A DNA stretch of 64,000 nt, taken from the NCBI GenBank assembly GCA_002869585.1, contig PKUO01000059.1:1-64000 (forward strand). Direction: 5' to 3'. The position numbers were made by a program, and so were the translations under genes. Under the pieces are notes generated by a model. It ran no database searches, was not told the DNA's origin, and saw nothing but the letters and a program-made list of their open reading frames with translations. Within the stretch, counting starts at the first letter, position 1. Each line of letters starts with the position of its first letter. This stretch comes from Sedimenticola sp. (GTDB taxonomy: Bacteria; Pseudomonadota; Gammaproteobacteria; Chromatiales; Chromatiaceae). Below are positions 1-64,000 of this stretch, piece by piece.

Positions 1-423
1 GTTGATATCCGCGCCCTGCTCGAATCGATCCAGGACGATATACAGGAGATGGGTTGGGAGGTCAGCCTGGCAACGGGTAAGATACCGCCGATCAAGGGAC
101 GTCCCCTCGGACTGAAACGCTGTCTTTCCAACCTGATTGAAAATGCCGTGCGTTACGGCAGCAAGGCCAGAATCAGCTTTCAGGACACGCCACAACAACT
201 CACTATTGTTATTGCCGATGAAGGACCAGGCATCCCTGATGGTGACCTGGAAGGCCTATTCAAGCCCTTCAATCGCGGTGAAAAATCACGCAGCAAGGAG
301 ACCGGCGGCACCGGACTGGGTTTGGGTATCGCCAGAAACATCGCCCGTTCCCACGGTGGTGATGTGGTGTTGCGAGCCGGCGAACCCCGTGGCCTCGAGG
401 CCGTGGTGACACTGCCCAGATGA
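1..423 (+). CDS. Sensor histidine kinase, C-terminal (ATPase) part, truncated by window start
   Basis: The frame is open from base 1, so the gene begins outside the window. What remains is the HATPase_c domain of a membrane sensor kinase, which binds ATP and phosphorylates the conserved His in the missing dimerisation domain. Visible motifs are the N box (LSNLIENAVRYG), the G1 box (DEGPGIP), an F-box-like LFKPFNRG and the G2 box (GGTGLGLGIA). The protein ends soon after the domain with VTLPR, as in EnvZ/OmpR-type kinases, so no receiver domain is fused at the C-terminus. The partner response regulator should lie upstream. The signal it senses cannot be deduced from this part. Confidence 0.9.
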   Translation, partial: VDIRALLESIQDDIQEMGWEVSLATGKIPPIKGRPLGLKRCLSNLIENAVRYGSKARISFQDTPQQLTIVIADEGPGIPDGDLEGLFKPFNRGEKSRSKETGGTGLGLGIARNIARSHGGDVVLRAGEPRGLEAVVTLPR

Positions 424-503
424 TATTCAGTCCACTGATTCAATATTCCTGAGCCACGGCCGATAGCAGATACATCGAATCCGTGGAAAACAGGAAATCC
501 ACC

Positions 504-890
504 ATGACTGCATTGAATAGCAAAACCCTGCTCTCTATTCTGCTCCTCTCCGGGGTCTTCTGCCAGACAATGGCGGCCGAAAACTGGCTCTACCGAACTC
601 CATTGACACCCACACCCAGTGAGGAGGATCAGGCGAAAGACTGTACTGAGCTGGAGCACGAGATACGTGACCTCAGCCCCCTGACCTACAGCTATAAGCC
701 GGTTTTTTACGACGACCCTTATCAGGGTGCTGCGGTTCTGGCCGGTGCGACTGTTGCCGCACCCGCACTGATCGTCCCGGTTTACAGCGCCTATGTCGAA
801 ACCCAGGAGAGAAAGCGCATCTACTCCGCCCGGGAGCGGATCTCAGTCCTGCGTCAGTTGAAGGCGGAAAAACGCTGTTTTGTGGACTAA
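504..890 (+). CDS. Small secreted or membrane-attached protein of unknown function
   Basis: This is a 128-residue protein with an N-terminal Sec signal (hydrophobic LLSILLLSGVF, probable cleavage after MAA). It has a second hydrophobic stretch in the middle (about residues 70-95, AAVLAGATVAAPALIV) and a charged C-terminal helix. Two cysteines remain after cleavage, near positions 47 and 125, and could form a disulfide. I chose the ATG at 504 over a GTG at 483 because AGGA at 492-495 lies 8 bases upstream of it. It follows the kinase gene by about 80 bases on the same strand. I recognise no family. Confidence 0.6.
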   Translation: MTALNSKTLLSILLLSGVFCQTMAAENWLYRTPLTPTPSEEDQAKDCTELEHEIRDLSPLTYSYKPVFYDDPYQGAAVLAGATVAAPALIVPVYSAYVETQERKRIYSARERISVLRQLKAEKRCFVD

Positions 891-894
891 ACCG

Positions 895-3228
895 TCACAC
901 CAAGAGGTGCCGGGCAGCGGCCACCACTGCCTGTCCGTAGGAGATCCCCCCATCGTTGGCGGGAAGCTGACTGGGACTCAGCACCCTTAATCCCGCAGCG
1001 CGGAGTCTCTCACTAATCAGGGTCAGCAGCAGGCGGTTCTGAAATACCCCCCCTGATAGCACCACCGTTTTCAGTTGATGCTCCGCACATAGATCGAGCG
1101 CCACCGCACTAACTGCCGTTGATAACCCCTGATGAAAGCGCGCCGATATCACCGATGCCGCAACACCCGCGTTAAGATCATCCAGCACCCCGAACCATAG
1201 CGGTTGCCAGCTCAAGACAAGCCCATCGGCATGCGCTTCCCGGGTAAAACCGTAGCACTTCCCACGGGCAAGCTCGTCGCTGTCGGTGATCGACTCAAGC
1301 TCTATGGCCGCCTGCCCCTCGTGGCTGGCCAGATCCCGGCAGACACCCAGGGCAGCCGCCACGGCATCGAACAGGCGGCCGGCAGAGGATGCCAACGGGC
1401 AATTCAGCCCTCGCTCCAGCATGGTGTTGAGATTACCTATCGGTTTTGAGTCCAGATAATGGGTCAACTCCAATTCCGGATAATCCCCCACCACCCGCTC
1501 CCATCCCTGGGCCGCAACCAGGTGGGCATAGGTGTTGCGCCAGGGCTCATACATCGCCTTGGCGCCGCCGATCATGGCCACAGGCAGGAAACCCGCCAGT
1601 TTTTCATATTGCGGGTATTCAACCTTGAGAAATTCACCGCCCCAGATGGCCCCGTCTTCACCGAACCCCAGGCCATCCAGGGCAATACCCAGCACCGGAT
1701 CACACCCCAGCGGCAGACCATATTCAGCCATGCAGGCGGTGATGTGGGCATGGTGATGCTGCACCTCCTGCAAGGGTAATCGGCGTTGTTGCGCCTGCTC
1801 CCGACCCCATTGGGTAGAGAGATAATCGGGATGCCTGTCCACCACCAGTATCTCCGGCTGGTGATCGTAGAGTTGCTGATACAGGGCCTGGTTGTGGCGA
1901 TAATCCCTGTGGGTTGTCGGATATTCAAGATCACCCATGTGCTGTGACAGGATCGCCTTGCCATCACGAACCAGACAGAAGGTATTCTTCAGTTCGCCGC
2001 CAAAGGCCAAGATGGGAGGGGTCTGCTCAAAACCCGGGGGCAGTTGTATCGGCGCCGGCGCATAACCCCTCGCCCGGCGCAGCATGCGCGCCCTGCCGTC
2101 CACCAGCCGAACTACTGAATCATCCAGACGGTTGACGATATCCCGGTCATGCAGCAGCCAGTAGTCGGCAATCCCGGCCAGACTGTTGCGCGCCTCTTCA
2201 TTGGTTATGCACTGAGGCTCGTCGGAACGGTTGCCTGAAGTCAGCACCATCGGCCGATCGAGGCCCTGCATGATCAGATGGTGCAACGGCGTATAGGGCA
2301 GCATTATCCCCAGGGTGGTCTGATTTGGCGCCACCTCAGGGGCCAGCGCCTCACACCCCCGGGCATCCAGCACAAGGATCGGCGCCGCGGTGGATTGCAG
2401 CAGTGTCGCCTCTTCGGGATCAATGCGGGCATAGCGTTCAGCCATCGCCAGATCGCGGGCCATGAGGGCGAAGGCCTTGTGGTAACGCCGCTTGGTCTGT
2501 CGCAGTCTGGCCACAGTCTGTGGATTGCCCGCATCACAGGCCAGATGCACGCCACCGATGCCTTTGATGGCCAGAATCGCCCCCTGGTTGATCAGCTCGA
2601 TGGCTTGGGTTATCGCGTCAGCCCTCTCACCGGTGTCCAGCATCTTCCCCTGGGAGTCCTCCAGCCAGACCCTCGGGCCACAGTCGGCGCAGGCATTCGG
2701 CTGGGCATGGAAACGACGGTCAGCCGGATTGTCATATTCCGCCTGACAGCGTTGACACTGCCTGAAGGGCGACATGCTGGTATTACGCCGATCATAGGGA
2801 ATGGCGCGGATGATCGACAGCCTGGGACCGCAATGGGTGCAGTTGGTGAAGGGGTAACGGAAACGGCGGTCATGCCTATCCAACACCTCGGTCAGGCAGG
2901 CCGGACAGGTAGCGGCATCGGGCACAACCCCGGTGAGTATCTCTCCCTGTTGACTGGCGACGATACTGAATTGCCGAGTCGGTGCTGGACCTGTAATCCT
3001 GGCGCGTTCAATCTTTTCGATATGTGAGAGCGGCGGCGCCTCGGCTTCCAGGCGTTGTACAAAACGGGACAGCTGTTCTGCCTCACCCCAGGCACGGATC
3101 AGTACCCCCTCGGCATCATTCCAGACCTCCCCCACCAGACCGCACTCTCGGGCCAGATGCCAGACCGCAGGGCGAAACCCAACCCCCTGTACCAGCCCCC
3201 TTACCCGAATCTCCTCGCCTTCAAGCAT
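895..3228 (-). CDS. hypF: Carbamoyltransferase HypF, [NiFe]-hydrogenase maturation
   Basis: HypF uses carbamoyl phosphate and ATP to make the thiocarboxamide on HypE that becomes the CN ligands of the NiFe(CN)2CO site. The 777 residues match the family length. The domain order is clear: N-terminal acylphosphatase domain (RVRGLVQGVGFRP), paired zinc-finger Cys motifs (CPACL, CTHCG, CQRCQ, CADCG), a YrdC-like domain in the middle, and a C-terminal Kae1-like domain with the metal-binding HHHAH motif. It starts 3 bases after the stop of the upstream membrane-protein gene, so the two are probably cotranscribed. No other hyp or hydrogenase gene is visible here, which is unusual for hypF but known for scattered maturation genes. 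Confidence 0.95.
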   Translation of the reverse strand: MLEGEEIRVRGLVQGVGFRPAVWHLARECGLVGEVWNDAEGVLIRAWGEAEQLSRFVQRLEAEAPPLSHIEKIERARITGPAPTRQFSIVASQQGEILTGVVPDAATCPACLTEVLDRHDRRFRYPFTNCTHCGPRLSIIRAIPYDRRNTSMSPFRQCQRCQAEYDNPADRRFHAQPNACADCGPRVWLEDSQGKMLDTGERADAITQAIELINQGAILAIKGIGGVHLACDAGNPQTVARLRQTKRRYHKAFALMARDLAMAERYARIDPEEATLLQSTAAPILVLDARGCEALAPEVAPNQTTLGIMLPYTPLHHLIMQGLDRPMVLTSGNRSDEPQCITNEEARNSLAGIADYWLLHDRDIVNRLDDSVVRLVDGRARMLRRARGYAPAPIQLPPGFEQTPPILAFGGELKNTFCLVRDGKAILSQHMGDLEYPTTHRDYRHNQALYQQLYDHQPEILVVDRHPDYLSTQWGREQAQQRRLPLQEVQHHHAHITACMAEYGLPLGCDPVLGIALDGLGFGEDGAIWGGEFLKVEYPQYEKLAGFLPVAMIGGAKAMYEPWRNTYAHLVAAQGWERVVGDYPELELTHYLDSKPIGNLNTMLERGLNCPLASSAGRLFDAVAAALGVCRDLASHEGQAAIELESITDSDELARGKCYGFTREAHADGLVLSWQPLWFGVLDDLNAGVAASVISARFHQGLSTAVSAVALDLCAEHQLKTVVLSGGVFQNRLLLTLISERLRAAGLRVLSPSQLPANDGGISYGQAVVAAARHLLV

Positions 3229-3231
3229 CGG

Positions 3232-4518
3232 CTAGAGATGACCGTAGAGAAAGGAGACAGCGACTATCGCAGCGATCACCCCGACCAGATCTGCCGTCAG
3301 ACCAGCGGCCAGGGCATGGCGGATACGCCGGATCTGGACCGCACCGAAATAGACCGCCAGCACGTAAAAGGTCGTCTCGGTGGAGCCTTGCAGGGTAGAA
3401 ACTAGATAGCCGGTATAGCTGTCTGGGCCAACGGCCGGATCGTTGATGATAGATGCCATCACGCCATAGGCCCCGGAACCGGACAGTGGACGCAGCAACG
3501 CCATCGGCAACGCCTCCGCCGGCAGGCCGATCAGCGTGGTAAAGGAGCCCAGCAGTCCCACCAGCCAATCGAGGGCGCCACTGGCCCTGAACATGCCCAC
3601 AGCCACCAGAATGGCCACCAGATAGGGAATAATTTTCAGTGCAACCTGGAAACCATCCTTGGCGCCCTCTACGAAACACTCATAGATCCGCACCTTGCGC
3701 GACAGGCCAAACAGCAGAAAGGCCAGCATCAGTCCCGGCAGAATCCAGGGAGAGATGAGCTGACCGTAGATCACGGTCAGCGGTATCAGACCCAGAAAGC
3801 CGATCAGCACCAGGTAAGAGACCCACAGCGGGTAGCTGCCGCCATCGGCGGGTAACTCAGTGGCAGGCTCACTTATGGCCTCCTCGCTGTCAGCAGCCTG
3901 GGCAAGGTCCGGTTTGACTGGAAAAAAGCGTCGATAACCGAGAGCGGCAATGATCGCCACCAAGGTGGAACAGGCGGTCGCAAACAGCGTGGTCGGCAGA
4001 ATTCCCGCTGGATCTGCCGATCCGGCAGCGGCCCGCAAGGCGATCACCCCGGTAGGCAGCAGGGTGATGCTCGAGGTGTTGATGGCCAGAAAAAGCACCA
4101 TCGAGTCGGTCGCGACACCCTTGTGAGGATTGAGCTTGTCCAGCTCCTGCATGGCGCGGATACCGAATGGGGTGGCGGCATTGCCCAACCCCAGGACATT
4201 GGCCGACATGTTGAGAATCATCGCCCCCATGGCCGGATGTTCCGCGGGCACATCCGGGAACAGGCGCACCATTAGTGGACGGATCAGGCGCGCGAGAATG
4301 GTCAGCAGCCCGCCCTCCTCGGCGATCTTCATCAGGCCGAGAAACAGCGCCATCACCCCGACCAGTCCGATCGCCAGCTCTACAGCACCACCAGCAGAGT
4401 CGATCATCGCCTTCGACAGGGCATCCATGGGCGTAACATCAGCCGCGCTGGTGGTCAGTTGCTGCCACCCGGCGGTCAGAAACGCGGCGAGCACCAGCAC
4501 AAGAAACACAACATTCAT
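3232..4518 (-). CDS. Nucleoside-recognition (SpmA/SpmB-like) membrane protein
   Basis: This 428-residue multi-pass inner-membrane protein is built of two Gate/nucleoside-recognition halves, as in the fused SpmA-SpmB proteins of Gram-negative bacteria. The first half carries NMSANVLGLGNAATPFG and the second repeats a similar fold (PLSGSGAYGVMASI). A hydrophilic loop rich in Glu and Ala (about residues 205-225) joins them. The family is named after Bacillus spore maturation proteins, but its role in non-sporulating bacteria is unknown; transport of a nucleoside-like solute is a guess from the domain name. The start is the ATG at 4516-4518. hypF follows after 3 bases. Confidence 0.8.
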   Translation of the reverse strand: MNVVFLVLVLAAFLTAGWQQLTTSAADVTPMDALSKAMIDSAGGAVELAIGLVGVMALFLGLMKIAEEGGLLTILARLIRPLMVRLFPDVPAEHPAMGAMILNMSANVLGLGNAATPFGIRAMQELDKLNPHKGVATDSMVLFLAINTSSITLLPTGVIALRAAAGSADPAGILPTTLFATACSTLVAIIAALGYRRFFPVKPDLAQAADSEEAISEPATELPADGGSYPLWVSYLVLIGFLGLIPLTVIYGQLISPWILPGLMLAFLLFGLSRKVRIYECFVEGAKDGFQVALKIIPYLVAILVAVGMFRASGALDWLVGLLGSFTTLIGLPAEALPMALLRPLSGSGAYGVMASIINDPAVGPDSYTGYLVSTLQGSTETTFYVLAVYFGAVQIRRIRHALAAGLTADLVGVIAAIVAVSFLYGHL

Positions 4519-4670
4519 ATCAATCCCACCGCTACTGCACCCGGTAAACTGCTGACAACGTCAAAAATGGTTATTTTCCGGCTATTGTAGTAATTTAAGG
4601 CCGCAATTAAAAAGTATAATCTTTTCAGACTATTCCCTCACACAATCCCTATCATACAGAGAGAAGCAAG

Positions 4671-5528
4671 ATGCGCTGGAAAACCGGGCGAAGAAGCAGC
4701 AATGTGGAAGACCGACGCGGCATGCGGGTCTCCCGAGGCGTTAAGGGCGGCGGTATCGGCACCATCGTTCTGGTGCTTGCGGCGCTCTACTTCGGTATAG
4801 ATCCAAGCATCATCCTCAACTCCGGCATCGGTACAATGACGCCATCCACTACTGAATCGATCCCCGAAAAACGCAGTCCGGAAGAGGACCAGCTGGCGGA
4901 GTTCGTCGCCGTGGTTCTGGCGGATACGGAAGACACCTGGCATGCGCTCTTCAAGCAGATGGGCAAACAGTACAAAGAGCCGAAACTGGTGATGTTCACC
5001 GGCGCGGTGCAGAGCGCCTGCGGTTATGCCCAGGCCGCCATGGGACCCTTCTACTGCCCTGGTGATCAGAAAGTCTATATCGACCTGAGCTTCTACAAGG
5101 ATCTGAAACAACGGCATGACGCACCCGGCGATTTTGCCCAGGCCTACGTGATTGCCCACGAGATCGGCCATCATGTCCAGACCCTGCTGGGTATTTCGGA
5201 AAAGGTGCATGCCGCAAAAAGCAGAGCAAGTGAAACTGAGGGCAATCAGCTCTCGGTCAAGCAGGAGCTCCAGGCGGACTGTTTTTCCGGGGTCTGGGCG
5301 CACAACGCCGACCGTGCACGCAATATCCTGGAACGGGGTGATATCGACGAAGCCCTGAATGCCGCCAGCGCTATCGGTGACGATCGGTTGCAGAAGCAGT
5401 CACGGGGCTATGTGACACCCGACTCATTCACCCATGGCTCATCCGCACAACGGGTGCGCTGGTTCAAAAAAGGCTATGAAAACGGCGATCTGACCACCTG
5501 CAACACCTTTCAGGCCGATTCGCTCTAG
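4671..5528 (+). CDS. ypfJ: Neutral zinc metallopeptidase, YpfJ family
   Basis: This 285-residue membrane-anchored putative zinc peptidase has the family-typical N-terminus (MRWKTGRRSSNVEDRRG), one transmembrane segment (about residues 25-45, IGTIVLVLAALYFGI) and a periplasmic domain with the HExxH motif (AHEIGHHVQ). Downstream is the conserved QELQADCFSGVWA, which provides the likely third ligand region. The signature MGPFYCPGD is also present. The substrate is unknown. The gene stands alone, convergent with the DUF2889 gene only 17 bases away. Confidence 0.88.
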   Translation: MRWKTGRRSSNVEDRRGMRVSRGVKGGGIGTIVLVLAALYFGIDPSIILNSGIGTMTPSTTESIPEKRSPEEDQLAEFVAVVLADTEDTWHALFKQMGKQYKEPKLVMFTGAVQSACGYAQAAMGPFYCPGDQKVYIDLSFYKDLKQRHDAPGDFAQAYVIAHEIGHHVQTLLGISEKVHAAKSRASETEGNQLSVKQELQADCFSGVWAHNADRARNILERGDIDEALNAASAIGDDRLQKQSRGYVTPDSFTHGSSAQRVRWFKKGYENGDLTTCNTFQADSL

Positions 5529-5545
5529 GGCCTGAAGCTGGGGCT

Positions 5546-6100
5546 TCAATTCTTGCCGGTATAGAACTGCGGCCAGTTCTGCTTGACCACCGGACTGTCT
5601 GTTGACAGCGCCACGCAGGTGTCGAGGATCTTCGGCTTGTGCTGAAAGTTCTCCTCTTCGGCCTTCTCCATGAGGGTCGGGTGCATGGTCTGATAGGCGG
5701 TGGTCGCCACCGGCCCAAGCAGTTCCAGCAGATGGGTACATCCAATTTTAGCGCCTACCCGCTCGCGCACTTCGCTCATCCAGCCAGACCTGATCTTTAT
5801 CCCCTTGAGCTTTTCCATCGCCTTGGCGGCAGAGGGACAGATCCCATAAGGGGTATAGTCAGAAGCCGCCTCGATGCCATGGATGACGAAGTTCAGATCG
5901 AGGGTCACCCTGAGGTAGAGGCCATGAATCGGCTCGCCGGGCAGTATCTCACCGCCTCGGTATTCATTGGCGAAGGGTTGGGTCTTGGTGTCTTCCAGGT
6001 AAGCCTCGATATCCCAGAGATCATCGACTCTCCGATAGCCATGGCAATGGACTTTTCTGGTATGCAGGTGTTCTCTCTCGACGGGCTGGCTCAGTGGCAT
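5546..6100 (-). CDS. DUF2889 domain protein
   Basis: A 184-residue cytoplasmic protein without signal peptide or membrane segment. The opening (PVEREHLHTRKVHCHGYRR, then DLWDIEAYLEDTK), the central YLRVTLDLNFVIHG and the later GCTHLLELLGPVATTAYQ are recognisable as DUF2889, a proteobacterial family of unknown function. Conserved His, Cys and Asp residues suggest a small-molecule or metal site, but no activity can be assigned. The neighbours give no functional hint. Confidence 0.8.
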   Translation of the reverse strand: MPLSQPVEREHLHTRKVHCHGYRRVDDLWDIEAYLEDTKTQPFANEYRGGEILPGEPIHGLYLRVTLDLNFVIHGIEAASDYTPYGICPSAAKAMEKLKGIKIRSGWMSEVRERVGAKIGCTHLLELLGPVATTAYQTMHPTLMEKAEEENFQHKPKILDTCVALSTDSPVVKQNWPQFYTGKN

Positions 6101-6264
6101 GGTATCTGTCTATCAGGGCAGTAAATCAGCTGAGCAGAATAGATTTGTTTGCCCGGGTTTTCAACCTGATGCAGACAAAGGTATAAAGTTCTCTGTTGAA
6201 TTCCCGAAGCTCACGCCCCGTACTCTGATCGTGTATCCTTGCAATCCCCTTATAACCCCAGACC

Positions 6265-7239
6265 ATGACCGATATGTATCTTTTGGCACTCTTTCTCTTG
6301 TTCACTGCCAGTACAACGGCCCTTGCAGAACCCCTCTCGGTAGGCGCTCCGTTGGAGATATCCGGTTTTTACGGCATCGGTGATCAGTATCAGAAGATCC
6401 GACTGCTTGGCGCCCTCAGCCTGAGCGGTAACGACAAACTGGCCGAGCTCTCCGGACTCGCCTGGGATGAGGATGAACAGCTGCTTTATGCCGTCTCCGA
6501 CCAGGGCCGCGTGTTGCATCTGCAACCGGTGTTTGAGAACGGCCAGCTCAGTGACATCCAGCTGATTGCTTCATTTCGACTGCGTGATGCAAGCGACAAA
6601 AAGTTTAAGGATAAACAGGCCGACTCCGAAGGACTGAATATAGTTAACGGCGATAACGGCGTGCGCGCTGACAGCAGGCTCATGATCTCGTTCGAGCGAG
6701 ATCACCGCCTGCTACTCACCTCAACCGAGGGAAAACAGATCAAGGAGATCCCCCTGCCCGCTCCGTTGGACCGCAGCAGTGCTTTCCGGGGCAAGAATGA
6801 CGGCATCGAGGGTTTCATGCTGCACCCCACCCTGGGAACGCTGCTGGCAGCAGAGAAACCCCTCAAGGGTGATGACCAGATTCGCCTCATCAGCGAGGCG
6901 GGTCTGAGCTGGTTCCTACCGACTCTGGAAAAGGGCGGTGGCGTGGTCGCCATGGATATAGATCCCATGGGTGGCATCATCGTTATGGAACGCGCCGTCA
7001 CCTCGATCATCCGCCCCTGGACCATCACGCTCTATCGCGTCCATCCCAGCCTGGACAATCAGGGCGAGTCGCTGCAACCGGAATTACTGGCGCGCATGAA
7101 CAGCGGCGAGGACTGGTATTTTCAAAATCTGGAGGGGTTAACCCATGTCAAAGACCGGCGCTACTTCATGGTCAGCGACGACGGGGACTCTTTCTGGCAA
7201 CAGACCCAGCTGATCTACTTTGAGATTGTCGATCAATAA
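6265..7239 (+). CDS. Secreted esterase-like/phytase-like beta-propeller protein
   Basis: A 324-residue protein with a Sec signal (LLALFLLFTASTTALA) and a body resembling the 'esterase-like activity of phytase' family. Typical elements are ELSGLAWDEDEQLLYAVSD near the start, DSEGLN, a DGIEGF motif and the closing LEGLTHVKDRRYFMVSDD. Such proteins fold as a periplasmic or exported beta-propeller; the substrate is not known here. The first ATG is at 6265, and a second in-frame ATG at 6274 gives a tighter signal peptide. Downstream lies tesA on the opposite strand. Confidence 0.75.
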   Translation: MTDMYLLALFLLFTASTTALAEPLSVGAPLEISGFYGIGDQYQKIRLLGALSLSGNDKLAELSGLAWDEDEQLLYAVSDQGRVLHLQPVFENGQLSDIQLIASFRLRDASDKKFKDKQADSEGLNIVNGDNGVRADSRLMISFERDHRLLLTSTEGKQIKEIPLPAPLDRSSAFRGKNDGIEGFMLHPTLGTLLAAEKPLKGDDQIRLISEAGLSWFLPTLEKGGGVVAMDIDPMGGIIVMERAVTSIIRPWTITLYRVHPSLDNQGESLQPELLARMNSGEDWYFQNLEGLTHVKDRRYFMVSDDGDSFWQQTQLIYFEIVDQ

Positions 7240-7256
7240 CGTGGACGATTGCGACT

Positions 7257-7859
7257 TCAGAGCATCGGCTCAAGAGTCTCCCAGACATTCTCCATCATCC
7301 TCGGCTGCCCCATCTCATTGGGATGAATCCCATCGGATTGCATCCACTCCTGGCGATCGGCGACACCGTCAAGAAAGAAGGGGACCAGCTGCACCCGGTA
7401 CTCGTCGGCCAGATCGGCATACATCTGCAGGAACTTTTCGGTGAAGGTCTTGCCGAAATTTGGCGGGAGCATCATTCCCAACAGCAGCACCTTGCTTCCG
7501 GATTGTTGACCCAGTTCGATCATCTGCGCCAGGTTCGACCGGGTTTCCCGGAGGTTGACTCCTCGCAGTCCATCATTGCCGCCCAGTTCAATGATCAGGA
7601 TGGCAGGTTCAAACTGATCCAGCGCAGGTGCGAGCCTGGTCAGGCCGCCCTGAGTCGTATCTCCCGAGATACTGGCATTTACGACCTGATGGTTCTCGGT
7701 ATGCAACTCCAGCCGCTGTTGGAGCAGGTTGACCCAACCGTGTTGGGTCCGGATGCCATAGGCCGCGCTGAGGCTGTCGCCCACCACCAGAATAGTTTTC
7801 GCATGGGCCTGGGCAATTGCGGATAATAGACAGAACAGAAGCAGGAGTATCTTTTTCAT
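7257..7859 (-). CDS. tesA: Multifunctional acyl-CoA thioesterase I / arylesterase TesA
   Basis: This is a 200-residue periplasmic SGNH hydrolase with a Sec signal (KKILLLLFCLLSAIAQA). The catalytic blocks are GDSLSAAYG (nucleophile Ser), GGNDGLRG (oxyanion Asn) and DGIHPN (Asp/His). It cleaves fatty acyl thioesters and esters. I chose the ATG at 7857-7859, not the longer frame reaching into the neighbour, because it gives a standard signal peptide. The divergent ybbA start codon overlaps this one by two bases. The tesA/ybbA-ybbP arrangement is the same as in Escherichia coli. Confidence 0.93.
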   Translation of the reverse strand: MKKILLLLFCLLSAIAQAHAKTILVVGDSLSAAYGIRTQHGWVNLLQQRLELHTENHQVVNASISGDTTQGGLTRLAPALDQFEPAILIIELGGNDGLRGVNLRETRSNLAQMIELGQQSGSKVLLLGMMLPPNFGKTFTEKFLQMYADLADEYRVQLVPFFLDGVADRQEWMQSDGIHPNEMGQPRMMENVWETLEPML

Positions 7860-8556
7860 GGCAGACCATTCTACCCCATCGACCGGGCTGTTGAAGGCCC
7901 AAGGCGTGAGTAAGGTTGTTAAAAGTCCCGATGGCAGTGACCTGACCATCCTGCACGATGTCAGCCTGTCGCTGAACAACGGTGAGGCAGTCGCCATCGT
8001 GGGGACCTCAGGTTCGGGAAAATCCACCCTGCTCGGCCTGCTAGCCGGACTGGACCAGGCCACCGAGGGGGAGATCTATCTGTTCGGGACCGCCCTGTCA
8101 GCCCTGGACGAGGATGCCCGTGCCAGCCTGCGTGCCGGACGGATCGGCTTTGTCTTTCAGTCGTTTCAGCTGTTACCCGGCATGACCGCGCTGGAGAATG
8201 TGATGCTGCCGCTGGAGTTGTCCAACAAGCCAGACCCCAAAGGCATCGCCACCCAGGCCCTGGAGCGCGTCGGGCTCTCCGCGCGAGTGCTGCACTACCC
8301 GAGCCAGCTCTCGGGTGGCGAACAGCAGCGCGTGGCCATCGCCCGCGCCTTTGCATCAGAGCCCAAACTGCTGTTTGCTGATGAACCCACCGGCAGTATC
8401 GACCAGGAGACCGGCGTCAGGATCTCCAACCTGTTGTTTGATCTGCGTGAACAGACCGGTGCGGCCCTGCTGCTGGTTACCCACGACACCCAGCTCGCAG
8501 ACCGTTGCGATCAGCGGCTGTTGCTCGAGACAGGTCGACTGGAGGGCCAGGCGTGA
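7858..8556 (+). CDS. ybbA: ABC transporter ATP-binding protein YbbA (LolD-like)
   Basis: A 232-residue ATPase of the LolD/MacB family with Walker [11 protein letters not shown]-loop [11 protein letters not shown], signature LSGGEQQR, Walker [10 protein letters not shown] and H-loop VTHD. It pairs with the large FtsX-type permease encoded next; the YbbA-YbbP complex is thought to act on envelope lipids or lipoproteins, but its substrate is unproven. The ribosome-binding site AGGAG (7843-7847) lies inside tesA. Its stop overlaps the GTG start of ybbP. Confidence 0.92.
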
Positions 8557-11042
8557 AGGCTTTCGGCTTCGCACTCAGGATGTTCCGCCGGGACTGGCGC
8601 AGCGGCGAGCTACGCCTGTTGAGCCTGTCGCTGATCGTCGCGGTCGCGGCGGTTACCGCCGTCGGTTTTTTCACCAATCGCATAGAGCGCGCCCTGGAAC
8701 TGCAGGCCGCTGAAATTCTCGCGGCGGATCTGGTCATGGAGTCCAGCAGCCCATTGCCGGTGAACCTTGCTGCAAAGGCGGAGCAGCTGGAACTGGCCAC
8801 CGCCACCACCCTGAGCTTCCCCAGCGTGGTGCTGCACGATGATCAGACCCAGCTGGTCAATGTCAAGGCCGTCAGCCCGACCTACCCCCTGCGGGGTGAG
8901 CTGCGCATTCGCCAACAGCTCGGTGACGAAGAGCAGATCATCCAGGGGATACCCGAGCCGGGAACCCTCTGGGCGGAATCACGACTGCTGGTGAATATGC
9001 AACTGGCCGTAGGCGATCGTATCAGTCTGGGGGAGATGTCATTCCTTATTGCCGGGGTTCTCAGCCGCGACAGCGGCGAGAGCAGCAGCCTGTTCCGGCT
9101 GGGTCCGCGTGTATTGCTCGGACTGTCCGACATACCGGCCACGGAACTGGTCAACCCGGCAAGCCGGGTGCGGCACACTCTTCTGATCGCTGGCGCCAGA
9201 AAGAGTCTCGACAGCTATCGTTCATGGGTGAAACAGCGCCTGCCCAAGGGGGTGCGCATCGAGGATATGAGCAACGCCAGACCCGAGTTGAAAAATGCCC
9301 TGGATCGCGGCAGCAGTTTTCTCGGCCTGGCTGCGTTGGCTGCGGTGCTGGTGGCCGGTGCGGCAGTGGCCCTGTCCACGCGTCGTTTCGTCGATAAGCA
9401 GTCCGACGTCAGCGCCATCATGCGCTGTCTCGGGGCAAGCCGGCGTTTCATCCTGCAGGTGTTGTTGTTGCGTCTGCTGCTGATCGCCCTGCTGGCCTGT
9501 CTATTGGGGTCGATCATCGGCTTTTTTGCGCAGTTTCTGCTGGTGGGGCTGGTTGGCGACCTGTTCAGCACCCAGTTACCGGCACCGGACCTCTACCCCG
9601 TTTTCATTGGTCTTGGCACTGGCCTGATTACCCTGATGGGCTTCACCCTGGCACCCATGGCGCGACTCAGTGCCGTACCGCCGCTGCGGGTGCTGCGCCG
9701 GGAACTCGGGGCGCCGCCGGTGGGCTTCTGGCTGCTCGGGCTGACTGCCTTCGCGGCGCTGGCGATTCTGATGCTGTGGCAGGCCGGCGACGCCAAGCTG
9801 GCAGCGATTGTCATCGCCGGCAGCCTGGGAACCATCATTCTGATGCTGACGGTTTCCAGGCTGCTGGTGTTTATCCTCACTCCCCTGCGGCAGCGTACCG
9901 GCACCATTCTGCGTTATGGACTGGCCGGGCTGGCGAGAAATCCGGGCATGACCGCCATCCAGCTTACCGGATTTGGCATAGGTATTCTGGCCCTGTTGCT
10001 GCTCGCCATTGTCCGCGTCGATCTGCTGAGCGCCTGGGAAAAGACCATCCCGGCAAACGCCCCCAACCATTTCCTGATCAATATCCAACCCCATGAGGTG
10101 ACCGATCTGGCGAATCACCTCTCTGCACAGGGACTGGACAACGGCGGCCTCTACCCGATGTTGCGCGCGCGCCTGACTCATATCAACCAGCAACCTGTTG
10201 CCGAGGAAGACTACCCCGAAGGGCGACCGCGTCGGCTGGTCAGCCGCGAGTTCAATCTCTCCTGGGCGGAAAAAATGCAGGAGCACAATACGATCATCCG
10301 TGGCCAGTGGTGGCGGGAGGATCAGCTGGACCAGGGACTGTTCTCGGTGGAAATAGGCATTGCAGAAACCCTGGGAATCAAAATGGGTGACCAGTTGCGC
10401 TTCAATATCGCCGGTGTTGACATTGAAGGCCGGGTGAACAATCTGCGCCTGGTTGAGTGGGACAGTTTTCAGCCCAATTTTTTCGTCATCGGCACGCCGG
10501 GGCTACTCAGAAGCTACCCGTCCACCTATATCACCAGCTTCTATCTCCCTGCGGGCGACGAGAAGAAACTCTCTGATCTGGTTAGAAATTTCCCCTCGGT
10601 AACACTGATCGATGTCTCCAGCATCATGCAGCAGATTCGGGAGATCATCGCTCGCGGATCGATGGCGGTGGAGTACGTCTTTCTGTTCACCCTGCTAGCC
10701 GGATTGCTGGTGCTGTATGCCGGAATCCAGGCAAGTCGTGACATCCGCCGGCAGGAGTCGGCGATATTGCGCACCATGGGTCTGAAACGCAGCCGCCTGA
10801 TCCAATCGGTAGCCATTGAGTTCATCACCCTCGGCGTACTCGCCGGACTGCTGGCGAGCCTCTGCGCCACTCTCACCGGCTGGGCGGTATCGACTGAATT
10901 GTTCGGGCTGACCTACCAGTTCAACGGCTGGATATGGGTTATCGGCACCTTGGGTGGCGCAATCGGTATTGGCGCGGCCGGGGTGATTGCCACCTATCCC
11001 CTGGTGATTCATCCCCCGCTGCATACCCTGAGAGAGGGCTGA
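8553..11042 (+). CDS. ybbP: ABC transporter permease YbbP (two FtsX domains)
   Basis: An 829-residue permease with an N-terminal membrane anchor, a large periplasmic region, and two FtsX-like transmembrane blocks: about residues 255-350 (LAALAAVLVAGAAVALS) and the C-terminal 120 residues. This is the YbbP layout. The start is a GTG at 8553, preceded by GGAGGG at 8541 and overlapping the ybbA stop in GTGA, which implies translational coupling. It forms the transporter with YbbA. No frameshift or missing block is visible. Confidence 0.9.
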   Translation: MKAFGFALRMFRRDWRSGELRLLSLSLIVAVAAVTAVGFFTNRIERALELQAAEILAADLVMESSSPLPVNLAAKAEQLELATATTLSFPSVVLHDDQTQLVNVKAVSPTYPLRGELRIRQQLGDEEQIIQGIPEPGTLWAESRLLVNMQLAVGDRISLGEMSFLIAGVLSRDSGESSSLFRLGPRVLLGLSDIPATELVNPASRVRHTLLIAGARKSLDSYRSWVKQRLPKGVRIEDMSNARPELKNALDRGSSFLGLAALAAVLVAGAAVALSTRRFVDKQSDVSAIMRCLGASRRFILQVLLLRLLLIALLACLLGSIIGFFAQFLLVGLVGDLFSTQLPAPDLYPVFIGLGTGLITLMGFTLAPMARLSAVPPLRVLRRELGAPPVGFWLLGLTAFAALAILMLWQAGDAKLAAIVIAGSLGTIILMLTVSRLLVFILTPLRQRTGTILRYGLAGLARNPGMTAIQLTGFGIGILALLLLAIVRVDLLSAWEKTIPANAPNHFLINIQPHEVTDLANHLSAQGLDNGGLYPMLRARLTHINQQPVAEEDYPEGRPRRLVSREFNLSWAEKMQEHNTIIRGQWWREDQLDQGLFSVEIGIAETLGIKMGDQLRFNIAGVDIEGRVNNLRLVEWDSFQPNFFVIGTPGLLRSYPSTYITSFYLPAGDEKKLSDLVRNFPSVTLIDVSSIMQQIREIIARGSMAVEYVFLFTLLAGLLVLYAGIQASRDIRRQESAILRTMGLKRSRLIQSVAIEFITLGVLAGLLASLCATLTGWAVSTELFGLTYQFNGWIWVIGTLGGAIGIGAAGVIATYPLVIHPPLHTLREG

Positions 11043-11138
11043 TATACCTTGAATACTCAGTGGGTTAGAAATGTGGGTTTGAATATAAGCTAAATGCCCC
11101 AATCTATAAGATTCCCTATTTGCGAGGAGCAGGATTTC

Positions 11139-11381
11139 ATGAGTGAGGAAGCCGTCATTGCACAAAAAGCCCCCTACGCGGTTGATGTAGAGGAAGGCAA
11201 GACCTATTACTGGTGCGCCTGCGGAAAAAGCGCTACCCAACCCTTCTGTGACGGCAAGCACAAAGGCTCCGGTTTTGCCCCCGTGGCGTTTGTCGCTGCG
11301 AAAACTGAAACCGTCTATCTCTGTGGTTGCAAGCATTCAGAAAACAAACCCTACTGCGACGGTAAGCATAAGAACCTCTGA
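11139..11381 (+). CDS. Small protein with two CDGSH iron-sulfur motifs
   Basis: An 80-residue cytoplasmic protein with two copies of the CDGSH pattern, WCACGKSATQPFCDGKH and YLCGCKHSENKPYCDGKH. Each has the C-x-C, Cys and His ligand set that holds a redox-active [2Fe-2S] cluster, as in mitoNEET-type proteins. The start at 11139 is supported by GAGGAG at 11124-11129; a longer frame from 11094 has no such site. Related small proteins occur in many proteobacteria, with roles in iron-sulfur or redox balance suspected but unproven. It is probably monocistronic. Confidence 0.88.
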   Translation: MSEEAVIAQKAPYAVDVEEGKTYYWCACGKSATQPFCDGKHKGSGFAPVAFVAAKTETVYLCGCKHSENKPYCDGKHKNL

Positions 11382-11393
11382 ACAGAATGAATT

Positions 11394-11417
11394 TATGCCC
11401 GGCACCTGTCGGGCATA
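11394..11417 (+). terminator. Hairpin after the CDGSH gene
   Basis: A perfect 8-bp stem (TATGCCCG / CGGGCATA) with an 8-base loop sits 12 bases past the stop. Only a weak T-rich tail follows, so it is a possible rather than clear intrinsic terminator. Confidence 0.45.
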
Positions 11418-11521
11418 GACTCTTCTGACTGCTCATTACCGGCTCTTCCCATCCCTCAATCTGCCGTTCTCCCCGCTTCCGGGCTATACTCCCGATCTCG
11501 CTTGCCAACCGCTCCGGCCTG

Positions 11522-13834
11522 ATGCCCTTAATAAATGCCCTGCTACTGACACGCCACTGGCGAGATACGGCCCATGGGATCGAACTGACCTTCTGGGCTG
11601 CATCCGATTCTGGCCCGCTGAAACTCAGCTACCCGGGACAACAGGCGGTCTGCTTCATAACTGCGGATAGCGAACTGCCCCGGACCTCCGGGCAGACGAT
11701 CGGCCTGCAGCGCAAACCGTTGAAGCTGACCAGCCTCGACGGCCAGCCGGTTGATGGACTCTATTTTAATCAGCAGCGCGAATTACAACGCCTGCGGGAA
11801 TACCTCTCCACCACAGATAAGATGCTGTATGAAGCAGATATAAAACCCACTGACCGGTTTTTGATGGAACGCTTCATCAATCTCCCCTTTACCCTGCAGG
11901 TAGAGTGTATCCAGAGGAAGGGATATTGGGAGTTGATAAATCCGCAGATCAGACCGGCAAGCCATATCCCCGCACTGCGCTATCTCAGTCTCGATATCGA
12001 AACAGACGGCATTCACGGCGAGATCTTCTCCATTGCCTATTGCGGCATGGGCGTGGATCAGATTCTGATGCAGGGCCAAGCATCTGACTGGGAGTCAGAT
12101 CTGGATATTCTCTGGTATGCCGATGAAAAGGCTCTGCTGAAGGGGTTTCTGGAACGTATTGCCTGCCTTGATCCCGACCTGATCCTCGGCTGGAACCTGA
12201 TCAACTTCGATCTGGATTATCTGGAGCGCCGCTGCCGGAATCTGCAAATCCCTTTCACCCTGGGCAGGGGCGGTGAAATCGCTACTGTCCTGCAGCCACA
12301 GCAGGCCAACCAGTTACGGGTGGCGTCTATCCCCGGACGCGTGGCGCTGGATGGCATCGACAATCTGAAATCGGCCTTCTGGTCATTTGCCAGCTTTGAA
12401 CTGGGCAATGTCGCCCATGAACTGCTGGGACGAACAAAGCTGATCGAGAGCAGCGAGGACAAGATTGCCGAGATACGGCGCAGATTTAGTGAGGATCGGC
12501 CCGCCCTGGCAGCCTATAATCTGGAAGATTGCCGACTGGTGGAGGCCATTTTCCAGAAAACCGATCTGCTCAACTCCATCATTCAGCGCTCTGTCATGAC
12601 CGGCTTGTCTCTGGGTCGCCAGGGGGGGTCCGTCGCGGCCTTTGACAACCTCTATCTGCCCAGGCTGCACCGCGCCGGGGTGGTTGCGCCAGATATCGGC
12701 GCCAACCAGCACCATCAATCAAGTCCAGGTGGCTATGTCCTGGATTCACAGCCAGGGCTGTATGACAACGTGCTGGTGTTGGATTTCAAGAGTCTTTATC
12801 CCAGTATCATCAGGACCTTCTGCATCGATCCGTGGGGCATGTACCAACAGGTCGAGGATGGAATTCCAGGCTTTCTGGGGGCCCATTTTTCCCGCAGCGG
12901 CGGGATATTGCCCGAGATCATCGGTGAACTATGGACGCTGCGGGATAAGGCGAAGGCAGAAAAAAATGCCCCGCTGTCCCAGGCCATCAAGATCATCATG
13001 AACTCCTTTTATGGTGTGCTGGGCTCTAACGGTTGCCGTTTCTTCGATCCCAGACTGGCCAGCAGCATCACCCGCCGCGGCCATGAGATCATTGGCCTGA
13101 GCCGCGATTGGTTGGAAGCAGAGGGTTATTCGGTGATCTATGGCGACACCGATTCTGTTTTTGTCTTGCTCGGCCCGAATCACACGGAGCAGCAGGCACG
13201 TGAAACCGGTCGTCAACTGGCCGCACAACTGAACGACTGGTGGCGCGACCGGCTCCGGCAGCAATTCAACATCGAATCAGCCCTGGAGATAGAGTTCGAA
13301 ACTCACTTCATCCGCTTTGTCATGCCAACCATACGTGGCGCTGAAACCGGTAGTAAAAAACGCTACGCCGGCTATGTGCGCAACCGAGAGAATGGGCTTG
13401 AACTGGTTTTCAAAGGGCTGGAGAGTGTCCGAAGTGACTGGACCCCGTTGGCCAAGCGCTTTCAGCGCGAGCTCTACCGGCGAATATTTTTTAATGAACC
13501 CTATGAGCAATACATCAAAGAAACCGTGTCGGCGCTGAATGCCGGTGAACTTGACCAGGAGTTGGTCTACCGCAAGCGTCTGAGGCGCCCTGTCGCTGAG
13601 TATGAACGCAACATCCCGCCCCACGTCCAAGCCGCAAAGAAACTCGGCAAGGATGTTCGCTGGATAGACTACCTGATCACCGAGCAGGGACCGGAACCCT
13701 TGCAACGCCATATCAGTCCGATCGATTACCAGCACTATCTGGACCGCCAGCTCTCACCCGTCGCCGATGGAATTCTCTATTTTATTGGCGATAGTTTTCA
13801 TCGAATCACCGATGACCAGATGACCCTGTTCTAG
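11522..13834 (+). CDS. polB: DNA polymerase II (family B)
   Basis: This 770-residue family-B polymerase is close in length to E. coli Pol II (783). The proofreading exonuclease motif Exo I (LDIETDG) is near residue 158 and GWNLINFDLDYL follows as Exo II. Polymerase motif A (DFKSLYPSII) is near 421, motif B (KIIMNSFYGVLGS) near 490 and motif C (YGDTDSVF) near 540, so all catalytic aspartates are present. Pol II restarts stalled forks and extends past lesions in the SOS response. I see no clear LexA box immediately upstream. It appears monocistronic. Confidence 0.95.
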   Translation: MPLINALLLTRHWRDTAHGIELTFWAASDSGPLKLSYPGQQAVCFITADSELPRTSGQTIGLQRKPLKLTSLDGQPVDGLYFNQQRELQRLREYLSTTDKMLYEADIKPTDRFLMERFINLPFTLQVECIQRKGYWELINPQIRPASHIPALRYLSLDIETDGIHGEIFSIAYCGMGVDQILMQGQASDWESDLDILWYADEKALLKGFLERIACLDPDLILGWNLINFDLDYLERRCRNLQIPFTLGRGGEIATVLQPQQANQLRVASIPGRVALDGIDNLKSAFWSFASFELGNVAHELLGRTKLIESSEDKIAEIRRRFSEDRPALAAYNLEDCRLVEAIFQKTDLLNSIIQRSVMTGLSLGRQGGSVAAFDNLYLPRLHRAGVVAPDIGANQHHQSSPGGYVLDSQPGLYDNVLVLDFKSLYPSIIRTFCIDPWGMYQQVEDGIPGFLGAHFSRSGGILPEIIGELWTLRDKAKAEKNAPLSQAIKIIMNSFYGVLGSNGCRFFDPRLASSITRRGHEIIGLSRDWLEAEGYSVIYGDTDSVFVLLGPNHTEQQARETGRQLAAQLNDWWRDRLRQQFNIESALEIEFETHFIRFVMPTIRGAETGSKKRYAGYVRNRENGLELVFKGLESVRSDWTPLAKRFQRELYRRIFFNEPYEQYIKETVSALNAGELDQELVYRKRLRRPVAEYERNIPPHVQAAKKLGKDVRWIDYLITEQGPEPLQRHISPIDYQHYLDRQLSPVADGILYFIGDSFHRITDDQMTLF

Positions 13835-14027
13835 CAACCACCGAACCCACAAATGATAGCCCACCCGAAATATTTCCATAAATATTAAGCGGATATACTG
13901 CAGAGCAACATACACCAATTAGGTATTGTTTTTATATCAACAGAATCTATTGTGGTGGGTGTTTTCTGCTAAGCTATAGATTCAGAATGAGAATAATAAC
14001 TACTTGTAGGGTCATAAGGAGGGAGCA

Positions 14028-14756
14028 ATGGCGGCGATCAACAAGCAATCTCTAGATCAGAGTCGGCTTGAGTGCGATACCTGTGGGGCCAAATCATGTT
14101 GTATCGGCGAGGGACTGACCAACGAGCAGTTGCAGGGCCTGAAAAAAATCACCACCAATCACGGCCCTTTTCAGCCAGGCCAGGCAATTTTCAAAATGGA
14201 AGACAGCTTCAAATCGCTGTTCGTCATTCAATCCGGTACTGTCAAGATCGAGACGGTATCGCCGGAGGGTTCGAATCTGGTGGACGGCTTCTTCTTCAAG
14301 GGCGACCTGATCGGTATGGAGGCCATCGGTGGTGAACAGTATCTGCATGATGCCATCGCCCTGGAAGAGACCTGGGTCTGTGAACTACCCTTTGATCATG
14401 TCGAGTCGCTCTGTTCCTTCATTCCCAGGCTTCAGCACAAGATACTGATTCTGCTGGGACAGAAGATTCGCCATATGAACGAGACTTTCCTGCACGGCCG
14501 TTATCTGAGCGCGGAACAGCGTCTGTTACTCTTCTTTCAGATGTTGTGTCACAAGAATGTAATTACAAAGAACGGGCCATCAAGAAGTCTGACGCTACCC
14601 ATGCCGAAGGGCGATATTGCGAGCTACCTGGGTCTGCGTGCGGAATCCCTGAGCCGGGCACTGGGCAAATTGCAGAGTGACGGCATCATCTTCAACCGTG
14701 GCAGAACCATTGAATTTCTCGACATCGATGCCGTGCTGAAACTGGCCTGCAAGTAA
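14028..14756 (+). CDS. fnr: Fnr/Anr-type oxygen-sensing transcription regulator
   Basis: A 242-residue Crp/Fnr regulator with the cysteine set of oxygen-sensing FNR: C16, C19 and C24/C25 at the N-terminus plus a central C118 in the context WVCELPF, matching the ligands of the [4Fe-4S] cluster. The C-terminal helix-turn-helix reads KGDIASYLGLRAESLSRALG; its E-x2-SR core is that of proteins binding TTGAT-N4-ATCAA. AGGAGGGAG before the ATG is a strong ribosome-binding site. The FNR-type boxes at 56.6-62.3 kb are likely targets of this protein or of the cysteine-less homologue at 61497. Confidence 0.92.
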   Translation: MAAINKQSLDQSRLECDTCGAKSCCIGEGLTNEQLQGLKKITTNHGPFQPGQAIFKMEDSFKSLFVIQSGTVKIETVSPEGSNLVDGFFFKGDLIGMEAIGGEQYLHDAIALEETWVCELPFDHVESLCSFIPRLQHKILILLGQKIRHMNETFLHGRYLSAEQRLLLFFQMLCHKNVITKNGPSRSLTLPMPKGDIASYLGLRAESLSRALGKLQSDGIIFNRGRTIEFLDIDAVLKLACK

Positions 14757-14794
14757 CTCTCGAACCCAGTACTATTCTGTTAGACAATATTTCG

Positions 14795-14814
14795 TCCTGC
14801 CTGCTAGGGCAGGA
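14795..14814. terminator. Hairpin between convergent fnr and a small membrane-protein gene
   Basis: A 7-bp stem (TCCTGCC / GGCAGGA) lies between two converging genes. There is no T-run on either side, so it is at best a weak bidirectional terminator. Confidence 0.4.
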
Positions 14815-14829
14815 TCATGCCTGTCTCAG

Positions 14830-15051
14830 TCAATTGGCACCTGTGTTCGGTCCGTGCATTTTCTTCCGGGCGAAGAGCAGACACGGGAGATAGGCAGCAA
14901 TACCCGCTGCCCAGAAGACCAGCCCCACGGGCGTAGCCGAGACCAGTATGAACAGAGTGCCGAAAAAGGCGCACAGCAGGGACAGAAACAGAGCAGGCCC
15001 ACTACACTTGGATTCTCCAAAATGAGAGTCTTTCATTGCGTATGCTGTCAT
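14830..15051 (-). CDS. Small two-helix membrane protein, unknown
   Basis: A 73-residue protein with two predicted transmembrane helices (about residues 19-40 and 42-60) and a short charged tail containing ARKKM. GGAG six bases before the ATG at 15049-15051 supports this start. No family recognised. It lies between fnr and another small gene on the same strand, with a 51-base gap from the latter, so the two may share a transcript. Confidence 0.55.
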   Translation of the reverse strand: MTAYAMKDSHFGESKCSGPALFLSLLCAFFGTLFILVSATPVGLVFWAAGIAAYLPCLLFARKKMHGPNTGAN

Positions 15052-15102
15052 AACATTCTCCAGAAATATCCTGCTGATTGATCAGATGTAAGGATAGAAC
15101 CG

Positions 15103-15297
15103 TTAGTCCTCTATATTCATACCGAATTGCTGTATCTGCTCGCTACCTCGTGTATTGACACCCTGGTAGAGACTTCTCCGTAACATCATGTCTTGCCTGT
15201 GGTCCGAGGCGGGCAGACCGAAATACCTTCCCGATTTCACAAGAAACTGCTGAATGTGGGATGCCTGTCGAAAAGATGATTCACCTCTTTTTTCCAT
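15103..15297 (-). CDS. Small soluble protein, unknown
   Basis: A 64-residue hydrophilic protein. I chose the ATG at 15295-15297 because a strong GGAGGGAG precedes it by 5 bases; a longer frame up to 15351 lacks one. It contains FGLPASDHRQDMMLRR and ends GMNIED. No signal peptide, no membrane segment, no recognised family. It faces the MFS gene divergently across an AT-rich 219-base region that must hold both promoters. Confidence 0.5.
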   Translation of the reverse strand: MEKRGESSFRQASHIQQFLVKSGRYFGLPASDHRQDMMLRRSLYQGVNTRGSEQIQQFGMNIED

Positions 15298-15516
15298 CAC
15301 TCCCTCCATTCGCTTGTAATCACAGATAGTTGATATGGTATTCCATACCAATTAACTTGGTTATTAGTCTCGGTAATCCTAGTTATTTTGTCAAGTATTA
15401 TTTGGGGCGGCAAAGTATAGTGCGAGAAACCGCACAGGAATCAGTCTTGGTGTTGCCCATTCTTTGCTGATAGTGTGTGCATCCATAATAAAAAGCTAAA
15501 AGTCCAGACTGTCACG

Positions 15517-16749
15517 ATGGAAAAGAACGACACCCTCCCCTTGCATTACGCCTGGCTGATCGTGATCAGTGGGGTCCTTATTCTGCATGCTGTGCTCGGG
15601 CTTGGAAGGTTTGCATTGGGTATGCTGCTCCCTTCCATGGCAACCGGACTGGAGCTTGGTTTTGACCAGATCGGACTGATCGGGACCTTCAACTTCACAG
15701 GCTATCTGCTGGCAGTGGTTGTGGCAGGTAAGCTGACCGCGGCCTTTGGCTATCGATCAGTCATCACCGCCGGCATTCTGATCGTCGCCTGCTCAATGGT
15801 GATGGTTAGTCAGAGCCAAAACTTTGCCGCCGTTTCCATTGCCTTGGCATTTCAGGGGATCGGCAGCGGCCTTGCCAATGTTCCCTTAATGGGGTTGGTG
15901 TCCCATTGGTTTCACAGCAGCAGAAGAGGTCAGGCCGCCGGCCTGTTGATGATGGGCAATAGCCTGGGCATCATTCTCTCTGGCGCACTTGTCCCCCTGA
16001 TTAACCAATCTGTCGGTGTCGAGGGTTGGCGGGTCAACTGGCAAATTTTCAGCTTGATCGCCTTCTTCACCACGCTTCTCGCCACTTTCCTGTTGCGTAA
16101 CTCCCCTGCGGACAAGGGTTTGACCCCACTGGGCCAGCCAAGCCAGCATCCGCCCATAAAGACTCCGGACCCTGCACATGCAACACGTATAGTCCTGCAC
16201 ATTGGGGCAATCTATTTCCTGTTCGGATTCAGCTACGTCATCTATGCCACCTTCATTGTCACCAGTCTGGTTAATGACTACCAGATGAGCGAGAAGATGG
16301 CTGGACAGTTCTGGCTTTGGATCGGTGCAATCAGCCTGGTTTCCGGGCCGGTGTTTGGCGCCCTCTCCGATCGTATCGGGCGGAAAAAAACCATGATCCT
16401 GGTGTTCACCCTGCTGACCTGCGCCTATCTGCTGGTGGCCCTGACGCGTGATAGCGCCAGTCTGTACCTATCAGTGCTATTATTCGGACTTTGCGTCTGG
16501 AGCATCCCGCCGATTATCGCGGTCACTGTTGCCGATTATCTGGGCATGGAGAGGGCCGTCACAGCAATCGGCCTGGTGACCCTGTTTTTCGGCATTGGCC
16601 AGATTAGCGGCCCGGCACTCGCCGGTATGCTGGCGGATAGCCAAGGCAGCTTTGCCCCGGGGTTCATGCTGGCCGGATCGATGACCGCAACAGCCATAGT
16701 GTTAACCGCGTTACTGAAGAAACCCAAATACCAGCCTATTCAACACTGA
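15517..16749 (+). CDS. Major facilitator superfamily transporter
   Basis: A 410-residue, 12-helix MFS permease. The loop after helix 2 has no classic GxLaDrxGRr motif, but the equivalent in the second half is present (GALSDRIGRKKTMIL). The N-terminal GRFALGMLLPSM and LGFDQIGLIGTFNFTGYL resemble the YbfB/YjiJ-type and organic-anion branch of the superfamily. The substrate is unknown. The ATG at 15517 is preferred to a GTG at 15475 because it puts the first helix at the usual place; neither has a good ribosome-binding site. The next gene starts 9 bases downstream, so the pair is probably an operon. Confidence 0.75.
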   Translation: MEKNDTLPLHYAWLIVISGVLILHAVLGLGRFALGMLLPSMATGLELGFDQIGLIGTFNFTGYLLAVVVAGKLTAAFGYRSVITAGILIVACSMVMVSQSQNFAAVSIALAFQGIGSGLANVPLMGLVSHWFHSSRRGQAAGLLMMGNSLGIILSGALVPLINQSVGVEGWRVNWQIFSLIAFFTTLLATFLLRNSPADKGLTPLGQPSQHPPIKTPDPAHATRIVLHIGAIYFLFGFSYVIYATFIVTSLVNDYQMSEKMAGQFWLWIGAISLVSGPVFGALSDRIGRKKTMILVFTLLTCAYLLVALTRDSASLYLSVLLFGLCVWSIPPIIAVTVADYLGMERAVTAIGLVTLFFGIGQISGPALAGMLADSQGSFAPGFMLAGSMTATAIVLTALLKKPKYQPIQH

Positions 16750-16758
16750 TTTCCAACC

Positions 16759-18279
16759 ATGCAATCGACAACAGCCAAAATAATCCTTTACTCCACTACT
16801 GTCTTTCTCAGCTCTGCCCTGCTGCTGGTGCTCGAGGTCGTCGCAGGCCGTCTGATTGCACCCTATGTCGGGGTCTCTCTTTACACCTGGACGGCGGTGA
16901 TCGGCGTTATCCTGGCGGGCCTCTCACTGGGCAACTGGATTGGCGGCGTCTGGGCAGACCGCAATGCCGGTGAGATGGCCGCCGGCATCACGCTGGTGGG
17001 TTCAGCCATTGCAACCCTGACCATTCCGCTGATACTGACACTGGTTGCACCTGGTATTCAGAGCAGCGCCATGAGCCTGCTCAGTTCCAGTCTGCTGCTG
17101 GTTCTGAGCCTGTTTTTCATACCGGCCATGTTGCTGGGAATCGTCACGCCGATTCTCACCACCCTGGCGCTGGGACTATCCTCGCGCACCGGACATATCG
17201 TCGGCATGATGCATGCCCTCGCGGCCGTGGGCAGCATCTTCGGCACCTTCATCACCGGTTACTGGTTGATCCAGACCTTCGGCAGCCGGGCGGTCATTCT
17301 CGCCACTGCACTGACTCTGGCGGTGCTGGCTGCACCCCTGCTGCGCAACAGGAAAGTGCTGGTCTACTCCAGCCTGTTTATCATCTCGGGCCTGCTGGTC
17401 ACCCTGTCACTGGTGCGCAACGGCTTTACCAACCCTTGCGATCAGGAGAGCCAGTATTTCTGTATCCGTGTCGTTTATGAGCCCTGGGAGACACCACCAG
17501 GCACGCTGAAATCACTGGTTCTCGACCACCTGCTACACGGCAGCAACCACAGTGAAGACCCGCGCCTGCTCGCTGCGCCCTACGTTCAGTTGATGGATGA
17601 ACTGGTGCTTGAGCATTTTCCCGACCGGGGCGATCTCAGCTTCTTCTTCATCGGCGGTGGCGCCTATACCCTGCCCCGTGCCGTGCAGGCGCTATATCCC
17701 GAAGCCAAGGTAACCGTCTCCGAACTGGATCCCGCAGTAACTGCCGTGGCCCGACAGCAGTTCTATGTCGATACCAGCAGTATGGACATACACCATACCG
17801 ACGCACGCATGGTCCTGTCACGGGATCAGGAGAGCAAGTATGACGTCATCGTGGCGGACGCCTTTCATGACATTGCCATCCCGCCCCACCTGGTGACTCT
17901 CGAGATGGCGCAACTGGTCAACTCGCGTCTGAAGAAGAATGGCCTCTATACAATGAATATCGTCGATGCCTTTCCCGATGCGAGACTGGTAAAGGCGATG
18001 ATCAACACCCTGGAGAGCACCTTTCAGCATGTTCATGTCTGGCTGGATCAGATCCCCGAACAGGCCACGCGCGCTACATATGTCATCTCCGCATCACAAA
18101 ATCATATTCCACCGGAGATAATAGGCGCCTCGCGCGGAATGCAACGCCAGTGGCTGAACGTCACCCAGCCGGTGCTGATGGCCGGCACTGCCCCAGATCA
18201 ACTGCCGATTCTCACGGATGACAAAGTACCGGTGGAAAGTCTTATGGCCCGACTGTTTTTAACCGAACTAGGAAAATGA
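16759..18279 (+). CDS. Fused membrane / spermidine-synthase-like protein
   Basis: A 506-residue protein with about seven transmembrane helices in the first 220 residues and a C-terminal Rossmann methyltransferase-like domain of the spermidine synthase type (FIGGGAYTLPRAV, VSELDPAVTAVA, TDARMVL, YDVIVADAFHD). Such 'fused MFS/spermidine synthase' proteins are widespread, but their reaction is not established and aminopropyl transfer should not be assumed. It follows the MFS gene by 9 bases. Confidence 0.8.
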   Translation: MQSTTAKIILYSTTVFLSSALLLVLEVVAGRLIAPYVGVSLYTWTAVIGVILAGLSLGNWIGGVWADRNAGEMAAGITLVGSAIATLTIPLILTLVAPGIQSSAMSLLSSSLLLVLSLFFIPAMLLGIVTPILTTLALGLSSRTGHIVGMMHALAAVGSIFGTFITGYWLIQTFGSRAVILATALTLAVLAAPLLRNRKVLVYSSLFIISGLLVTLSLVRNGFTNPCDQESQYFCIRVVYEPWETPPGTLKSLVLDHLLHGSNHSEDPRLLAAPYVQLMDELVLEHFPDRGDLSFFFIGGGAYTLPRAVQALYPEAKVTVSELDPAVTAVARQQFYVDTSSMDIHHTDARMVLSRDQESKYDVIVADAFHDIAIPPHLVTLEMAQLVNSRLKKNGLYTMNIVDAFPDARLVKAMINTLESTFQHVHVWLDQIPEQATRATYVISASQNHIPPEIIGASRGMQRQWLNVTQPVLMAGTAPDQLPILTDDKVPVESLMARLFLTELGK

Positions 18280-18304
18280 GAAAATAGCCAGTCTCACATG
18301 CGGA

Positions 18305-18460
18305 TCAACTCACGCCATGCTGATGCAGGAATACAGAATATTTTTTATCGGTGCCGTTGATATGCCGGGTAGGCCATAGGGTCAGATAGTCGGCAAGTTC
18401 CGGCAGTATGGTGCGTCCCTTTTCATGTACTCCCGCACGAAGGGTTAGATATAGCCACCC
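18305..18460 (-). pseudogene. Remnant of a bacteriohemerythrin gene (C-terminal end only)
   Basis: On the minus strand an open stretch of about 50 codons ends at the TGA at 18305-18307. It translates to a tail with ELADYLTLW, then HINGTDKKY, then VFLHQHGVS. This is the last helix of bacteriohemerythrin, with the iron-ligand pattern H-I-x-G-T-D-K-x-Y, also present in the intact hemerythrin at 62417-62983. Upstream the frame runs into a stop and no start or first helices are recognisable. The piece is therefore probably a decayed fragment between two unrelated genes. Confidence 0.6.
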
Positions 18461-18539
18461 ATCTGGTCATGGAATCCGTCAGTCATTACATTTTACACCA
18501 GTGATAATCCATCTATAACATCAGGTATGGGGCATCTCA

Positions 18540-19277
18540 ATGCCTGGCATGTATCAGGAAACCATGTCTACTTTCAGATTCCAGCAATTTTCTGTTGAAC
18601 AGTCCCAATCGGCCATGAAGGTCTGTACCGATACCACGCTGTTCGGGGCGATGATGCCCATATGCCCGGGAGATACTGTTCTGGACATTGGATCAGGGAC
18701 TGGCGTGCTTTCACTGATGGCGGCTCAGCTGGGTGCGGGCCATGTTACTGCCGTCGAGTTGACAGCCTCCGCCCACTCAGAGTCGCAAAGCAATTTCAGA
18801 CAGAGCCGCTGGTCAGATCGTTTGTCAGGTGTTCATCAGGATATTCAGGGCTACTGCAAGAATTGTTCTGAACGGTACGACCTGATCATCAGTAACCCGC
18901 CATTTTTTCAGCAGCACAGCCGGTCGGATGAGAGCCTGCGCAGTATTGCCCGACACACTGACCAACTCTCCTATCCGGAACTGATTGTCGCGGCGGAAAA
19001 AGTCTCAACCCAGCAGACACGACTCTATCTATTGTTACCCGTCCATGCGGTCAGACAGTTCGTAGGGCTGGCCAGGGACATGAATTTCTTCCTTATCGAC
19101 CGGGTCGATTTTCGCGGCTATGGGAGAAACTCACCTAAGGTAGCCGCCCTGACCTTCAGCAGGACGCCCGGATATTTTATTTCCAGAGTGCATACGATAT
19201 ATGAGGCTGACCGCGTCTACTCGAAGGAGAGTGAACACTATCTGTCACCCTTTCTGCTGCGCTTCTCTAAAGATTGA
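18540..19277 (+). CDS. trmN6: tRNA1(Val) adenine(37)-N6-methyltransferase TrmN6 (YfiC)
   Basis: A 245-residue class I SAM methyltransferase. It has a glycine-rich SAM loop (DIGSGTGVLSL), ELTAS as motif II, and the catalytic ISNPPFF of N6-adenine methyltransferases. The N-terminal FRFQQFSVEQSQSAMKV is typical of the YfiC family, which methylates A37 of tRNA-Val. In-frame ATGs at 18540, 18549 and 18564 are all possible; 18564, with AGGA close before it, fits family N-termini best. It is convergent with the tRNA-Pro transcript. Confidence 0.85.
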   Translation: MPGMYQETMSTFRFQQFSVEQSQSAMKVCTDTTLFGAMMPICPGDTVLDIGSGTGVLSLMAAQLGAGHVTAVELTASAHSESQSNFRQSRWSDRLSGVHQDIQGYCKNCSERYDLIISNPPFFQQHSRSDESLRSIARHTDQLSYPELIVAAEKVSTQQTRLYLLLPVHAVRQFVGLARDMNFFLIDRVDFRGYGRNSPKVAALTFSRTPGYFISRVHTIYEADRVYSKESEHYLSPFLLRFSKD

Positions 19278-19303
19278 GTCTTTACCATGCCCATCAAGCA
19301 GAC

Positions 19304-19336
19304 AAAAAAAAGACCTACCGCCATTGACGATAAGTC
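19304..19336 (-). terminator. Intrinsic terminator after tRNA-Pro
   Basis: On the minus strand a 9-bp stem with G-U pairs (GACTTATCG / CGGTAGGTC) is followed directly by a run of eight T. It ends the translation-operon/tRNA transcript. Confidence 0.75.
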
Positions 19337-19358
19337 TCTATCTATCCGACCAGTAAAT

Positions 19359-19435
<77 letters not shown>

Positions 19436-19535
19436 AGATAACCCTTTACTACCCTACAACAGCTCTCCTTGGCGGTAATTTCCAAGGGAGGGCGCATACT
19501 AGGTGTTAAAAACTATGTTGTCAATGCAAAGCACT

Positions 19536-19895
19536 TCAGTGCTTTAGGATACTCAGAATCTCTTCCAACTCAGTGCGCAGTTGCTTGATAATCTGCTGGC
19601 TCTGAGTCTGATCATCCTTGGCCCCTTCACCGGAAAGCTGCTGTCGGGCGCCACCGATTGTGAAGCCTTGATCATACAGAAGGCTGCGTATCTGTCGGAT
19701 CATGATTACATCATGACGTTGATAATATCGGCGATTGCCGCGGCGCTTGACCGGCTTGAGTTGGGGGAACTCCTGCTCCCAGTAACGCAGTACATGGGGC
19801 TTTACACCACAGAGTTCACTCACTTCACCAATGGTGAAGTACCGTTTGCCGGGAATCGGCGGCAGATCGACTGTACTACTGCTCGCTTCCAGCAT
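19536..19895 (-). CDS. MerR-family regulator downstream of ihfA
   Basis: A 119-residue MerR-type DNA-binding protein. The winged helix begins [30 protein letters not shown] and continues with [15 protein letters not shown]; a short coiled C-terminus ([19 protein letters not shown]) replaces a sensor domain, and it has no metal-binding cysteines. This short MerR protein is the standard neighbour of ihfA in gammaproteobacteria, function unknown. Its start overlaps the end of ihfA by 20 bases, so it is translated from the same mRNA. Confidence 0.88.
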
Positions 19896-20175
19896 AAGCC
19901 TCTACCCTTGCTTTTAGTTTTTGGCCGGGACGAAATGTGACGACCCTTCTTGCGGATATTGGAATCTCCTCGCCCGTCTTCGGATTACGTCCTGGGCGCT
20001 GCTTTTTTTCACGCAAATCGAAGTTACCAAACCCGGAGAGTTTCACCTGTGACCCCTCTTCCAGAGAGCCCCGGATTTTCTCAAAAAACATCTCAACCAT
20101 CTCTTTGGCTTCACGTTTGTTAAGTCCGAGTTCATCGAACAGCTCTTCGGCCATGTCTGCCTTGGTCAATGCCAT
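19876..20175 (-). CDS. ihfA: Integration host factor subunit alpha
   Basis: A 99-residue HU/IHF-family protein that, with IhfB, bends DNA sharply at specific sites. The beginning ([23 protein letters not shown]), [22 protein letters not shown] with the DNA-intercalating Pro in the beta-arm, and [11 protein letters not shown] are diagnostic of the alpha subunit. It starts two bases after the pheT stop and is cotranscribed with the phenylalanyl-tRNA synthetase genes, as in E. coli. Confidence 0.97.
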
Positions 20176-20177
20176 TG

Positions 20178-20783
20178 TCAGTCTCTCAATTTTGCGTTTA
20201 GTTCATCACCCAGCGCCTGGAGAATTTTATCCATGACGCTCTCCACTTCTTGATCCGTAAGAGTGTGGGAAGTTTCCTGTAAAATCAAGCCTAAAGCGAG
20301 GCTTTTTCGTCCAATATCTACTTTTTCACCAGTATAGACGTCAAACAGTATTATGTCTTGCAGGATTTCTCCTGCCGCCTGCCTGACACAGCGTCTGACA
20401 GTATCGAATTCGACGGTCTCATTCACCACCACCGCTATATCCCGCCTGATGGAGGGATACTTCGAAAGCGGCTGAAACGCAGGCAGTCTGCCATTGAGCA
20501 AATCGCCGATCCTGAGTTCGAACAGAAATGCCCTGCCCGCCAGATCCAGTTTGTGTTCCAACTCCGGGTGGAGCATGCCAATCCAGCCAATACGCTCGCC
20601 ATCGACGACAATCTCTGCAGACTGCCCTGGATGCAGCGAGGGGTGCTCAGCCGCCTTGAAGGCAAAATCCTCAGATCTGCCAGTCAGGGCTAAAATCGCT
20701 TCCAGGTCACCCTTCAGATCAAAAAAATCCACATGTCTGACAGGGATTCCCCACTGCTCTGAGGTTACACCACTTGTCACCAT
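20178..20783 (-). CDS. pheT: Phenylalanyl-tRNA synthetase beta subunit, C-terminal part (beyond in-frame TAA)
   Basis: These 201 codons continue the pheT frame after a TAA at 20811-20813. They encode the rest of the core catalytic-like domain ([33 protein letters not shown]) and the whole C-terminal anticodon-binding-like domain ([31 protein letters not shown]). The reading frame is identical to the upstream part (1773 bases between the two ATGs). Nine further sense codons (IKQDLILAG) precede this ATG and also match PheT, so homology begins right after the TAA. No ribosome-binding site precedes the ATG; re-initiation after the stop or read-through would be needed. Confidence 0.85.
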
Positions 20784-20810
20784 GCCAGCAAGTATTAAAT
20801 CTTGTTTAAT

Positions 20811-22556
20811 TTAATTATCTTGTTGAATAAACCTCAAACCAGATTCAAATATTCTCAGGCGGTTCTGTTGGCGCGATTGATTGTAAATCACCGTCTGCAG
20901 CAAGCCTGGCCAGAGACTGGTGCGCATCACCGACATATCAGCGGAGATCGGATTGGCCAATACAACCGTGCCATGCCCCGGATCGAGCAGATCATGCATT
21001 TCCGGGCTGATGAAACTGTAGGTAATAACCTCCTGATAGTCCCGATCGACCAGAATCTCTTTTGCCCGGTGGAGATCGAAAGCCACTTCCGGCTCTCCCT
21101 GCATGACCGTTGCCGCGGCGGCGCGTTTGGCGGGAATCTCCGTGTAGCCGTATATCCGTCCGATCTCCTCGATCAGGTCCACCTCGATGCTGATATCAAA
21201 GCGGCTGCTCGGCGCGGTTACCAGCCAGCCTGAATCAGCCGGCGCCAGCTTCATCTCCAGGCGAGTGAGAATATCGACAATACTGTGGTCCTCGATCCGC
21301 ACGCCGAGAATTTTCGCCACCCGCTCACGCCGCAGGAGAATCTCAGGTCGGCGTTCAATGAACGCCTCTTCTGCGACCTCCACCACCGGTCCAGGTTCGC
21401 CACCGGCAATCTCCAGCAGCAGTTGCGTGGCGCGCTCAAGGGCGGTGACCTGGCCAAAGGGGTCGACACCCCGCTCAAAACGGTGGGATGAGTCGGTGTG
21501 GAGCCCATAGCTGCGCGCCTTGCCACTGATTGCACGTGGTGCAAAAAAGGCGCTCTCGAACAGGATGTCGCTGGTATCATCAGCGACCCCGGAATGTTCA
21601 CCGCCCATGATGCCCGCGATCGCCACCGCCTTGTCGGCATCGGCAATTACCAGGGTATCCTCGCGCAGTTCAATTTCCTGACCATCCAGCAGAGTCAGTT
21701 TTTCGCCGTTGGAGGCCATGCGCACCCGGATTTCACCCTGTAACTGGCGCAGGTCGAATCCATGCATCGGCTGTCCCAGTTCGAGCATGACGTAGTTGGT
21801 GATATCCACGACCGGGCTGATCGGACGCATATCACTACGTCTCAACCGCTCCTGCATCCACAACGGGGTTTCGGCATTGGGATCGATATTGCGCACCACC
21901 CGGCAGGCGTAGCGTGGACAGGCCTCGGGGGCCAGCAGTTTGACCGGGAAGGTTGCCGTACCCGTTGCAGGGACGGGTTCGATCAGCGGCCGGGTCACAG
22001 GCGTGCGATTGATGACCCCTACTTCGCGGGCAATCCCGGACAGCCCCAGACAGTCACCGCGATCCGGCGTCAGATCCACTTCAATCGCCTTGTCATTCAG
22101 GTTCAGAAAATCCCTGACATCCCCGCCTACCTGCGCCTCTGCAGGCAACACCAGTATGCCATCCGATGTCTCCGCCAGTCCCAACTCGGACGCAGAGCAG
22201 ATCATGCCCTGGGATTCCACGCCCCTGAGTTTGGCCCGCTTGATCTTGAAATCACCGGGCAACACCGCGCCGATTACGGCAACCGGCACCTTTTGCCCGG
22301 CGGCGACATTGGGTGCGCCGCAGATAATTTGCAGATGATCACTTCCGCCGACATCAACGCTGCAGAGGCTGAGTTTGTCGGCATTGGGATGTTGTTCGCG
22401 GGTCAGCACCTCGCCGATCAGCACATCGCTGAACTCTCCCGCAACCGGGCTGACAGAGTCGACTTCCAACCCTGCCATGCTGAGTTGATCGGCCAACTCG
22501 TTGGTATCAACCGGTGGGTTTACCCATTCTCGCAACCAAGCTTCACTGAATCTCAT
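20811..22556 (-). CDS. pheT: Phenylalanyl-tRNA synthetase beta subunit, N-terminal part (ends at in-frame TAA)
   Basis: These 581 codons cover the tRNA-binding domain (LIGEVLTREQHPNADKLSL), the B3/B4 editing domain (about residues 200-400), the B5 domain and the start of the core domain, ending FESGLRFIQQDN-stop. PheT is normally near 795 residues; this part, the TAA and the in-frame continuation total about 792, so nothing but one codon is wrong. The stop lies inside the core domain, where splitting would be disruptive. The bases around it are much more AT-rich than the rest of the gene. pheT is essential, so sequence error, read-through or a functional split must explain it. Confidence 0.88.
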   Translation of the reverse strand: MRFSEAWLREWVNPPVDTNELADQLSMAGLEVDSVSPVAGEFSDVLIGEVLTREQHPNADKLSLCSVDVGGSDHLQIICGAPNVAAGQKVPVAVIGAVLPGDFKIKRAKLRGVESQGMICSASELGLAETSDGILVLPAEAQVGGDVRDFLNLNDKAIEVDLTPDRGDCLGLSGIAREVGVINRTPVTRPLIEPVPATGTATFPVKLLAPEACPRYACRVVRNIDPNAETPLWMQERLRRSDMRPISPVVDITNYVMLELGQPMHGFDLRQLQGEIRVRMASNGEKLTLLDGQEIELREDTLVIADADKAVAIAGIMGGEHSGVADDTSDILFESAFFAPRAISGKARSYGLHTDSSHRFERGVDPFGQVTALERATQLLLEIAGGEPGPVVEVAEEAFIERRPEILLRRERVAKILGVRIEDHSIVDILTRLEMKLAPADSGWLVTAPSSRFDISIEVDLIEEIGRIYGYTEIPAKRAAAATVMQGEPEVAFDLHRAKEILVDRDYQEVITYSFISPEMHDLLDPGHGTVVLANPISADMSVMRTSLWPGLLQTVIYNQSRQQNRLRIFESGLRFIQQDN

Positions 22557-22592
22557 CTTCTAATCCCGCACAATGCGTTGAACCAAGACTTG

Positions 22593-22629
22593 AATCACTA
22601 ATTATATTATAATCAATAAATTAGTGATT
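22593..22629. repeat. AT-rich inverted repeat between pheS and pheT
   Basis: Two perfect 11-base arms (AATCACTAATT / AATTAGTGATT) are separated by 15 AT-only or nearly AT-only bases. The whole 117-base pheS-pheT spacer is strikingly AT-rich, unlike the flanking genes. There is no T-run directly after the stem in the transcribed direction, so this is not an obvious terminator. Confidence 0.7.
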
Positions 22630-22673
22630 ATTTTTAAACTATATTATTAATAATAATTAATGCCAGAAATACC

Positions 22674-23708
<1,035 letters not shown>

Positions 23709-23744
23709 TCATCCCCTGTCAGGCATATATTCCGGTTTTCAAAC

Positions 23745-23822
23745 AAAAAAGGGGAAAGACCGGATGGCCTTCCCCCTTATTCGATGTCATTTCAATTGCC
23801 GGCTGCGCGCCGGCAATGACAA
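23745..23822 (-). promoter_or_regulatory. Probable transcription attenuator of pheST
   Basis: On the minus strand between rplT and pheS come two hairpins. The first has the stem TTGCCGGC/GCCGGCAA (23802-23822). The second is an imperfect stem starting AAGGGG and closing CCCCTT, followed by a T-run (23745-23778), i.e. an intrinsic terminator. Position and form match the phenylalanine attenuator of enteric pheST. A Phe-rich leader peptide is not evident, so the sensing mechanism is open. Confidence 0.6.
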
Positions 23823-23826
23823 GCTA

Positions 23827-24186
23827 TCAGCTGGAGAGACTGGCCTTGGCCTTTTCCGCCAAGGCGCTAAAAGCTGGTTTATCAAAAATAGCCAGATCAG
23901 CCAGCATCTTGCGATCGATCTCAATGCTTGCCTTCTTCAGACCATTGATCATACGGCTGTATGACAGGCCATTGTTGCGGGCACCGGCATTGATACGCGC
24001 GATCCACAAGGCACGAAATTGACGTTTTTTCTGACGACGGTCGCGATAGGCATATTGCCCCGCCTTGATTACCGCCTGTTTGGCAACACGATAAACTTTA
24101 CTACGGGCGCCGTAGTAACCCTTTGCTGCCTTCAGCACTTTTTTGTGTCTGGCGTGTGCTGTTACACCACGTTTTACTCGATGCAT
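23827..24186 (-). CDS. rplT: 50S ribosomal protein L20
   Basis: A 119-residue, strongly basic 23S rRNA-binding protein needed early in 50S assembly. [26 protein letters not shown] and [21 protein letters not shown] are the family signatures. The second residue is His where Pro is usual. It lies in the infC-rpmI-rplT operon, where L20 commonly represses its own operon translationally. Confidence 0.97.
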
Positions 24187-24224
24187 GGTTCAGTCTCCAA
24201 TATTCTTTCTGAAAAACCTGGTGA

Positions 24225-24422
24225 TCAGGCGTAGGGAATCATACGACGTGCTGATGCAACATCGGACCCGCACACTTGCATAGGCGAACGCAATTGACGC
24301 TTACGCTTGGTGCTTTTCTTGGTCAGAATATGGCGACGATGGGACTGGCCGCGCTTGAAAGCGCCAGTACCGGTTTTTTTGAACCGCTTTGCAGCGCCTC
24401 GGTTTGTCTTGATTTTTGGCAT
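24225..24422 (-). CDS. rpmI: 50S ribosomal protein L35
   Basis: A 65-residue basic protein, [19 protein letters not shown] at the start and [19 protein letters not shown] in the middle, complete for the family. The ATG at 24420-24422 is the true start; a TTG three codons upstream is not needed. It lies between infC and rplT. Confidence 0.97.
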
Positions 24423-24452
24423 ATTACTCAACTCGCATTTCTAAAGGTTAAT

Positions 24453-24968
24453 TTACTTTTTGGGACGCAGAACCATGACCATCTGACGACCTTCCATCGC
24501 GGGTTGTTGCTCGACTTCGCCATACTCGGCCAAGTCGGATTCAATCCGCTTGAGAAGATCCAGACCCAACTCCCTGTGTGCATGCTCGCGACCGCGAAAC
24601 CGCATGGTTATCTTGGTCTTGTCCCCATCTTCAAGGAAACGTATCAGGTTGCGCAGTTTTACCTGATAATCCCCTTCTCCCGTCCCTGGGCGAAACTTTA
24701 TCTCTTTAATCTGAACCTGCTTCTGCTTTTTCTTGGCAGCCGCTTTCTGCTTCTTTGTCTCAAAAATGAATTTCCCGAAATCCATTACCCGGCATACGGG
24801 TGGCTCTGAATTCGGGACGATCTCAACCAGATCCAATCCCGCGTCTGCTGCGGCACTCAGTGCCTCTGCAATTGAGACAATTCCCACCTGATCCCCATCC
24901 ACTCCGATCAAACGCACTTCATTGACCGTGATCTCTTCATTCAGGCGATTCTTTTTTGATGCAGCGAT
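24453..24968 (-). CDS. infC: Translation initiation factor IF-3 (non-canonical ATC start)
   Basis: IF-3 binds the 30S subunit, prevents premature 50S joining and rejects non-standard start codons. The 171 residues contain the N-domain ([31 protein letters not shown]), the linker ([17 protein letters not shown]) and the C-domain ([17 protein letters not shown]). No ATG, GTG or TTG is suitably placed. GGAGG (plus 24977-24981) lies 8 bases before an ATC codon at 24966-24968 that opens [13 protein letters not shown] rare start codon is the hallmark of infC autoregulation; E. coli uses ATT. Confidence 0.93.
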
Positions 24969-25005
24969 AGCCGGTTCCTCCAGAAAAATTATACCTGCCA
25001 AATAC

Positions 25006-25030
25006 GAAAGCACCGACGACCGGTGCTTTC
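25006..25030 (-). other. Hairpin between thrS and infC
   Basis: A perfect 10-bp stem (GAAAGCACCG / CGGTGCTTTC) with a 5-base loop lies just after the thrS stop. No T-run follows, but a TATAAT hexamer does (plus 24988-24993), then the infC ribosome-binding site. It may be a processing or attenuation element; a secondary infC promoter is possible. Confidence 0.5.
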
Positions 25031-25043
25031 AGATGGGCAGGTC

Positions 25044-26960
25044 TCAATTAGAACGGCGGGCGACCTGATCCCGCAACCGGCTGGAGAGCTCATCAACAGT
25101 CAAACTGCCGAGATCTTCTCCACTACGGGTGCGCACTGCGACGCTGCCATTCTCCATCTCGCGGTCGCCCACTACCAACAGGTAGGGGACGCGCGTTAAA
25201 GTATGCTCGCGGATTTTAAAGCCGATCTTCTCGTTTCTCAAGTCCGATTCGACTCTAAATCCCTGTAATTTTAAGCTTTCGGCCACTTTTTTCGAATATT
25301 CGGCCTGTTTGTCGGTAATATTCATCACCACGGCCTGGGTCGGCGACAGCCACAACGGCATGGCCCCGGCATACTCTTCAATCAGAATCCCGATAAAGCG
25401 CTCAAGCGATCCAAGGATTGCCCGGTGTAACATGACGGGAATCTTTTTACTATTATCCTCGGCAATGTAATGGGCATCCAGCCGTCCCGGCATGGAGAAA
25501 TCGACCTGCATGGTGCCGCACTGCCAGACACGGCCAAGACAATCGCGCAGGGAGAAGTCGATCTTCGGGCCGTAGAAGGCCCCTTCTCCCGGCTGTAATG
25601 TCCACTCCAGGCCTTTGGCATTGAGGGCATCTTCAAGCGCCTTCTCCGCCTTGTCCCAAACCTCATCCTCGCCTACACGCTGTTCAGGCCGGGTAGAGAG
25701 GGCGATCATCACATCCTGGAAGCCGAAATCACGATAGATTTCAAACAGCAGATCGACAAAACCGGACACCTCGCTCTGAATTTGGTCTTCGGTACAGAAG
25801 ATGTGGGCATCGTCCTGGACGAAGTTGCGTACCCGCATCAATCCATGCAGTGTGCCGCTCGCCTCATTGCGATGACAGGAGCCGAATTCCGCCAGCCTCA
25901 GCGGCAGATCGCGATAACTCTTCAACCCCTGATTGAACACCTGCACATGACAGGGGCAGTTCATCGGCTTGATCGCGTAGTCGCGATTCTCGGACTGGGT
26001 TGTGAACATGTCGGCCCGGTATTTGCTCCAGTGCCCCGATTTTTCCCACAGCGTACGGTCAACGATTTGCGGAGTACGGATTTCACGGTAGCCTGCCGAT
26101 TGGATCTTTTCGCGGATGTACTGCTCCACCAGGCGGTAAATGGTCCAACCCTTGTCGTGCCAGAAGATCATGCCCGGCGCCTCTTCCTGGGTGTGGAACA
26201 GGTCCAGGGCCTTACCGATTTTACGGTGATCGCGCTTTTCCGCCTCTTCCAGACGATGCAGGTAGGCCTTCAACTCCTTGGCATCCCGCCAGGCCGTGCC
26301 GTAAATGCGCTGCAGCATCTGGTTGTTGGAATCGCCGCGCCAGTAGGCGCCTGCGACCTTCATCAGTTTGAAACCCTTACCCAGTTTACTGGTGCTGGGC
26401 AGATGCGGGCCACGGCACACATCGAACCACTCACCCTGGCGATAGACTGAGACTTCTTCACCCTCGGGAATGATATCTTCGATGATCTCGACCTTGTACT
26501 TCTCGCCAATGCCGTCAAAGGTCTTGATCGCCTCGGAACGATCCCACACCTCGCGTGTGATCGGCAGATCGCGCTTGACGATCTCCTGCATGCGCGCTTC
26601 GATCTTCTCCAGGTCTTCGGGGGTGAAAGACTCTTCCCGGGCGAAGTCGTAGTAGAAACCGTTTTCAATGGCCGGACCGATCGTCACCTGGGTGCCAGGA
26701 TAGAGTTCCTGCACAGCCTGGGCCATGACATGCGCGGCGTCATGGCGCACCAGTTCCAGGGCCTCGTCGTCTTTGAGGGTCACGATCGCCAGTTGCGCAT
26801 CAGTATCGATGCTGTACGAGGTATCCACCAGTTTACCGTCCACCTTGCCAGCCAGGGCGGCCTTGGCCAGGCCCGGGCCGATAGAGGCCGCGACATCGTG
26901 AACAGAAACAGGTTTGTCGAAACTCTTCTGGGAGCCATCGGGAAGTGTTACTACAGGCAT
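25044..26960 (-). CDS. thrS: Threonyl-tRNA synthetase
   Basis: A 638-residue class II synthetase with all usual domains: TGS (residues 1-65), the editing domain with [12 protein letters not shown] and the later [12 protein letters not shown] metal site, the catalytic core with [10 protein letters not shown] (zinc ligand Cys), [14 protein letters not shown], motif 3 [16 protein letters not shown], and the anticodon-binding domain. It heads the thrS-infC-rpmI-rplT-pheS-pheT-ihfA operon. A terminator 44 bases upstream separates it from the sensor-kinase gene. Confidence 0.97.
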
Positions 26961-27004
26961 GCTTTCACCTTTCAGTGGTGACCCATACGAGAGGCCACAT
27001 GAAC

Positions 27005-27033
27005 AAAAAAACCGGGCCCTTGTGGGTCCGGTT
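27005..27033 (-). terminator. Intrinsic terminator between hybrid kinase and thrS
   Basis: On the minus strand a 10-bp stem (AACCGGACCC / GGGCCCGGTT, one G-T) with loop ACAA is followed by a T7 run. It ends the kinase transcript; because it precedes thrS closely, a role as a thrS leader attenuator cannot be excluded. Confidence 0.8.
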
Positions 27034-27094
27034 ATGACAGAATTTGACTACATTCTATTGATTCACAAGAGAAAGGCAACCTCTTACTGCCTTT

Positions 27095-30000
27095 TCAGGC
27101 GGCTCCGGAATAGACCTCCAACGCCTCTCTGACCTCGGTAAATCCATGATTCAAGGCCCGCTCCAGTTGCCGCGCCTGATCAATTCTTTGACCCGCGCCC
27201 TGCTCCAGTTGTTCGGCATACCTGGAAAGTGCGACTGCGCCTACATTCGCCGAAGCCGATTTGATGCTGTGGGCGAAACGCCTGATCTCTTCCACGGCGC
27301 CCTGCTCCAGGGAACTGTTCAAGTTAGCCAGAAGTTCAGTCATGCTATCTATATAGGCTGGTATCAGTTCCTGGAAATCCTCGCCCATCAGATCCTTCAT
27401 CCTGTCCAGCACCAAGGTATCCAGATGACCGCTTCCTTGCCCCTCACCCAGACCGGAACCGGTTGATACTCTGGTCGGCATTTCTCCACTCTTCAGCCAC
27501 TTGACCAACATACCAAGAAGGTCCTGACGTCTGAAGGGCTTTCCCAGAAAATCATCCATGCCGGCATCCAGGCAGCGCTGTTTATCACTCTCCCGGGCAT
27601 TCGCGGTCAAGGCAATGATGGGGATATGCTCCCCCTCCTTCTCCCCGCTACGTATCTGCGCAGTGGCCTGATAACCGTCCATCGTCGGCATCTGGCAATC
27701 CATCAGAATCAGATCAAACTGTCCACCCTGAAGCAGCTCCAGAACCTCAAGGCCATTGGTTGCTTGATAGATATCGATACCGGTAGTCTTCAGCAGTGCG
27801 GACACCACCAGCCTGTTGACCTTCTCGTCTTCCGCAAGCAGTACCCGTCCGGATAATTGTCCGGCCTCCACCTCAGTCCCGTTTTTTTCCACCTCAGCGA
27901 TACTGTAGCGTGTAATGATCGGGAGGTTATCCGGGGTTGTTTTGCCAAGACCCAGCACCATGGAAAGCGTGTCATGGAGGGTTCTTGAGAGTACCGGCTT
28001 GGTCAGATAGGCAGAAAAACCATGTCTGCCGGAAAGACTGGCGTCCCCTCGCTGTCCCAGGGAACTCAATAGGACCAGGGGAATACCTTGCAGCAGGGGT
28101 TCTTTTCTGATCATATCCGCCAGCGTCAATCCATCGATTTCCGGCATCTGATGATCAATCACTACCAGGTCCACAGGCTCCTGGCCAGATTGCTGGTCAA
28201 TAAGCCGGGTGAGGGCCTCCTGTGCCGATTTTGAGCTCATCGCGTGAACGCCAAAATCACACAATTGCTGTGCCAACACGATGCGGTTGACCTCGGCATC
28301 ATCAACCACCAGCACCCGTTTACCTTGCAGGCTCACACGGGAGAGCTCCCCCTGGGCAGGGGCAACAGGTAAGGTCAGATTCAACTGAAATGTTGAACCC
28401 TTGCCCTCCTCGCTCTCTAGACTGATTTCTCCTCCCATCAGCTCAACAAAACGTTTACTGATGGAGAGTCCCAGACCGGTCCCGCCGTACTTTCGGGTGG
28501 TCGAGGCATCCGCCTGGGTAAAGGCGTTGAACAGGTGCCGCTGTTTTTCCGGAGCTATACCTATACCTGTGTCGGACACCTTGATAGCGATACTGACCTT
28601 GTCACGCTCTCTGTGCGTTTCGCTCACTTCCACCAGCACATGACCCTGGTCGGTAAATTTTATTGCATTGCCGACGAGATTGATCAACACCTGGCGAATG
28701 CGGCCTGCATCTCCGGCAAACCAGTTGGCGCAATCCTGGGCATAGTAGAACTGCAGGGCGATTCCCTTCTCCTCCGCCTTGCTGTGCAACAGCTGGGTGA
28801 CATCGAACACTGACGCCTCTAGATCGAAGGGGATAACTTCCAGTTCCAACTTGCCCGCCTCGACTTTGGAAAAGTCGAGGACATCATCGATGATGGTCAG
28901 CAGGGCCCGCCCGGAATTCTGGATGGTGGCCAGATATTCACGCTGGGCTGTAGTCAGATCGGTCCTGTCCAACACCTGGGCCATGCCCAGGATTCCATTC
29001 ATCGGTGTGCGTATTTCATGGCTCATCGTCGACAGAAATTCGCTCTTGGCGGAATTTGCCGATTCAGCCTGGTCGCGCGCTTCCAGCAGCTCACGTTCGA
29101 TTATTTTCTGTTCGGAGATATCACGCCAGATACAAAACAGGGCATCCTTGCCCGCCATGGGAATCTTGGTTAGGGAGACATCCACAGTGAAAAGTTCGCC
29201 GTTTTTCTTTTTATGCAACCACTCAAAACGGTGGTAGCCCCGCTGTGTTGCAATCGCCACCATAGCCAACGCTTTTTCCCGTGATGACTGGTTGTCGTTC
29301 TGGATAGGCGGAGAAACATCGGCAGGCTGCACGTTTCTCAAGTCGTCAGCCGAGGCATAACCCAGTATCTTCACGGCGGCATCATTCGCCATGGCAAATT
29401 GATTTCCTTGCAGAATCAACATCCCGTCCTCTGATTTCTCGAACAGACGACGGTACTTCTCCTCGCTTTCCTGGAGCTTGAGATTCAGGGTTTTGAAACG
29501 ATTCTCGCTTTGCTGCGCATCCAGAGTCAGGCCGACATTCTGAATAATCGATTGCTGAAAACGTCGTGCGTTGGCAATCAACACAATGATGAACAGCAGA
29601 ACCATGACACCCATGGCGCTGCCAACGAGGGTCTCGGTGAGAAAATAGCGTATGCCCACAGGAACCAGAATCAACAGCAGAAAGGCCCACTGCGACCTCA
29701 TGTCTGGGGAGAGTGATGAGGTGGACCCGGCGGATATCCCGGCCAGCACCAGTGTGAGAAGCGCCTGGTGGAAGACCGATGTTTCAGAAAATATCACCCA
29801 TGCCGTCATTCCCCAAACTGTACCGGCCAGGCAGGTTCCGATAAAAAACAGATATCGCCATCCGGGCGCTGAACGCCGTGACTCGCTACATTGGCTGAAG
29901 GATTTGACCAGTACGAGACGACCAAACTGAACCAGAAACATGGTGATGAACCAGGCCATCAGTATCGCAGGTTTGCCCAGCGGCCAGTGCACACCAACCA

Positions 30001-30118
30001 GAATTGCGGCGTTGATCATCGAAATCATCGCCGCCACAGGCAGCCCGGCATAAAGCAGCCTGTTCAGCTCTGCGTCTATTTTTTGTTGTTTGTTCAAGTG
30101 AAGCGATGAATGGCCCAT
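27095..30118 (-). CDS. Hybrid sensor histidine kinase with two receivers and an Hpt domain
   Basis: A 1007-residue membrane kinase carrying a full phosphorelay. About six transmembrane helices fill residues 18-195; a PAS domain follows (about 220-345, [13 protein letters not shown]), then HisKA with the phospho-acceptor His near 367 ([13 protein letters not shown]) and an HATPase domain ([18 protein letters not shown]). Receiver 1 has Asp 654 (VVIDHQMP), receiver 2 has Asp 807 (LMDCQMP) and a C-terminal Hpt has His 950 ([10 protein letters not shown]). The design resembles BarA/ArcB-type hybrid kinases, but the membrane sensor differs. No output protein is encoded beside it. Confidence 0.93.
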
Positions 30119-30221
30119 GTATAACGGTATCGTGAAGAATCCCCTCTCACTGGTAGCGGCCGTATACAGCCGGGTCTTTAGTCAAAAGCGGCTGAACATA
30201 CTGGCGAAAGGTATGAACACT

Positions 30222-30388
30222 CCACCGGCTAAAGCCGGTGGTTTCGGGTTACGGCTGAAAGCCGGATTGGTCGGCCATTCAGCCGACTAAAAAACCACGA
30301 ACCGCAGCAAATGTGCAATCCGCATGAATCGGCATATAACTGCGAACTGGTGTTGCTTCGCAACGACTCATGTGCCGGCTAAAGCCGG
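30222..30388. repeat. Cluster of REP-like palindromes
   Basis: Three related GC-rich palindromes fall in one spacer: a perfect 8-bp hairpin CCACCGGC-TAAA-GCCGGTGG (30222-30241), a longer dyad with outer arms GGCTGAA/TTCAGCC and inner GCCG/CGGC (30253-30284), and CCGGC-TAAA-GCCGG (about 30375-30388). The shared CCGGCTAAAGCCGG core marks a mobile or REP-type repeat. The rest of the 30119-30495 spacer holds no gene, only the promoter described next. Confidence 0.7.
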
Positions 30389-30422
30389 GGGATTTACGGA
30401 TCCCCTATTTGTGACTTTAAAT

Positions 30423-30478
30423 TTGGACAGGGCGGGCAAGAAACTGCTATATTAGTATTTTAACAATTACGAATTGTT
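30423..30478 (+). promoter_or_regulatory. Promoter and dyad operator of the OmpA-family gene
   Basis: TTGGAC (30423-30428) and an extended -10 element TGCTATATT (30445-30453) are 19 bases apart. Just downstream, AACAATT-ACG-AATTGTT (30462-30478) is a perfect 7-bp dyad over the expected transcription start, a natural repressor site. The regulator is unknown. Confidence 0.5.
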
Positions 30479-30495
30479 CATTTGAGGAAAACACG

Positions 30496-31749
30496 ATGCG
30501 ATGCCAGATCACTGCAATGGCGATGGCCATACTGAGTCTTTCTGTTTCACAATCATTTGCTCAAGAGAGTGTCCCTTCCCCTAACTACTCAGCAGCCAAT
30601 GAGTGCAATGCAGGACCGGCATTCATGCACCCCTACCAGCGTCACCCATTTTCGCAAAACCGGGATAACCGCCCCATGCAGCAGCGCCAGATGCCGGAAT
30701 GGATCACCGAGCAACGTCAAAAACGCGAGGAGATGCGCCAGAATCAGATGAAACTCTGGCAGGAGCGCGCGGCCCAGCCACGCCCGGAAAGACCGGAGAT
30801 GCCCCAGTGGGTGAAAGAGCGCAGGGAATCCATTCAGGATCTGCCGGATTGGGCGCAAGAACGCAGAGAATCATTTGAGGAGCTGCCCGACTGGGTCAAG
30901 CAACAGCGCCAGCAGAGAAGGCAGCCGCAGTTCATGCCGCGCTTCCCCGGCCATCGCAACCAACCCATGCCGGGCTTTGATCGGCAGGAACGCACGATGC
31001 AGCCGCCTCGGCACGCTGCACCCCACCACTGGGGGAACCGTCCGTTCAATCATGCACCTTGGGGCAATCCTGGATATGGCTGGGGTCCGTTCAACCACAA
31101 TGGACTGGGCGATCTGTTCAGTGACTTCGAATTCAACGTAAACTTCGGCACCGGCCTCAATGGATATGGCCTCAACCGACTCTATGGTCAGCGTGCGCCC
31201 TGGGGATACATGCCCCCACCGCCACCTCCGCAGATGCCACCCATGGAGACGGCAGAGCCCACCCCAGAACCTGCACCAGCCCCCATCCCGGCTCCTGTTG
31301 AAGAGCCAGAGGAAGACCTTGATCTGGACAAGGATGGCGTGATGAATCTTGGCGATCTCTGCCCAGACACCCTCGCCGGCGCCCAGGTTGACGCCTTCGG
31401 TTGCGAAGAGAACGCCGCCATTGTACTTCGCGGGGTCAACTTCAAAACCGACTCCGATGAGCTCACTGACGATTCCATCACCATTCTGGACCGAGTCGCC
31501 GGCACACTGGTTGAAAACCCCGATTTACGTGTCGAGGTGGCTGGCCATACCGACAGTGATGGTGATGACGCCTACAACAAGGACCTTTCCCAAAGGCGTT
31601 CGGAAACTGTCATGAGCTACCTGACAGACAAGGGCGTAAACAGCGAAAACATGACCGCGCAAGGCTATGGCGAGGAACAGCCGGTCGCCGGCAACGACAC
31701 CGCTGAAGGCAAAGCGCTCAACAGACGCGTGGAACTGAAACGCATCTGA
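30496..31749 (+). CDS. OmpA-family outer-membrane protein with Trp-Arg repeats
   Basis: A 417-residue secreted protein. After a Sec signal comes a Pro/Gln/Arg/Met-rich region with four copies of a roughly 14-residue unit (MPEWITEQRQKRE, MPQWVKERRES, LPDWAQERRES, LPDWVKQQRQ). An aromatic/Gly/Asn-rich stretch follows (WGNPGYGWGPFNHNG, then DFEFNVNFGTGLNGYG), resembling sulfur globule proteins. Then a Pro-rich linker, a thrombospondin type 3 calcium motif (DLDKDGVMNLGDLCPD), and a C-terminal OmpA peptidoglycan-binding domain (VNFKTDSDELTDDS, EVAGHTDSDGDD, LSQRRSETVMSYL, NRRVEL). There is no N-terminal beta-barrel. It probably links peptidoglycan to a surface or periplasmic matrix. Confidence 0.85.
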   Translation: MRCQITAMAMAILSLSVSQSFAQESVPSPNYSAANECNAGPAFMHPYQRHPFSQNRDNRPMQQRQMPEWITEQRQKREEMRQNQMKLWQERAAQPRPERPEMPQWVKERRESIQDLPDWAQERRESFEELPDWVKQQRQQRRQPQFMPRFPGHRNQPMPGFDRQERTMQPPRHAAPHHWGNRPFNHAPWGNPGYGWGPFNHNGLGDLFSDFEFNVNFGTGLNGYGLNRLYGQRAPWGYMPPPPPPQMPPMETAEPTPEPAPAPIPAPVEEPEEDLDLDKDGVMNLGDLCPDTLAGAQVDAFGCEENAAIVLRGVNFKTDSDELTDDSITILDRVAGTLVENPDLRVEVAGHTDSDGDDAYNKDLSQRRSETVMSYLTDKGVNSENMTAQGYGEEQPVAGNDTAEGKALNRRVELKRI

Positions 31750-31769
31750 GTAGAACTCAAGACTCATCC

Positions 31770-31794
31770 AGAGCGGGGCTCCCTGCCCCGCTCT
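31770..31794 (+). terminator. Hairpin after the OmpA-family gene
   Basis: A perfect 10-bp stem (AGAGCGGGGC / GCCCCGCTCT) with loop TCCCT lies 20 bases past the stop. The T-run is missing, so termination efficiency is uncertain. The remaining spacer to 32010 is AT-rich and shows no gene. Confidence 0.6.
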
Positions 31795-32010
31795 CCAAAT
31801 CTCAAGATACTGAAACCTGAATCCATCGTGTATCCGGACATTCGGTGGCTGCCCGCTGGTAAAAAATTAAAAGATTTTATCTGCTGAAATTACAGGTATA
31901 ATACTCCTGCAAAAACAAATACAAGCCGTTATTTTATCAGCAGTTTATTTGATATTACGGGTTCAACTAAGCAGTCACGATTCTAAAAAACAAAAGAATA
32001 TCAGTCAGCT

Positions 32011-33786
32011 ATGGATGCAACCCAATTCACCACTGCATTACGTTCCTACTATCTAAAAAGAGATGCCGCCAGCATCCTCAAACTCATCAACGGGTTTAAA
32101 AGTTCAGCTGCTTTCGGACAACTCTACCGAAGTCTGGTGAAGCGGAAAAAGATAGCGCCTTCATCCGGCAAGATAGAAACCATACTCCAGGCGCTGCTGA
32201 AAGAGATCGATGCTGACATCCTGGACAACCGACGACTGGTCATCGACGCCACTTTCTATGATATTGCTGAGCACTTTAAAAAGAAATTCAACGATCAGAT
32301 CAGCGAAATTTTCATAGAGACCCAGATTCCCAGTGATTTCATTGCCAGTATACGTTCCAGCCACGAAACCGGCGATAACAGCAAACTGACAGAGAATCTG
32401 GTCAATAATTACAAGCGGGAACTGACACGGCTCGAACATGGCCGCAAGAGCGTCATGGAAGCGTTACAGGGCGCCAGTAATTTCCCCCTTGCCAACGCCT
32501 CAGAGATATGTCGCCTGCTGGACGAATTGCACCAGCAGTTGCGCACGGACTATAAATATCTGTCAATCAAACCCCATTTTCTGGCTATCGCCGCAGTTGG
32601 CCGTAGCATTGACTCAGATGTCGCTTCACAGGCTGATGACGAGATGGACAGCGATTCGCTCCTGCCCTTCAAACACTACCGCATCTTTGGTGAAGAGCCA
32701 TCCATCATCAGCCAGATTGAGTTGCAGATTGCCATAAACCGCCTGTTTCAGTACCTCAAAAGCAACCAATTGATCAACGTGGATGAGCTCACTCACTACT
32801 GGACGAAAATTGCCGGGGCATTGAACCACAAAGGCGACAACAGCGTCAGTCCGAAAGAGTGGAAAACACTGGCTGATCTGTTGTATCAGATCAACAGTGA
32901 CATTGACTCCATCTCGCGCAAACTGGCTGCGACCTTTATCGATGAATACCGATGCGCTGAAGAACAGATGCGCCTGCGCCATATCATCATTCAAAACGAA
33001 CTGACCTACACCGAGGAATACCTCAACCAGGTCGCCAATTCCGAGCAACTGGCGAACCAGGCCGATCCTGAAAAGATTCAGGTGCTGATGGATAAACTGC
33101 TCTGTTTGCGGGAGACATTTCCGATCTCTGAACGCCAAAAGGAGGCCGCTGCAAAAAAATCCTTTGGCGATGTGGAGCGTTACGCACTGGGAGTATCCAC
33201 TGTCATATCCCCTAACCAACTGACAGACTGGATCAAAATCTACTCGATTATTTTTTCGAATGTGGAATATCTGACCAGTATCGGCAAAAGCGTCAATTTC
33301 CTGGTCATGCGGCAATTGATCTCCAATCTGACGGCATTTCACCTCTACGACAACATTGCCCAGCTTAAAAATATCGTAGAGCGAAATCTCTCGACCTCGA
33401 GCGAGGAACGCAGCAACCAGTTCAAGCGTTTCAACGAGGCATTAAAGCAAAAACTGCTGGGTTTGATGGGAACAAATGTCGATCAGGAACTCTCCCTGAA
33501 ACAGATGATTGATGAGCTCGGATTCCTTCAGAATAAATCCGTGCAATTTCTGATTGCTGAAACATTCAAGGGCTTCCAGCATATTGTCGATGCCTTTAAC
33601 ACCAGCACCACGGAATATTTTGTCCGTGACCAGGACGCCCTGATTAAAGAATCACGCACGCTCTATAACCAGATCTGCAATCAGACCATGCGAATGTTCC
33701 GGAATGACAACACGAAAAATAAGCTGCTCACCCGTTTTTCCGGAGAGGCCAAGAAAAAATCATGGCTTGCCCGGCTGTTTTCATAG
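32011..33786 (+). CDS. Large helical cytoplasmic protein, unknown
   Basis: A 591-residue protein without signal peptide, membrane segment or a motif I can name. It is rich in Leu, Ile, Gln, Asn and charged residues and probably all helical, with coiled-coil-like stretches (about residues 300-365 and 440-500). It ends in a basic tail, AKKKSWLARLF, with a hydrophobic finish that could contact a membrane. Its start ATG lies in AT-rich DNA; codon and base use are more AT-rich than in the neighbouring operons. The DUF3581 gene begins 44 bases downstream on the same strand and may be cotranscribed. Confidence 0.75.
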   Translation: MDATQFTTALRSYYLKRDAASILKLINGFKSSAAFGQLYRSLVKRKKIAPSSGKIETILQALLKEIDADILDNRRLVIDATFYDIAEHFKKKFNDQISEIFIETQIPSDFIASIRSSHETGDNSKLTENLVNNYKRELTRLEHGRKSVMEALQGASNFPLANASEICRLLDELHQQLRTDYKYLSIKPHFLAIAAVGRSIDSDVASQADDEMDSDSLLPFKHYRIFGEEPSIISQIELQIAINRLFQYLKSNQLINVDELTHYWTKIAGALNHKGDNSVSPKEWKTLADLLYQINSDIDSISRKLAATFIDEYRCAEEQMRLRHIIIQNELTYTEEYLNQVANSEQLANQADPEKIQVLMDKLLCLRETFPISERQKEAAAKKSFGDVERYALGVSTVISPNQLTDWIKIYSIIFSNVEYLTSIGKSVNFLVMRQLISNLTAFHLYDNIAQLKNIVERNLSTSSEERSNQFKRFNEALKQKLLGLMGTNVDQELSLKQMIDELGFLQNKSVQFLIAETFKGFQHIVDAFNTSTTEYFVRDQDALIKESRTLYNQICNQTMRMFRNDNTKNKLLTRFSGEAKKKSWLARLFS

Positions 33787-33830
33787 AGCTTCCCTGCAAA
33801 TTCCTTACACCCCTATAATTTCACACGTCT

Positions 33831-34550
33831 ATGTCCACGTTTATCGATCAATACCATTCGCAAAAGGATGGAGCCATTTGTTTCAGCAGGGAGCAAGGGA
33901 GTCGTTTTGCCAAACAGGTTGCTGACGATTTCAATCCCCTGCATGACACCGACAACAAACTTTTCTGCATTCCGGGTGACTTGCTGTTTTCGATGGCGCT
34001 GACCATGTATGGATTGAGCAAAAAGATGAGATTCACCTTTACCGGCATGGTAGGTGCTGAAACCCCTCTGATTTTTCCTGATGACCAGGCGGAAAGCCTC
34101 GCTATAGTTGACGCAGATAACAAACAGTATCTAACGATTGAACGCTCTGGCCAGGCCATCCATGAACCGGAGCTGATTGAAAAGTTCGCGCGCAGTTATG
34201 TGGCCTTTTCCGGCCATAACTTTCCTGACCTGTTGATCCCGCTGATGACTGAAAAGCAGGTCATGATTAATCCGACGCGGCCCATTGCGATTTACGACAG
34301 CATGGCGATCGAATTGAATGATATCGATCAGCTTACCGCCCCCCGTCTCGAATACACCCGCGGAAGTCTTGAAGTCAACGGTAAAAAGGGCGATGTGCGC
34401 CTGGAATTTTCCATCAAGTCGGCAGACCTGATTGTTGGCCAGGGTACCAAATACATGTCCCTGCGGGGGCTAAAGCCCTTTGATCAGAAGCAGATTGATC
34501 AACTGGTTGCCAACTATAACAGCCACAAGGCTGAATATACTTCGAGATAA
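33831..34550 (+). CDS. DUF3581 family protein
   Basis: A 239-residue cytoplasmic protein of a gammaproteobacterial family of unknown function. The opening (FSREQGSRFAKQVADDFNPLHD, then KLFCIPGDLLFSMAL) resembles the substrate-binding face of hot-dog-fold dehydratases, where DFNPLH is typical of MaoC-like domains. The body is longer and the C-terminus is its own (YMSLRGLKPFDQKQI). Acyl binding or hydration is therefore only a hint. It is convergent with the Bcr/CflA gene 14 bases away. Confidence 0.75.
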   Translation: MSTFIDQYHSQKDGAICFSREQGSRFAKQVADDFNPLHDTDNKLFCIPGDLLFSMALTMYGLSKKMRFTFTGMVGAETPLIFPDDQAESLAIVDADNKQYLTIERSGQAIHEPELIEKFARSYVAFSGHNFPDLLIPLMTEKQVMINPTRPIAIYDSMAIELNDIDQLTAPRLEYTRGSLEVNGKKGDVRLEFSIKSADLIVGQGTKYMSLRGLKPFDQKQIDQLVANYNSHKAEYTSR

Positions 34551-34564
34551 CCCGGCTCGCCCGA

Positions 34565-35764
34565 TCAGATATTGGCCTGCCGTTGGATCGCTCTGCGCAG
34601 CATGACATAACTGATAACCGTCAATCCTCCCATCATGGCGATCGCCAGCGCCATGTAAAATGGACTGCCATCGTGGAATTGGCCCACCAGAACACCGACC
34701 AGCGCAGCCAGTGTCATTTGAAAAAAACCGAGCAACGCCGAAGAGGTGCCAGCTATTTTCGGAAAGGGCGCCAAGGCACCCGCCATTGATTGCGGCACCA
34801 CTATTCCCACTCCCACCATGTACAGCATGTGCGGCACCAGCACCGCGCTAATGTGGTCCACCTGCAAAAATGCCAGGATTCCCATGACAGAACCGCCCGT
34901 CAATGCGACAAAGGCACCCATTCCAATCAATGGATTGATCCCGACACGCCTGACCATTCCGCCACCGATCAACGTACCCACCATGAAACCGATAACCACC
35001 AGGGTAAAAAACAGCCCGAACTGCTGCTCTGAAAATCCAAAATAGTCAATCACCACAAATGGCGCCCCCGAAAGAAAGGCGAACAAACCAGCAAACACAA
35101 ATCCGCCACTCAGAGAATACCAGCGCCAGGTCGGGTGCCTGAGCAACAGCAGATAGTTATCGAGCAACCGTCTGGAGGACATTGGGCCATGACTGGACGG
35201 CGGAGCCGTTTCTGGAACCTGGTAGGCCATCAGCAGCAAGCCAACCAGAGCATAGAAGGCCAGAAACAGGAAAATTGACTCCCAGCCAAACCACACCAGC
35301 ATATAACCGCCCATGATCGGTGCTGCTGCCGGCGCCAGGGCCATGGCGGTACTGATATAGGACAACAGTCGCGCCGACTCATGCGGACCGTAGATATCCC
35401 TGACCATGGCGCGCCCCAGAACCGGACCGGCACTGCCGCCAATCGCCTGGGTGAATCTCAGGGCAATCAGCATCTCGATGGAACTCGAATAAGCAATGGC
35501 AATGCTCGACAGTAAAAACAGTACGAGCGCCACCATCAAAACCGGTTTACGTCCGAAACGGTCGGACAGCGGACCAGATATCAGTTGGGCCACGGCAAAT
35601 CCCACCATGAACACGCTCAGGGTTATCTGCACCTGCCCGATATCGCTGGAAAATACCTCGATCAATGCAGGAAAGGCCGGCAGATACATATCAGTGGAAA
35701 GTGGCCCAATGGCCACCAGCGAAGCGATAATGATGGTGGTGGTGAGTGATCTGGCTGATGACAT
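34565..35764 (-). CDS. Bcr/CflA-family drug efflux MFS transporter
   Basis: A 399-residue, 12-helix proton-driven exporter. The family marks are IGPLSTDMYLPAFPAL in helix 1, GPLSDRFGRKPVLM in the loop after helix 2, and RFTQAIGGSAGPVLGRAMVRD in helices 4-5, the DHA1 signature. Bcr/CflA members expel bicyclomycin, sulfonamides or other drugs; the substrate here cannot be told. Divergent from the AEC transporter gene, with a 97-base region between. Confidence 0.88.
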   Translation of the reverse strand: MSSARSLTTTIIIASLVAIGPLSTDMYLPAFPALIEVFSSDIGQVQITLSVFMVGFAVAQLISGPLSDRFGRKPVLMVALVLFLLSSIAIAYSSSIEMLIALRFTQAIGGSAGPVLGRAMVRDIYGPHESARLLSYISTAMALAPAAAPIMGGYMLVWFGWESIFLFLAFYALVGLLLMAYQVPETAPPSSHGPMSSRRLLDNYLLLLRHPTWRWYSLSGGFVFAGLFAFLSGAPFVVIDYFGFSEQQFGLFFTLVVIGFMVGTLIGGGMVRRVGINPLIGMGAFVALTGGSVMGILAFLQVDHISAVLVPHMLYMVGVGIVVPQSMAGALAPFPKIAGTSSALLGFFQMTLAALVGVLVGQFHDGSPFYMALAIAMMGGLTVISYVMLRRAIQRQANI

Positions 35765-35861
35765 GGGTCTATGCTATCGCTACCCACTGACTTATTGTAT
35801 TCTTCGACACTTGACGTACCTTCAGTTGATATTCAGTCTTCGTCCGTTTACTTGAGCGACC

Positions 35862-36794
35862 ATGTTATCCGTATTCAACTCTCTAGTACCTGTTATTTTG
35901 ATAATAACATTCGGCCAGGTGTTGAAACGTCTCGCCATTTTCAGTGAAGAGGGCTGGACCGGATTCGAAAATCTCTGCTACTTCGTGCTCTTCCCGGCGC
36001 TTTTGGTAAAGACGCTGGCAACGGCAAAAATCGGTACCAGCGAAATCCTGCTGTTCTCGGGCATGGTGCTGTTCGCGATCCTTGCGATGAGCCTGCTCAT
36101 GCTGATCCTCTATCCGATACTGAAAAATCTATTCTCGGTTACACCGTCGGCGTTTACCAGCCTATTTCAGGGCGCTACCCGCTGGCATGGTTTTATCGCC
36201 CTCTCCATCGTCGGCTTTCTGTTCGGTGATGAAGGTGTCGCCTACATGGCTATCACCATGGCTGTCATCATTCCGCCGCTGAATATTATCAATGTCTCAC
36301 TGATGGCGATTCTCACTGATAAAAAAGCAGGATTCGGCAACGTTGCCTATAAGCTGATCAGGAATCCCTTCATTCTGGCCTGTCTGATCGGCGCCTTTCT
36401 CAATCTCAGTGGCATCGGTCTTCCCACCCCGGTTTACTCGGTGTTCGATATCCTCGGCGGCGGCGCACTGGGACTGGGCCTGCTGACAGTTGGCGCCGGT
36501 CTGCACCTGGGTCTGATCCATAATCATCGTGTGTTGGTGACATTTGGCGCAGCGATACGCCTGCTGGGTATGCCACTGTTGATGTTTATCGGTGCATGGA
36601 TTTTCGGTATCGAGGGTATGCCCAGAACAGTGGCCGTTATCGCCGGGGCCGTGCCCACTGCGTCATCATCCTATGTGCTGGCGAGACAGATGGGAGGCGA
36701 TGCCCCACTGATGGCCAACCTGATCACCATCCAGGTAATTGCAGCCATAATCACCCTGCCGGCAATGATCTGGTTCTCTGGCGTAGCGGTCTGA
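35862..36794 (+). CDS. AEC-family (auxin efflux carrier-like) permease
   Basis: A 310-residue membrane protein with ten predicted helices, in two halves of five. The central loop and helix (LGGGALGLGLLTVGAGL) and VPTASSSYVLARQMGGDA near the end are typical of the AEC family, whose bacterial members carry organic acids such as malate or malonate. The substrate is unknown. The neighbour at 36801 on the opposite strand ends six bases away. Confidence 0.85.
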   Translation: MLSVFNSLVPVILIITFGQVLKRLAIFSEEGWTGFENLCYFVLFPALLVKTLATAKIGTSEILLFSGMVLFAILAMSLLMLILYPILKNLFSVTPSAFTSLFQGATRWHGFIALSIVGFLFGDEGVAYMAITMAVIIPPLNIINVSLMAILTDKKAGFGNVAYKLIRNPFILACLIGAFLNLSGIGLPTPVYSVFDILGGGALGLGLLTVGAGLHLGLIHNHRVLVTFGAAIRLLGMPLLMFIGAWIFGIEGMPRTVAVIAGAVPTASSSYVLARQMGGDAPLMANLITIQVIAAIITLPAMIWFSGVAV

Positions 36795-36800
36795 CGGCCA

Positions 36801-37160
36801 CTAATCCAGAAAGAGCTGGCGTATCGACGATTTACCCAGATACACAACGGCCGACAGTAACATAGCCAAAAACAACAAGAAAAACAGCGACTCCGGATAC
36901 CCTTCCGGGTGGGATATCCAGAGGGTAACCACAGCCACACCAAAGCCAATCAGCAGAACAAACAACAGCAGGATTAACGCCGCCCAGTAGGCATTACTGT
37001 AATAGCGGTATAGCCCGTAGGCGATAAGACCAAACAGCAGGATGGTGGCCAGCAGCAACGGCGGAGGCAGTCTCAAGCCGAAGCCAAGCATGGGCAGTAA
37101 CAGAAATAAAAGAATAATCAGACGAAGACCCAGCGGTCTCTTGGTTGTGATCAATTTCAT
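36801..37160 (-). CDS. Small four-helix membrane protein, unknown
   Basis: A 119-residue, very hydrophobic protein with about four transmembrane segments (for example LIILLFLLLPMLGFG and WAALILLLFVLLIGFGVAV) and a short charged C-terminus. ATG at 37158-37160 is the start; a TTG seven codons earlier is less likely. It lies 39 bases after the aspartoacylase-family gene on the same strand and may end the rimB-rimK operon. No family recognised. Confidence 0.6.
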   Translation of the reverse strand: MKLITTKRPLGLRLIILLFLLLPMLGFGLRLPPPLLLATILLFGLIAYGLYRYYSNAYWAALILLLFVLLIGFGVAVVTLWISHPEGYPESLFFLLFLAMLLSAVVYLGKSSIRQLFLD

Positions 37161-37199
37161 GGTCTGTTCATTCGACGCCAACCGGCTTTTATGCCCTGA

Positions 37200-38246
37200 C
37201 TACTGTATGGGCGACTGCCCCACCGCCTCGGCAATTTCAATGTCCGAAAGATGCTCGGTAAAAATTTCGACATTTTCCGCAGCACCCCTGGAGGTTTGAA
37301 AGCGGGCAATGTGAAACAGGGCGTCACCCTCGTTAATCAGAGGCAGGCTGGTTTTGCCAATGACAATGCCCGAGACGGGGGAAACCACCTCCACCTCATT
37401 GTCACCATAGGGCGATGTGATCGCCCCCATCACGCTGCCCTTGCCTACTCTGGCGCCAAGCGCAGTGAAGGCCCTGAAGACGCCGCTTTCTGTCGCTCTC
37501 ACCCAGGAAGAGGAACGTGCAACCAACGGCTCAATCTTGTGTCGGGCTGTGTATCGGGTCTTCGGCACCATGCCGAGTTCACGCATCACGTTGATAATGC
37601 CTTTGACGCCGGCGCGAATGGATAACTCATCAAAACGCAGGGCTTCACCGGCTTCATATAGCAGCATCGGCATGCCGCGCTCGGCAGCACACTCTCTGAG
37701 TGATCCATCACGGATATCCGAATTCAATATCACCGGCGCACCGAAAACCTTCGCCAGTTTTTTTGTTTCAGGATCATCCATATTGGCGCGCACCTGGGGC
37801 AGATTGGTTCGGTGCAGCGCTCCGGTATGCAGATCTATGCCATGCGTCGCATTGTCTACGATTTCGGTCATAAACAGATTGGCCAGACGCCCCGCCAGTG
37901 AACCGCGCTCCGACCCCGGAAAGCTTCGATTGAGATCCCGCCGGTCCGGCAGATAGCGCGAGTGATGAATCACCCCGAAGACATTGACAATCGGGATGGT
38001 GATCAGTGTGCCATGCAACCTCTTCAGCACCTTGTTCTGATGCAGTCGACGAATGATCTCGATCCCATTGAGTTCATCACCATGTATCGCTGCCGAAACA
38101 AACAGTCTCGGCCCATCTTTCAACCCACGAATTATCTGCACCGGCATGTTCAGTGGTGTCTGGGTATGCAACAGTGCGACAGGCAGATCTATATTGACCC
38201 GCTCCCCTGGCTCGATCAACCGTTCGCCAACAACCAACTTATCCAT
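37200..38246 (-). CDS. Succinylglutamate desuccinylase/aspartoacylase-family zinc hydrolase
   Basis: A 348-residue M14-like metallo-hydrolase. Zinc-binding HGDELNG, then RDLNRSFPG, DLHTG (third zinc ligand) and the Glu of LLYEAGEA are all present. Such enzymes cleave amide bonds of N-acyl amino acids. The ATG directly follows the TAG of rimK, so the genes are translationally linked. A C-terminal lipoyl-like beta domain (VVSPVSGIVIGKTSLPL) is also present. Next to the glutamate ligase RimK, action on a glutamyl modification is an attractive but unproven idea. Confidence 0.85.
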   Translation of the reverse strand: MDKLVVGERLIEPGERVNIDLPVALLHTQTPLNMPVQIIRGLKDGPRLFVSAAIHGDELNGIEIIRRLHQNKVLKRLHGTLITIPIVNVFGVIHHSRYLPDRRDLNRSFPGSERGSLAGRLANLFMTEIVDNATHGIDLHTGALHRTNLPQVRANMDDPETKKLAKVFGAPVILNSDIRDGSLRECAAERGMPMLLYEAGEALRFDELSIRAGVKGIINVMRELGMVPKTRYTARHKIEPLVARSSSWVRATESGVFRAFTALGARVGKGSVMGAITSPYGDNEVEVVSPVSGIVIGKTSLPLINEGDALFHIARFQTSRGAAENVEIFTEHLSDIEIAEAVGQSPIQ

Positions 38247-39152
38247 CTACCCTTTCCCTTTAGTCCGTGTTTTGTCCGGTTTGCAGTTTTTTTCTATGTT
38301 TTCGATGATCATGCTGGCGATATCCTTGCCCGTAGCATGTTCAATACCCTCCAGCCCCGGGGAAGAATTGACCTCCATGATCAAAGGACCACGCTCTGAC
38401 CTGAGGATATCCACACCGGCAATATTCAGACCCATGGTCTTGGCAGCCTTGACTGCCGTCGCGCGTTCTTTGGGCGTAATCCTCACCAGATGCGCCGATC
38501 CACCCCGATGCAGGTTGGAGCGGAACTCGCCCTCCGGGGCTTGCCGTATCATCGCCGCAACCACGCGATTGCCGATCACGAAGCAGCGAATATCCGAACC
38601 ATTTGCCTCTTTGACAAACTCCTGGACCAGAATATTAGTATGCATGCCCATGAAAGCCTCGATTACGCTCTCGGCTGCCTTACGGGTTTCAGCCAGAACC
38701 ACGCCTATGCCCTGAGTACCTTCAAGGAGCTTGATTACCAGCGGTGCACCACCAACCATTTTGATCAAATCTTCAATATCACCGGGAGAGTTCGCAAAAC
38801 CGGTTTTCGGCATCCCCAGCCCAACCCTGGATAGCAACTGCAAGGAACGCAATTTATCCCGTGAACGGCTGATCGCCACCGACTCATTGGCGGGGAACAC
38901 CCCCATCATTTCGAATTGGCGCAATACCGCCGTCCCATAAAAAGTCACCGATGCGCCAATACGTGGAATGATCGCATCAAAACCCTCCAGCAATTCGCCC
39001 CCCAGGTGAAGCTCCGGCTTCTCCTGGCTTATATTCATGTAACAACGAACCACATCGAGAACCCTGACTTCGTGACCACGAGCGATGCAGGCCTCAACAA
39101 GTCTACGCGTAGAGTAGAGGCGTTTATTTCGTGAAAGAATGGCAATTTTCAT
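38247..39152 (-). CDS. rimK: Ribosomal protein S6 glutamate ligase RimK
   Basis: A 301-residue ATP-grasp ligase that adds glutamates to the C-terminus of ribosomal protein S6 and can make poly-glutamate. It starts [17 protein letters not shown] as in E. coli RimK and carries the ATP-grasp elements [29 protein letters not shown] and [14 protein letters not shown] (metal ligands). It follows rimB by 18 bases. Confidence 0.95.
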
Positions 39153-39170
39153 ATTGGAACATATCCTGTG

Positions 39171-39656
39171 TCATGATTTTGCTATCACTGGTTTTCCCAG
39201 TAGATACGATTTATCGGGTTCCACTAAGAAACGGCTACCCATCCCGGTACGGCCCAGCAACATACGAAAACGCATGGTATCCCTGTTGGTCAGTGTAATC
39301 TCGATCTGCCGCTGTTGCTCGCCGATCTGTAGCAAGGTACAGATAACGATACGCCTCTCCCTGTGCCCGCCCGAGTCTGAAACCATGCGCTCATCAACCA
39401 CATCAGCAGTGCAGAAAATCTCCACATCACTGCGTTTCTGATAAGGGTTAATCCCGAAACGCACCTTCCTTGAACCCTTGTCTAAGTATGGCTCAACAGA
39501 AAAAGCGTGCAGAGCCGAGGTACGAGCACCGGTATCGACCTTCGCTTTGATGTGATGAATCCCCAGTTCAGGCAAACACACCCATTCACGCCAACCGACA
39601 ATAATTCGTGCATTTTCCCTGCACTGATGAACCACCGGTTTATTATCATCAGTCAT
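39171..39656 (-). CDS. rimB: RimB-type retropepsin-like (zinc) protease
   Basis: A 161-residue protein of the family often called ATP-dependent zinc protease, with a retropepsin-like fold and the active-site-like [15 protein letters not shown]. The second half has [13 protein letters not shown]. In Pseudomonas rimB lies with rimK and modulates RimK activity. The same adjacency here supports the assignment. Start ATG at 39654-39656. Confidence 0.85.
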
Positions 39657-39719
39657 ACATCACCAGCCTGTTTGATGCGTTTATTGTTCGTTATGAGGGG
39701 GGTTGAAGCAACAAAATAA

Positions 39720-40562
39720 TCAATCATCTGAAATAAATTCCAGGGCCTTGCGCACAGATTGCCGGCTCAGATTTTCTGGTCGATAGACAACATAACCAAG
39801 ACGTTTGATAACGGGTGACTGCTCAACATGAAACAAGCGTCCTTCAGCGATTCGTTGCCTAACCAACGCCTCCGGTAAATAGGCCCCTCCCCCTGCATCC
39901 TCAATCAGACCCAGAGCAATATCACCGGTATTGGTGCGCAACATCGGCGGCTGAAGGTCCGGAAAATGCTCGTCATGAACGGCATTGAAAGCGCTCCCCC
40001 AATCGACCATCACATAATTTTGGGACATCACCTGAGCACTTGTCTGGTCCGGATCGGTTGAAACCAGTATCAAGGGAACATCGGCAACCTTCTTGAGTTC
40101 GAGATCCGGTGTTTGCGGCGGGTCAAACATGAAGGCAAGATCAAGTATGCCAAGCGTCAAACGCTCGATCAGCGTCGTCGTCGAATGCATCTCGATCTGT
40201 AGCGCGATATCAGCATCCAGTTTCCGAAGACTGCTCGACCATTGTTGTACGAAAATTTTCCAGAAATCATGGACACACCCGACGGTGAGGGAAACCGAAT
40301 GCCCGGCATCCAGAGCAATCGCGCGCCGCGCCCGTTCCCAGCCCTTGACGATATGTTCAGCATGCTGATGCAGGCGATAGCCCGCCGGTGTCAGTTGAAT
40401 ATCATTGCGCTTACGAATAAACAGCTCAACGCCCAAAATCTCTTCCAGCAACTTGATTCTCGCACTGACGGCCGACTGTGTGATGAACAGGGTATCGGAT
40501 GCCCGCCCAAAATGTCTTGTTCTGGCGACTTCCAGGAATGTTTTGAGTAAGGAGATATCCAT
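39720..40562 (-). CDS. hdfR: LysR-family regulator, HdfR-like
   Basis: A 280-residue LysR regulator. The winged helix-turn-helix (LLKTFLEVARTRHFGRASDTLFITQSAVSARI) is very close to E. coli HdfR, and it is followed by a periplasmic-binding-protein-like effector domain. HdfR controls flagellar and other genes in enterics; the targets here are unknown. It is divergent from the PA3496-type small gene, from which it is separated by 232 AT-rich bases. The gene symbol rests on N-terminal similarity only. Confidence 0.75.
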   Translation of the reverse strand: MDISLLKTFLEVARTRHFGRASDTLFITQSAVSARIKLLEEILGVELFIRKRNDIQLTPAGYRLHQHAEHIVKGWERARRAIALDAGHSVSLTVGCVHDFWKIFVQQWSSSLRKLDADIALQIEMHSTTTLIERLTLGILDLAFMFDPPQTPDLELKKVADVPLILVSTDPDQTSAQVMSQNYVMVDWGSAFNAVHDEHFPDLQPPMLRTNTGDIALGLIEDAGGGAYLPEALVRQRIAEGRLFHVEQSPVIKRLGYVVYRPENLSRQSVRKALEFISDD

Positions 40563-40794
40563 ATTGAAACTGCTTCATGAAATAATAGGTTTTAATTATG
40601 ATCAAGGCATTTTGCAAAGATCATGACTATCAGACTGTGGCTAGGTTATCTGCCATCTTGACCGTTGATTCCATCAATCTTACTTCACTTCATCCATTTT
40701 CGATAAACATTATTTGCCAAGACAATCATTTTTTTTTGATTCAAAAAACGTCCAAAGCGAGGTAATAAATGCGTATTTCCAGATGAGGTAGTTT

Positions 40795-41004
40795 ATGAGT
40801 AACGATACACTCTTCGATAGTGATGATGACGATGATGCTGAAGATAGCGAAGAACTGGATACAGAGAATCTGGAGGAGATCGATCACAGCTTGAAAACGA
40901 AAAAGAACTACAACCTTGAAGCCCGCAGGAAAATCGAACAACTCATGGAATTGCGGCGACTCAAAGAGTACAGCGATGACATAGAATGGCAGGATCTGTA
41001 TTAG
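40795..41004 (+). CDS. PA3496-family small acidic protein
   Basis: A 69-residue hydrophilic protein with a strikingly acidic first half (DSDDDDDAEDSEELDTENLEE) and a basic second half ending NLEARRKIEQLMELRRLKEY then WQDLY. The C-terminal part is the conserved portion of the PA3496 family, annotated as putative envelope integrity proteins and often next to an HdfR-like regulator, as here. A strong terminator follows. Confidence 0.75.
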   Translation: MSNDTLFDSDDDDDAEDSEELDTENLEEIDHSLKTKKNYNLEARRKIEQLMELRRLKEYSDDIEWQDLY

Positions 41005-41032
41005 GTCCCTGTCATTTTCGAAGTAGTTTTTA

Positions 41033-41067
41033 AACCGTGCCTGCTAAACAACAGGCACGGTTTTTTT
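41033..41067 (+). terminator. Intrinsic terminator of the PA3496-family gene
   Basis: A perfect 11-bp stem (AACCGTGCCTG / CAGGCACGGTT) with an 8-base loop is followed by seven T. Confidence 0.9.
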
Positions 41068-41228
41068 ATGTTATGTATCACTGCCTCAGATTGACGGCCC
41101 ACTCACATTATTAGGTTCTACCCTGTACCGCCAAAGTCAGTACTGACCCAAGCCTGCAAGCAGTAGACATGAGTCAGCGCATATCGCCTTTCCAAGGCGC
41201 AAAGCTGCTCGAATCAGAAACAATGAAT

Positions 41229-41414
41229 CTAGAGTTGATCGGTATTGATACGCTTACCTTTGCGTTTCTTCTTGGAATCGCCCGATTCGGAATCCCGTTG
41301 TAAAAACTCCCGGCGTTCACCTCTTTCTTTCTTTTGAGGCCGATTTCTGTGATGTAATAAGGAGCCCCAGTCCTCGTCATCATCATCAAAATCGTTTTTT
41401 TCTCTGCTATTCAA
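41229..41414 (-). CDS. Small highly charged protein, unknown (TTG start)
   Basis: A 61-residue protein with an acidic start (DFDDDDEDWGSLL) and a strongly basic remainder rich in Lys/Arg (RNRPQKKERGERRE, SKKKRKGKR). The TTG start is supported by AAAGGGAG seven bases upstream. The acidic-then-basic layout resembles its PA3496-type neighbour. Low complexity makes chance coding possible, so confidence is moderate. Confidence 0.45.
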   Translation of the reverse strand: MNSREKNDFDDDDEDWGSLLHHRNRPQKKERGERREFLQRDSESGDSKKKRKGKRINTDQL

Positions 41415-41780
41415 AATCTATCTCCCTTTGCATACGATGGAGCCAATGAAAATGGGTGATTTATAAGCCTTAAATCATAAAATGAAAATCAAATATTTTT
41501 ATCATTTTCATGAAATATTTTTGACGAAACGCACATTATTCACTCAGGTAAATACCGGTGCGTTCTCTAATTTCAGTCCAATATTCAGAAAAAAGCAACG
41601 ATTTATCCCTCAAATCCTCAACACAAAAAACAATTGATGTACAACAATCACTGCATGACCTATAAATCCGCCCGATCTTGCCCACCCAGGGATTAGCCAT
41701 TTGTAGACGGCTAATCAACAGCTTACAAAGCAGACCCTGTGGACAAGTGAACCATCGATTATCTCATTGAGGAAATTGCA
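41415..41780. other. Gene-poor AT-rich spacer
   Basis: No convincing gene in 366 bases. It contains an ATGAAAAT/ATTTTCAT dyad near 41480-41510 and a hairpin GATTAGCC / GGCTAATC (41691-41698 with 41709-41716). A 60-codon frame on the minus strand has no ribosome-binding site. The last bases hold GAGGAAA, the ribosome-binding site of the next gene. Confidence 0.5.
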
Positions 41781-42020
41781 ATGATAAGAATTGCTGCTCT
41801 GGCAATTGCAGGCCTTATCGCTGGCCTACCTGTTTTCACCATGGCGAATGAAAACGCGATGGACGTAGAAGAGCAATGCAAAAGCTACGCCAAGGAAGAC
41901 GGTGTTCTGGAATCAGAAATGGAAACCTATCTGAAAGAGTGTATTGATAGCCTGTCTGCACCCGCTGCAGGCGAATCAGAGGCTCCCGCTGCTGACGCAG
42001 AAGCGCCCAAAAGCGAATAA
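41781..42020 (+). CDS. Small secreted acidic protein, unknown
   Basis: A 79-residue protein with a clear Sec signal (residues 1-22, ending VFTMA) and a mature part of about 57 residues. This holds two cysteines (EEQCKSYAKEDGV and YLKECIDSL), likely a disulfide pairing two helices, and an Ala/Pro/Glu tail. GAGGAAA precedes the ATG. It is followed at once by a strong terminator, so it is monocistronic and perhaps highly expressed. Confidence 0.7.
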   Translation: MIRIAALAIAGLIAGLPVFTMANENAMDVEEQCKSYAKEDGVLESEMETYLKECIDSLSAPAAGESEAPAADAEAPKSE

Positions 42021-42039
42021 TCAATAGTTTTGAATTCAG

Positions 42040-42069
42040 CCTGAATACACCGCGTATTCAGGCTTTTTC
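42040..42069 (+). terminator. Intrinsic terminator after the small secreted protein
   Basis: A perfect 10-bp stem (GCCTGAATAC / GTATTCAGGC) with a 5-base loop is followed by five T. Confidence 0.9.
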
Positions 42070-42187
42070 TTGGCAGTTGACCATGCCAACGACTCTGCCA
42101 CGCACCCCTGCGTACCCCCTCTCAACCATATAATTCCAAAACTGGCTTGCTAACCTACGAATCAGCTTATAAACTGCAGGTCGCTTA

Positions 42188-42385
42188 AGGTTTTCGCAGA
42201 TATTTGCGAATGAAACGGGAAGTCGGTGCCCTCCGGAAGGAGCCATTCCGACACTGCCCCCGCAACGGTAGGCAAGGAAGATGTCGGTAATATGCCACTG
42301 TGCTCATGCATGGGAAGGCGCTGCATCACGGGATACATCCCACCTTGCGAGTCCGGAGACCGGCCTTGGGTATCAACCAGGGTGT
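42188..42385 (+). promoter_or_regulatory. Cobalamin (adenosylcobalamin) riboswitch
   Basis: The conserved core can be read in order: GGGAAGTCGGTG, then ACTGCCCCCGCAACGGTA, GCCACTG, GGGAAGGCG and the B12 box AGTCCGGAGACCGGCC (42351-42366). This is the classical RNA that binds cobalamin and shuts off downstream uptake genes. About 125 bases of expression platform separate it from btuB. Boundaries are approximate. It should control the whole btuB-F-C-D unit. Confidence 0.95.
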
Positions 42386-42511
42386 TGCGGAGGGCTTTCA
42401 CCGGTGAGCATATCCTTGGCGTTATTCAGCCCTGCCTGTTCACTCCCACCTCTCCATCTGCCCTGACATTCATCCTAAACAACGCGGGTGCGCGTTTAGC
42501 CAGGTATTGAT

Positions 42512-44407
42512 ATGCACAGGCCATGTACAGAACGACCCTTTCGGCGTTCGATATTTATTCAAACAGCCCTTACCTCACTACTCTTTCTCTCACCATTCCA
42601 GATAGCTGTTGCAGCCACCGAGGAACTGCCGGATGTGGTCTTCTCCGCTTCGAGAATCGAGCAACCTATCCACCGGATCGGATCATCTGTAGCGGTACTC
42701 TCGTCTGATGAACTACGAGAAAGGGGGGTTGAATTTGTCGCCGATGCCCTGCTTGAAGTCCCTTCCCTGATCGTCAGCAGCCAAGGCCCCCGTGGCAGCA
42801 TGACACAGGTTCGGGTCAGAGGTAATGAAGCCAACCATGCATTGATACTGATAGACGGCATGCGTGTCAGCAATGCGTCGACCGGAGAATATGACCTTGC
42901 CAACATGAACCTGGAGAGCGTCGAAAAGATTGAGGTGCTTCTCGGACCGCAAAGCACATTGTATGGCAGTGACGCCATCGCCGGCGTGATCAGCATCACC
43001 ACCCGCAAAGGCCACGAGGGCTTCGAGGGTCTGGTGCGCGTTGGAATCGGTTCACAGAAGACACGCTCCGGTTCCGCCCAGATCAGAGGCGGGCAACAGG
43101 GTTGGCACTATAGTTTGACCACCAGCAAATACCTTACCGATGGCATTTCAGCCGCCAGCGAGGCAAACGGCAATTTTGAAAAGGATGACTACCAGTCCAA
43201 GTCACTCAATATCAAAGCCGGTTATGACCAAGACAGTTTTCAGACCTGGCTGGTCTTCAATCAAACTGACTCACGCTATGATTTCGACAGCGATGATTTT
43301 GTCAGCGGACTGGCGGTTGATGAAGAGTCGAATCGCCAATGGGGGAACACCCGATCCCTTGCCCTGGTAATGGCTGTCCCCCTGTTCGACGGACGCATGA
43401 CCAACCAGCTGCAACTCTCGAAAATCGAAAATGACCTGGAACTCTACACAGTATTTTTCGGCTCCGGCTCCACCTACGAGACAAAAACCGACCGGAATGC
43501 CATTGAGTATCAGGGAAGTTTCAAACTAAACGAGGCGAACAGCCTGCAGTTCGGCGCTGAGCGCTTCGAGGAGGATTTGCTGGCCACCAGTTACTCGGTG
43601 TTTAACCGCTCGGTGGAACAAAAAGGCGCCTATCTGCAATGGCTGACCGCCGTTGGCGACCTGGATCTCTCATTGGGATCACGCTGGGACAAGCATGACA
43701 CTTTCGGCACACAAAACACCTACCGTCTGACAGCAAGCTATCCTGTCAATGATCGGTTCAGACTGCGAGCCTCCCACAGCACCGGGTTCAAAGCCCCAAG
43801 TCTCCAGTAACTGTATGACACCAGCTTCGGCGGTAACCCTGAATTAAACCCGGAAGAATCAACCAGCAGTGAATTGGGCCTGGAATACCGCAGCGACGAC
43901 TATCATGCCAGCCTTACCCTGTTCACCCAGGATACGGACAACCTGATTCGCTACGCCGGGGTCTACCCCACCGGGATCAACCAGAACGTGGACAGCGCCG
44001 AGAGCAAGGGTGCAGAGCTGGCCTTCGGTCTCTCCCGGGACGAATTCCAGCTGGACGCGGCGCTATCCAGGGTCAAGGCGACAGAGACCAAGGACGGCAT
44101 CACCCTGGAGCGGATCAGGGTTCCAAAGTGGTCCGGTCATCTGCTCGCCAGCTATTATCTGACCAGCGGAAGGGTTTGGGCACAGGCACTCTATCGTGGA
44201 GAGCGACGCGACGTGAATTTCTCCACATCGGAAGATGTCCGCTTAAAAGGCTATTGGCTGATCAACCTGGGCGCCAGCCATGAACTGGCTGACAATCTTA
44301 CCCTTTCCGGACGCATTGAAAACCTCGCTGATAAACAGTATGAAGAGATCTATAGTTACGGCACTCGTGGCCGTACTGGCATGCTTACCCTCGATTGGCG
44401 CTTCTGA
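42512..44407 (+). pseudogene. btuB: TonB-dependent vitamin B12 receptor BtuB, interrupted by one in-frame TAA
   Basis: The frame encodes a BtuB-like receptor of about 631 residues: signal peptide ending VAVAA-like, a TonB-box/plug region (LPDVVFSASR, VRVRGNEANHALILIDGM, VEVLLGPQSTLYGSDA-like) and a 22-strand barrel ending in the outer-membrane signal TLDWRF. At 43808-43810 a TAA follows FKAPSLQ and precedes LYDTSFGGNPELNPE in the same frame. Related receptors read FKAPSLxQLY, so the codon was most likely CAA (Gln). Everything else is intact. Either a fresh nonsense mutation, a sequencing error or read-through; without the last nine or so strands no barrel would form. Confidence 0.85.
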
Positions 44408-45107
44408 TCCGGGGATCCGGGTTTTATCCCTCGACCTGTGCACCGACTGGATGCTGGCAAGGCATGCAGATCGGTCACAGGTGGTGGGGCTGTCGCCCTA
44501 TGTCGATCAATACCCGGTGGACTGGCTCGACCCGGCGTGGCCCAGGCACAATGGCACACTTGAGCAGATTCTCGAGCTCGATCCTGACCTGGTGCTTACC
44601 GGCCAGTACAATGCCCTGTTATTGCGTCAACGCCTCAAAGCCTTGGGCGTCCGGGTCGAGATCCTACCCTTGCCGGAAAATCTTGCCGAGATCGCCGATT
44701 ATGAACAGCGGTTTCTTCGGTTGCTGGACATGACACCCGACAGCAGTAGTCAGGAGATAATGGCCGACAATTACCCAGCTACCGGAAAACGTCTGCTGCT
44801 GCTCGGCGCCAATGGTATCGGCACAGGCCGGCAGACCTTCGAGCAGGACATCATTGCACACGCCGGCTGGGAGAACTATCTACAGGATACCGGCCACCTA
44901 AACCTGGACATGGAACAGCTTATCGATAACCCACCCGATGCGATACTCTCGGCGGCCCCCCGGAGCGAGGCCCTGGCCAATCGGTTTGCCCAGCATCCTG
45001 CCTTGAAACAACTGATACCCGGTGATCGCTGGATCACCAGCGATTCCTGGCGCTGGCAGTGTCCGGGCCCCTGGAGCCGAGAACTGGTCAGGCAGTTGCA
45101 CCAATGA
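44340..45107 (+). CDS. btuF: Periplasmic cobalamin-binding protein BtuF
   Basis: A 255-residue class III substrate-binding protein of the BtuF/FepB type. A Sec signal (residues 1-20, KRSIVTALVAVLACLPSIG) is followed by RVLSLDLCTDWML, a binding domain with GLSPYVDQYPV, a linker helix and the second lobe (LLLGANGIGTG, DRWITSDSWRW). The ATG at 44340 lies inside btuB, overlapping its last 68 bases in another frame, so the signal peptide is encoded over the last btuB barrel strand. It delivers cobalamin to BtuCD. Its stop overlaps the btuC start (ATGA). Confidence 0.88.
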   Translation: MKRSIVTALVAVLACLPSIGASDPGIRVLSLDLCTDWMLARHADRSQVVGLSPYVDQYPVDWLDPAWPRHNGTLEQILELDPDLVLTGQYNALLLRQRLKALGVRVEILPLPENLAEIADYEQRFLRLLDMTPDSSSQEIMADNYPATGKRLLLLGANGIGTGRQTFEQDIIAHAGWENYLQDTGHLNLDMEQLIDNPPDAILSAAPRSEALANRFAQHPALKQLIPGDRWITSDSWRWQCPGPWSRELVRQLHQ

Positions 45108-46090
45108 GCAGACTGATTACCCCTGGACTGATCCTGTGTCTGCTTGCGGTGATGCTGATATCCCTGCATGTCGGTTCGGCGCAGGTAGAGGTGTTCACAG
45201 GGCTGTACGACTGGCTACAGGGAACGAGCAACCGTGCCGCCATAATTATCGGCGATATCCGTCTGCCAAGAACCCTGCTGGCAGTGGCAGTCGGCGCAGC
45301 CTTGGGAATGAGCGGTGCGGCCCTGCAGGGACTGTTGCGCAACCCGCTGGCCGACCCGAGCTTAGTGGGGGCCAGCCAGGGCGCGGCGCTGGGAGCCGCC
45401 ACCATTTTTTATTTCGGCCTATTTTCCAGCTCGGGCGGCCTGGCCACCGCGTTCGCAGGCCTGTTGGGGGCCGGCATTGCCCTACTCCTGATGCTTGGCC
45501 TGGCCGGTTCGGCGAGACCCTCTCTGGTCATTATGGCGGGACTCGCCATTTCCACCCTGACCAGCGCGGCGCTGGCCATGGTCCTTAATTTTGCGCCCAA
45601 CCCCTACGCAATGCAGGAACTGGTCTTCTGGCTATTGGGTTCCGTTGCTGACCGTGGACTGGATAGCCTGACCATTTTGCTACCCGCGCTGATCATCGGT
45701 GCTGCACTGATCTGGCAACAGCGACGTTTGCTCGCTGGCCTGAGCCTCGGTGAGCAGGTAGCAGAAAGCATGGGGCTGGCGGTTGGCAAAGGCAGCCGTA
45801 TCATAGTACTGGGCGCGGCACTCCTGGTCGGTTCGGCGGTATCGGTAGCGGGAAATATCGGCTTCGTGGGACTGCTCGTGCCCCATCTGATGCGGCCACT
45901 GGTTGGCCATCGTCCCGACCGTCTGCTGATTCCCTCGGCCCTGGCAGGCGCTTTCCTGGTATGTCTGGCAGACATTGCAGTGCGCATGCTCCCCCCCGGG
46001 CGGGAACTGAAACTCGGCGTGTTGACCTCACTGATCGGCGCCCCGGTGTTTATCTGGCTGGTGTGGAGGGATCGCAAGCGATGGCTCTGA
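45104..46090 (+). CDS. btuC: Vitamin B12 ABC transporter permease BtuC (FecCD family)
   Basis: A 328-residue permease with about ten helices. Family signatures include RLPRTLLAVAVGAALGMSGAALQGLLRNPLADPSLVG and, near the end, GNIGFVGLLVPHLMRPLVG with the coupling helix to the ATPase. ATG at 45104 overlaps the btuF stop by 4 bases. It forms the channel for cobalamin with BtuD, inferred from the riboswitch and neighbours; siderophore permeases share the fold. Confidence 0.9.
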   Translation: MSRLITPGLILCLLAVMLISLHVGSAQVEVFTGLYDWLQGTSNRAAIIIGDIRLPRTLLAVAVGAALGMSGAALQGLLRNPLADPSLVGASQGAALGAATIFYFGLFSSSGGLATAFAGLLGAGIALLLMLGLAGSARPSLVIMAGLAISTLTSAALAMVLNFAPNPYAMQELVFWLLGSVADRGLDSLTILLPALIIGAALIWQQRRLLAGLSLGEQVAESMGLAVGKGSRIIVLGAALLVGSAVSVAGNIGFVGLLVPHLMRPLVGHRPDRLLIPSALAGAFLVCLADIAVRMLPPGRELKLGVLTSLIGAPVFIWLVWRDRKRWL

Positions 46091-46809
46091 TAGAGGTCAG
46101 AAATCTGCATGTCGAGAACCGTATCGCCGATATCTCGTTCGCCCTGGAACAAGGTGAAATACTCGGGTTGATCGGTCCCAACGGCTCGGGAAAATCCACC
46201 CTTCTCAACAGCCTGGCGGGCATTACCGAGGCGCAAGGGGAAATTATTCTCGACGAACAGTTGTTGAAGGATATACCGCCGAGAATAAGGGCGCAGAGAA
46301 TTGGCCTGTTACCCCAGGCGACCCAAAGTGCCTGGTCATTGAGTGTCGACGACGTGGTTGCACTGGGTAGACTGCCCTGGAATGACAACGACATGGCTGC
46401 TATCCGACTCGCCATGGAGCAGGCCGGCGTCAGCGATCTCAGCGGGCGGAAAATCGACCAGCTCTCCGGTGGTGAGCGGGCGCGTGTCTGGCTGGCCCGA
46501 GTGCTGGCGGGACAACCTCGATTACTGCTGGTGGATGAACCGATTGCCAGCCTGGATCTTCATTACCAGTGTACGGTGATGGATGTCCTTAGGGCCTACG
46601 CCCATCAGGGTCACGGCGTGATCATTGCCATCCATGATCTCAGTCTGGCCGCGCGTTATTGCGACAGTCTCTGTCTGTTGCATCAAGGTCGAATTCAGTC
46701 ACAGGGAAGCGCATCGGCGGTTCTTACCGAGGCAACCCTATCCACTGTGTTCGATATTGCGATACATGTCGACATGCAGTCCGACCCGCCGATCATCCTG
46801 CCCAAATAA
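46081..46809 (+). CDS. btuD: Vitamin B12 ABC transporter ATPase BtuD
   Basis: A 242-residue ABC ATPase: Walker A GPNGSGKST, Q-loop LLPQATQ, signature LSGGERARV, Walker B LLLVDEPIA and H-loop IAIHDLS. ATG at 46081 overlaps btuC by 10 bases. It drives import through BtuC, with BtuF delivering the substrate. It is convergent with the ZnuA-SCO fusion gene 20 bases away. Confidence 0.92.
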   Translation: MALIEVRNLHVENRIADISFALEQGEILGLIGPNGSGKSTLLNSLAGITEAQGEIILDEQLLKDIPPRIRAQRIGLLPQATQSAWSLSVDDVVALGRLPWNDNDMAAIRLAMEQAGVSDLSGRKIDQLSGGERARVWLARVLAGQPRLLLVDEPIASLDLHYQCTVMDVLRAYAHQGHGVIIAIHDLSLAARYCDSLCLLHQGRIQSQGSASAVLTEATLSTVFDIAIHVDMQSDPPIILPK

Positions 46810-46829
46810 CTGGGCAGAACGCGGTTTAT

Positions 46830-48272
46830 CTATTTTGCCGGCAGATATTCGTTGAGTTTTTCCACTACCTGGTCGGCAGTCAGGCCGTATGCCAGCTTGG
46901 TGATGAAGGTTCCATCGGGCGCAACCAGATAGAAACTCGCCGTATGATCCATCAGATACTCGTCCGGATCACGTCCCTCTTCCAGCACCTTCTCATAGCG
47001 TACCCGGTACTGCTCGGTGACCCGCTGAATCATACTGGGGGTTCCGGTCAGGCCGATCAGGTTATTGCCAAAATAGCTCACGTACTGGTTAATCACTTCC
47101 AGTGTGTCGCGTTCCGGGTCAACCGATATGAAATAGGGTTGTATGAGCGACGCCCGTTCGCCCATCTTCTGCAGCGCAGCCGACATGACCTGCAGGGATG
47201 TCGGACAGACATCGGGACAATACGTATAACCAAAATAGATCAGCTGATATTTACCCAGCAGATCCTTCTCCGTGACCAGCTTGCTGTTGTGGTCAACGAG
47301 TAAAAACTTGCCCTCGATAGGCGCATACGCGGGGTAGAGTTCGTCATCTTCCAATACGGCATGTTTTTTTTTCGTGTTGGCCTGGGAATTCAGACACCCT
47401 TTAATGGTGTTGGTGTTGTATTCCATCAACTCGAAATAGAGTTCTGTACCGGGCGTGAACTGGGTGCCAAAGGTATCCAGTTCTGCGCTCGGGACATTGC
47501 TGTCAGCGCTCAGCAGCAGGGGCAGTTCCTTGGCCTCCACCTCTCGTTCCAGCAACAGGCAGGCAAACTCCCCGTTGTTGAGTTTTGCCCGGTTGGTCAG
47601 CAAAGCTGTACCGGATACGCCGGGATGCTGCAGGGATGTGACGGTATTGCCCACCTTCAGGGCATAGGCCTGCTCGAAATACTGCAGGGTATCAAAATAG
47701 GCCAGTCCGACACCGCCCTTGAAACCGCGATAGCCATACTCGAAGCGGCGGTCCAGTTCAGCCACCCGGCCCAGCAGCTTTTTCCTGTTCCGGGAGTAGA
47801 GATGCGCATGGGCCGGATCGTCCGCCATTAACCGCTTGGCTATTTCATCCACCAGAATGATGGCATTGCGTGTATCCAGCCAGAAAAACGGATCACGCTC
47901 CTCCTCGCTCCAGCGCGCCGGGAGTATTTTCAACTCCATGCTATCCAGCAGCGTCTCAACCGTGGTGTCACTCCCCAGCCGGCTGAGCGGCTCGATCAGA
48001 AAACCTTCCAGTTCAGGACCCGCCCAAAACACCAGGTCGGCCTGCTGGAGATCGGCCAGTTGTGCTTCGGTCAACTGATAGTCGAACGGAATCCTGCCCT
48101 GAGGCACGATCAGTTGCAGGCCATCCAATCCCTCCATCAATCCCGCTACCAGGGAATGGATCGGCTTGATGCTGGCAACGACCCGAAACTGATCTTTCGA
48201 CCAGGCAACAGATGACCCTGCCAGCAAAATCAGGGCAAAGATGCAGAACGCAACGCGTGTAACTGTTTTCAT
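46830..48272 (-). CDS. Fusion of a ZnuA-like metal-binding-protein domain with a SCO1/SenC copper chaperone
   Basis: A 480-residue periplasmic protein with a Sec signal (about residues 1-25). Residues about 28-300 follow ZnuA closely from VVASIKPIHSLVAGLMEG through QADLVFWAGPELE and LDTFGTQFTPG. All three positions of the zinc-binding His are Phe (F63, F129, F193). Residues about 315-480 form a SCO thioredoxin-fold domain with the copper ligands C352 and C356 (YCPDVCPTS) and H443 (MDHTASF). SCO proteins load copper into CuA sites, present in both NosZ and cytochrome oxidase. The gene is the last in the nos direction of transcription. The role of the ligand-free ZnuA half is unknown. Confidence 0.9.
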   Translation of the reverse strand: MKTVTRVAFCIFALILLAGSSVAWSKDQFRVVASIKPIHSLVAGLMEGLDGLQLIVPQGRIPFDYQLTEAQLADLQQADLVFWAGPELEGFLIEPLSRLGSDTTVETLLDSMELKILPARWSEEERDPFFWLDTRNAIILVDEIAKRLMADDPAHAHLYSRNRKKLLGRVAELDRRFEYGYRGFKGGVGLAYFDTLQYFEQAYALKVGNTVTSLQHPGVSGTALLTNRAKLNNGEFACLLLEREVEAKELPLLLSADSNVPSAELDTFGTQFTPGTELYFELMEYNTNTIKGCLNSQANTKKKHAVLEDDELYPAYAPIEGKFLLVDHNSKLVTEKDLLGKYQLIYFGYTYCPDVCPTSLQVMSAALQKMGERASLIQPYFISVDPERDTLEVINQYVSYFGNNLIGLTGTPSMIQRVTEQYRVRYEKVLEEGRDPDEYLMDHTASFYLVAPDGTFITKLAYGLTADQVVEKLNEYLPAK

Positions 48273-48296
48273 TTCAAATCCCGTTTGCCTGCGGTC

Positions 48297-48635
48297 TTAG
48301 CGAAAGACCTGTTGCAACACTTTGATTGCCTGATCGACCTGCGCAGTAAACGTCTCTGCGGCAGGGCATTCTGACTGCTCGGCGATGAACTTCAAATATG
48401 AGTCATTGGTTGCGATATCGAAGGCCTCGCCCAACTGTCTGCGCTTTGGCAACGCATTGATCAACGAGCCTTTCATGCGCCGGGTTTCATCCAGAAACTG
48501 GCAATGCAGCGCTATTCCATTGAGTTCGCCAAGGGCGACAATGGAGTTGTACTGTTCATCACTGATCGCGTAAGCCAGATGCGATGTGGCAACTGACAGG
48601 GCAAATATCCAGATTCTCAAACCATGCTTAATCAT
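48297..48635 (-). CDS. Small secreted protein, unknown
   Basis: A 112-residue protein with a Sec signal (residues 1-23, ending HLAYA). The mature part is helical, with two cysteines (IALHCQFLDE and EQSECPAAE) that could form a disulfide. ATG at 48633-48635 is preferred to a TTG three codons earlier. It lies between the ZnuA-SCO fusion (24 bases) and menA (about 100 bases), all on the same strand, which hints at a role in the same copper/respiratory context. No family recognised. Confidence 0.6.
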   Translation of the reverse strand: MIKHGLRIWIFALSVATSHLAYAISDEQYNSIVALGELNGIALHCQFLDETRRMKGSLINALPKRRQLGEAFDIATNDSYLKFIAEQSECPAAETFTAQVDQAIKVLQQVFR

Positions 48636-48732
48636 CAAATTCAACCTGATCTCATCAATTCGGCACGAAGATTATATGACTGCAGACAGCCTGTAACTGC
48701 CCAATATCAAATCGGGATAGCAATACCCTGCA

Positions 48733-49644
48733 TCACAGCAATGACAGATACAGCCCGACAGAAAGAGCCAAAGTAAGCAGCAACTGCGCCCGCACTGTTC
48801 TCACCAACAGCCTGTTCATTTCAGGTCCAGGCATTGTTCGCCAGAACAGCAGTGCATTGCCCATAAACCAGGGAAGAGTGACCAGCCCAAGCAATGACCC
48901 CAGAGGATAAGAAGCCAGCGTACTGGCCAACACTATCAGCACAAAGGGCAGTAACATAAACAGTGCGTAAACCACGCGCACATGCGTTAGATCAAGCAAT
49001 ATGGCTAAAGTTCGACGGCCGGCGCGGGTATCGCCCTCAACATCGCGGGTATTGTTCACCAGCAGAACGGCCGCGGCCGGAAGGCCGATTGCCACGCCCC
49101 ACAACAGCAGTCCGGGATTGAAATTCCGGGTATGGAGATAATAGGTACCTGCAACTGCGGCAATGCCGAAAAACAGAATGACGAACAATTCACCCAGGGG
49201 GGTTCTTGAAATGGGCCAGGGACCGTGAGAATAGGCAAACCCGGCGGTAAGCGACAGAATCCCCAGCAGCAGTATCGGCAATCCGCCCACCCAGACCAGA
49301 TAAATACCGATCATTCCGGCCAGCAAGAACATCAGATACCCTGCCCTGGTCACCTCGGCAGGCGTGGCCTGGCCTGTTGCCGTAATACGCTCCGGGCCGA
49401 TTCTCTGCTGATCATCGGTACCGTTGATATAGTCTGCTGAATCATTGAACAGATTGGTACCTGCCTGTATCGCCACTGCAGCGAGAATCACCAGCCCTGG
49501 CAGCAACCAGTTGGCCGATTCCGGTTTCTCGACCAAGGCCAGAACTGTACCCAGCACAACGGGAGAAAAAGACAACGCAAGGGTTCGCGGCCGAATCGCC
49601 ATGAACCAGAGAACAGCCTGTCGCTTGATTTCGTCGCTATTCAT
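48733..49644 (-). CDS. menA: MenA-type 1,4-dihydroxy-2-naphthoate polyprenyltransferase
   Basis: A 303-residue UbiA-superfamily prenyltransferase with eight or nine helices. It has the two Asp-rich motifs NLFNDSADYINGTD and NNTRDVEGDTRAGRRTLA; the latter (NNxRDxxxDxxxGxRTL) is typical of MenA, not UbiA. The enzyme attaches the isoprenoid tail in menaquinone synthesis. It follows nosY by 22 bases in the same direction. This is notable because NosG/NosH-type modules are thought to oxidise menaquinol. No other men gene is in the window. Confidence 0.8.
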   Translation of the reverse strand: MNSDEIKRQAVLWFMAIRPRTLALSFSPVVLGTVLALVEKPESANWLLPGLVILAAVAIQAGTNLFNDSADYINGTDDQQRIGPERITATGQATPAEVTRAGYLMFLLAGMIGIYLVWVGGLPILLLGILSLTAGFAYSHGPWPISRTPLGELFVILFFGIAAVAGTYYLHTRNFNPGLLLWGVAIGLPAAAVLLVNNTRDVEGDTRAGRRTLAILLDLTHVRVVYALFMLLPFVLIVLASTLASYPLGSLLGLVTLPWFMGNALLFWRTMPGPEMNRLLVRTVRAQLLLTLALSVGLYLSLL

Positions 49645-49666
49645 GGGCGCCGGTAGGCATCAGCCA

Positions 49667-50494
49667 CTAGGGCAAATCACTGCGGCGAAACAGAAAATAC
49701 CCTACCGAGGCACAGATCACACCGACAACAATCGGATAGATCAACGCATAGGTGATATAACCGGCCTGTCCAAAGGTATCCAGAATCACGTAGGCCGAGG
49801 GGCCAAGCAATACCAGTTGCGGATCAAACAACATCATGGTGGCGGTGCGGAACACCTGCATCGGGTTGATCAGCGCAATCATCACCGCGGTCTCTGCGGG
49901 CAGATGCTCCTGAATAAGTACGCCGAGCAGAATCAGATCGAGAAACAACAGCAGGGTCAGCCAGACCACAAAAGCAGCGCCCTGGGCCACATCCGAGCTT
50001 CTCGCCAGGGTGGAGATAAGCATGCCGATACCGAGAAAACACCAGGCCAGAGCCATCAGCAACGCAGAATAGTAGATCAGCAGATCCCAGGGAATTTCGC
50101 CCCCTTTGATCAGGCCCCAGATGGTAGCGCCTACCAGAGCAAGAAAAACCGGCATGAAAACCACGAAAAAGCGTCCGAAGATCTTGCCCCAGAACCAGGC
50201 CGACAGGGGAATCGGCAAGGAGAGCAGATATTCAAAGACTCCGGCCTCCCGGTCACCCGCCACCGAGCGTACCGTGGTGATCAGCACAAACACCGGCAGG
50301 ATGGCCATGGCGAGCTGGATATAGGTCAGCAGCAACCTGGACAGCCCGGTAAAGCCCATGATTCTTGACTCGGCCAGGCCATAGGCGAACAGCACCACGA
50401 CCAGTCCACCAAACACCAGGGTATAGATCAGAAACCAGCGCGCCCTGAGTGATTCCACAATATCCGTCAATGCGGTCAGCCAAAGATATCTCAT
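49667..50494 (-). CDS. nosY: Copper-site assembly ABC permease NosY
   Basis: A 275-residue, six-helix ABC-2 type permease that forms the NosFY ATPase complex with NosD needed to build the copper-sulfide CuZ site of NosZ. TVRSVAGDREAGVFEYLLSLPI is characteristic of this permease class. Its start overlaps the nosL stop (ATGA). Position after nosF and nosL fixes the identity. Confidence 0.9.
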   Translation of the reverse strand: MRYLWLTALTDIVESLRARWFLIYTLVFGGLVVVLFAYGLAESRIMGFTGLSRLLLTYIQLAMAILPVFVLITTVRSVAGDREAGVFEYLLSLPIPLSAWFWGKIFGRFFVVFMPVFLALVGATIWGLIKGGEIPWDLLIYYSALLMALAWCFLGIGMLISTLARSSDVAQGAAFVVWLTLLLFLDLILLGVLIQEHLPAETAVMIALINPMQVFRTATMMLFDPQLVLLGPSAYVILDTFGQAGYITYALIYPIVVGVICASVGYFLFRRSDLP

Positions 50495-51063
50495 TGTTCG
50501 TTTTGACCCTTGTTTTCAGACTGGTTGATTTCCCTGCGTTGTTCCGCCTGTTCCCTGAGCTTGTCCACCAGGTGGGTGGAGTGCGCATTGAATCGCTCTT
50601 CGATATCAAAAATGTGTTGCTTGGCTGCCGCGAAGTCCAGACCATCGGCGGCAGCCTCTGACTGTGCGCCCAGACCATACTCCATGGGTGTGATCTGGCC
50701 CTGTACATAGGTTGCCGTTCTGGCGTCAATCCATTTTCCGGTACGGTGATCGTTCACCCAGATTTCCGTTTTCGGATCATCCCGCCAAGGCTTGTCTTCC
50801 AGCCACAACAGGGCACAGCCAATATCATCGAACATCAGAACCTGGGAGCGTTTCTTGTCTTCTGGTTGATAACGAACCTGGGCCGAGTGATTGCGATCAC
50901 TCAACACCATTCGACAGCGCTCGCAGGCATCGCGATCCCATTTCACCTCCAGCGGGCCATTTTCCGGAGGACCTGAACAGGCACCCAGAAAAGCAGACAG
51001 CATAACAAGCAGCAGGATCGAAACGGGCTTGAGCCGGCGTATGGCGATAAACCCCTCTGGCAC
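50491..51063 (-). CDS. nosL: Copper-binding lipoprotein NosL
   Basis: A 190-residue outer-membrane-type lipoprotein: signal with lipobox LGAC, then the copper site motif CERCRMVLSD. NosL delivers Cu(I) for NosZ maturation. The start is GTG at 51061-51063, with GGGGA upstream inside the end of nosF. A charged Glu/Gln-rich C-terminal tail (after about residue 150) extends beyond the conserved domain. Confidence 0.93.
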   Translation of the reverse strand: MPEGFIAIRRLKPVSILLLVMLSAFLGACSGPPENGPLEVKWDRDACERCRMVLSDRNHSAQVRYQPEDKKRSQVLMFDDIGCALLWLEDKPWRDDPKTEIWVNDHRTGKWIDARTATYVQGQITPMEYGLGAQSEAAADGLDFAAAKQHIFDIEERFNAHSTHLVDKLREQAEQRREINQSENKGQNEQ

Positions 51064-51065
51064 GG

Positions 51066-51923
51066 CTATTCCCCTGTTTCCGACAACTGGATGTTGGCAA
51101 GCAGCGCGGCATAACGGGACAGAACGCCAAGAAAGCGCAAACGGTCAGGTCCGGCGATCTCTCCCTGCCAGGTCCGATCGCCGTCCGACCCGACAAATCC
51201 CCACTCCCGGATTGTTTTCGCGAAGGCATCCTCTTTGCGGATAAGCCCGACCCTGCATTTCAGCTTGCTGGCCATCTCGACCAGATCAGCGACCCGGTCA
51301 TCGAGCACGATCTTGCCCTGATCCATCTCGACCACCCGGTTTACCAGCGCCACCACTTCATCCAGACGATGGCTGGAGATAATCATCGCCGCCTGATGCT
51401 TTTTCTCGGCCAGCAACCCAAAGAAGATATGGCGCGCCTCGGGGTCCAGGTTGGCCGCGGGTTCGTCCAGCACCAATAATTCACTGTCTCGGCCCAGGGC
51501 TACTGCAATCAGCAACTTCTGCTTTTGCCCGCCGGAGAGCTTAACGAACGGCTGCTTCATGAAACGGCCAATATCCAGCCCCAGTTTGGTAGCGACATCA
51601 ATCATGCGCTCCGGGTCGGTATCACAAACCGTGGCGGCAAAGCGGATCAACTGGCCCACCGGCATTTTCAGCGGTGGCGGCAATTGCGGCACGAAACCCA
51701 CCTTGGAAAGCACAGCCTGACGATTGGCCCGCGGTTCCAGACTATCGATTGTGACGCGCCCATCGTAGGTGTATTCACCCAGCAGGCATCTGATTAAAGT
51801 GGTTTTACCGGCCCCGTTGGAGCCAACCAAGGCCACACGGTGCCCTCTGGCGATATCCAGATCGATACCCTTGAGCACTTCATTGCGACGGAATTTTTTG
51901 ACAACACCCTGAAACTCAATCAT
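51066..51923 (-). CDS. nosF: ABC ATPase NosF
   Basis: A 285-residue ABC ATPase that powers NosY: Walker A GSNGAGKTT, Q-loop FVPQLPPPL, signature LSGGQKQKL, Walker B LLVLDEPAA. The short C-terminal extension is normal for NosF. A very strong hairpin separates it from nosH upstream. Start ATG at 51921-51923. Confidence 0.92.
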   Translation of the reverse strand: MIEFQGVVKKFRRNEVLKGIDLDIARGHRVALVGSNGAGKTTLIRCLLGEYTYDGRVTIDSLEPRANRQAVLSKVGFVPQLPPPLKMPVGQLIRFAATVCDTDPERMIDVATKLGLDIGRFMKQPFVKLSGGQKQKLLIAVALGRDSELLVLDEPAANLDPEARHIFFGLLAEKKHQAAMIISSHRLDEVVALVNRVVEMDQGKIVLDDRVADLVEMASKLKCRVGLIRKEDAFAKTIREWGFVGSDGDRTWQGEIAGPDRLRFLGVLSRYAALLANIQLSETGE

Positions 51924-51955
51924 TCAGAAACCTTAAACCAGATAGACACACGCAC

Positions 51956-51988
51956 AAGGATCAGCCCGGTTTTTCCGGGCTGATCCTT
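51956..51988 (-). other. Long perfect hairpin between nosH and nosF
   Basis: A perfect 14-bp stem (AAGGATCAGCCCGG / CCGGGCTGATCCTT) with a 5-base loop. In the transcribed direction it is followed by GTGCGTG, not a T-run. It is more likely an mRNA-stability or processing element splitting nosZ...nosH from nosFLY than a full terminator. Confidence 0.7.
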
Positions 51989-52035
51989 AGTGACAATGAC
52001 AGGTATTCTACTTTGTGGTGGAGCAAAGCACACCC

Positions 52036-53007
52036 TCAAAGATGCTTGCCAATCCCCTTCATTTCGAAATTCAAACTATTGGTCGGGCAGACATCCACGC
52101 ACATGCCACACCGGGTGCAATCGGCACTGACATCGACGTTGACATCCGAGGCACGCCCCTTGATGGTCATATCGAGCACATGGGGGACCAGACAGACACT
52201 ACGGCAATCACCTTCGTGATGACAATCCTTGACGTTATATTTGACCCGCAGCGGCGAGATTGCCCCAACCACCCCGTAGGTGATACCGATGGGACAGACA
52301 TAACGACACCAGGCGCGGCGGGAATAGAACACCTCGAACAGCAGCACCAGTCCTACCCAGATCAGCGCAATACCGGGACCATAGATCAGTGCCCGACTGA
52401 CGATGCCGGTCACCGAAATGGTTTCAAACACGGTATAACCGGAAATCAGCGCCATGAGTGCAAACAGGACATAAAAAACCGTGCGCACGCGGCGGTCGAA
52501 AGTGCGGTTCTTGACCCAGTTTTTCTTCACCAGATAAAGGTGCAGGGATTCCGCCCACTCCGACAACAGGTGATAAGGGCATACCCAGGAGCAAAAGGTT
52601 CGCCCGCCGAGGAGTATCCAGATGATGAACACGGTAACCGTGCCGATCACCAGGTTGAGCACCATATGCTTGAAGGCCAGTGTAACCTGTAGCGCCGAAT
52701 TGAGATCGGCCATGTGAAAACCGACAAACCGGGAGGCCGTCAACGCGCCTTCCAGAATCTGCACATCAAAATAATAGGAGACGACAAACAGCAGGTTAAT
52801 GAAAATCAAGGTCGCCCAACGACGATTTCGCCACTTGGTCGAAGCGGGACCATGCTCTTCCTGCAGTTGTTGAAAGTCCGCCTTGGTAAAGGGGTTTTCT
52901 TTCTTGTACAGATGTATCTCTTTAACTTCAACAGACATCTGCTCTTTGCTGGGCCGGGTGGGTGCAGCGCCAAACAGCTGTTTCAGGGACTCAGTGATGT
53001 AGCTCAT
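52036..53007 (-). CDS. nosH: Polyferredoxin-type membrane protein NosH (NapH-like)
   Basis: A 323-residue inner-membrane protein with four or five helices, two CxxxCP motifs (FCSWVCPYHL and WCRYVCPIGI) and two C-terminal ferredoxin clusters, the last CTRCGMCVDVCP. Together with NosG it forms a quinol dehydrogenase feeding NosZ in clade II clusters, replacing NosR. ATG at 53005-53007 with GAGG upstream is chosen over a longer frame. Seven bases separate it from nosG. Confidence 0.88.
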   Translation of the reverse strand: MSYITESLKQLFGAAPTRPSKEQMSVEVKEIHLYKKENPFTKADFQQLQEEHGPASTKWRNRRWATLIFINLLFVVSYYFDVQILEGALTASRFVGFHMADLNSALQVTLAFKHMVLNLVIGTVTVFIIWILLGGRTFCSWVCPYHLLSEWAESLHLYLVKKNWVKNRTFDRRVRTVFYVLFALMALISGYTVFETISVTGIVSRALIYGPGIALIWVGLVLLFEVFYSRRAWCRYVCPIGITYGVVGAISPLRVKYNVKDCHHEGDCRSVCLVPHVLDMTIKGRASDVNVDVSADCTRCGMCVDVCPTNSLNFEMKGIGKHL

Positions 53008-53014
53008 AGATACC

Positions 53015-53860
53015 TCACGCCATATCCGTAAACTTTTCGATGTTGATGACGATGGCCGGCGGCTCAGGTGGACAGACCATTTCACAAACACCACAACCGA
53101 CGCAGCCTTCCTTTATCACCGGAACCATCGCGCCATTGGTCGCTCCATCGACCGGCTCCAGGGCGATAGCGTGTTGCGGGGGACACTGATTCTGGTCGCC
53201 GGATGGCGGCTTGCCTTCGGCACACTGAGAAATACGGATCTCAATCGGACACTGCCTGACACAGAGGTCACAGAGTTCCAGATCATAGGGATGATCGGCG
53301 ACCTGGATCGGATTCCAGCGATCGATTTCGTCATACCGGAGCTTACCTTTGTAGTCTGCACCCCTGGCCAGCCCCTTGAAACCTTTGCCCTGTATCGCCA
53401 GGCAGGCTTTCGGACGCGACAGCTCTGCAAACCCCATACGGGACTCTGCAGGGTAGTTCAAATCATGGGTCAGAGCGCCGGTGGGACAGGCCAGTACACA
53501 CTGAAGACCATCACAGGAGAAATCGCAGGCCTGGTCGCGTGCATTGATGTAGGGCGTGCCCACGCCAACACCGCTCTGCAGATCATCGAGAATGATCGCC
53601 TCTACCGGACAAACCTGGACGCATTGACCACATTTGATACAAGAGGCTAGATACTCCTGCTCATCATTGGGTGTTTTCAGGGCGCCGGGTGGACGCAAAC
53701 GCAATACATCACCCCGTGCCGCCGGGATCAGACCGAGCAGAGAAAAACCGGTAACACCGGCCGCCAGCACAGCGGTGCGGAGGAACTCTCTGCGTTCCTG
53801 CTCGCGCCTGCGGCCCGCCGGTTTTATCTTCTTCGCCTTGCCGACAACTTTGTCGTTCAT
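53015..53860 (-). CDS. nosG: Periplasmic iron-sulfur protein NosG (NapG-like)
   Basis: A 281-residue protein with a Tat signal (RREFLRTAVLAAGV) and four [4Fe-4S] motifs, e.g. CIKCGQCVQVCP, CDFSCDGLQCVLACP, CDLCVRQCP and CVGCGVCEMVCPP. It takes electrons from NosH and passes them to periplasmic cytochromes. Order D-G-H matches Wolinella-type nos clusters. Confidence 0.9.
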   Translation of the reverse strand: MNDKVVGKAKKIKPAGRRREQERREFLRTAVLAAGVTGFSLLGLIPAARGDVLRLRPPGALKTPNDEQEYLASCIKCGQCVQVCPVEAIILDDLQSGVGVGTPYINARDQACDFSCDGLQCVLACPTGALTHDLNYPAESRMGFAELSRPKACLAIQGKGFKGLARGADYKGKLRYDEIDRWNPIQVADHPYDLELCDLCVRQCPIEIRISQCAEGKPPSGDQNQCPPQHAIALEPVDGATNGAMVPVIKEGCVGCGVCEMVCPPEPPAIVINIEKFTDMA

Positions 53861-53892
53861 TTGCTTGGTTACCTTTTGCTATATCCTGCCAA

Positions 53893-55320
53893 TCAATTCT
53901 GCAGGGATTCCCGCAATGCCTTTAGAGCATCGAAAGAACCTGCCCCTTCGCTGCCTGACTGGTCAGGTTGGGATTGCTCCCCTATATCACTTCCCTCTGT
54001 TTTTGTTTTATCTGCCCCTGCAAAATCCCTTGAGACAGTTGCAACCATTAATGGTTTTTTATCACGTACCAGCATGTTCGGATCGGAAAACGGCGCCAGT
54101 CTTTCCAGAAAATCAAGCACTTCCATAACTGGAGAACCCTTGAAGAAACGTGCCGAGGGAACATCCATCCACAGACGATCCGCGTAGCTATAGAGTTCGT
54201 AAGGATTATCGCCGACCATATCGGCATCCTGGTCAAAACCTTCAAAATCGTCCCAGTAATTGCCTTCCCAGGTGTTTCGATTTGCAGTCTTACCGCCACT
54301 GACAACCACTTGGGTAATGTTGCCTTTAAAGGCATTACCCTGAAAAACATTGCCAATCCAGTCGTTGAGAAACAGAACTCCCACACCGCTGTAGGCAATC
54401 AGATTATCGGTGATTCTATTGGTTGTATCCGGCTGAAAAGGCGACACGTCAAGATAGAGGCCGGTGGCGCAATAGAGCACCTTGTTACCCGTGACCACCA
54501 CATCTGAGGTCTCTTTGAATCCAATGCCCATCCCGGTGGCGCCTATGGCGTGAGCGATATAGTTATCTTTGAGGACCACACCATCGCTGTACATGACGAA
54601 GATTCCCACCGAGTTGTCTTCGTAGTGATTACCGATAACCTCGTTGTATTGCGAGTACATGAAATGCAGCGAATAACGCCCGCCCCTGGCGTCATTACGC
54701 GCAATCAGATTATCCCGCGAATACCAGACCACCATATCCCTGGAGTTCCGGATGATATTATCGGTGATCTTGTTATTAAACGAATACCAAAGCCTGATTG
54801 CATCACCCCTGACACCCAGGTCAAAGTCTTTCGATGAAATCCGGTTACCCCGGACAATATTGTTCTCCGACTGCTGCAGATCAATACCGAACAAGGAGTT
54901 GTCGATGACGTTGTCGCGGATGACATTGAAATTACCCCGAACCTGCACACCCGAATCAATATCGTTATGGGATTCGCCAGAGTTGGTCAGGTGCAAATTC
55001 TTCAGCGTGGCGCCGTCAGTATCGAGTATGAATACCGATCCCTTGCCACCAGAATCGATTGTCACTTTATTCTGTCCATCGATAACCATGGGTTTATCGA
55101 CAATCACCGGTCCGGCATAGGTGCCGGGAGGGGGTATCAGGGTGCTGTTGGGCTCTGCTGCATCGACAAGTTGTTGGAACGGGATAAGTTCTCCCTCTTC
55201 AGCCACTGACTGAAGAGGGAGAATAAACATGCCAACCAATACACATAATAAAGTGAGCAGAGTTACTTGAATCGGAGATCTGCTTTCGCGGTGAATCCAG
55301 TATTTAAAATTGAAACCCAC
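53893..55320 (-). CDS. nosD: Copper-centre maturation protein NosD
   Basis: A 475-residue periplasmic right-handed beta-helix protein (repeated N-x-I-x-x-N turns such as NKITDNIIRNSRDM and NEVIGNHYEDNSVG) with a Sec signal after an unusually long basic N-terminus. The domain ends with YWDDFEGFDQDADMVGDNPY, conserved in NosD. NosD works with NosFY in CuZ biogenesis. The last 40 residues are low-complexity and specific to this protein. Confidence 0.93.
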   Translation of the reverse strand: MGFNFKYWIHRESRSPIQVTLLTLLCVLVGMFILPLQSVAEEGELIPFQQLVDAAEPNSTLIPPPGTYAGPVIVDKPMVIDGQNKVTIDSGGKGSVFILDTDGATLKNLHLTNSGESHNDIDSGVQVRGNFNVIRDNVIDNSLFGIDLQQSENNIVRGNRISSKDFDLGVRGDAIRLWYSFNNKITDNIIRNSRDMVVWYSRDNLIARNDARGGRYSLHFMYSQYNEVIGNHYEDNSVGIFVMYSDGVVLKDNYIAHAIGATGMGIGFKETSDVVVTGNKVLYCATGLYLDVSPFQPDTTNRITDNLIAYSGVGVLFLNDWIGNVFQGNAFKGNITQVVVSGGKTANRNTWEGNYWDDFEGFDQDADMVGDNPYELYSYADRLWMDVPSARFFKGSPVMEVLDFLERLAPFSDPNMLVRDKKPLMVATVSRDFAGADKTKTEGSDIGEQSQPDQSGSEGAGSFDALKALRESLQN

Positions 55321-55368
55321 AAAAGATCTCCAGATTGCCTCATCAAACAGTATTGGCGGACATCCATA

Positions 55369-56559
55369 CTAAGCGGCACTTGATGACTTGAACTGTTTCC
55401 ACCTGACCAGTGCAGCTACGGCCAGAACCAGGGAAGAGATCATCATTATGCCGAACCCGATATAAGGGTATGAATGGGTGGTAAACTGGGCCACTTTACC
55501 CTGACCAAAGACCGTGGGCATGAACGGTTTGACCGAAAAGGCGCCCATATCGTTCAAGGTATGGCCATACCACCAGAGCCAGGCCGAGTAATCGATTATA
55601 AAAAACAGCGGCAATCCCAGTGGCACAAGCACCAGCAGCCAATAAAAGATCCCGCCATTTTTGCGTGCCCCGTAGACTAGCAGCACCATGGCAATAATCA
55701 ACCCGACAAAAACTACATTTAAGGCGATTTTAAGATTGGCCACCATCGGCACAATCTCTTCCTGATTGTTGAAATAACGGCCCAGGCTCTTGCCATAGTG
55801 CCATGCCATGACCTGGAAGCTACTGCCATCCCATGCCTCTTTGACCCGACCCTTCTGGAAGTCTTTGTCATAGGTGGCTTTCAACTGCTCGATCAGATTC
55901 TGTTTTACCGAGGTTTCGGCTTTCTCGGAAGTCTTTGGGGCCGTGCTCTCTACAACCACACCGGAATCTTCCAGGGATTTACGCAGGCGCGCTACGATCG
56001 GGTTGACCGATTCGGTCGGCTCAGCCGCCTTATCACCTGTAGCCTCCTGGTCAAGTGAGGTGATCAACGCCTCCACATAACCTTCGTTTTGCAGATTGAA
56101 CCCACCTTCGCTGTACATGGTTAGATACATCCAGCCAATCAGACCGGCAAAGCCAACGCCCAGAATACCCACGCGAACCTTGGGTTTGGTGCACATGAAG
56201 CCAATCAGCATGATGCCCAGCATAATCATGAGAAACTGGCCAAAGCCACGCTCCACCGGGCCACCCGCGGCGATCGGATACATGCCCACGTAGTGGTTGA
56301 TGGTGTCCATCTCATGCACGCAATCCAGTGCCTCGTCCTCGAAAATCTCTTCCTTCTCGACCTTTTTACAGCCATTGAATACGCCATTCATATGAAAATG
56401 AATACGTACACCATCCGGGAATGCCTCTTCCGGATAGTTAGGTGCGGTTAAGGAAACCCACCAAATGGGTGAATAGAAGATTACCGCAAACAGCCCAACG
56501 GCAATCAGAGAAAGTAACCCGACAACGAGAGTCTGCTTGGATTGATTCACTGCATTCAT
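55369..56559 (-). CDS. nosB: Membrane protein NosB-like, of atypical nos clusters
   Basis: A 396-residue inner-membrane protein with about six helices in two groups (residues about 10-30, 105-160, then 275-390) and a large hydrophilic periplasmic loop (about 165-275). It begins with FYSPIWWVSLTAPNYPEEAFPDG. Proteins of this type lie between nosZ and nosD in clade II clusters and are called NosB; their function is unknown. The two cysteines in the first loop (NGCKK, LDCVH) may form a disulfide. Confidence 0.75.
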   Translation of the reverse strand: MNAVNQSKQTLVVGLLSLIAVGLFAVIFYSPIWWVSLTAPNYPEEAFPDGVRIHFHMNGVFNGCKKVEKEEIFEDEALDCVHEMDTINHYVGMYPIAAGGPVERGFGQFLMIMLGIMLIGFMCTKPKVRVGILGVGFAGLIGWMYLTMYSEGGFNLQNEGYVEALITSLDQEATGDKAAEPTESVNPIVARLRKSLEDSGVVVESTAPKTSEKAETSVKQNLIEQLKATYDKDFQKGRVKEAWDGSSFQVMAWHYGKSLGRYFNNQEEIVPMVANLKIALNVVFVGLIIAMVLLVYGARKNGGIFYWLLVLVPLGLPLFFIIDYSAWLWWYGHTLNDMGAFSVKPFMPTVFGQGKVAQFTTHSYPYIGFGIMMISSLVLAVAALVRWKQFKSSSAA

Positions 56560-56580
56560 TGGTAAAAACCATTAATAAGC

Positions 56581-56605
56581 GGGTGACCCACCTATTGGGT
56601 CACCC
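56581..56605 (-). other. Hairpin between the dihaem cytochrome gene and nosB
   Basis: A perfect 10-bp stem (GGGTGACCCA / TGGGTCACCC), loop of 5. No T-run follows directly on the minus strand, so processing or partial termination is more likely than a full stop. Confidence 0.55.
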
Positions 56606-56646
56606 TTAACATCGAGAATAATAAAGACTGGAAGGCATGTATTGCA

Positions 56647-56660
56647 TTGATAATTAACAA
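56647..56660 (-). promoter_or_regulatory. Near-consensus FNR/DNR box upstream of nosB
   Basis: TTGAT-AATT-AACAA, one mismatch to TTGAT-N4-ATCAA, centred 94 bases before the nosB start. It may add an internal anaerobic promoter for nosB onward. Confidence 0.4.
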
Positions 56661-56717
56661 CCCATTACCTTCTGTTTTCGAAAGTAACAGTGATTTAAGT
56701 CACCACACACTCTCTGA

Positions 56718-57500
56718 TCAATCGTAATCCGGGTTCTGATAGTCTTTGGAAGGCGCTAGCAGCTCTTTCCGGGGCATGTGACGTGAGGTGTAGTTGATCA
56801 CCATCTGCATGTCCTTGTCGCTGAAACCCTTGATCTGCTTCACCATATCTGGATTGGCATTACGACGTTTACCGTCACGTATCCACTCGAACTGGCGCAG
56901 CATGTAGTTGTAATGCTGACCATTGATGCGCGGGTAGAACTTGTCATTACTGCCCTCGCCGTCATCGCCGTGGCACTGGGTACAGTTGTCCGCGTAGAGC
57001 TTTTTGCCCTGCTCAAACTCCGGTGTCCCCTCGTCCCAGGGACCCTGACCCGGCTCCGGATTCATAGGAAGCTTGGAGATGTAGTCGGTGACGTCTGCGA
57101 TCAGCTGGGCGGGATTGATCTCACCCTCGTGGAAACCGGCTACCGCCATGATCTGCTCGTCCAGCGCAAAGGGATACATGGTCGGGTTGTCGCGGTTCTT
57201 GGCACGGATATCCGCCAACTGCTTGATCAGTACATTTCGATGCTGGCCGGCCAACTGTGGAAAGGTGCCGTCATCCAAACCCCAGCCCTCCAGCAGGTGA
57301 CAGGCCGAGCAGACCTCGTAAACCGCGATGCCGCGCTCACGATCCGGCTCGAGCAGCATGGCCTCGGTTTTCTCACCACCCTCTTGATTCCAGTCCTTTA
57401 CATCCGTGACCTGGGCATCGCCCTCGCCGGCAAAGCTGCTGGCGCAGAGAACCAGGCCCACGACGGTGGCAGTGATCTTCAGTGCAGACTTAACTTTCAT
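56718..57500 (-). CDS. Dihaem cytochrome c of the nos cluster
   Basis: A 260-residue periplasmic protein with a Sec signal (residues 1-24) and two c-type haem sites, CSACH near residue 66 and CTQCH near 174, in two c4-like domains (PQLAGQHRNVLIKQL, PRINGQHYNYMLRQF). It corresponds in position to NosC cytochromes of clade II clusters and should carry electrons to NosZ. It has its own FNR-type box 137 bases upstream. Confidence 0.9.
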   Translation of the reverse strand: MKVKSALKITATVVGLVLCASSFAGEGDAQVTDVKDWNQEGGEKTEAMLLEPDRERGIAVYEVCSACHLLEGWGLDDGTFPQLAGQHRNVLIKQLADIRAKNRDNPTMYPFALDEQIMAVAGFHEGEINPAQLIADVTDYISKLPMNPEPGQGPWDEGTPEFEQGKKLYADNCTQCHGDDGEGSNDKFYPRINGQHYNYMLRQFEWIRDGKRRNANPDMVKQIKGFSDKDMQMVINYTSRHMPRKELLAPSKDYQNPDYD

Positions 57501-57636
57501 TTCACTCTCCTAAACCAGCGTTACTGGTTGGCACTACGTAAAAAAATAAACGCCGGAATTCCAGCGGGATATCAGTGATACAGGGATACAGTTCTGTATT
57601 GGGGCGGAAGTGTGTCACAGAGGATATTAGCGATCT

Positions 57637-57650
57637 TTGATAAACATCAA
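57637..57650 (-). promoter_or_regulatory. Perfect FNR/DNR box upstream of the dihaem cytochrome gene
   Basis: TTGAT-AAAC-ATCAA, an exact match to the consensus, lies between the two cytochrome genes, centred 143 bases before the dihaem cytochrome ATG. It suggests a second promoter inside the nos operon. Confidence 0.75.
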
Positions 57651-57691
57651 CTATATCCTCTGTGGGTAGCTTCGGAGATACTACCTTTTGC

Positions 57692-58009
57692 TTATTGAGT
57701 AGCCAGCCAGTCGGCAATCGCGCGCATTTCCTCTTCAGAAACCAGACCCATAACCCCTTTCATGGCAGCAGTCTGGCCATTGTTACGTGCACCTGACTTG
57801 ATATCCTTCATCTGATTGAAGGCGTAGTCAGCATTCTGGCCGGCCAGCTTGGGATACATAGGCATGATCGGTGTATTGGCATCTTTACCGTGACATGACC
57901 AGCAGGTTTTAGCTTTGAACAGTTCAGCGCCATCTGCCGCGATGGCATTAACACTCAGTCCAGTGCTGGCTAAAAGTGATAAGCCGAGTAATGAGACCTT
58001 CAACTTCAT
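57692..58009 (-). CDS. Monohaem cytochrome c of the nos cluster
   Basis: A 105-residue periplasmic protein: Sec signal (residues 1-25), haem site CWSCHG, axial-Met region near MKGVMGLVSEEEM. A small class I cytochrome directly downstream of nosZ, matching NosC of Wolinella-type clusters and a likely direct donor to NosZ. Confidence 0.9.
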   Translation of the reverse strand: MKLKVSLLGLSLLASTGLSVNAIAADGAELFKAKTCWSCHGKDANTPIMPMYPKLAGQNADYAFNQMKDIKSGARNNGQTAAMKGVMGLVSEEEMRAIADWLATQ

Positions 58010-58054
58010 TTTCTTTGTCCTCTCAATTAAAAGATTTAATCAACCTTATTGCAA

Positions 58055-58076
58055 AGAGGGGGCATTAGCCCCCTCT
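58055..58076 (-). terminator. Hairpin after nosZ
   Basis: A perfect 9-bp stem (AGAGGGGGC / GCCCCCTCT) with a 4-base loop follows nosZ by about 30 bases; the tail has only three T. It is probably a partial terminator or stabiliser that keeps nosZ mRNA more abundant than the genes behind it. Confidence 0.6.
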
Positions 58077-58106
58077 CGTTCCTCAGATCAATAACTTCAG
58101 TAGAAG

Positions 58107-60401
58107 TTATTTAACCTTTTTCGCACCGTTCTCTTCCAGATGAGTCTTGGCGCGCAGACCGAGATCGGCGGTCTTAACCTGATACTGCCACCATTGGCCG
58201 GCCCAGAGTGTTGCATTCTGGTAGTCGCCTTTGGCTGCATACTCTTCGGCTTTGGTTTTCGCTTCGGTAGCGAAGCCCAGCTGATCGGTCGCATCTTCAA
58301 CCAGTGCAACAACTGTCGGAAAGTCCTTGTAGTTGTGGCTGGTGATGAAGGCTACAACTGAATCGATGACACCCTGGGTTTCGACGTTGGTCTTGACCTG
58401 TTTGTCATAATCAGCCTGAGTATACTGCTCGCCTTCCTGCATTTCAGTGGCCTTGGCCTGGTAACCTTTCGGTTTGACCAGCAGATAGCCCTGCATTTCC
58501 AGATGGAGAGCGGAACAGAACTCTGTACAGTAGTAAGGATACACGCCTGCCTTCTCAGCGGTAAAGCTGGCAGTCGCGGTTTTGCCGGGCTCGATGGAGA
58601 GCTGTACGTTCTGGCTGTACATGGCAAAACCGTGTACTTCGTCCTGCGCACGTTCGAGGTTAGTCAAATGGATGGAAACCTCGTCACCCTCTTCCACTTC
58701 GATGATTTCAGGGGTGATGTGTGAACGAATTACAGTACCGTAGACATGAACCCTGTTACCGTCACGTTCCACTTTCTCACGACCAGCGCGAGTTGCGTAC
58801 TCAGACTTGGTGTCAGTACGGCTGTTCCAACCGGATTTGTAACGAACGGCCGGCTGCAGCTTGTCTGCCTTGATAGCTACAACATAGTGTGGTTCGCCCA
58901 AAGGCAGTGGCATGTCGTACAACAGTTGCATTTTATCGCCACTGATATCGATCAGCTGATGGTTCTGCGGATGCAGCGGACCAACAGGATTGAAACGGTC
59001 GATAGACAGTTTATTCAATGAAACCAGGTACTTACCGTCAGGTGTAACGGAATCGCCTTCCATTGCAAGAAGGTGACCGATGTTGTAATGGATATTCAGT
59101 TGATCCAGCACCTTGCCTTCACAGTAGTCCCACTTGGTAACCATGGAATCCACATAGATGGAGGTGTAGACCACACACTCTTTCGCGTCATACTGAGTAT
59201 GTAGCGGACCCAGACCAACCTGCACCTGGGTATGCAGCGCATCTTTCAGAGCAATGATTGGAATACCGTAGGGGTCTTTGCCTTCGAACTTGCCGTTCTT
59301 GATGGCGTCCTGGATTTTTGGCCAGCTATAAACCCAAGCATGGCTATCCAGCTTACCGGAAACGATGATGTGATCACCCTTCGGGTTAACGTCAACACCA
59401 TGCGGGCTCTTTGGCTCTGGAACCAGATACAACAGACCTTCCTTGACGGCCTGATCCATGGTGATCAGGTAGGAACCGTTGACCTTGTTGACCTTGCCAG
59501 CAGCAACCAGCTCGGCAGCCTTTTTCCAGTTGGTGATATGCAGGAAGTCGGTATCTTTCTGTGAACAGCCTGCCTCGAAGGGAGGACGTCCGCGCTCGAT
59601 ACCACCGACATAACGCTCAGAACAGAAGGAGTTGGTGAAACCCCAGCCGTAGGAGGCGTTCTTACCAGCGTCGGAGAGATCCTGGCTGTAAGGTGGCAAT
59701 TCGAAAGTGAAAGACTCTTCGGGCTTCAAACGGCCCTCTTTATTATCGAATTTCCAATAGGTTACACCACCGCGATATTTATCATTGAACTCTTCCAGTG
59801 GCACGAAGTCGCTGGAATAGGGAGCGGCGTACTGTGAGGCTTCCATCACGTATTCAGTGTTTGGGGTTGCGAATGCGCCACCGTGATCGGACTTGAAGAA
59901 GGGGTTGACCACGATCTGCTTGGTTTCAAAGTCATGCAGGTCGATAACCGCCAAACGGGGGTTGGCCTTGTCATTGATGAACAAATAACGGCCATCATAT
60001 TCGCCATCTTTCTCGGAGAAGGCGGGATGGTGGGTATCACCATACACGATGTCTTTGCCCATAATACGGCCCTGAGCCAATACAGCCTTTGATTCATCAT
60101 CAAAGCCATAGCCCTGCCATGGTTCCGGGGTAAATACACCGATGTATTTGAGAATACGCATTGATGGAATGCCGTAAACGATAACATGGCCGCTCTGTCC
60201 ACCAGAGCTGAATGCCATGTATTCATCACGTCCACCGGTCGGGGTATAGGTCTTTGCTGCAGCCAACAGGTCTTTCTGCGTCAAACCCCTTGCCTTCATG
60301 ACATCCTCGAGCGATTCTTGCGAATACGCGCTCGAAGCTGCACCAAGGCCGAGAGTAAGCCCCATTAGCAGCGATATGGTTCTTGTTTTGAACATTTTCA
60401 T
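58107..60401 (-). CDS. nosZ: Nitrous-oxide reductase NosZ, Sec-exported clade II type, C-terminally extended
   Basis: NosZ reduces N2O to N2 in the periplasm. The 764-residue precursor has a Sec signal without the twin Arg, the mark of clade II. The beta-propeller carries the CuZ ligand region (YGDTHHPAFSE). The cupredoxin domain holds CuA: C625, C629, H633 and M636 (CTEFCSALHLEM). Known NosZ proteins usually end about ten residues after this Met; here about 128 more follow, a mostly helical, haem-free extension. ATG at 60399-60401 with GGAG is chosen over a longer frame. Transcription is probably driven by the FNR-type box at 60501. Confidence 0.96.
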   Translation of the reverse strand: MKMFKTRTISLLMGLTLGLGAASSAYSQESLEDVMKARGLTQKDLLAAAKTYTPTGGRDEYMAFSSGGQSGHVIVYGIPSMRILKYIGVFTPEPWQGYGFDDESKAVLAQGRIMGKDIVYGDTHHPAFSEKDGEYDGRYLFINDKANPRLAVIDLHDFETKQIVVNPFFKSDHGGAFATPNTEYVMEASQYAAPYSSDFVPLEEFNDKYRGGVTYWKFDNKEGRLKPEESFTFELPPYSQDLSDAGKNASYGWGFTNSFCSERYVGGIERGRPPFEAGCSQKDTDFLHITNWKKAAELVAAGKVNKVNGSYLITMDQAVKEGLLYLVPEPKSPHGVDVNPKGDHIIVSGKLDSHAWVYSWPKIQDAIKNGKFEGKDPYGIPIIALKDALHTQVQVGLGPLHTQYDAKECVVYTSIYVDSMVTKWDYCEGKVLDQLNIHYNIGHLLAMEGDSVTPDGKYLVSLNKLSIDRFNPVGPLHPQNHQLIDISGDKMQLLYDMPLPLGEPHYVVAIKADKLQPAVRYKSGWNSRTDTKSEYATRAGREKVERDGNRVHVYGTVIRSHITPEIIEVEEGDEVSIHLTNLERAQDEVHGFAMYSQNVQLSIEPGKTATASFTAEKAGVYPYYCTEFCSALHLEMQGYLLVKPKGYQAKATEMQEGEQYTQADYDKQVKTNVETQGVIDSVVAFITSHNYKDFPTVVALVEDATDQLGFATEAKTKAEEYAAKGDYQNATLWAGQWWQYQVKTADLGLRAKTHLEENGAKKVK

Positions 60402-60500
60402 CAGGACTCCTAGTTCATTATGAATGCCAAGCAAATAGCCATGCCTGAATAAGTTGAGCATTGCACGGTCGAATTTTCATAAATATTCGTTTTTCGCACA

Positions 60501-60514
60501 TTGATTTGCATCAA
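60501..60514 (-). promoter_or_regulatory. Perfect FNR/DNR box in front of nosZ
   Basis: TTGAT-TTGC-ATCAA, exact consensus, centred 107 bases before the nosZ ATG. A TATGAA hexamer lies 19 bases beyond the box on the minus strand, close to the spacing of a class II activated promoter. The 60402-60791 spacer otherwise holds only a second box. Confidence 0.85.
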
Positions 60515-60586
60515 ACTTACCACGAATTATGGCACAGGAATTGTGGCATATCACCCAACTTCCCCATCTCCCCACAAAGAAATATC

Positions 60587-60600
60587 CTGATATATATCAA
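60587..60600 (+). promoter_or_regulatory. FNR/DNR box in front of the divergent dihaem cytochrome gene
   Basis: CTGAT-ATAT-ATCAA has one mismatch to consensus. Exactly 22 bases downstream on the plus strand is TATGTA, the class II spacing (box at -41.5), giving an expected start near 60635 and a leader of about 155 bases. Confidence 0.75.
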
Positions 60601-60791
60601 ATACACAAAACATGGCATGTTTTATGTATTGCGGCTGATTTTTTTAGCCTGTTATGATTTTTAAAATTCGAACTTTGCCATTGTAAACGACTCTCAAATG
60701 AAGATGCTTCAAACATATCTGACAAAAGTCAAAGACGAATAAAACCACAGAGCTTTTAATCCACCACCCCAGCGTTTTTGACGGAAGCGAC

Positions 60792-61484
60792 ATGACGAGT
60801 AAACAACACCTGACCCTGCTAACCCGTACCCTGTGTATTTTCACGCTCGCCACGCCATTGAGCCTGCTTGCCTACGAGTACGATCCCTACAACGGTGAAG
60901 AGATCAACGAGGTTTGTGCGGGTTGTCATGGCGAGTACGGCCAGGGAGGAAAGGAAGGAGAATACCCCCGACTGGCCGGCCAGCCGATTGAGTTTACCGC
61001 CAGGCAGCTGCATCTTTTCCGGGACAGAAAACGCCCTAATCTGGCGATGGTGGAATATATCGATGAACGTCAGATGCCGGACAGCGACATCCTTGATATC
61101 TCGCGCTATCTGGCGGAGATCGTATTAAAAACCAAGCTGCCGCCCGCCGATGAAAACGCCCCCGGTTTCAATGCCTATGAGCGGTTGCTGGAGTCAAAGA
61201 AAATGATGCAGATCCCCCGCGCGGAAGGGGATGTGGCCAATGGTAAAAAGCTCTACAAGAAGGAGTGCGACACCTGTCATGGCGATGAGGGCTGGGGTGA
61301 CGAGAAAAAAGCCGTACCCATGATCGCCGGCCAATACACCAACTATCTTTGGCGTCAGATCGATAAATACCGGAAGAAACTGCGCATCCACGACGAAGAA
61401 TCACCGGAAGATGAGCTGCTGGACGATTTCGATGACGAACAACTGAAAGATATCTTCGCCTACCTGTCGACGGTGGACGACTAG
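60792..61484 (+). CDS. Dihaem c4-type cytochrome, divergent from nosZ
   Basis: A 230-residue periplasmic cytochrome: Sec signal (about residues 1-25), haem sites CAGCHGEYGQGG near 38 and CDTCHGDEGWGD near 160, and c4-type GQP/GQY-x5-R helices (PRLAGQPIEFTARQL, PMIAGQYTNYLWRQ). The last 40 residues are very acidic. Shared regulation with nosZ suggests a role in electron supply to NosZ or to NO reductase. ATG at 60792. Confidence 0.85.
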   Translation: MTSKQHLTLLTRTLCIFTLATPLSLLAYEYDPYNGEEINEVCAGCHGEYGQGGKEGEYPRLAGQPIEFTARQLHLFRDRKRPNLAMVEYIDERQMPDSDILDISRYLAEIVLKTKLPPADENAPGFNAYERLLESKKMMQIPRAEGDVANGKKLYKKECDTCHGDEGWGDEKKAVPMIAGQYTNYLWRQIDKYRKKLRIHDEESPEDELLDDFDDEQLKDIFAYLSTVDD

Positions 61485-61496
61485 TCGCCCCTGGGA

Positions 61497-62261
61497 TCAG
61501 TTACCGAACTGCACGTTCATCTGATTCCCCGGCCCCAGCCTCTGACCGCAGATACCGGCAGATTCGGCGTGCTTACGCAGGCCATCGGCATTCAGGACTT
61601 CGATGTGCCCGCCTTTCACGCTTACCAGCCCTTCATCGATGAATCCGTGGAGAATTCGCGAGAAGGTCTCGGGTTTTACTGAAAGGCGAGATGCCAGAAC
61701 ACCCTTTGGCGTCTCCAGGTTGAACCTCTCCTGCCCCTTGAACAACAGCATGCCGCAGAGATAGCCGGCCACACGGCCAGTGGCGCTCTGCAGAGTCAGG
61801 TCATCGATCTCTTTAATCAGATGGCGCAGACGCAGGCTCATGTCACCCATCACGCGAAAACAGGTCTCGGTCGACTCGTGCAGGAGTTTCAGAAACACCT
61901 CGTTATCAAAGGCGATCAGCGCGGTTTTACCCAAAGCCACGCATCTGACGGGATAACTCGGCTGCTCCAGAAACATCAGGGCCTCGGCGAACGTGTGCCC
62001 AGGGGACACCACCTCGATAACCTTCTCGTTGCCGTTCAGGGAGAGCCTGGACAGTTTGATCTGCCCTTCCAGAACCAGAAAAAAGCGGGCAGCCTTGTTG
62101 CCCACCTCAAACAAGACATCCCCATCTTCCATGTGGATGCCGGTACTGACTTTCTTTATCCGATCGATCTGCTCATCATTGAGTTGCGAAAAAAGATAGG
62201 TCTTTCGCAAATCGATGGAATCAACAAGACTTCTGTCAGATGTAATACGGTACTGCCCCAT
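61497..62261 (-). CDS. Crp/Fnr-family regulator of the DNR/NNR type
   Basis: A 254-residue regulator with a cNMP-binding-like domain (HMEDGDVLFEVGNKAARFF, HTFAEALMFLEQPSYP) and a winged helix whose recognition core is VKPETFSRILHG (E-x2-SR, as in FNR and DNR). It lacks the FNR cysteine cluster, and HTFAEALMF is shared with Pseudomonas DNR, a haem-dependent NO sensor that turns on nos and nor genes. A perfect FNR box lies 26 bases before its start codon, so auto-control is likely. Convergent with the cytochrome gene 12 bases away. Confidence 0.88.
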   Translation of the reverse strand: MGQYRITSDRSLVDSIDLRKTYLFSQLNDEQIDRIKKVSTGIHMEDGDVLFEVGNKAARFFLVLEGQIKLSRLSLNGNEKVIEVVSPGHTFAEALMFLEQPSYPVRCVALGKTALIAFDNEVFLKLLHESTETCFRVMGDMSLRLRHLIKEIDDLTLQSATGRVAGYLCGMLLFKGQERFNLETPKGVLASRLSVKPETFSRILHGFIDEGLVSVKGGHIEVLNADGLRKHAESAGICGQRLGPGNQMNVQFGN

Positions 62262-62286
62262 GAATTAGATTTAGAGACATGCAGAA

Positions 62287-62300
62287 TTGATATTTATCAA
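62287..62300 (-). promoter_or_regulatory. Perfect FNR/DNR box in front of the DNR-like regulator gene
   Basis: TTGAT-ATTT-ATCAA, extended to 8-base arms GAATTGAT / ATCAATTC, centred 32 bases before the start codon. This is too close for standard class II activation unless the leader is almost absent, so autorepression is a reasonable alternative. Confidence 0.8.
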
Positions 62301-62416
62301 TTCCTATCTCTCAATGATAATAGATTTACCCTTTCGATCAAGCATTACTATCTCCATCCACTCACATAAAGTGGCACGAATCGGCAATGCACCTACCTAT
62401 TTAGGGATAGAAAAGG

Positions 62417-62983
62417 CTAAACAATGTTATGTTCATTAAGAAAGGGACCGTATTGCTTGTCGGTGCCATTTATGTGATTGATCAACCAGCCCTCGAGATA
62501 GGCGGCGACACCTTCAAGAGATTCATGACCGCGCCGCTCATAGTCCTCCAGGAAATCCTCAACCTGCTTGATCATGGCGCGATGCTGCTCCTTGTGGCCA
62601 TCCAGTTGCGGATAACCGGTTTTTTCCAGTAATTTTTCTTCTTTTTCAAAGTGATAGCGCGTGTAGCTGACCAAATCATTTAGCGCCTGCTTTTCAAAAC
62701 TCTCGCTGGTGCTGTAGACATAGGCAACTCGAAACTGGTTGAGCAGTTCAATCAGTTTTTTATGATCATCATCCAATTCCTTGACGCCAACGCTATAGCT
62801 CTCTTTCCATTTCAGCTGTTTTTCCTCGGAGACCTTCCTATAGATGAAGGGGATCAATAGGACCACAGCGATCAACACCCAGGAGACCGGGTTATCCAGA
62901 CCAAATAAAAAACTCAAACCGATAGCTACGATTAATAAACCGATAGAACCCACAACAAATAGATTGAAAGACTGTTTTTTCAT
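62417..62983 (-). CDS. Membrane-anchored bacteriohemerythrin
   Basis: A 188-residue protein with two N-terminal transmembrane helices (about residues 8-50) and a cytoplasmic hemerythrin domain. The di-iron ligands are visible: H in DDDHKKLIELL, HxxxE in YHFEKEEKLL, HxxxH in HKEQHRAMI, and HxxxxD in HINGTDKQY. It binds O2 (and possibly NO) reversibly, fitting a cell that switches between oxygen and nitrogen oxides. ATG at 62981-62983 is preferred to a frame starting 24 codons upstream. The chemoreceptor gene lies upstream on the same strand. Confidence 0.88.
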   Translation of the reverse strand: MKKQSFNLFVVGSIGLLIVAIGLSFLFGLDNPVSWVLIAVVLLIPFIYRKVSEEKQLKWKESYSVGVKELDDDHKKLIELLNQFRVAYVYSTSESFEKQALNDLVSYTRYHFEKEEKLLEKTGYPQLDGHKEQHRAMIKQVEDFLEDYERRGHESLEGVAAYLEGWLINHINGTDKQYGPFLNEHNIV

Positions 62984-63030
62984 TTTTCTGCCCACTGTAA
63001 TGCTATTTCGACACCTGATCTGGCGTTCGC

Positions 63031-63060
63031 TACTAGTGCAAACCACAACCTGCACTAGTA
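63031..63060. repeat. Inverted repeat upstream of the hemerythrin gene
   Basis: Perfect 10-base arms TACTAGTGCA / TGCACTAGTA, spacer of 10, centred about 62 bases before the hemerythrin start. There is no T-run, so it is more like an operator than a terminator for the chemoreceptor gene. Confidence 0.55.
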
Positions 63061-63129
63061 ATCATATCCTGAAATATACAAAAATGCGGTGCAATTTTAT
63101 ATCTGTTTGTTCAATGCGATATACGCAGG

Positions 63130-64000
63130 TTACCCTCGAGCGAGTTTGAAAAAGTCTATCATCTGCTCCATTTCACTTGCCTTGTCGCTCATGGAGGCAG
63201 CGGCGGCGGACGTCTGCTCGGCCAATGCCGCATTCTGCTGCGTCATCTCATCCATGCTGGTGACCGCGATATTCACCTGGTCGATTCCGGCCGCCTGTTC
63301 CTGACTGGAAGCGGCGATTTCAGAGATGATATCACTCACCTTTTTCACGCTGACGATGATTTCGTCCAGTGTCTTTCCCGACTCATTGACCAAGGCGCTG
63401 CCATCCTGGACCTTCTCCACGCTATCCTGAATCAGCACCCGTATCTCTTTTGCAGCTGTCGCACTGCGGCCAGCGAGATTACGCACCTCGTTGGCTACCA
63501 CGGCAAAACCCCTGCCCTGCTCCCCAGCCCTGGCGGCCTCTACAGAAGCATTCAGCGCGAGGAGATTGGTTTGGAAGGCGATCTCATTGATCACGCCGAT
63601 AATCTCGGAGATTTTACTGCTGGCGGTGTTGATCGAATCCATGGCGACCACCGCCTTGTGTACGATCTGACCACCCTGCTCGGCATTACTCTGGGCGCCC
63701 GTCGCCAGTTGCTTGGCCTGCTGTGCATTGTCGGCGTTGTTACGTACCGTGCTGGTGAGTTCCTCCATGCTGGATGCCGTCTCTTCCAGACTGCTCGCCT
63801 GCTGTTCCGTGCGGGCCGAGAGATTGTTATTGCCGCTGGCGATCTCACCGGCGCCGGTGCTGATCACATCCGCTGAGTCACGCAGCCGGGTGACGATGTT
63901 GGCCAGATTGGCAATCGACTCATTGACGCTGTTCTTCACATCACCGAAAGAGCCGCTGTATTCACTGGTAATCGGCGCTGTCAGGTCACCCTCGGCGACA
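63130..64000 (-). CDS. Methyl-accepting chemotaxis protein, C-terminal part, truncated by window end
   Basis: The frame is open to the window edge. It holds the end of a HAMP domain (AEGDLTAPI) and the complete signalling domain: methylation helices ([19 protein letters not shown]), the invariant hairpin tip that contacts CheA and CheW ([23 protein letters not shown], shown here in part: [12 protein letters not shown]) and the return helix. There is no CheR-binding pentapeptide; the protein stops at KLARG shortly after the last helix. The sensor domain lies outside, so the ligand is unknown. The neighbouring hemerythrin suggests, weakly, aerotaxis or NO sensing. Confidence 0.93.

Follow-up and report, generated by a model that had tools for sequence, protein, structure and literature searches.

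We propose that a small gene for a protein of 115 amino acids and the ZnuA-like/SCO fusion gene that follows it encode a copper-maturation module for nitrous oxide reductase (NosZ), in which the ZnuA fold would be kept as a metal-free docking or structural domain; we give this reading a probability of about 0.52. That the module delivers copper, that NosZ is its client and that the ZnuA fold serves for docking are inferences. The two genes lie in the window, by which we mean the whole stretch of 64,000 nucleotides analysed (Sedimenticola sp., GenBank assembly GCA_002869585.1, contig PKUO01000059.1, positions 1 to 64,000), where they adjoin a run of nos genes (Table 1). The names NosY, NosF, NosH/NapH, NosG/NapG and NosB in this run are identities that we take the genes to have. 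Two cytochrome genes separate nosZ and nosB. The label "clade II-type" for the window's NosZ comes from the NosB-like gene and from a leader that, by eye, has no twin-arginine motif, and it has no tree behind it; a NosB gene and the type of leader are given as marks of clade II NosZ in the excerpted text of PMC11409646.

Table 1. Position of the fusion gene, its domains, the partner gene and the nos gene run in the window.
Feature	Position	Strand	Remarks
ZnuA-like/SCO fusion gene	46830..48272	(-)	open ORF, 480 aa; last in nos gene run
SCO1/SenC domain, residues 321-456, C352-x3-C356 and H443	46905..47312	(-)	PF02630
ZnuA-like domain, residues 31-292	47397..48182	(-)	PF01297
Family-specific conserved stretch, residues 170-200	47673..47765	(-)	R175, Y179-G-Y-R182, Y192
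115-aa partner gene	48297..48644	(-)	directly upstream of fusion; likely start M4, 48635
menA-like 1,4-dihydroxy-2-naphthoate prenyltransferase, between nosY and partner	48733..49644	(-)	TIGR00751 166.2 bits, cut-off 102.15
NosY-like ABC-2 permease	49667..50494	(-)	PF12679; name by position
NosL	50491..51063	(-)	PF05573 28.9 bits, cut-off 24
NosF-like ABC ATPase	51066..51923	(-)	PF00005; name by position
NosH/NapH-like 4Fe-4S protein	52036..53094	(-)	
NosG/NapG-like 4Fe-4S protein	53015..53860	(-)	
NosD	53893..55320	(-)	PF05048 128.5 bits, cut-off 23.6
NosB-like membrane protein	55369..56559	(-)	position in run; sub-threshold Pfam match
NosZ, clade II-type	58107..60461	(-)	

The first-pass annotation had described the window protein as a ZnuA-SCO fusion with phenylalanine at the three positions of the zinc-ligand histidines, and several lines of evidence bear this out. 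Both Pfam matches lie far above their cut-offs (PF01297, ZnuA, 123.8 bits against 29; PF02630, SCO1/SenC, 164 bits against 22.8). In a phmmer alignment with Salmonella ZnuA (2xh8, in which the His-rich loop is deleted), the histidines of 'EHDY', 'MHLWL' and 'FHDAY', which we take to be the zinc ligands of ZnuA, fall on F63, F129 and F193 (codons at 48084-48086, 47886-47888 and 47694-47696); two alignments with E. coli ZnuA agree at the first and third sites and are out of register at the second, at the His-rich loop. The AlphaFold2 model of the fusion protein (mean pLDDT 90.7) matches ZnuA 7rcj with a Z of 30.0 and 2.3 A over 262 residues, and the placement of the ZnuA-like domain relative to the SCO domain is poorly predicted (pTM 0.66). 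Judged from the alignment, the window protein does not have the three histidine metal ligands of a ZnuA-type protein. The acidic fourth-ligand position is kept (D266). Residues 63/129/193/266 are H/H/H/D in four ZnuA-like proteins from related genomes (L016, L019, L021 and L022, which we label ordinary ZnuA) and A/H/H/D in L005, a more distant paralog of the ZnuA type from the same genome as the window (G000:C85:63511-64209), which the alignment shows with alanine in place of the first ligand histidine.

The partner gene has a signal-peptide-like N-terminus (by eye) followed by a predicted helical bundle, modelled with a pLDDT of 92.8. Eight residues are invariant in 59 aligned sequences (N42, A45, C48, K58, P66, R69, G72 and C93), two of them cysteines and none a histidine. 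The window protein had no Pfam match at E 0.1, and we found no convincing family for it in Pfam, NCBIfam or PHROGs (two PHROGs matches, E about 0.1), no convincing fold match for its model (best Foldseek E 3.5; best Z 4.7 in VIA-align, whose list re-examines Foldseek's own chains) and no match in the plasmid search. We considered a PCuAC chaperone and rejected it: PF04314 is absent among the matches of the 59 aligned proteins (E 0.05), and there is the lack of an invariant histidine. Weak matches to DUF3218, DUF5392 and a maltodextrin glucosidase model, each in 1/59 members, were set aside as chance.

We compared the window protein with 77 loci in named genome contigs, giving 78 sequences; the loci were found by a scan with two family motifs, and members without these motifs would be missed. 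By title, the loci belong to Sedimenticola (24), Gammaproteobacteria (18), Candidatus Thiodiazotropha (12), other animal symbionts (11) and Chromatiales (7), with one each in Chromatiaceae, Thiotrichales, Methylophaga, Thioglobus and the alphaproteobacterium Terasakiella. The partner gene lies directly upstream on the same strand at 73/77 loci. The distance between the two genes ranges from -38 to 185 bases, and in 22 cases, with the start codons chosen, they overlap by 4 bases. Four loci do not have the partner gene: two (L093, L097) start inside the fusion gene, and two (L057, L105) also have no SCO part. The SCO domain keeps its CxxxC motif and histidine, as had been claimed for the window protein: C352 and C356 are present in 73/73 and H443 in 71/71 of the members that cover them. 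At L099, L100 and L077, a second SCO-like gene lies no more than about 2 kb from the fusion gene. The cultured S. selenatireducens DSM 17993 has the fusion in two copies (L087 and L100); matching coordinates identify it with genome G119, in which there is an 86% identical NosZ.

The notion of a specific triple change from histidine to phenylalanine found no support in this comparison. Position 63 holds Y in 37 members, F in 18, L in 8, H in 8, G in 2, W in 2, and Q, T and a gap in one each; position 129 holds F in 43, Y in 24, H in 9 and L in 2; position 193 holds Y in 34, F in 24, H in 18, and L and Q in one each. Three phenylalanines occur in 7/78 members and are one among 24 full combinations. 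Read from the alignment, the three sites follow an exchange of Tyr, Phe and His (with Leu and Trp also at 63), of which the window's combination is one sample. On a tree of the ZnuA-like domain built without the columns under test, parsimony requires at least 16, 14 and 20 changes at positions 63, 129 and 193, against 3 at position 266. The share of F, Y, W and H is nevertheless 84% at 63 and 97% at both 129 and 193, and positions 63, 65, 129 and 193 are the only ones among the domain's 269 at which these four residues make up at least 80% while no single residue reaches 75%.

Such a pattern might also be produced by a pocket. The ZnuA-like cleft could bind copper in an organic complex, or another ligand compatible with aromatic side chains, and pass on the copper or a signal to the SCO domain, and the constancy of aromatic or histidine side chains through 14 to 20 changes is what a ligand-lining pocket might show. 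The fourth-ligand position is mostly kept as well (D 59, N 16 and K 1 in the 76 members with a residue there), W83, W131 and N136 are common to the family and ZnuA, and the list of fold matches contains related binding proteins, including FpvC (6ru4). Against this, bulky rings at all three sites can be expected to occupy a cleft sized for a metal, and the free exchange of Y, F and H speaks against a precise ligand. The surroundings of the gene in the window argue in the same direction. The 115-aa gene, menA and the nos genes lie beside it, and the opposite strand has a FecCD-type permease and ATPase, a vitamin B12-type set; this is the only ABC uptake set beside the fusion gene and its run opens with a cobalamin riboswitch. 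We found no znuB or znuC among the neighbour genes checked in the window. We thus regard a bound ligand as unlikely, though worth keeping in mind. The riboswitch (42171-42382) lies just upstream of a TonB-dependent receptor gene (42512-44407, plus strand), so that the run looks like a vitamin B12 uptake set; the receptor gene has an in-frame stop at codon 433, after which the remainder of the barrel continues in the same frame. Partial BtuD-like matches occur beside other loci.

Histidines elsewhere in the domain were considered as substitute zinc ligands. H39 is conserved, but the four ordinary ZnuA have it too; H157 is family-specific (71/78), and nothing places either residue in the metal site. 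No other conserved histidine in the 78-member alignment clearly fills the former zinc site.

The genomic link of the fusion and its partner to NosZ is strong. Among 210 genomes of the order, where every genome listed comes from the same family as the window, the ZnuA-like domain and NosZ occur together in 64, the domain alone in 10, NosZ alone in 34 and neither in 102 (Fisher p 2e-18, a figure that ignores kinship, which inflates co-occurrence). In this table carriers are defined by a clean score gap in the profile search (307 vs 220 bits), and NosZ is counted at 74% identity or more to the window's, which leaves out G077, G078, G116, G223, G224, G225, G226 and G228, whose only matches are 35-38% identical. 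The open frame is at least 470 aa long in 69/74 carriers and split or cut in the others (G001, G020, G194, G199, G201). All 74 carriers have the partner, for which the corresponding counts are 73 genomes with both partner and NosZ, 10 with the partner only, 25 with NosZ only and 102 with neither. Since 34 of the 98 genomes with NosZ are without the ZnuA-like domain and 25 without the partner, the module is not essential for all such NosZ.

Eight of the ten carriers in which NosZ was not found are at most 84% complete. The other two are G164, where the contig stops about 200 bases past the fusion gene, and G007, a Solemya velum symbiont with no NosZ found in the genome, whose nos cluster has apparently been lost in part. 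At the Solemya velum symbiont locus L106:3864-11365, nosY, partner and fusion adjoin two transposase-like genes (by eye).

The best guard against kinship is a sample of 369 genomes of the class, in which the carriers span six families. NosZ is present in 9/9 carriers (seven with the fusion and two with a stand-alone ZnuA-like gene) and in 15/360 others; the order set shares two of these nine genomes, and the seven that remain without them all have NosZ. A further genome, G416 (87% complete), has the partner and the start of the ZnuA-like domain at a contig end and no NosZ at threshold, and counting it as a carrier makes the figure 9/10 (class table p 4e-11, likewise uncorrected for kinship). 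The alphaproteobacterium Terasakiella has a NosZ 74% identical to that of the window. Within flanks of up to 10 kb, nos genes occur at 34/77 loci; the pair is placed just upstream of nosZ at 25 of these, on the nosY side, as in the window, at eight, and divergent from nosZ at one. These results uphold an association with nos clusters holding a clade II-type NosZ, a correlation that the first-pass annotation had proposed to check, and we consider the link to NosZ, taken alone, to be likely. In the symbiont of Lamellibrachia barhami (L074:11515-15438), nosZ is directly followed by a second nosZ-like stretch, which is partial.

Co-occurrence might simply reflect a shared denitrifying life style, the fusion serving terminal oxidases or general copper supply. 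SCO proteins classically serve the CuA site of cytochrome oxidase, as stated in the excerpt of PMC7558416, and 43/77 loci have no nos gene in the flank examined, some contigs being short. Yet three further SCO genes are present in the genome that the window comes from; a PCuAC gene neighbours one of them and a gene for a heme A synthase-like protein (by eye) another, so that oxidases have other SCO genes available and an SCO protein dedicated to NosZ is plausible. The co-occurrence with NosZ also holds over the six families of the class sample and in an alphaproteobacterium. Finally, L076, a locus away from nos genes, has menB, menD, menA and isochorismate synthase over cut-off beside the gene pair, together with menC-, menE- and NapC/NirT-like genes below it, and this is an anaerobic setting. 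We therefore judge an oxidase role to be slightly less probable still than a cleft ligand. The first-pass annotation had left the destination of the copper between NosZ and an oxidase; the first of these is favoured by co-occurrence and the second comes out weaker. The menaquinone genes near the pair possibly link menaquinol supply to N2O respiration. A ubiE-type gene lies beside the gene pair at L036, a locus without nos genes.

The arrangement of the parts varies between genomes. The partner lies beside a stand-alone SCO gene in five genomes of genus g23 (G023, G139, G141, G142, G145) and in G334, and is itself fused to SCO in G222. Two genomes have the ZnuA-like gene alone on a separate contig, with a partner-SCO fusion in G526 (the assembly of L057) and the partner beside SCO in G047. 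Terasakiella also has a stand-alone ZnuA-like gene, and the partner was not found there. No ZnuA-like domain was found in at least seven genomes with partner and SCO (G222, G334 and the five of genus g23), which makes this domain dispensable to the module and suggests that partner and SCO are the core and the ZnuA-like part an addition. Two genomes with the partner only (G014, G123) stop at contig edges. Fusions in varied combinations are classical evidence of parts acting together. Neither the partner gene nor these rearrangements had been noticed in the first pass.

Given the histidines that remain in the family, the domain could be a metal-binding module whose site is lost and regained, with zinc or copper bound in some members and absent in others. 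Histidine is absent from all three sites in 54/78 members and occurs once in 18, twice in one and three times in five. The last five, L073 among them, form one clade (100/100) with N at position 266 in place of D. Their existence bears on the first-pass annotation, which had named homologues with histidine at these sites as evidence against its reading: such homologues do occur, but as a clade nested within an 18-row clade (100/99) of aromatic relatives, its nearest sister being weakly supported (83/25). The nesting and N266 point to histidines that may have been regained rather than retained, and because of the nesting we rejected the full triad as the ancestral state, with the limits that branches near the root are long and that parsimony counts alone cannot separate gain from loss. 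Scored as histidine or not, there are only 3 changes at position 63 and 2 at 129, consistent with gains, while H193 comes and goes at least nine times. Basal branches (L105, L111, L102) keep H193 and have no H63, and L109 keeps H193 with a gap at 63; this suggests that the histidines may have been lost stepwise, in an order that the long branches make unsure. The single HHH clade and the coming and going of H193 are what a module alternating between states could leave behind. With most members having no histidine at any site and the full triad confined to a nested clade with N266, we find such a module improbable.

The view that the domain was re-used and is not decaying has held up well, with the high confidence of the model and with the substitution rates. 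In pairs of close relatives, the median dN/dS is 0.11 for the ZnuA-like half (computable for 16/18 pairs), and the SCO half, computable for 18/18, has a median of 0.07. Both halves are under purifying selection, and thus the ZnuA-like domain is not decaying. Of the residues that the four ordinary ZnuA do not have, K115, R182 and Q201 are present in 78/78 members, G180 and Y181 in 77/78, and R163, R175 and Y179 in 75/78 each. Several of them belong to the stretch of residues 170-200, which reads D174-R-x-x-E178-Y-G-Y-R182 and Y192-x-D194-T-L-Q-Y-F-E200 and is followed by the likewise family-specific Q201 and A202. C238 and C293 are invariant in the family and common to the four ZnuA. That the ZnuA-like half is a decaying leftover is thus highly improbable, because the loss of the classical metal site, a dN/dS above that of the SCO half and the genomes with partner and SCO that do without the domain are set against a dN/dS far below 1, the conservation of family-specific residues and stand-alone ZnuA-like copies in three genomes (G047, G526, Terasakiella). 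One member with a split frame was seen. In this case (L110, a Lamellibrachia anaximandri symbiont), a frame change splits the fusion gene between the ZnuA-like and SCO parts and is either real or an assembly error.

We return to the proposal of a module made of the partner and the ZnuA-like/SCO fusion, which would act in the periplasm in the maturation of the clade II-type NosZ. The SCO domain would bind Cu(I), reduce the cysteine pair of the CuA site of NosZ, or both, by means of C352, C356 and H443. The ZnuA-derived domain would have lost zinc binding, its metal site between the lobes being filled by three exchangeable aromatic or histidine side chains, and would serve, free of metal, as a structural or docking domain by which the SCO domain is brought close to either NosZ or the partner protein. 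Its docking surface may be the family-specific R-x-x-E-Y-G-Y-R region, a guess from conservation. In the model, the block-mean pLDDT drops to 81 and 76 over residues 171-190, where most other blocks of the ZnuA-like domain have at least 87; the lower predicted confidence at the EYGYR stretch fits, without proving, a contact site for an absent partner.

Each of the parts resembles known proteins to some extent. With ZnuA and other cluster A-I proteins (PF01297), the ZnuA-like domain shares the fold and the conserved P, W, N, D and Cys pair; it differs by the absence of the full His triad in the window protein and 73/78 members, the attached SCO domain, the R/E-Y-G-Y-R signature and the lack of znuB and znuC beside the window gene. 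AdcA of Streptococcus pneumoniae (7jj9) likewise joins a ZnuA-like domain to another periplasmic domain, but PDB titles give AdcA and its ZnuA-like domain as Zn(II)-bound and its second domain, presumably ZinT, is unlike the SCO domain of the fusion. To our knowledge, the copper supply of CuA in clade II NosZ has been little studied. Other SCO1/SenC proteins share the CxxxC motif, the histidine and the link to N2O or nos genes, and the fusion differs from them in its N-terminal ZnuA-derived domain and closely linked partner gene. In Paracoccus, the SCO homologue senC2 is tied to N2O reduction at low copper, probably at CuA, with NosL acting on CuZ, and Pden_4445, of unknown function, has an N2O phenotype (excerpts of PMC7558416); in Bacillus azotoformans a senC/SCO1 gene lies near nos genes (excerpt of PMC3475470). 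The maturation factors NosL, NosD, NosF and NosY have in common with our module the gene run and the supply of copper to NosZ. The partner and the fusion match other families, and NosL serves CuZ according to the part of PMC6530538 at hand.

Each domain and the connection of SCO proteins to NosZ or nos genes are already known. In the literature searched, mostly open-access, we found no description of a ligand-free ZnuA-SCO architecture, of the aromatic exchange, of the partner family or of the shuffling. A plasmid search with the fusion matched 548 records, none covering 80% of the query in one place, and the eight plasmid records among the matches listed are annotated as zinc-binding ZnuA or unannotated. 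More tentatively, and at somewhat less than even odds, the observations may be drawn together as an undescribed three-part NosZ maturation system of sulfur-oxidising Gammaproteobacteria and animal symbionts, made of a helical family with two cysteines, an SCO chaperone and a metal-free ZnuA-fold adaptor with stacking aromatic rings, whose parts would be shuffled yet kept with clade II-type NosZ and whose His triad would have been rebuilt in one lineage.

In excerpts of PMC11237620 and PMC6279868, NosZ is described as the only way in which organisms consume N2O, and it fails under copper limitation (PMC7660919, in excerpt). In sulfur bacteria and animal symbionts, the fusion and its partner track this enzyme, which destroys the greenhouse gas nitrous oxide, and are probably an undescribed part of its copper supply. 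The family supplies named targets for gene deletion in Sedimenticola strains that can be cultured. Its members also form a natural series in which the ligands of a metal-binding fold are lost and apparently regained, and this series makes practical a test of how binding proteins become adaptors.
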